A DNA stretch of 13,750 nucleotides, from assembly GCA_026785785.1 (NCBI GenBank), contig JAJAZI010000065.1:1-13750 (forward strand), written 5' to 3'. The translations under genes were made by a program, and so were the position numbers. The stretch is from Microbacteriaceae bacterium. GTDB taxonomy: Bacteria; Actinomycetota; Actinomycetes; Actinomycetales; Microbacteriaceae. Positions 1-13,750 of the stretch are shown in pieces. Within the stretch, counting starts at the first letter, position 1, and every line of letters starts with the position of its first letter. Below the pieces are notes generated by a model that was not told where the DNA came from, did not search any database, and saw only the letters and a program-made list of their open reading frames with translations.

Positions 1-832
1 GCAGGAGATCGAGAACTCGGCCGCCTTCGGCAAGAACCGCGACCAGGCGCTCTCCGACCTCACCGACGCGCTCAACGCGGCGGCCGGCGCCGGAACCTGG
101 ACGTTCGTCCGGTCGCCACTCGCGGTTCCAGCCGATGAGGACGTCATCCGCACGGCATTCATCTACAAGCGCTCGACGGTCAAGCCGATCGGGGAGTCGG
201 TCATCCTCGACGACCAGGTCGCCTTCGTCAACGCGCGCGAGCCTCTCGCCCAGGCGTTCCGGCTCGCGACGGCGGGTGGCGGCAGCGAGTTCATCGCGAT
301 CGTCAACCACTTCAAGTCGAAGGGGTCGGGATCCGGCGTCGGCGACACCGACGCCCGAGACGGACAGGGTGCCTCCAATGGCTCGCGCGTTCGCCAGGCG
401 GTCTCCCTCGTCGACTTCGCCGAGTCGCTGAAGGTCTCGACCGGCATCGAGCGCGTTCTGCTCGGGGGCGACTTCAACGCATACCTCAAGGAGGACCCGA
501 TCGACGTGCTCATCGAGGCCGGATACGTCGACCTCGGTTCGACGACGGGCGAGGAGACCTACTCGTTCGACGGTGCGATCGGATCGCTCGACCACGTCTT
601 CGCGAACGCGGAGGCGGCGGCGAGTGTCACCGATGTCGACATCTGGAACATCAACTCGGTCGAGTCGATTGCGCTGGAGTACAGCCGCTACAACTACAAC
701 GCGACGCTCTTCTACGCTCCCGACGCGTTCCGGTCCTCCGATCACGACCCGATCCTCGTCGGGCTCGCGATCAACCGACCGAAGCCGGTGAAGCCGGTGA
801 AGCCGGGCAAGCCGGGCAAGCCGGGCAAGTAA
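1..832 (+). CDS. Secreted ExeM/NucH-like endonuclease/exonuclease/phosphatase-family nuclease, 3' part
   Basis: The open frame enters from the left edge (first full codon at base 2), so only the C-terminal ~276 residues are present. They belong to the endonuclease/exonuclease/phosphatase fold of extracellular nucleases (ExeM/NucH type), Mg-dependent phosphodiesterases that degrade DNA or RNA outside the cell. Visible motifs are IVNHFKSKG (bases 302-328), LLGGDFNAY (about 458-484, metal/active-site Asp-Phe-Asn), SLDHVF (about 587-604) and the terminal catalytic SDHDP (about 737-751). After the domain comes a tail of Pro-Lys/Gly-Lys repeats (PKPVKPVKPGKPGKPGK) that ends the protein. No LPxTG sorting signal or membrane anchor follows, so the protein is probably released or held by charge. 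The signal peptide would lie outside the window. The family call is strong; the exact substrate is not visible. Confidence 0.88.
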   Translation, partial: QEIENSAAFGKNRDQALSDLTDALNAAAGAGTWTFVRSPLAVPADEDVIRTAFIYKRSTVKPIGESVILDDQVAFVNAREPLAQAFRLATAGGGSEFIAIVNHFKSKGSGSGVGDTDARDGQGASNGSRVRQAVSLVDFAESLKVSTGIERVLLGGDFNAYLKEDPIDVLIEAGYVDLGSTTGEETYSFDGAIGSLDHVFANAEAAASVTDVDIWNINSVESIALEYSRYNYNATLFYAPDAFRSSDHDPILVGLAINRPKPVKPVKPGKPGKPGK

Positions 833-853
833 ACCGACTCGCAGCGACACGCG

Positions 854-887
854 GCGGGTCCGTCGACCTTCGGGTCGGCGGCCCCGC
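854..887 (+). terminator. GC-rich hairpin after the nuclease gene
   Basis: A long inverted repeat lies 22 bases after the nuclease stop codon. An inner stem CGTCGACC/GGTCGGCG (one G-T pair) closes a TTCG tetraloop, and an outer stem GCGGG-CC/GG-CCCGC extends it with a mismatch. There is no T-run after it, as is common for actinobacterial terminators. Its position between two same-strand genes that look unrelated supports a terminator. Confidence 0.55.
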
Positions 888-897
888 TGCTGCTGCT

Positions 898-981
898 GCG
901 GGCTGCGGGCGGATGCTCGGTCCCGGCTGCGGCTGCGGGTGCTCGGTGCTCCGTGCCGGGTGCCGGGTGCCGGTGCCGGGG
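898..981 (+). repeat. G-rich simple-repeat tract (GCTGCGGG / GTGCCGGG units)
   Basis: Non-coding low-complexity stretch. It begins with CTGCGGGCTGCGGGC-like units and changes to tandem GTGCCGG(G) units at 951-981. It sits directly before the ribosome-binding site of the acetyltransferase gene. An upstream in-frame GTG/ATG would read through it, but the protein produced is low-complexity (Gly-Cys rich), so it is treated as untranslated. Confidence 0.6.
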
Positions 982-996
982 TGGGAGAATTCTCTG

Positions 997-1659
997 ATGA
1001 CTGCGCAACGGCCCCTGCCCTCCGTGCTCGAGGGGCGATTCATTCGCCTCGAGCCGATGGCGCGTGCCCACCTGCCCGCCCTCTTCGCGGCCATCGGGCA
1101 TCCGATCGTCTTCGCGAGCGGCTACGGCGGCGGACCGGCCGGCTACCGCGACACTCTCGCGGGGTTCCTCGAGTGGGCGGAGACCTACTACGACTGGAAC
1201 AACGGCAACGTCTACGCGGTCATCGTCGTCGGCGGACCGCACGACGGCGAGCTCGTCGGCACGACGACCCTCTCGGACTTCGCGCCGGAGCGGGAGTTCG
1301 CCCACATCGGCTGGACCGCCTACGATCCGCGCGTCTGGGGCACCGCGGTGAACGCCGAGGCGAAGTACCTGCTGCTCGGGCTCGCGTTCGGGCGCGGCTT
1401 CGGGCGCATCCAGATCCTCGCCGACGACATCAACGACCGCTCCCGAGCCGCGATCTCCCGGCTCGGCGCGACGTTTGAGGGAATCGCCCGCCGGCATCTC
1501 CCGCGCGCGGACGGCTCCTGGCGCGACAGCGCGGTGTTCTCGATCATCATCGATGACTGGCCGCACGTGCGCGCCCTGCTCGAGGAGCGACTCGCCGCGC
1601 ACGAGGGCCGCCCGGTGCTTTACCGGAGCATGCCGACCGCGCCGCCGCAGCATCCGTAA
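997..1659 (+). CDS. GNAT-family N-acetyltransferase (RimJ/RimL-like)
   Basis: A 220-residue protein, the usual length for RimJ/RimL-type GNAT enzymes, which transfer acetyl from acetyl-CoA to an amino group of a protein N-terminus or small molecule. Visible features are the opening LEGRFIRLEPMARAHLPAL typical of the family, a central beta strand (ELVGTTTLSDF), the W-G-T-A-V-N-A-E-A-K-Y segment with the acetyl-CoA-binding loop/helix, and the C-terminal stretch around ILADDINDRSRAAISRLGA, where the Asn and the Arg/Ser helix are family hallmarks. The start at 997 is preferred because GGGAGA lies 8 bases upstream and homologues begin close to LEGRFIRLEP. Longer in-frame starts (from 913) would add a low-complexity Cys/Gly segment read from a repeat. 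The substrate cannot be told from sequence. It appears to be a single-gene unit. Confidence 0.85.
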   Translation: MTAQRPLPSVLEGRFIRLEPMARAHLPALFAAIGHPIVFASGYGGGPAGYRDTLAGFLEWAETYYDWNNGNVYAVIVVGGPHDGELVGTTTLSDFAPEREFAHIGWTAYDPRVWGTAVNAEAKYLLLGLAFGRGFGRIQILADDINDRSRAAISRLGATFEGIARRHLPRADGSWRDSAVFSIIIDDWPHVRALLEERLAAHEGRPVLYRSMPTAPPQHP

Positions 1660-1738
1660 CACGACGACTTATTCGGTCACGAACCGCCGACGGTGGAATA
1701 CCCCGCAGTACCGCCGGTTGAAGCAGGAGTGACTCATC

Positions 1739-1743
1739 AAGGA
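1739..1743 (+). promoter_or_regulatory. Ribosome-binding site AAGGA deciding a CTG start
   Basis: AAGGA lies 6 bases before the CTG at 1750-1752. The other in-frame candidates are poorer. GTG at 1693 has no purine-rich site. GTG at 1729 has its only GGA directly abutting the start. A signal peptide starting at CTG (M-RKKLLSAVGAAV...) has a compact charged n-region, as expected of a lipoprotein. Confidence 0.45.
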
Positions 1744-1749
1744 TTTCCC

Positions 1750-2568
1750 CTGCGTAAGAAGCTCCTCTCCGCCGTCGGCGCCGCCGTCATCGCCGTGTCC
1801 CTCGCCGCCTGCTCGCCCGGTGCGAGCGATGCACCGGATGCCGACGCCGAGGCATCCGACGGGCTTACCCTCGCCGAGGTGCAGGAGAGCGGCAAACTCG
1901 TCGTCGGTACCGAGGGAACCTACCGCCCGTTCAGCTACCACGAGGGCGGCTCCGGCCCGCTGACCGGCTACGACATCGAGGTCGTCACGGCCGTCGCCGA
2001 GAAACTCGGCGTCGAGGTCACCTTCGAAGAGACCCAGTGGGACGCGATCTTTGCCGGCCTCCAGTCCGGACGCTTCGACATCATCGCCAACCAGGTCTCG
2101 ATCAACGACGAGCGTGAGGCCGCCTACACGATGAGCCAGCCGTACACGGTGTCGCCGGGCGTGCTCATTGTCGCGGAGTCGAACACCGAGATCGCCTCCT
2201 TCGACGACCTCAGCGGATTCTCCAGCGCCCAGTCGCTCACGAGCAACTGGTACGAGGTTGCGGTGGGTTACGGCGCCACAGTGGAGGCGGTCGAGGGCTG
2301 GGCGCAGGCCGCCGAGCTGTTGAGCCAGGGCCGCGTCGACGCGACCGTCAACGACGAGCTCACCTTCCTCGACTTCGAGAAGACCGAGGGCGACACCGGG
2401 CTGAAGATCGTCGACGAGACCGACGACGCCTCGCTTAACGCCTTCGCGCTGCCCAAGGGCAGCGACGACCTCGCCGCCGCGATCAACGAGGCACTCGCCG
2501 AGCTGCGGGCCGACGGCACGCTCGCCGCGATCTCGGAGAGCTACTTCGGTTCGGACGTCAGCGAGTAG
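1750..2568 (+). CDS. tcyJ: Cystine/polar amino-acid ABC transporter substrate-binding lipoprotein (TcyJ/FliY-like)
   Basis: Periplasmic-binding-protein-type receptor that delivers a polar amino acid, most likely cystine, to the importer encoded by the next two genes. The N-terminus is a lipoprotein signal: RKK, a hydrophobic segment and the lipobox LAAC, with the lipidated Cys at residue 21 when counted from the CTG start. The mature part follows the family 3 (SBP_bac_3) pattern: LVVGTEGTYRPFSYH, LTGYDIEVVTAVAEKLG, WDAIFAGLQSGRFDIIANQV, then INDEREAAYTMSQPYT. The close match to the E. coli TcyJ pattern (EGTYPPFSF, NQVTISDER) is the reason for the cystine call. Length (~272 residues) is normal. 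The translation start is uncertain: in-frame GTG codons at 1693 and 1729 would add 19 or 7 residues. The role is firm; ligand specificity is inferred from similarity. Confidence 0.85.
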   Translation: MRKKLLSAVGAAVIAVSLAACSPGASDAPDADAEASDGLTLAEVQESGKLVVGTEGTYRPFSYHEGGSGPLTGYDIEVVTAVAEKLGVEVTFEETQWDAIFAGLQSGRFDIIANQVSINDEREAAYTMSQPYTVSPGVLIVAESNTEIASFDDLSGFSSAQSLTSNWYEVAVGYGATVEAVEGWAQAAELLSQGRVDATVNDELTFLDFEKTEGDTGLKIVDETDDASLNAFALPKGSDDLAAAINEALAELRADGTLAAISESYFGSDVSE

Positions 2569-2577
2569 GTTGGGGTT

Positions 2578-2593
2578 CCGCGGCGACGCGCGG
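2578..2593 (+). other. Intercistronic hairpin between binding protein and permease genes
   Basis: CCGCG/CGCGG closes a 6-base loop in the 49-base gap after the binding-protein gene. Hairpins in this position often protect the upstream message or partly terminate it, giving more binding protein than permease. That role is inferred here. Confidence 0.35.
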
Positions 2594-2617
2594 ATCGATC
2601 GCGAGAGAAACCGCTGA

Positions 2618-3277
2618 ATGGACTGGGAACTTTTTTGGGCCTCGCTCTGGCCCATCGTGCGCGGCGGCCTGCTCGGCACGATTCCGCTGTCGATCGCGTC
2701 CTTCGCGATCGGCCTGGTGATCGCGCTGCTCGTCGCGCTCGCCCGCATCTCAGGCATCCGCGTGCTGTCGGCGCTCGCCCGGTTCTACGTCTCGGTCATC
2801 CGCGGCACCCCGCTGCTCGTGCAGTTGTTCGTGATCTTCTATTGGCTGCCGTCGCTTGGCCTGTTGATCGACCCCTGGCCGAGCGCTGTCATTGCCTTCT
2901 CCCTCAACGTGGGCGGCTACGCGGCCGAGGTGATCCGGGCCGCGATCCTGTCGGTGCCGAAGGGACAGTGGGAGGCGGGGCACACGATCGGTATGTCTCG
3001 CACGACCACGCTGCGCAGGATCATCCTGCCGCAGGCTGCGCGGGTGTCGGTTCCGCCGCTGTCGAACACGTTTATCAGCCTCGTCAAGGACACCTCGCTC
3101 GCGTCGCTCATCCTCGTGACCGAGCTCTTCCGCGAGGCGCAGAAGATTGCCGCGTTCAGTCAGGAGTTCGTCATGATCTACATGGAGGCGGCACTGGTCT
3201 ACTGGGTGTTCAGCTTGGTGCTGTCAACCGCGCAGTCCCGAATCGAGAAGAGGCTCGACCGCTATGTCGCCCACTGA
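2618..3277 (+). CDS. tcyL: Cystine/polar amino-acid ABC transporter permease (TcyL/YecS-like)
   Basis: A 219-residue inner-membrane permease of the His/Glu/Gln/Arg/cystine-type family (BPD_transp_1). Several hydrophobic spans are visible: about residues 10-40, 50-75, 85-110 and 180-205. Family signatures include [17 protein letters not shown] early on. The ATPase-docking loop (EAA loop) is at E-A-G-H-T-I-G-M-S...I-L-P-Q-A-A-R, followed by [18 protein letters not shown]. These segments track E. coli TcyL closely. The start at 2618 fits the family N-terminus, but only a weak GAGAG site precedes it. The 3' end overlaps the ATPase gene by 14 bases, implying translational coupling. It probably works as a homodimer, since no second permease is present. 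Confidence 0.9.
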
Positions 3278-4064
3278 ATCACCGTCGCGCGCATCCGGCC
3301 CGGGTGCGGCCCCGCTGCTCGAGGTGCGCGGGCTCGCCAAGTCGTTCGGCGACCACGAGGTGCTGCGCTCGATCGACTTCACTCTTCACGCCGGCAAGGT
3401 GCTCGTGCTGATCGGTCCGTCCGGATCGGGCAAGACGACGGTGCTGCGCGCGCTCAACGGCCTCGAGCAGCCCGACGCCGGAACCATCTCGGTGGCCGGC
3501 GGCGAGGTCGCGATCGACTTCGGCGGGCCCGTGTCGGCGGGGAAGTGGCTTGCACTGCGGGACCGCTCGGCGATGGTGTTCCAGCACTACAACCTCTTTC
3601 CGCACCTGACGGTGCTGCAGAACGTCACCGAAGGCCCCATCGTGGTGCAGAAGCGGGCACGGGCGGATGCCGAGGCGGAGGCCATGGCGCTGCTTGAGCG
3701 GGTCGGCCTCGCCGACAAGCGCGACGCGTATCCGTTCGAGTTGTCCGGCGGCCAGCAGCAGCGGGTCGGTATCGTGCGCGCCGTCGCGCTGCGCCCGCAG
3801 CTTCTGCTGTTCGACGAGCCCACCTCGTCGCTCGACCCCGAGCTCGTCGGCGATGTGCTCACCGTCATGAAGGAGCTTGCCGACGAGGGCTGGACGATGG
3901 TCGTCGTCACGCACGAGCTCGTCTTCGCCCGCCAGGTCGCCGACGAGGTGCTCTTCCTCGATGGCGGGGTCATCGTCGAGCGGGGTGCTCCCGAGCGGCT
4001 GTTCACGGCACCCGCCGAGGAGCGCACGAAGCAGTTTTTGAACCGGTTGCTGTTCCCGTTCTGA
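3264..4064 (+). CDS. tcyN: Cystine/polar amino-acid ABC transporter ATP-binding protein (TcyN/GlnQ-like)
   Basis: A 266-residue nucleotide-binding subunit that powers the importer at the inner face of the membrane. All ABC motifs are present and intact: Walker [10 protein letters not shown] (residues 51-59), Q-loop Gln at 107 in FQHYNLFPH, signature LSGGQQQR from 160, Walker B LLLFDE from 180 with the following PTSSLDPE D-loop, and the H-loop His at 217 in [15 protein letters not shown] and the C-terminal KQFLNRLL also match TcyN/GlnQ relatives. About 17 residues of extra Ser/Pro/Ala-rich N-terminus precede the domain. The start ATG lies inside the end of the permease gene. A GC-rich hairpin follows the stop codon and closes the operon. 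Confidence 0.92.
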
Positions 4065-4080
4065 GTCGTGCGAGGCTGCC

Positions 4081-4096
4081 CCGCCGTTCGCGGCGG
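4081..4096 (+). terminator. CCGCCG-TTCG-CGGCGG hairpin ending the ABC operon
   Basis: A perfect 6-bp GC stem with a TTCG loop starts 17 bases after the ATPase stop codon. C79-80 and the G-run after 4098 can lengthen the stem across a two-base bulge. There is no clear T-tract, so it is of the actinobacterial type. It lies between the importer operon and the next gene, which has its own promoter-like element. Confidence 0.6.
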
Positions 4097-4111
4097 TTGG
4101 GGGCCGTGCCC

Positions 4112-4117
4112 TAGATT
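4112..4117 (+). promoter_or_regulatory. -10 element (TAGATT) placing transcription start at the chorismate mutase ATG
   Basis: TAGATT fits the actinobacterial TANNNT -10 pattern and ends 6 bases before the ATG at 4124. A start of transcription 6-7 bases downstream would fall on the A of the ATG, giving a leaderless message. No Shine-Dalgarno sequence precedes the ATG, in agreement. No good -35 is seen. Confidence 0.5.
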
Positions 4118-4123
4118 TGAGCC

Positions 4124-4450
4124 ATGACGGATCCGGGAACCTTCGACAGCGCCGAGAAGCTCCAGAGCCTGCGCCGCAGCATCGACAACATCGACGCGGC
4201 TCTCGTGCACCTGCTCGCGGAGCGGTTCAAGTTCACCCAGGAGGTCGGTTGGCTCAAGGCGACCGCCGGGCTGCCGGCATCCGACCCCGCCCGCGAAGCC
4301 GTTCAGATCGCCCGGCTGCGGGCGCTCGCCGAGGAGTCGCGGCTCGACCCGGCCTTCGCCGAGAAGTTTCTGAACTTCATCGTTGCGGAGGTCATCCACC
4401 ACCACGAGGAGATCGCCGGCACCGGCTCGATAGACACCCACCGCCCCTAG
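4124..4450 (+). CDS. Chorismate mutase, stand-alone AroQ type
   Basis: A 108-residue all-helical protein of the AroQ (CM_2) class, which rearranges chorismate to prephenate at the entry to Phe/Tyr synthesis. The pattern is clear: LRRSIDNIDAALVHLLAERF (helix 1, with the conserved Arg and Asp), FTQEVGWLKA with the active-site Lys, then the D-P-A-R-E loop, RLRALAEESRLDP and a final helix FLNFIVAEVIHHHEEI. Length is normal for a free-standing domain; there is no fused prephenate dehydratase, dehydrogenase or DAHP synthase. No secretion signal is seen, so it should act in the cytoplasm. In some actinobacteria the free-standing enzyme works with DAHP synthase, but that partner is not in the window. 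It is preceded by a leaderless-type -10 element and followed by the repeat units described separately. Confidence 0.88.
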   Translation: MTDPGTFDSAEKLQSLRRSIDNIDAALVHLLAERFKFTQEVGWLKATAGLPASDPAREAVQIARLRALAEESRLDPAFAEKFLNFIVAEVIHHHEEIAGTGSIDTHRP

Positions 4451-4458
4451 CGAGTTCT

Positions 4459-4589
4459 CTTTCATTATTCAGGAGTTGGGGACTGAAGTGACGGCCGAGC
4501 GGGGGAGTGCCTCCGCAAATGCGGTAGTTTCAGCATCGGCTTGCCGCGATCGCGGTAGTTGTTCGCCAGTCACTCCTGAATAATGAAAG
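4459..4589. repeat. Unit 1 of a tandem pair of ~130-bp inverted-repeat-bounded elements
   Basis: The unit is bounded by a perfect 18-bp inverted repeat: CTTTCATTATTCAGGAGT at 4459-4476 and its complement at 4572-4589. The arms are AT-rich against a GC-rich genome. Inside the arms, GACTG (4481-4485) pairs with CAGTC (4567-4571). An inner hairpin TGCGGT (4520-4525)/GCCGC(G) (4543-4548) has a 17-base loop. It also holds GCAAATGCGGTAG near its centre and the 12-bp palindrome CCGCGATCGCGG (4544-4555). No convincing coding frame is seen. With unit 2 it fills the gap between the convergent chorismate mutase and purL genes. Confidence 0.8.
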
Positions 4590-4605
4590 CGGGACCCCAG
4601 CATCC

Positions 4606-4734
4606 CTTCCATTATTCAGGAGATACCGGGTGCAGTAGCGGCTGATTGGCCAAACTAGCAGCAAATGCGGTAGATATTGACCTCAGATGCCGCAAACACG
4701 GGATCAGTGCCCCATCGCTCCTGAATAATGAAAG
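4606..4734. repeat. Unit 2 of the tandem pair, diverged copy of unit 1
   Basis: Same direction as unit 1, 16 bases after it. The arms are CTTCCATTATTCAGGAG (4606-4622, one mismatch) and CTCCTGAATAATGAAAG (4718-4734). The central GCAAATGCGGTAG (4661-4673) is identical to unit 1 and lies at almost the same distance from both ends. The inner hairpin TGCGGT (4666-4671)/GCCGCA (4689-4694) again has a 17-base loop. The outer stem extends through GGGTGC (4628-4633)/GTGCCC (4707-4712), a different sequence from unit 1 that still pairs. The rest of the unit has diverged, so this is an old duplication under structural constraint or two separate insertions. Confidence 0.8.
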
Positions 4735-4747
4735 CCAGCCGGGAGGC

Positions 4748-7063
4748 TCAGCCCAGCAGCACCCCGAAGTGCTCCGCCATGGTCGCGGTGTGCACCGCGC
4801 GCAGCTCCTCGATCGACACGGTGAAGTGGTCCTGCACCTCCAGCTCGCCCGACTTGTCGGTGACGCCGATGCGGAGCACCGGGTAGCCGCGCCCCTCGCA
4901 CAGGCCCTGGAACTTCACGTCGTCCTCGCGCGGCACCGACACGATCACGCGGCCGGTCGACTCGCTGAACAGCGCAGTGGCGGCGTCCACCCCGTCGCGC
5001 GACTCGATCTCGGTGAGCCACACCCGGGCGCCCACGCCGAAGCGCATCACGGCCTCGGCGAGGGCCTGGCCGAGCCCGCCGTCGGCGAGGTCGTGCGCGG
5101 CTGCGACGAGGCTGCCCGTGCCGCCGGCCTGGATCAGCGCGGCGAGGTTCATCTCCGCGGCGAGGTCGACCGCGGGTGGGCGTCCGCCGAGGTGGTCGTG
5201 GATGACGCCGGCCCAGGCCGACCCGTCGAGCTCGAGCGAGGTGGTGCCGAGCAGGTAGATGTTGTCGCCCTCGTCCTGCCAGCCCGACGGGATGCGGCGG
5301 CCGACGTCGTCGATGACGCCGAGCACGGCGACGACGGGTGTCGGGTGGATCGGCACGTCGCCGGTCTGGTTGTAGAACGAGACGTTGCCGCCGGTGACGG
5401 GAATCTCGAGCTCCAGACATCCGTCCGCAAGGCCCTCCACGGCCTTCGCGAACTGCCACATGACCTCGGGGTTCTCCGGGCTGCCGAAGTTGAGGCAGTC
5501 CGAGACGGCGACCGGGGTCGCACCGGTGACGGCCACATTGCGGAACGCTTCGGCGAGGGCCAGCCGCGCGCCCTGGTAGGGGTCGAGCTGGCAATAGCGT
5601 CCGTTGGCGTCGGTCGCGACCGCGAAGCCGAGGCCTGACTCCTCGTCGACGCGCACCATTCCGCCGTCGTCCGGGAATGACAGCGCCGTGTTGCCCATCA
5701 CGTAGCGGTCGTACTGGTTGGTGATCCAGCTCTTATCGGCGAGGTTCGCGCTGCCGAGCAGGGCGAGAAACTGCGAGCGCAGCTCGTCGGGAGTCGTCGG
5801 GCGGGGGAGAGCGGATGCCGTGTCGGCCTGCAACGCGTCGATCCAGGCCGGATAGGCTACCGGGCGGTCGTAGACGGGGCCGTCGACGGCGACCGTGCGC
5901 GGCAGAACGTTGACGATCTCCTCGCCGCGCCAGTTGATGATCAAGCGCCCGGTGTCGGTGACCTCGCCGAGCACGCTCGTCTCGACGTCCCACTTCGCGG
6001 TCACCGCGAGGAAGCCCGCGAGCTTCTCCGGGGTGACGATCGCCATCATCCGCTCCTGGCTCTCCGACATGAGGATCTCCTCTGCGGTGAGCGACGGGTC
6101 GCGCAACAGCACGTTGTCGAGCTCGACGAACATGCCGCCGTCGCCGTTGGAGGCGAGCTCCGAGGTCGCGCAGGAGATTCCGGCGGCGCCGAGGTCCTGG
6201 AGTCCCTCGACGAGCTTGCCCGCGAACAACTCGAGGCAGCACTCGATGAGCACCTTCTCGGCGAAGGGGTCGCCGACCTGCACCGCGGGACGCTTGGTCG
6301 GGCCTCCCTCGGAGAACGAGTCGGACGCGAGGATGGATGCCCCGCCGATGCCGTCGGCGCCGGTGCGGGCACCGAACAGCACGACCTTGTTGCCGACGCC
6401 GCGCGCGTTGGCCAGGTGCAGGTCCTCGTGCCGCAGCACGCCGACCGCGAGGGCGTTGACGAGCGGGTTGGCCTGATAGACCGAGTCGAAGTAGGTCTCA
6501 CCGCCGATGTTCGGCAGGCCGAGGCAGTTGCCGTAGAAGCTGATGCCCGAGACGACCCCGTGCACGACGCGCGCCGTGTCGGGGGAGTCGATCGCGCCGA
6601 AGCGCAACGCATCCATCACCGCGACCGGGCGGGCGCCCATCGAGATGATGTCGCGCACGATGCCGCCGACGCCGGTCGCCGCGCCTTGGAACGGCTCGAT
6701 GTAGGACGGGTGGTTGTGCGACTCGATCTTGAACGTCACGGCCCAGCCCTCCCCGACGTCGACGACGCCCGCGTTCTCGCCCATACCGACCATCAGGTTC
6801 TTGCGCATCTTCTCGGTTGTCTTCGAGCCAAACTGGCGCAGGTGGTTCTTCGAGCTCTTGTAGGAGCAGTGCTCGCTCCACATGACCGAGTACATCGCGA
6901 GCTCGCCGCTTGTCGGGCGCCGGCCGAGGATCTCGCGGATCGCCGCGTACTCGTCGGGCTTGAGCCCGAGAGCACCGAAGGGCTGCTCCTTGTCGGGAGT
7001 GGCCTCGGCGTTCGCGACGGAGTCGGGGGCGGGACGTGTGGGGGTGTTTGCGGCTGCGCTCAC
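4748..7063 (-). CDS. purL: Phosphoribosylformylglycinamidine synthase subunit PurL
   Basis: A 771-residue small-type PurL, the synthetase subunit that converts FGAR to FGAM with ATP and ammonia supplied by PurQ, bridged by PurS, in step 4 of purine synthesis. Family marks in order are [32 protein letters not shown] (catalytic His region, about 41-72), the [22 protein letters not shown] segment (about 113-134, nucleotide/metal site), [16 protein letters not shown], then the duplicated half: [52 protein letters not shown] and the C-terminal [16 protein letters not shown]. Length fits the family (~740-770). The start is GTG at 7063, with AGGAGT 9 bases upstream (7073-7078). purS and purQ are not adjacent on the visible side; the gene reads into the repeat pair. 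Confidence 0.96.
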
Positions 7064-7103
7064 GTGGACAGGACTCCTAGATCGGTGGGTGCCGTACCTG
7101 CCG

Positions 7104-7109
7104 ATTCTA
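7104..7109 (-). promoter_or_regulatory. purL: Likely purL -10 element (TAGAAT on the minus strand)
   Basis: Read on the minus strand, TAGAAT is close to the sigma-70-type consensus and lies about 40 bases before the purL GTG, giving an untranslated leader of roughly 30-35 bases that contains the AGGAGT ribosome site. The -35 region, around 7127-7133, is weak (AATTAG-like) and lies next to the operator region of the divergent furA gene. Confidence 0.45.
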
Positions 7110-7131
7110 CTGGGGGCGCGCTACGCCCTAA

Positions 7132-7159
7132 TTTTGATTTACTCAAAACACGTGTTTGA
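7132..7159. promoter_or_regulatory. Palindromic AT-rich operator-like region upstream of furA
   Basis: Three alternating half-sites occur in 28 bases: TTTTGA (7132-7137), TCAAAA (7143-7148) and TTTGA (7155-7159). The first pair is a 6-bp inverted repeat with a 5-base spacer. The second pair flanks CACGTG, and AAACACGTGTTT (7146-7157) is a perfect 12-bp palindrome. It lies 9-37 bases before the furA start, in the most AT-rich stretch of the divergent purL/furA gap. FurA-type regulators of actinobacteria are known to bind AT-rich sites just before their own gene, so autoregulation through this site is the likely role. A TAATTT at 7129-7134 could be the furA -10. Confidence 0.55.
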
Positions 7160-7168
7160 CTCATCGGG

Positions 7169-7639
7169 ATGACTTCCACCCGCATTTCGCCCACTCCGCG
7201 GGAGCTGCTGCGGGATGCCGGGCTCAAGGTCACCGCGCCCCGGCTGGCCGTTCTACTGGCGGTCGAGCGGGCCCCCCACTCCCACGCCGACTCGCTCTTC
7301 GCGGCCGTGCGCGGTGAGCTGCCGGGCACCTCGCTGCAGGCCGTCTATGGCGTGCTCGGCGCCCTCACGACCGCGGGCCTCGTGCGCCGCATCGAGCCGG
7401 CAACGTCGCCCGCGCTGTACGAGCGTCGCATCGGAGACAACCACCACCACGTCGTCTGCACCTCGTGCAAGGCCGTGGAGGACATCGACTGCGTGCACGG
7501 CGCGGCGCCGTGCCTGACCCCGTCGTCGAGCCACGGCTTCGTCGTCGAGGCCGCCGAGGTCACCTTCTGGGGCCTGTGCCCGAGGTGCCAGGCGAATCCG
7601 GGAGCTGCGCGCGCAGCATCCGCCCCGCCCGTGCGGTAG
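7169..7639 (+). CDS. furA: Fur-family metalloregulator, FurA type (redox/iron-responsive repressor)
   Basis: A 156-residue DNA-binding repressor of the Fur family, closest in pattern to actinobacterial FurA, which represses its own gene and the adjacent catalase/peroxidase gene until oxidised. The winged-helix part is residues ~8-80 (LKVTAPRLAVLLAV, HADSLFAAV, TSLQAVYGVLGALTTAGLVRRI). The metal/dimer part has Glu85, the GDNHHHVVC segment (His92-94), the first Zn-type pair Cys97/Cys100, D-I-D-C (105-108), APCL and the second pair Cys137/Cys140 in WGLCPRC. The order GDNHHHVVC...APCL...WGLCP is characteristic of FurA rather than classic Fur or PerR. No Shine-Dalgarno is seen before ATG 7169, so the message may be leaderless. 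The catalase gene follows after 51 bases with no terminator, so the two are likely co-transcribed. Confidence 0.9.
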   Translation: MTSTRISPTPRELLRDAGLKVTAPRLAVLLAVERAPHSHADSLFAAVRGELPGTSLQAVYGVLGALTTAGLVRRIEPATSPALYERRIGDNHHHVVCTSCKAVEDIDCVHGAAPCLTPSSSHGFVVEAAEVTFWGLCPRCQANPGAARAASAPPVR

Positions 7640-7690
7640 CCCCGCCCACTCGCTATTCCACTCTGCCCCTCCACCACAGTAAGGACATTC

Positions 7691-9169
7691 ATGTCAGAGG
7701 ACACCACCGCCCGCGTCACCACCACGCAGACCGGCACCCCGGTCGCGAGCGACGACCACTCGCTCACTGTCGGAACGAACGGCGTCGCGGCGCTGCACGA
7801 CCGCTACCTCGTCGAGAAGCTCGCGCAGTTCAACCGCGAGCGCATCCCGGAGCGGGTGGTGCACGCCAAGGGTGGCGGAGCGTTCGGCCACTTCGTCGCG
7901 ACCGAGGACGTCTCCCGCTTCACCCGCGCGGCCTTCCTGCAGCCCGGCGCCACAACCGAGATGCTGCAGCGCTTCTCGAGCGTCGCCGGCGAGCAGGGCA
8001 GCCCCGACACCTGGCGTGACGTGCGCGGCTTCTCGTTGAAGTTCTACACGACCGAGGGCAACTACGACATCGTCGGGAACAACACCCCGGTCTTCTTCAT
8101 CCGCGACGGCATGAAGTTCCCCGACTTCATCCGCTCGCAGAAGCGCCTGCCCGGCACGGGCCTGCGCGACGCCGACATGCAGTGGGACTTCTGGTCGCTC
8201 TCGCCCGAGTCCTCGCACCAGGTGACCTACCTCATGGGCGACCGCGGCCTGCCGCGCTCGTGGCGCGAGATGCCCGGCTTCGGATCGCACACCTTCCAGT
8301 GGATCAACGCCGAGGGCGAGCGCTTCTGGGTCAAGTACCACTTCAAGTCCAACCAGGGCAACGTCGAGATGGGCGGGGCCGAGGCCGAGCTCATTGCGGG
8401 TGCCGACGCGGACTTCTACCGCCGCGACCTGTCCGACGCCATCGAGGCCGGCAACTTCCCCTCCTGGGACATGCACGTGCAGGTCATGCCGTACGAGGAG
8501 GCGAAAAACTACCGCTTCAACCCGTTCGACCTCACCAAGGTCTGGTCGCACGCGGATTACCCGCTGATCAAGGTCGGTACCTACACGCTCGACCGCAACC
8601 CGGAGAACTTCTTCGCGCAGATCGAGCAGGCCGCGTTCTCGCCCGCGAACACCGTGCCCGGCATCGACATCAGCCCCGACAAGATGCTCATGGCCCGCGT
8701 CTTCTCCTACCCGGACGCCCAGCGCTACCGCGTCGGCGCGAACTATGCCGAGGTTCCGGTCAATGCGCCCATCTCGCCGGTGAACTCCTACGCCCAGGAC
8801 GGTGCGACGAGGCACGGCTTCAAGCCGGCCTCCGAGCCCGTCTACGCGCCGAACTCGCGCGGCGGTGCGGTAGCGGATGCTGAGGCCGCAGGAGACGGAT
8901 CGTTCGAAAACGACGGCGAGCTCATGCGCTCCGCTGCGGCACTGCACGCCGAGGACGACGACTTCGGCCAGGCCGGAACGCTGTACCGCGACGTGTTCGA
9001 CGCCGAAGCCAAGGCGCGCTTCCTCGACACGATCACCGGAGCGGTCGGCGGGGTCGTCGATGATGGCATCCGCGAGCGAGCGATCCAGTACTGGACCAAC
9101 GTCGACTCCGAGCTCGGGGCCAGCTTGCGGGCGAACCTGACGGCCCCGGTCGCGGTCGGCGCCCAGTAG
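7691..9169 (+). CDS. katA: Monofunctional haem catalase (clade 3, KatA-like)
   Basis: A 492-residue small-subunit catalase that converts hydrogen peroxide to water and oxygen in the cytoplasm, probably as a haem tetramer. Key residues are present: catalytic His58 in [15 protein letters not shown], the Asn pair 130/131 in [13 protein letters not shown], and the proximal haem-ligand Tyr340 in [14 protein letters not shown]. The N-P-F-D-L-T-K-V-W...Y-P-L-I-K-V-G stretch and the [16 protein letters not shown] segment are typical of the family. Length matches small-subunit clade 3 enzymes, and there is no C-terminal flavodoxin-like domain. AAGGA lies 5 bases before the ATG. It is paired with furA upstream and closed by a strong hairpin downstream. 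FurA in mycobacteria is linked to katG; here the partner is a monofunctional catalase. Confidence 0.96.
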
Positions 9170-9185
9170 CGCGTATCCACTGAGA

Positions 9186-9226
9186 AGGGCCCGTCCCCGT
9201 CGCGAACCGCGTCGGTGGGGGGCCCT
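9186..9226 (+). terminator. Terminator after katA
   Basis: A perfect 7-bp stem AGGGCCC (9186-9192)/GGGCCCT (9220-9226) has further inner pairing of CCCCG with CGGTGGGG, and a T/C-rich stretch CCTGCTTTCTG follows. It starts 17 bases after the catalase stop codon. Confidence 0.7.
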
Positions 9227-9254
9227 CCTGCTTTCTGCCGGTCGACGCGGGTGT

Positions 9255-9296
9255 TGTTCACTCCCGTGGCTGTAATCGCACACACTCGAGTGAACA
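9255..9296. repeat. Inverted repeat TGTTCACTC ... GAGTGAACA in the katA-MFS gap
   Basis: A 9-bp perfect inverted repeat, 9255-9263 and 9288-9296, has a 24-base spacer. The right arm overlaps a 10-bp palindrome CACTCGAGTG (9283-9292). A further GAGTGAA occurs at 9388-9394, just before the MFS gene. The 260-base gap otherwise holds only the katA terminator and a weak CACGG/CCGTG hairpin near 9318-9339. It may be an operator for the MFS gene; no regulator is recognised nearby. Confidence 0.45.
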
Positions 9297-9393
9297 GCGT
9301 GAGCGCGAGCACGGGCTCTGCCGAAACCGTGTCGCGGCCGGGTGCGAACGTCCCACAACGGGCTTCGCAACGGTCCGGCACGTGCGAGAGTGA

Positions 9394-9432
9394 ATGGTGA
9401 CTAATCCCGCCCTCCCCACCGCCCGATCATGA
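9394..9432 (+). CDS. Possible 12-codon leader peptide coupled to the MFS gene
   Basis: ATG GTG ACT AAT ... TCA TGA encodes 12 residues (MVTNPALPTARS). Its TGA overlaps the ATG of the MFS gene in an ATGA junction. GAGAG precedes it closely, while the MFS ATG itself has no ribosome site. This arrangement would allow translation by re-initiation. The evidence is positional only and the frame is too short to judge by codon use. Confidence 0.2.
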   Translation: MVTNPALPTARS

Positions 9433-10736
9433 CCGCGGTTCCCGACCTCGCCGCGCTGCAGGGCCGCACGGTGCGCGTGCTCGTCGCGGGCCAGATCCTC
9501 GGCGGGATCGGTATCGGCTCGACCCTCGCGATCGGTGCGGTGCTCGCCGCGCACATCTCCGGCTCGGATGCCTGGTCGGGCTCGGCCGCGACGCTCTCCA
9601 CCCTCGGGGCCGCGGCCGCAGCGATCCCGCTCGCGCGGCTCGCCCAGCGCCTGGGCCGCCGCCCGGCACTCACCACCGGTGTGCTCGCCTCCGCGGCGGG
9701 CGCCATCATCACCGTGATCGCGGCGGGCTTCGAGAGCTTCCCACTGCTGCTCATCGGCTTCGGCCTGCTGGGTGTCGGCACGGCGGTCAACCTGCAGTCC
9801 CGGTTCGCGGCGACGGATGTCGCGAGTCCGGAGCGCCGCGGACGTGACCTCTCCATCGTGGTCTGGTCGACGACGATCGGCGCGGTCCTCGGCCCCAACC
9901 TGTTCGGGCCGGGCGAACTCGTCGCCGACGCGTTCGGTATGCCGCCGCTTACCGGGTCGTTCGCGATCGCGGTACTCGCGCAGATCGCCGCAGCGGTCGT
10001 GTACCTCACCGGGCTGCGTCCCGACCCGTACCTCGTGAGCCAAGAGGTGCAGCGCGCGCAGGATCTCGCCGATTCGGCTGAGGCTGAGCGCAACGGCCCC
10101 GCGGAGCCGTACACCGACTCGCAGACGCAGGCCCTCGCATCCGCCGCCGCACGCTCCCGCGCACTGCTTGTTTTCGCGATCGGCGCCATCGCGATCAGTC
10201 ACGCCGTCATGGTGTCGGTCATGTCGATGACGCCGGTGCACCTCACGCATATGGGGTCGTCGCTCACCATCGTGGGCCTGACTATCAGCCTGCACATTGC
10301 CGGGATGTTCGCGCTCTCGCCGGTGTTCGGCTGGCTCAGTGACACGGTCGGCCGCATCCGTACGATCCTTTTCGGGCAGGGTATGTTCGTCGTCGCGCTC
10401 GCCTTTGTGGCGCTGGGCGCCGAGAGCCCGACGCTGGTGACCGTGGGACTCATCTTCCTCGGCCTCGGCTGGAGCGCGGCGACCGTGTCGGGTTCTGCGT
10501 TCGTCGCCGATCTCGTGACCGGTCCGGCCCGCGCGCGAATCCAGGGCCGCACCGACCTCATCATGAGCCTGTCGGGCGCGGGTGGCGGGGCGCTCGCTGG
10601 TCCGGTGCTCGCGCTCATCGGATACGCCGGGCTCGCCTGGGCGGCGGGCCTGCTCGTGCTCATCGTGATCGCCGCGGCGGCTGTCGTGGCGCGGGCGCCG
10701 AGGCAGCCCGTGTCGGTGGACCAGCTCGCGGAGTAA
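9429..10736 (+). CDS. Major facilitator superfamily transporter
   Basis: A 435-residue membrane protein with the two-times-six-helix layout of MFS carriers. Hydrophobic spans cover residues ~15-190 and ~240-425, separated by a charged cytoplasmic loop at about 195-240 (rich in Glu, Gln and Ala). The MFS motif-A loops can be seen between helices 2-3 (RLAQRLGRRP) and in the second half (FGWLSDTVGRIRT). The helices are Gly/Ala-rich. MFS drug-efflux or small-metabolite carriers fit, but the substrate cannot be told. ATG 9429 is used because the protein begins with the usual short N-terminus before helix 1. No Shine-Dalgarno precedes it; a possible 12-codon leader overlaps its start. A hairpin and then an insertion sequence follow. 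Confidence 0.88.
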   Translation: MTAVPDLAALQGRTVRVLVAGQILGGIGIGSTLAIGAVLAAHISGSDAWSGSAATLSTLGAAAAAIPLARLAQRLGRRPALTTGVLASAAGAIITVIAAGFESFPLLLIGFGLLGVGTAVNLQSRFAATDVASPERRGRDLSIVVWSTTIGAVLGPNLFGPGELVADAFGMPPLTGSFAIAVLAQIAAAVVYLTGLRPDPYLVSQEVQRAQDLADSAEAERNGPAEPYTDSQTQALASAAARSRALLVFAIGAIAISHAVMVSVMSMTPVHLTHMGSSLTIVGLTISLHIAGMFALSPVFGWLSDTVGRIRTILFGQGMFVVALAFVALGAESPTLVTVGLIFLGLGWSAATVSGSAFVADLVTGPARARIQGRTDLIMSLSGAGGGALAGPVLALIGYAGLAWAAGLLVLIVIAAAAVVARAPRQPVSVDQLAE

Positions 10737-10821
10737 GTTCCCGCAGCAGTTGTGGCCCCGATTGCAAGCGGTTCCCGTGCCAAGTGAAGGAACCTCCGGG
10801 TGATCTGGCGGATGCGGATGC

Positions 10822-10847
10822 GGGTGCGAGCGGCGGTCGTCGCACTC
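10822..10847 (+). terminator. Hairpin after the MFS gene
   Basis: GGGTGCGA (10822-10829) pairs with TCGCACTC (10840-10847), one G-T pair included, around a 10-base loop. It sits 86 bases after the MFS stop codon and just before the left end of the insertion sequence. There is no T-run. Confidence 0.4.
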
Positions 10848-10856
10848 GGGGGTACC

Positions 10857-10875
10857 TTAACCTCGATCCACCGAT
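10857..10875 (+). repeat. Left terminal inverted repeat of the insertion sequence
   Basis: TTAACCTCGATCCACCGAT. The 16 bases at 10860-10875 match the complement of 12507-12522 exactly. Confidence 0.85.
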
Positions 10876-10980
10876 TCGGTCTGAGATCTAGCGGCGCGTT
10901 AAACCGAGAATGCCTGTCTTGTCAGGGAAAATTGTACTTACCACAGTGCAAATCGTCCCGAGAAGAGAGGCATCTCGTAG

Positions 10981-12378
10981 ATGCAAGTTTCACACAGCGT
11001 GCGGGCTGTCTCCGCGTCATTTGATGACCCGAATCTCGTGTCGGCCGCGGGCCTGGTCCCGGTCCTGAAACTCGCCGAGAACGCGGGCCTGCACCGTCTG
11101 GCCGACCAGTGGTTGAGCGTTCCGACGGACAAGGGCGCCAACGCCGGGTTGAAGGTCGCCTCCCTCGTGGGCGGCATGGTCGCTGGTGCTGATTCCATCG
11201 ATGACATGGCGGTGCTGCGCCACGGAGGCATGCGGAAGGTCTTTAGCTCCTGTTACGCACCCTCGACTCTGGGGTCGTTTCTGCGGGAGTTCTCCTTCGG
11301 CCATGTTCGTCAGCTTGATGCGGTTGCGTCCCGGTTCCTCCAAGGCCTCGCCATCCAGGCCCCGCTACTGGTGAAGGAGACCGACGCCGCCGGCTACGTG
11401 TTCCTCGATGTTGATGACACCATCATCGAAGTACACGGTCATCAGAAACAAGGCTCCGGCTACGGATACTCCGGGGTCCGCGGCATCAACGCTTTCCTTG
11501 CGACGGTGAAAACGGACGCTTCCGCGCCGATCATCGTCGGGCAGCGTTTACGGCGGGGCGCGTGCGGGTCACCGCGCGGCGCCGCCCGAATGGTCCGCGA
11601 CGCCCTCGCGACCATCAAACGCCTCAATGGCATGGCCTTCACCCGCGTCCTGCTCCGCGCCGATGCCGCGTTCTACGGTTATGCCACGATGAGCGCAGCG
11701 ATCAATGCGGGCGCGGCCGTGTCGGTCACGGCCCGGATGGATCCGGCCGTGAAACGCGCGATCGCGACCATTCCCGACAACGCCTGGGAGAGCATCGAAT
11801 ACACTGACGCCATCTACGACGAGGCCACGAAAACGTGGATCAGCGCGGCCGAAGTCGCCGAGATCCCCTTCACCGCGTTCACCTCCCGCAAGAAAAGCGA
11901 GCACATCGCAGGCCGCCTCGTGGTGCGCCGGATCCCGGAGCTGAACAAGAAAGACCTCGAACACCCCACCCTCTTTGATACGCACCGCTTCCACGCGTTC
12001 TTCACCACCAGCGACCTGCCCACAATCGCCGCCGACAAAACCCACCGCGCTCACGCGGTCATCGAGCTCGTCAACGCGGACCTGAAGAACAGCGCACTGG
12101 CGCATCTGCCCTCTGGCGTGTTCACCGCGAACGCCGCCTGGCTGGTCCTGGCCGTGATGGCCTTCAACCTCACCCGCGCCGCAGCGACCATCGCCGGCAC
12201 CGGCCTGGCCAAAGCGACCACGGCAACCATCCGCCGGAAACTCGTCACCGTCCCAGCCAGGATCGCATCGTCCGCCAGACGCATCATGCTCCACCTGCCC
12301 GAGCAATGGCCATGGGAAACCGCTTGGACCGCCCTGTTCCGCCACAGCACAGAGCGCCCCCGACTCGCGCCCAGCTGA
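10981..12378 (+). CDS. IS1380-family DDE transposase
   Basis: A 465-residue transposase, full length for the family, with no frameshift. It catalyses cut-and-paste or copy movement of the element by a DDE RNase-H-like domain. Likely catalytic residues are Asp143/Asp145 in YVFLDVDDT, Asp228 in LLRADAAFYGY and Glu362 in HAVIELVNADLKNSALAHLPSG, the last being the typical Y/E-K-type box of IS4-related and IS1380 transposases. GYGYSGVRGINAFLAT after the first Asp is a frequent IS1380 pattern. A stop codon (TAG) lies directly before the ATG in frame, fixing the start at or after 10981. GAGAGG lies 10 bases upstream. The intact frame suggests a recent or still active element. Confidence 0.93.
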   Translation: MQVSHSVRAVSASFDDPNLVSAAGLVPVLKLAENAGLHRLADQWLSVPTDKGANAGLKVASLVGGMVAGADSIDDMAVLRHGGMRKVFSSCYAPSTLGSFLREFSFGHVRQLDAVASRFLQGLAIQAPLLVKETDAAGYVFLDVDDTIIEVHGHQKQGSGYGYSGVRGINAFLATVKTDASAPIIVGQRLRRGACGSPRGAARMVRDALATIKRLNGMAFTRVLLRADAAFYGYATMSAAINAGAAVSVTARMDPAVKRAIATIPDNAWESIEYTDAIYDEATKTWISAAEVAEIPFTAFTSRKKSEHIAGRLVVRRIPELNKKDLEHPTLFDTHRFHAFFTTSDLPTIAADKTHRAHAVIELVNADLKNSALAHLPSGVFTANAAWLVLAVMAFNLTRAAATIAGTGLAKATTATIRRKLVTVPARIASSARRIMLHLPEQWPWETAWTALFRHSTERPRLAPS

Positions 12379-12506
12379 CGACCAGACCCCCCGACCCAAC
12401 GACCAGGACCACGAGTGGAACACCACGGGCAGCGAGGCCCCGCGTTCAACCGCGCCCACGAGCCCCAACCCGGATCAAATCAGAACTCGACCCGAGCCCC
12501 AAGCCG

Positions 12507-12526
12507 ATCGGTGGATCGAGGTTTAA
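12507..12526 (-). repeat. Right terminal inverted repeat of the insertion sequence
   Basis: Read on the minus strand it gives TTAAACCTCGATCCACCGAT, the left repeat with one extra A. Confidence 0.85.
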
Positions 12527-12632
12527 TGGGGACTGATGACGACACTCTGACGAGCTCCAACGAGTCAACTGGACCCCGGGGCAGTACCGCACGCCCCATT
12601 CGAACTGCTCCACGCCACGCCGGCACGAGCCC

Positions 12633-12666
12633 GGGGCCTGACAGTACGCTTGGGTCACCAGGCCCC
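12633..12666. other. Inverted repeat upstream of fhs
   Basis: GGGGCCTG (12633-12640) and CAGGCCCC (12659-12666) form a perfect 8-bp inverted repeat with an 18-base spacer. The candidate -10 of fhs lies in the spacer, so it could be an operator or, in RNA, a leader hairpin. The rest of the 168-base gap between the insertion sequence and fhs shows nothing recognisable. Confidence 0.45.
12645..12650 (+). promoter_or_regulatory. fhs: Candidate fhs -10 element (TACGCT)
   Basis: TACGCT fits the actinobacterial TANNNT pattern and would start a leader of about 38 bases containing the GAGGAGG site. No clear -35 is present. Confidence 0.3.
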
Positions 12667-12690
12667 TGAGGCGCTGAGGCGCTGAGGAGG
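12666..12690 (+). repeat. fhs: Three tandem CTGAGGCG-type 8-mers that end in the fhs ribosome-binding site
   Basis: CTGAGGCG, CTGAGGCG and CTGAGGAG(G) run head to tail. The last copy supplies GAGGAGG, 4 bases before the fhs ATG. The ribosome site is strong and fixes the start at 12695. Confidence 0.75.
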
Positions 12691-12694
12691 CACC

Positions 12695-13750
12695 ATGTTC
12701 AAGTCATCTCGATCAATCACCACGGCCATGCCGTCGGATCTCGCTATCTCTCGCGCTGCGGCCCGTCGCCCGCTTGAAGAGGTTGCAGCCGACATGGGCA
12801 TCGGTCCACACCTGCTGGAACCGTACGGAAGTGCAGCGTCGAAGATCTCCCTCGATGCGATCGATGAGCTCCGTGACCGTCCACGGGCCAAGTATGTCGT
12901 CGTCACCGCAATCACGCCGACTCCACTCGGGTCGGGTAAGACGACCACCGCGGTCGGGCTCGGCCAGGGGTTCCGGCACATCGACAAGCTCGGGATCGTC
13001 GCGATACGGCAGCCGTCGATGGGGCCGACGTTCGGCATCAAGGGCGGAGCCGCTGGTGGCGGCTACGCTCAGGTGGTCCCGATGGAGGCACTGAACCTGC
13101 ACCTGACCGGCGACACGCACGCCGTTACCGCGGCCCACAATCTATTGTCGGCGATGATCGGCAACCACATCCACAAGGGAAACCGTCTCGGGTTCGACCC
13201 CCATGAGATCACCTGGCGACGTGTCCTCGACGTCAACGATCGCGAGCTGCGCACCATCATCACCGGGCTCGGCGGTCCTGACGACGGCAATCCGTTCCAA
13301 TCCGGTTTCGACATCTCCGCAGCCAGCGAGGTGATGGCGTTGTTGTCACTGTGCACGTCGTTGCGGGATCTCCGTGAACGGATGGGAAGAATCGTCGTCG
13401 GCTACAACCGCGGCGGCGAACCGGTGACCGCCGAGATGCTCAAGGCGGCCGGCGCCATGACCGCGATACTCAAGGACGCCATCAAGCCGAACCTGATGCA
13501 GACCGTAGAGCAGACGCCAGTGCTCGTCCACAGCGGTCCGTTCGGGAACATCGCCACCGGCAACTCCTCGGTCGTCGCCGATCTGATCGGCATCCATGCC
13601 GGCGACTACCTCATCACCGAGGCGGGGTTCGGTGCAGACATCGGCGCGGAAAAATTCTTCAATATCAAGTGCCGTGCCTCCGGGCTGGCGCCGGATGCCG
13701 CCGTCATCGTCGCGACCGTGCGTGACCTGAAAACTCACTCGAACAAGTAC
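12695..13750 (+). CDS. fhs: Formate-tetrahydrofolate ligase, 5' part
   Basis: The open frame runs off the right edge after 352 of roughly 550 codons. The enzyme joins formate to tetrahydrofolate with ATP, giving 10-formyl-THF for purine and fMet synthesis or running in reverse. Clear marks are the P-loop-like TPTPLGSGKTTT (residues 74-85; most relatives have Glu where this has Ser80), the signature FGIKGGAAGGGYAQVVPME, AHNLLSAMIGNHIHKGN, DVNDRELRTIITGLGG, GFDISAASEVMAL, TEAGFGADIGAEKFFNIKCR and the second signature start VATVRDLKTHS, where the more common form is VATVRALK. ATG 12695 has GAGGAGG 4 bases upstream. Codons such as ATA, CTA, TCA and TTG appear more often than in the neighbours, which with the adjacent insertion sequence hints at transfer. 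Confidence 0.95.
   Translation, partial: MFKSSRSITTAMPSDLAISRAAARRPLEEVAADMGIGPHLLEPYGSAASKISLDAIDELRDRPRAKYVVVTAITPTPLGSGKTTTAVGLGQGFRHIDKLGIVAIRQPSMGPTFGIKGGAAGGGYAQVVPMEALNLHLTGDTHAVTAAHNLLSAMIGNHIHKGNRLGFDPHEITWRRVLDVNDRELRTIITGLGGPDDGNPFQSGFDISAASEVMALLSLCTSLRDLRERMGRIVVGYNRGGEPVTAEMLKAAGAMTAILKDAIKPNLMQTVEQTPVLVHSGPFGNIATGNSSVVADLIGIHAGDYLITEAGFGADIGAEKFFNIKCRASGLAPDAAVIVATVRDLKTHSNKY

Follow-up and report, generated by a model that had tools for sequence, protein, structure and literature searches.

REPINs and their RAYTs are the best-known bacterial population of tiny repeats tied to a single enzyme gene. RAYTs are thought to act on REPINs by cutting or synapsing them, spreading and homogenising the copies. 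BIME, BOX and ERIC repeats are modular extragenic palindromes, like the elements described here but different in sequence, and we know of no partner gene with a Vsr fold for any of them. The parts of PMC3116915 drawn on here describe REPIN-RAYT systems as inverted doublets of a short word with a variable interior and preferred lengths, extragenic and in places gathered into tandem clusters, in which the RAYT gene lies beside its own repeat and the repeat variant tracks the enzyme. The available portion of PMC1525189 describes two IS110 elements, IS621 and ISPpu9, as targeting REPs.

Judged by the available parts of PMC3116915 and PMC3733652, REPIN-RAYT is the closest known system to the repeats described here; its defining enzyme was not found in the 42 genomes searched. 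The likeness lies in inverted, extragenic, dispersed doublets, preferred spacing, tandem clusters, a cognate gene adjoining its own repeat and a repeat variant that tracks the gene. The differences are that no Y1 enzyme was found here, that each arm may hold many phased boxes and that a helical quantisation points to a double-stranded substrate. In addition, the shared box TTTCATNATTCAGGAG lacks GTAG on inspection, and the boxes are not themselves tagged hairpins.

The window, the whole stretch of 13,750 nucleotides that was analysed, contains two such units of about 130 bp in tandem between the ends of convergent genes, as the initial annotation had proposed. Unit 1 (4459-4589) is 131 bp long, and its terminal inverted repeats pair at 18 of 18 bp. 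Its left arm (4459-4476, + strand) carries the core box ATTCAGGAG at 4467-4475 and its right arm (4572-4589, − strand) the core box CTCCTGAAT at 4573-4581, an inward-facing pair with a box start-to-start distance of 113 bp. Unit 2 (4606-4734) is 129 bp long, lies at an offset of 145-147 bp from unit 1 and pairs at 16 of 17 bp. Its core boxes, at 4614-4622 in the left arm (4606-4622, +) and at 4718-4726 in the right arm (4718-4734, −), also face inward, 111 bp from start to start. The AT-rich terminal repeats of 17-18 bp and the shared central GCAAATGCGGTAG reported at the outset are both present, the latter within 4513-4529 in unit 1 and 4659-4675 in unit 2. On one side lies a chorismate mutase (CM_2) gene (4124-4450, +), whose stop is 9 bp ahead of the first box, and on the other a purL-like gene (AIRS, AIRS_C, FGAR-AT linker; 4748-7063, −), whose 3' end is 14 bp past the last box. 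Both interiors contain GTAG, as GCGGTAG, outside the shared box. Rfam and tRNA searches of the window returned nothing, in agreement with the earlier statement that no known family was recognisable.

This arrangement is the sole + − + − case among 116 box clusters in the fetched stretches of four genomes. In G005, a genome of the same genus, the orthologous place holds one unit of 111 bp (L084), to which the unit 2 interior is 79% identical over 63 bp. A recent duplication was rejected as the origin of the pair, since the two interiors in the window have no mutual match at E<1e-4 and the single unit of G005 does match unit 2. An older duplication followed by loss in G005, or else a separate insertion, is the better account. 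G002, also of this genus, has the same purL/chorismate mutase pair with an element-free gap of 49 bp that is not alignable by eye.

The units belong to a large dispersed family. At up to 2 mismatches, the 2.40-Mb genome from which the window comes contains 73 forward and 70 reverse copies of the arm word TTTCATTATTCAGGAG, whereas the same word read backwards occurs 0 times, so the repeat in the window is not due to chance. The initial view of a real, repeated and selected feature is borne out, and the further copies that it named as a check are found in three other genomes of the genus (G001, G003 and G005); the arm word is absent from G002 and G004. An exact-pattern scan of genome contigs gave named matches in M. 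senii and the MAG LF-bin-143 only. Each arm of a family member is made of one to five copies of TTTCATNATTCAGGAG that face inward, and most members lie immediately beyond the stop of a gene. Of the 116 clusters, 109 have between one and five + boxes, then a middle, then between one and five − boxes; six are one-sided. Within an arm, the usual box spacing is 33-34 bp (31 in G003), with about 20-24, 43, 54 or 64 bp making up most of the rest, and box numbers often differ between the two arms. More widely, 49 of 398 Microbacteriaceae genomes have an inverted pair of ATTCAGGA spanning 88-118 bp (0 with the reversed control), a count in which some genomes look like coding matches (G141, G286 and one place of G196).

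The distance between the arms is governed by a helical ruler. Start-to-start distances of the inner boxes pile up near 81, 91, 102, 112, 123, 133 and 143 bp, a quantisation at 10.46 bp (bootstrap 95% interval 10.34-10.58; 107 elements), which is the repeat of B-form DNA. The Rayleigh statistic nR^2 reaches 60 at 10.5 bp for 107 distances, against a maximum of 13.8 among 2000 sets with a jitter of at most 5 bp. This pooled test leaves out the distances of at least 180 bp (111 to 107), which the per-genome tests retain, and orthologous elements of G000, the window's own genome, and G005 are both counted. Taken singly, G000 (nR^2 18.3), G005 (18.1) and G003 (19.6) are each significant, and G001, with 7 distances (3.0), is not. 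In other genera, the listed ATTCAGGA spans fall at 90-95, 102-107 and 114-117 bp with outliers at 98 and 100, giving an nR^2 of 18.0 for 48 listed spans that include 9 single, coding-like or second-pairing ones; the 27 distinct gene-adjacent spans outside the own genus have a best period of 10.35.

Plain common descent does not explain the ruler, because mostly unrelated interiors share it. Orthologous elements tend to hold their length: 12 of 18 G000/G005 interiors with both flanks matched agree within 2 bp, five of them free of indels at 71-84% identity. The remaining 6 differ by 10, 16, 22, 32, 34 and 90 bp, of which 16 is off the ruler, and some of these differences are boxes gained or decayed. 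Quantisation, unequal box numbers and kept lengths together point to double-stranded DNA bound by a protein.

A candidate for such a protein is encoded between the repeats themselves. In G104 (Glaciihabitans-like), G000, G005 and G003, one gene lies between two elements at one shared place. Its neighbours in the window's own genome are a pyridine-nucleotide oxidoreductase gene and a biotin carboxylase gene; a carboxylase-like neighbour recurs at 14 of 30 loci, with an oxidoreductase-like neighbour too at 9 of those, so one gene place is common to several genera. The product has about 300 residues with similarity to MTES_1575/DUF559 and is predicted, from a structure model, to be an AbiEi-like domain fused to a nuclease domain of the Vsr/homing-endonuclease fold (I-Bth0305I type). 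All 65 scanned homologs match MTES_1575 at E<=0.001 and 3 of the 65 match Vsr; the own-genome protein scores below Pfam's cut-off. The model, made for a 96%-identical homolog, has a pLDDT of 94. In a fold search, its top match is the AbiEi antitoxin 6y8q (E 7e-6), then Rv2827c (1zel); the I-Bth0305I catalytic domain 3r3p is matched at E 1e-3 with a TM of 0.79 by target length, and Vsr (1vsr) with a TM of 0.55. AbiEi profiles match residues 9-94 weakly, as the 3r3p HMM does residues 205-272. Residues E201, D228, E239, H246 and D255, which are invariant in the 65 homologs, are putative active-site residues, and D241 is kept in at least 90%.

The protein resembles Vsr-like homing endonucleases of the EDxHD type, such as I-Bth0305I, in the modelled fold of its catalytic domain; it differs in being encoded by a chromosomal gene, in carrying an AbiEi-like domain and in having multi-copy sites that flank the gene. 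The likeness to AbiEi antitoxins lies in the best fold match and a weak N-terminal profile match, and the difference is that the AbiEi-like domain is here joined to a nuclease domain. Carriage by plasmids or phages was considered and rejected, as only 3 plasmid records and 1 phage record were found with P0034 as query, all weak at <60% identity. Sources label such genes only as 'DUF559 protein', 'very-short-patch-repair endonuclease' or AbiEi-like; in the available part of PMC3710099, the MTES_1575 domain is presented as a nuclease with a Vsr fold.

Gene and elements occur together. Across 54 hand-chosen genomes, a homolog above 200 bits is present in 13 of the 24 with at least 2 ATTCAGGA pairs versus 1 of the 30 with 0 or 1 (G009; p=2e-5). 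Without the four genomes that built the profile, the figures are 9 of 20 versus 1 of 30 (p=5e-4), still far from chance. This grouping knows only ATTCAGGA pairs of 88-118 bp, and G390, in the second group, has shorter pairs beside the gene and 17 second boxes; the profile itself, built from four rows that are all of the ATTCAGGA type, is biased towards it. Eleven of the 24 element-bearing genomes have no homolog above 200 bits, G170 with 11 elements included. Among the nine g57 genomes, the homolog is confined to the element-rich G137 and G243, and at the same threshold it is absent from G193 and G284, which have 4 and 5 pairs. It is also absent from G002 and G004, the two genomes of the own genus mentioned above. 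In G170, all 11 pairs are of the ATTCAGGA type and the best match reaches 124 bits, but a close homolog is present in G266 and G108, which belong to its genus; the G170 repeats are possible orphans after loss of the enzyme.

Elements of the ATTCAGGA type stand on both sides of the best match at 11 of 30 loci (G000, G005, G003, G001, G104, G334, G363, G223, G390, G196 and G170) and on one side at 3 (G137, G243 and G009); no ATTCAGGA pair lies beside the best match at the other 16. A flank test that is independent of the co-occurrence figure asks for an identical inverted 9-mer pair in both flanks: it is present at 36 of 70 family genes versus 145 of 4746 swapped flanks (3%), and at 0 of 70 when the gene's own DNA serves as the second side. 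The 70 genes are the 30 returned loci and 40 further listed matches, close orthologs included, and 34 of them fail this strict form; a looser 12-mer form is passed by 41 of 70 versus 2.5% of 840 swaps. The box varies from gene to gene, with ATTCAGGAG, AAAACAGGAG, GTTTCTCCGGAG, GAAATGCAGGA, GTTGTGCAGGA, GAAATTCAGGA, GAAACTCAGG, AAACGCAGGA and ACTCCTGCA among others, and it tracks the protein: nearest-neighbour proteins share an 8-mer in 24 of 40 cases, against a permuted mean of 5.5 and maximum of 13. At L181 and L182, the gene is flanked within 330 bp by five + boxes on one side and by five or three − boxes opposite, the layout expected of an autonomous element. The cognate pairing of elements and nuclease is well supported at the level of sequence.

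The search for a second box was a prediction from gene flanks that held. Pairs of GAAANNCAGG occur in 14 of the 28 genomes searched: in all 12 whose gene flank carries the second box, and also in the own genome G000 (9) and G005 (13). They occur in 0 of the 14 other genomes, G213 among them, and the reversed control gave 0. Counts range from 2 (G223) to 37 (G076), gene-side copies included. The 75 spans listed of 146 pairs are all 77-80 or 88-91 bp long, where 64-94 was allowed, and occupy 8 of the 31 allowed lengths. Two of the G005 pairs flank a nuclease paralog at 2005173-2006030. The second family, GAAATTCAGGA/GAAACTCAGGA, forms a dense cluster at 1.98-2.007 Mb of G005 contig C1, made partly of tandem copies about 220-240 bp apart, and is seen also on G000 contigs C202 and C224.

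The units in the window are probably non-autonomous members of a family of palindromic repeats with helical phasing, for which the AbiEi-Vsr-fold nuclease is the cognate enzyme. Copy number, helical phasing and the cognate gene had all escaped the initial annotation; of the options it listed, a miniature mobile element and a protein site are kept and a structured RNA finds no support. We read the partnership as similar to that of REPIN and RAYT, with an unrelated enzyme that would act on double strands and, we infer, mobilise the elements. The nuclease would bind the boxes as double-stranded DNA, and copies bound on the two arms would meet only if they lay on the same face of the helix. The paired complex would then cut or synapse the element, which may spread, maintain and homogenise the copies, and those that survive would sit just past gene stops, where harm is least. 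Several results count against this reading: recent copying is rare, as only 14 same-genome pairs among the 107 interiors match at E<1e-4, no target-site duplication was seen by eye, no clean, alignable empty site was found, and the genomes with elements but no close homolog, the genes that fail the strict flank test, the loci without a ATTCAGGA pair and the six interiors of altered length fit it less well. The helical ruler makes this mechanism directly testable.

We lean slightly towards a wider reading, that AbiEi-Vsr nucleases and their own phased palindromes form a new class of repeat-enzyme partnership, in which a REPIN-RAYT-like life evolved independently, with nucleases that act on double-stranded DNA by pairing boxes on one helix face, and one partnership was inherited at a single locus across genera while box and protein changed together. 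If true, a second, unrelated enzyme shares the architecture of REPINs and RAYTs, which would show that their way of life arose more than once. DUF559/MTES_1575 genes would gain a suggested role, and many natural protein-box pairs would become available from which to read a recognition code. A literature search, whose coverage excluded most subscription papers, returned no report of a link between such repeats and the nuclease.

The stable position of many elements is compatible with a host function as well. The elements may be domesticated sites, of the kind that chromosome-organising proteins have in SlmA and Noc sites, or gene-end sites, at which the protein would bind the phased arrays to bridge DNA, insulate convergent genes or mark the origin half of the chromosome without any movement. 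This is unlikely, though placement lends it some weight. Of the 107 elements with two called neighbours, 86 have a gene 3' end no more than 60 bp away and 31 a 5' end, and the context is convergent for 48 of 98 elements versus 31 of 190 background gaps (p=1e-8); these gene calls come from a crude composition caller, with which 14 of the 116 clusters overlap a gene call and 4 have no neighbour. Elements also gather around dnaA: among the places listed for G005, the half nearer to it contains 30 of 43 first-family loci and the far quarter a single one (KS p=5e-5), and the near half holds 22 of 26 loci in G137 (p=6e-4) and 9 of 11 in G104 (KS p=0.06). Some places are common to different genera, since both flanks of four G104 elements, at three loci, are orthologous to those of own-genus elements, and G137 (two loci) and G130 (one locus) share one flank with them. 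However, core genes may themselves sit closer to the origin, G145 (5 of 7) and G026 (3 of 5) show no significant origin bias, and 11 of the 13 second-family copies listed in G005 lie near the terminus. The invariance of the putative active-site residues, a nuclease gene flanked by its own elements and box families that differ within one genome also speak against such static sites. An improbable alternative makes the boxes autoregulatory operators of an AbiEi-like single-gene toxin or antitoxin and the scattered copies decoys or remnants. AbiEi antitoxins do bind inverted repeats, and the fold match to 6y8q and the weak AbiEi match in the N-terminal part agree with this, but the same pair stands on both the upstream and the downstream side of the gene, and dozens of copies have unrelated genes as neighbours, most of them housekeeping genes.

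A structured RNA, or a bidirectional terminator acting as RNA between convergent genes, was among the options of the initial annotation, which argued for selection on a folded structure. Its example, the stem extensions GACTG/CAGTC in one unit and GGGTGC/GTGCCC in the other, is visible by eye, and none of 200 dinucleotide shuffles folds as well as the original, on either strand of either unit (z -4.3 to -6.1). Such folding, which with the placement at gene ends is what speaks for an RNA, is expected of any long inverted repeat. The covariation does not generalise: over the 22 bases inside the boxes of 107 elements, pairing within an element is no better than pairing between elements (mean duplex energy -15.25 versus -15.33, p=0.58), so that the compensatory changes named as a check show no excess. 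This complementarity test and the 10.46-bp period, with an interval that excludes 11, led to rejection of a structured RNA; the unequal arms speak against it as well, and with the empty Rfam search they make the RNA reading very improbable. That the elements arose as ordinary MITEs, through a transposase of the classical DDE or the Y1 kind, or as IS110 footprints, is hardly credible. Terminal inverted repeats and dispersed copies suit such an origin, as do the IS110-like copies in or beside G005 elements. Against it, the interiors are mostly unrelated, where copies of a classical MITE would have homologous ones. A search of 42 genomes for the Y1 transposase PF01797, the RAYT enzyme, gave no hit in any of them (its control responded in 5 of 14 known genomes), and a RAYT was rejected as partner enzyme on this count. 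No autonomous IS with family ends was seen in the fetched G000 and G005 stretches. Among the 25 of 168 families listed for genes beside G005 elements, none exceeded 3 of 79, with 7 of 8 IS110 copies left out of this count. The IS110-like element itself looks like a guest, because the one copy with both junctions read splits a box; this recalls IS621 and ISPpu9, as far as the available account of them goes, with the element here a guest rather than a driver.

Several smaller observations accompany the family. The IS110-family element is 98.9-100% identical at 8 fetched G005 places, within boxes at L104:461-1735 and beside them at L071, L076, L077, L078, L085, L102 and L103. Two contig ends of the own genome, L038 on C19 and L061 on C329, carry near-identical elements (interior 96%) with one shared flank, which are either strain variants in the assembly or a duplication. 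Within the elements, CAGCATCC/GGATGCTG is enriched, occurring in 39 of 107 interiors versus 2.8 expected from the flanks, and by eye it forms an inner hairpin in L046:1210-1424.
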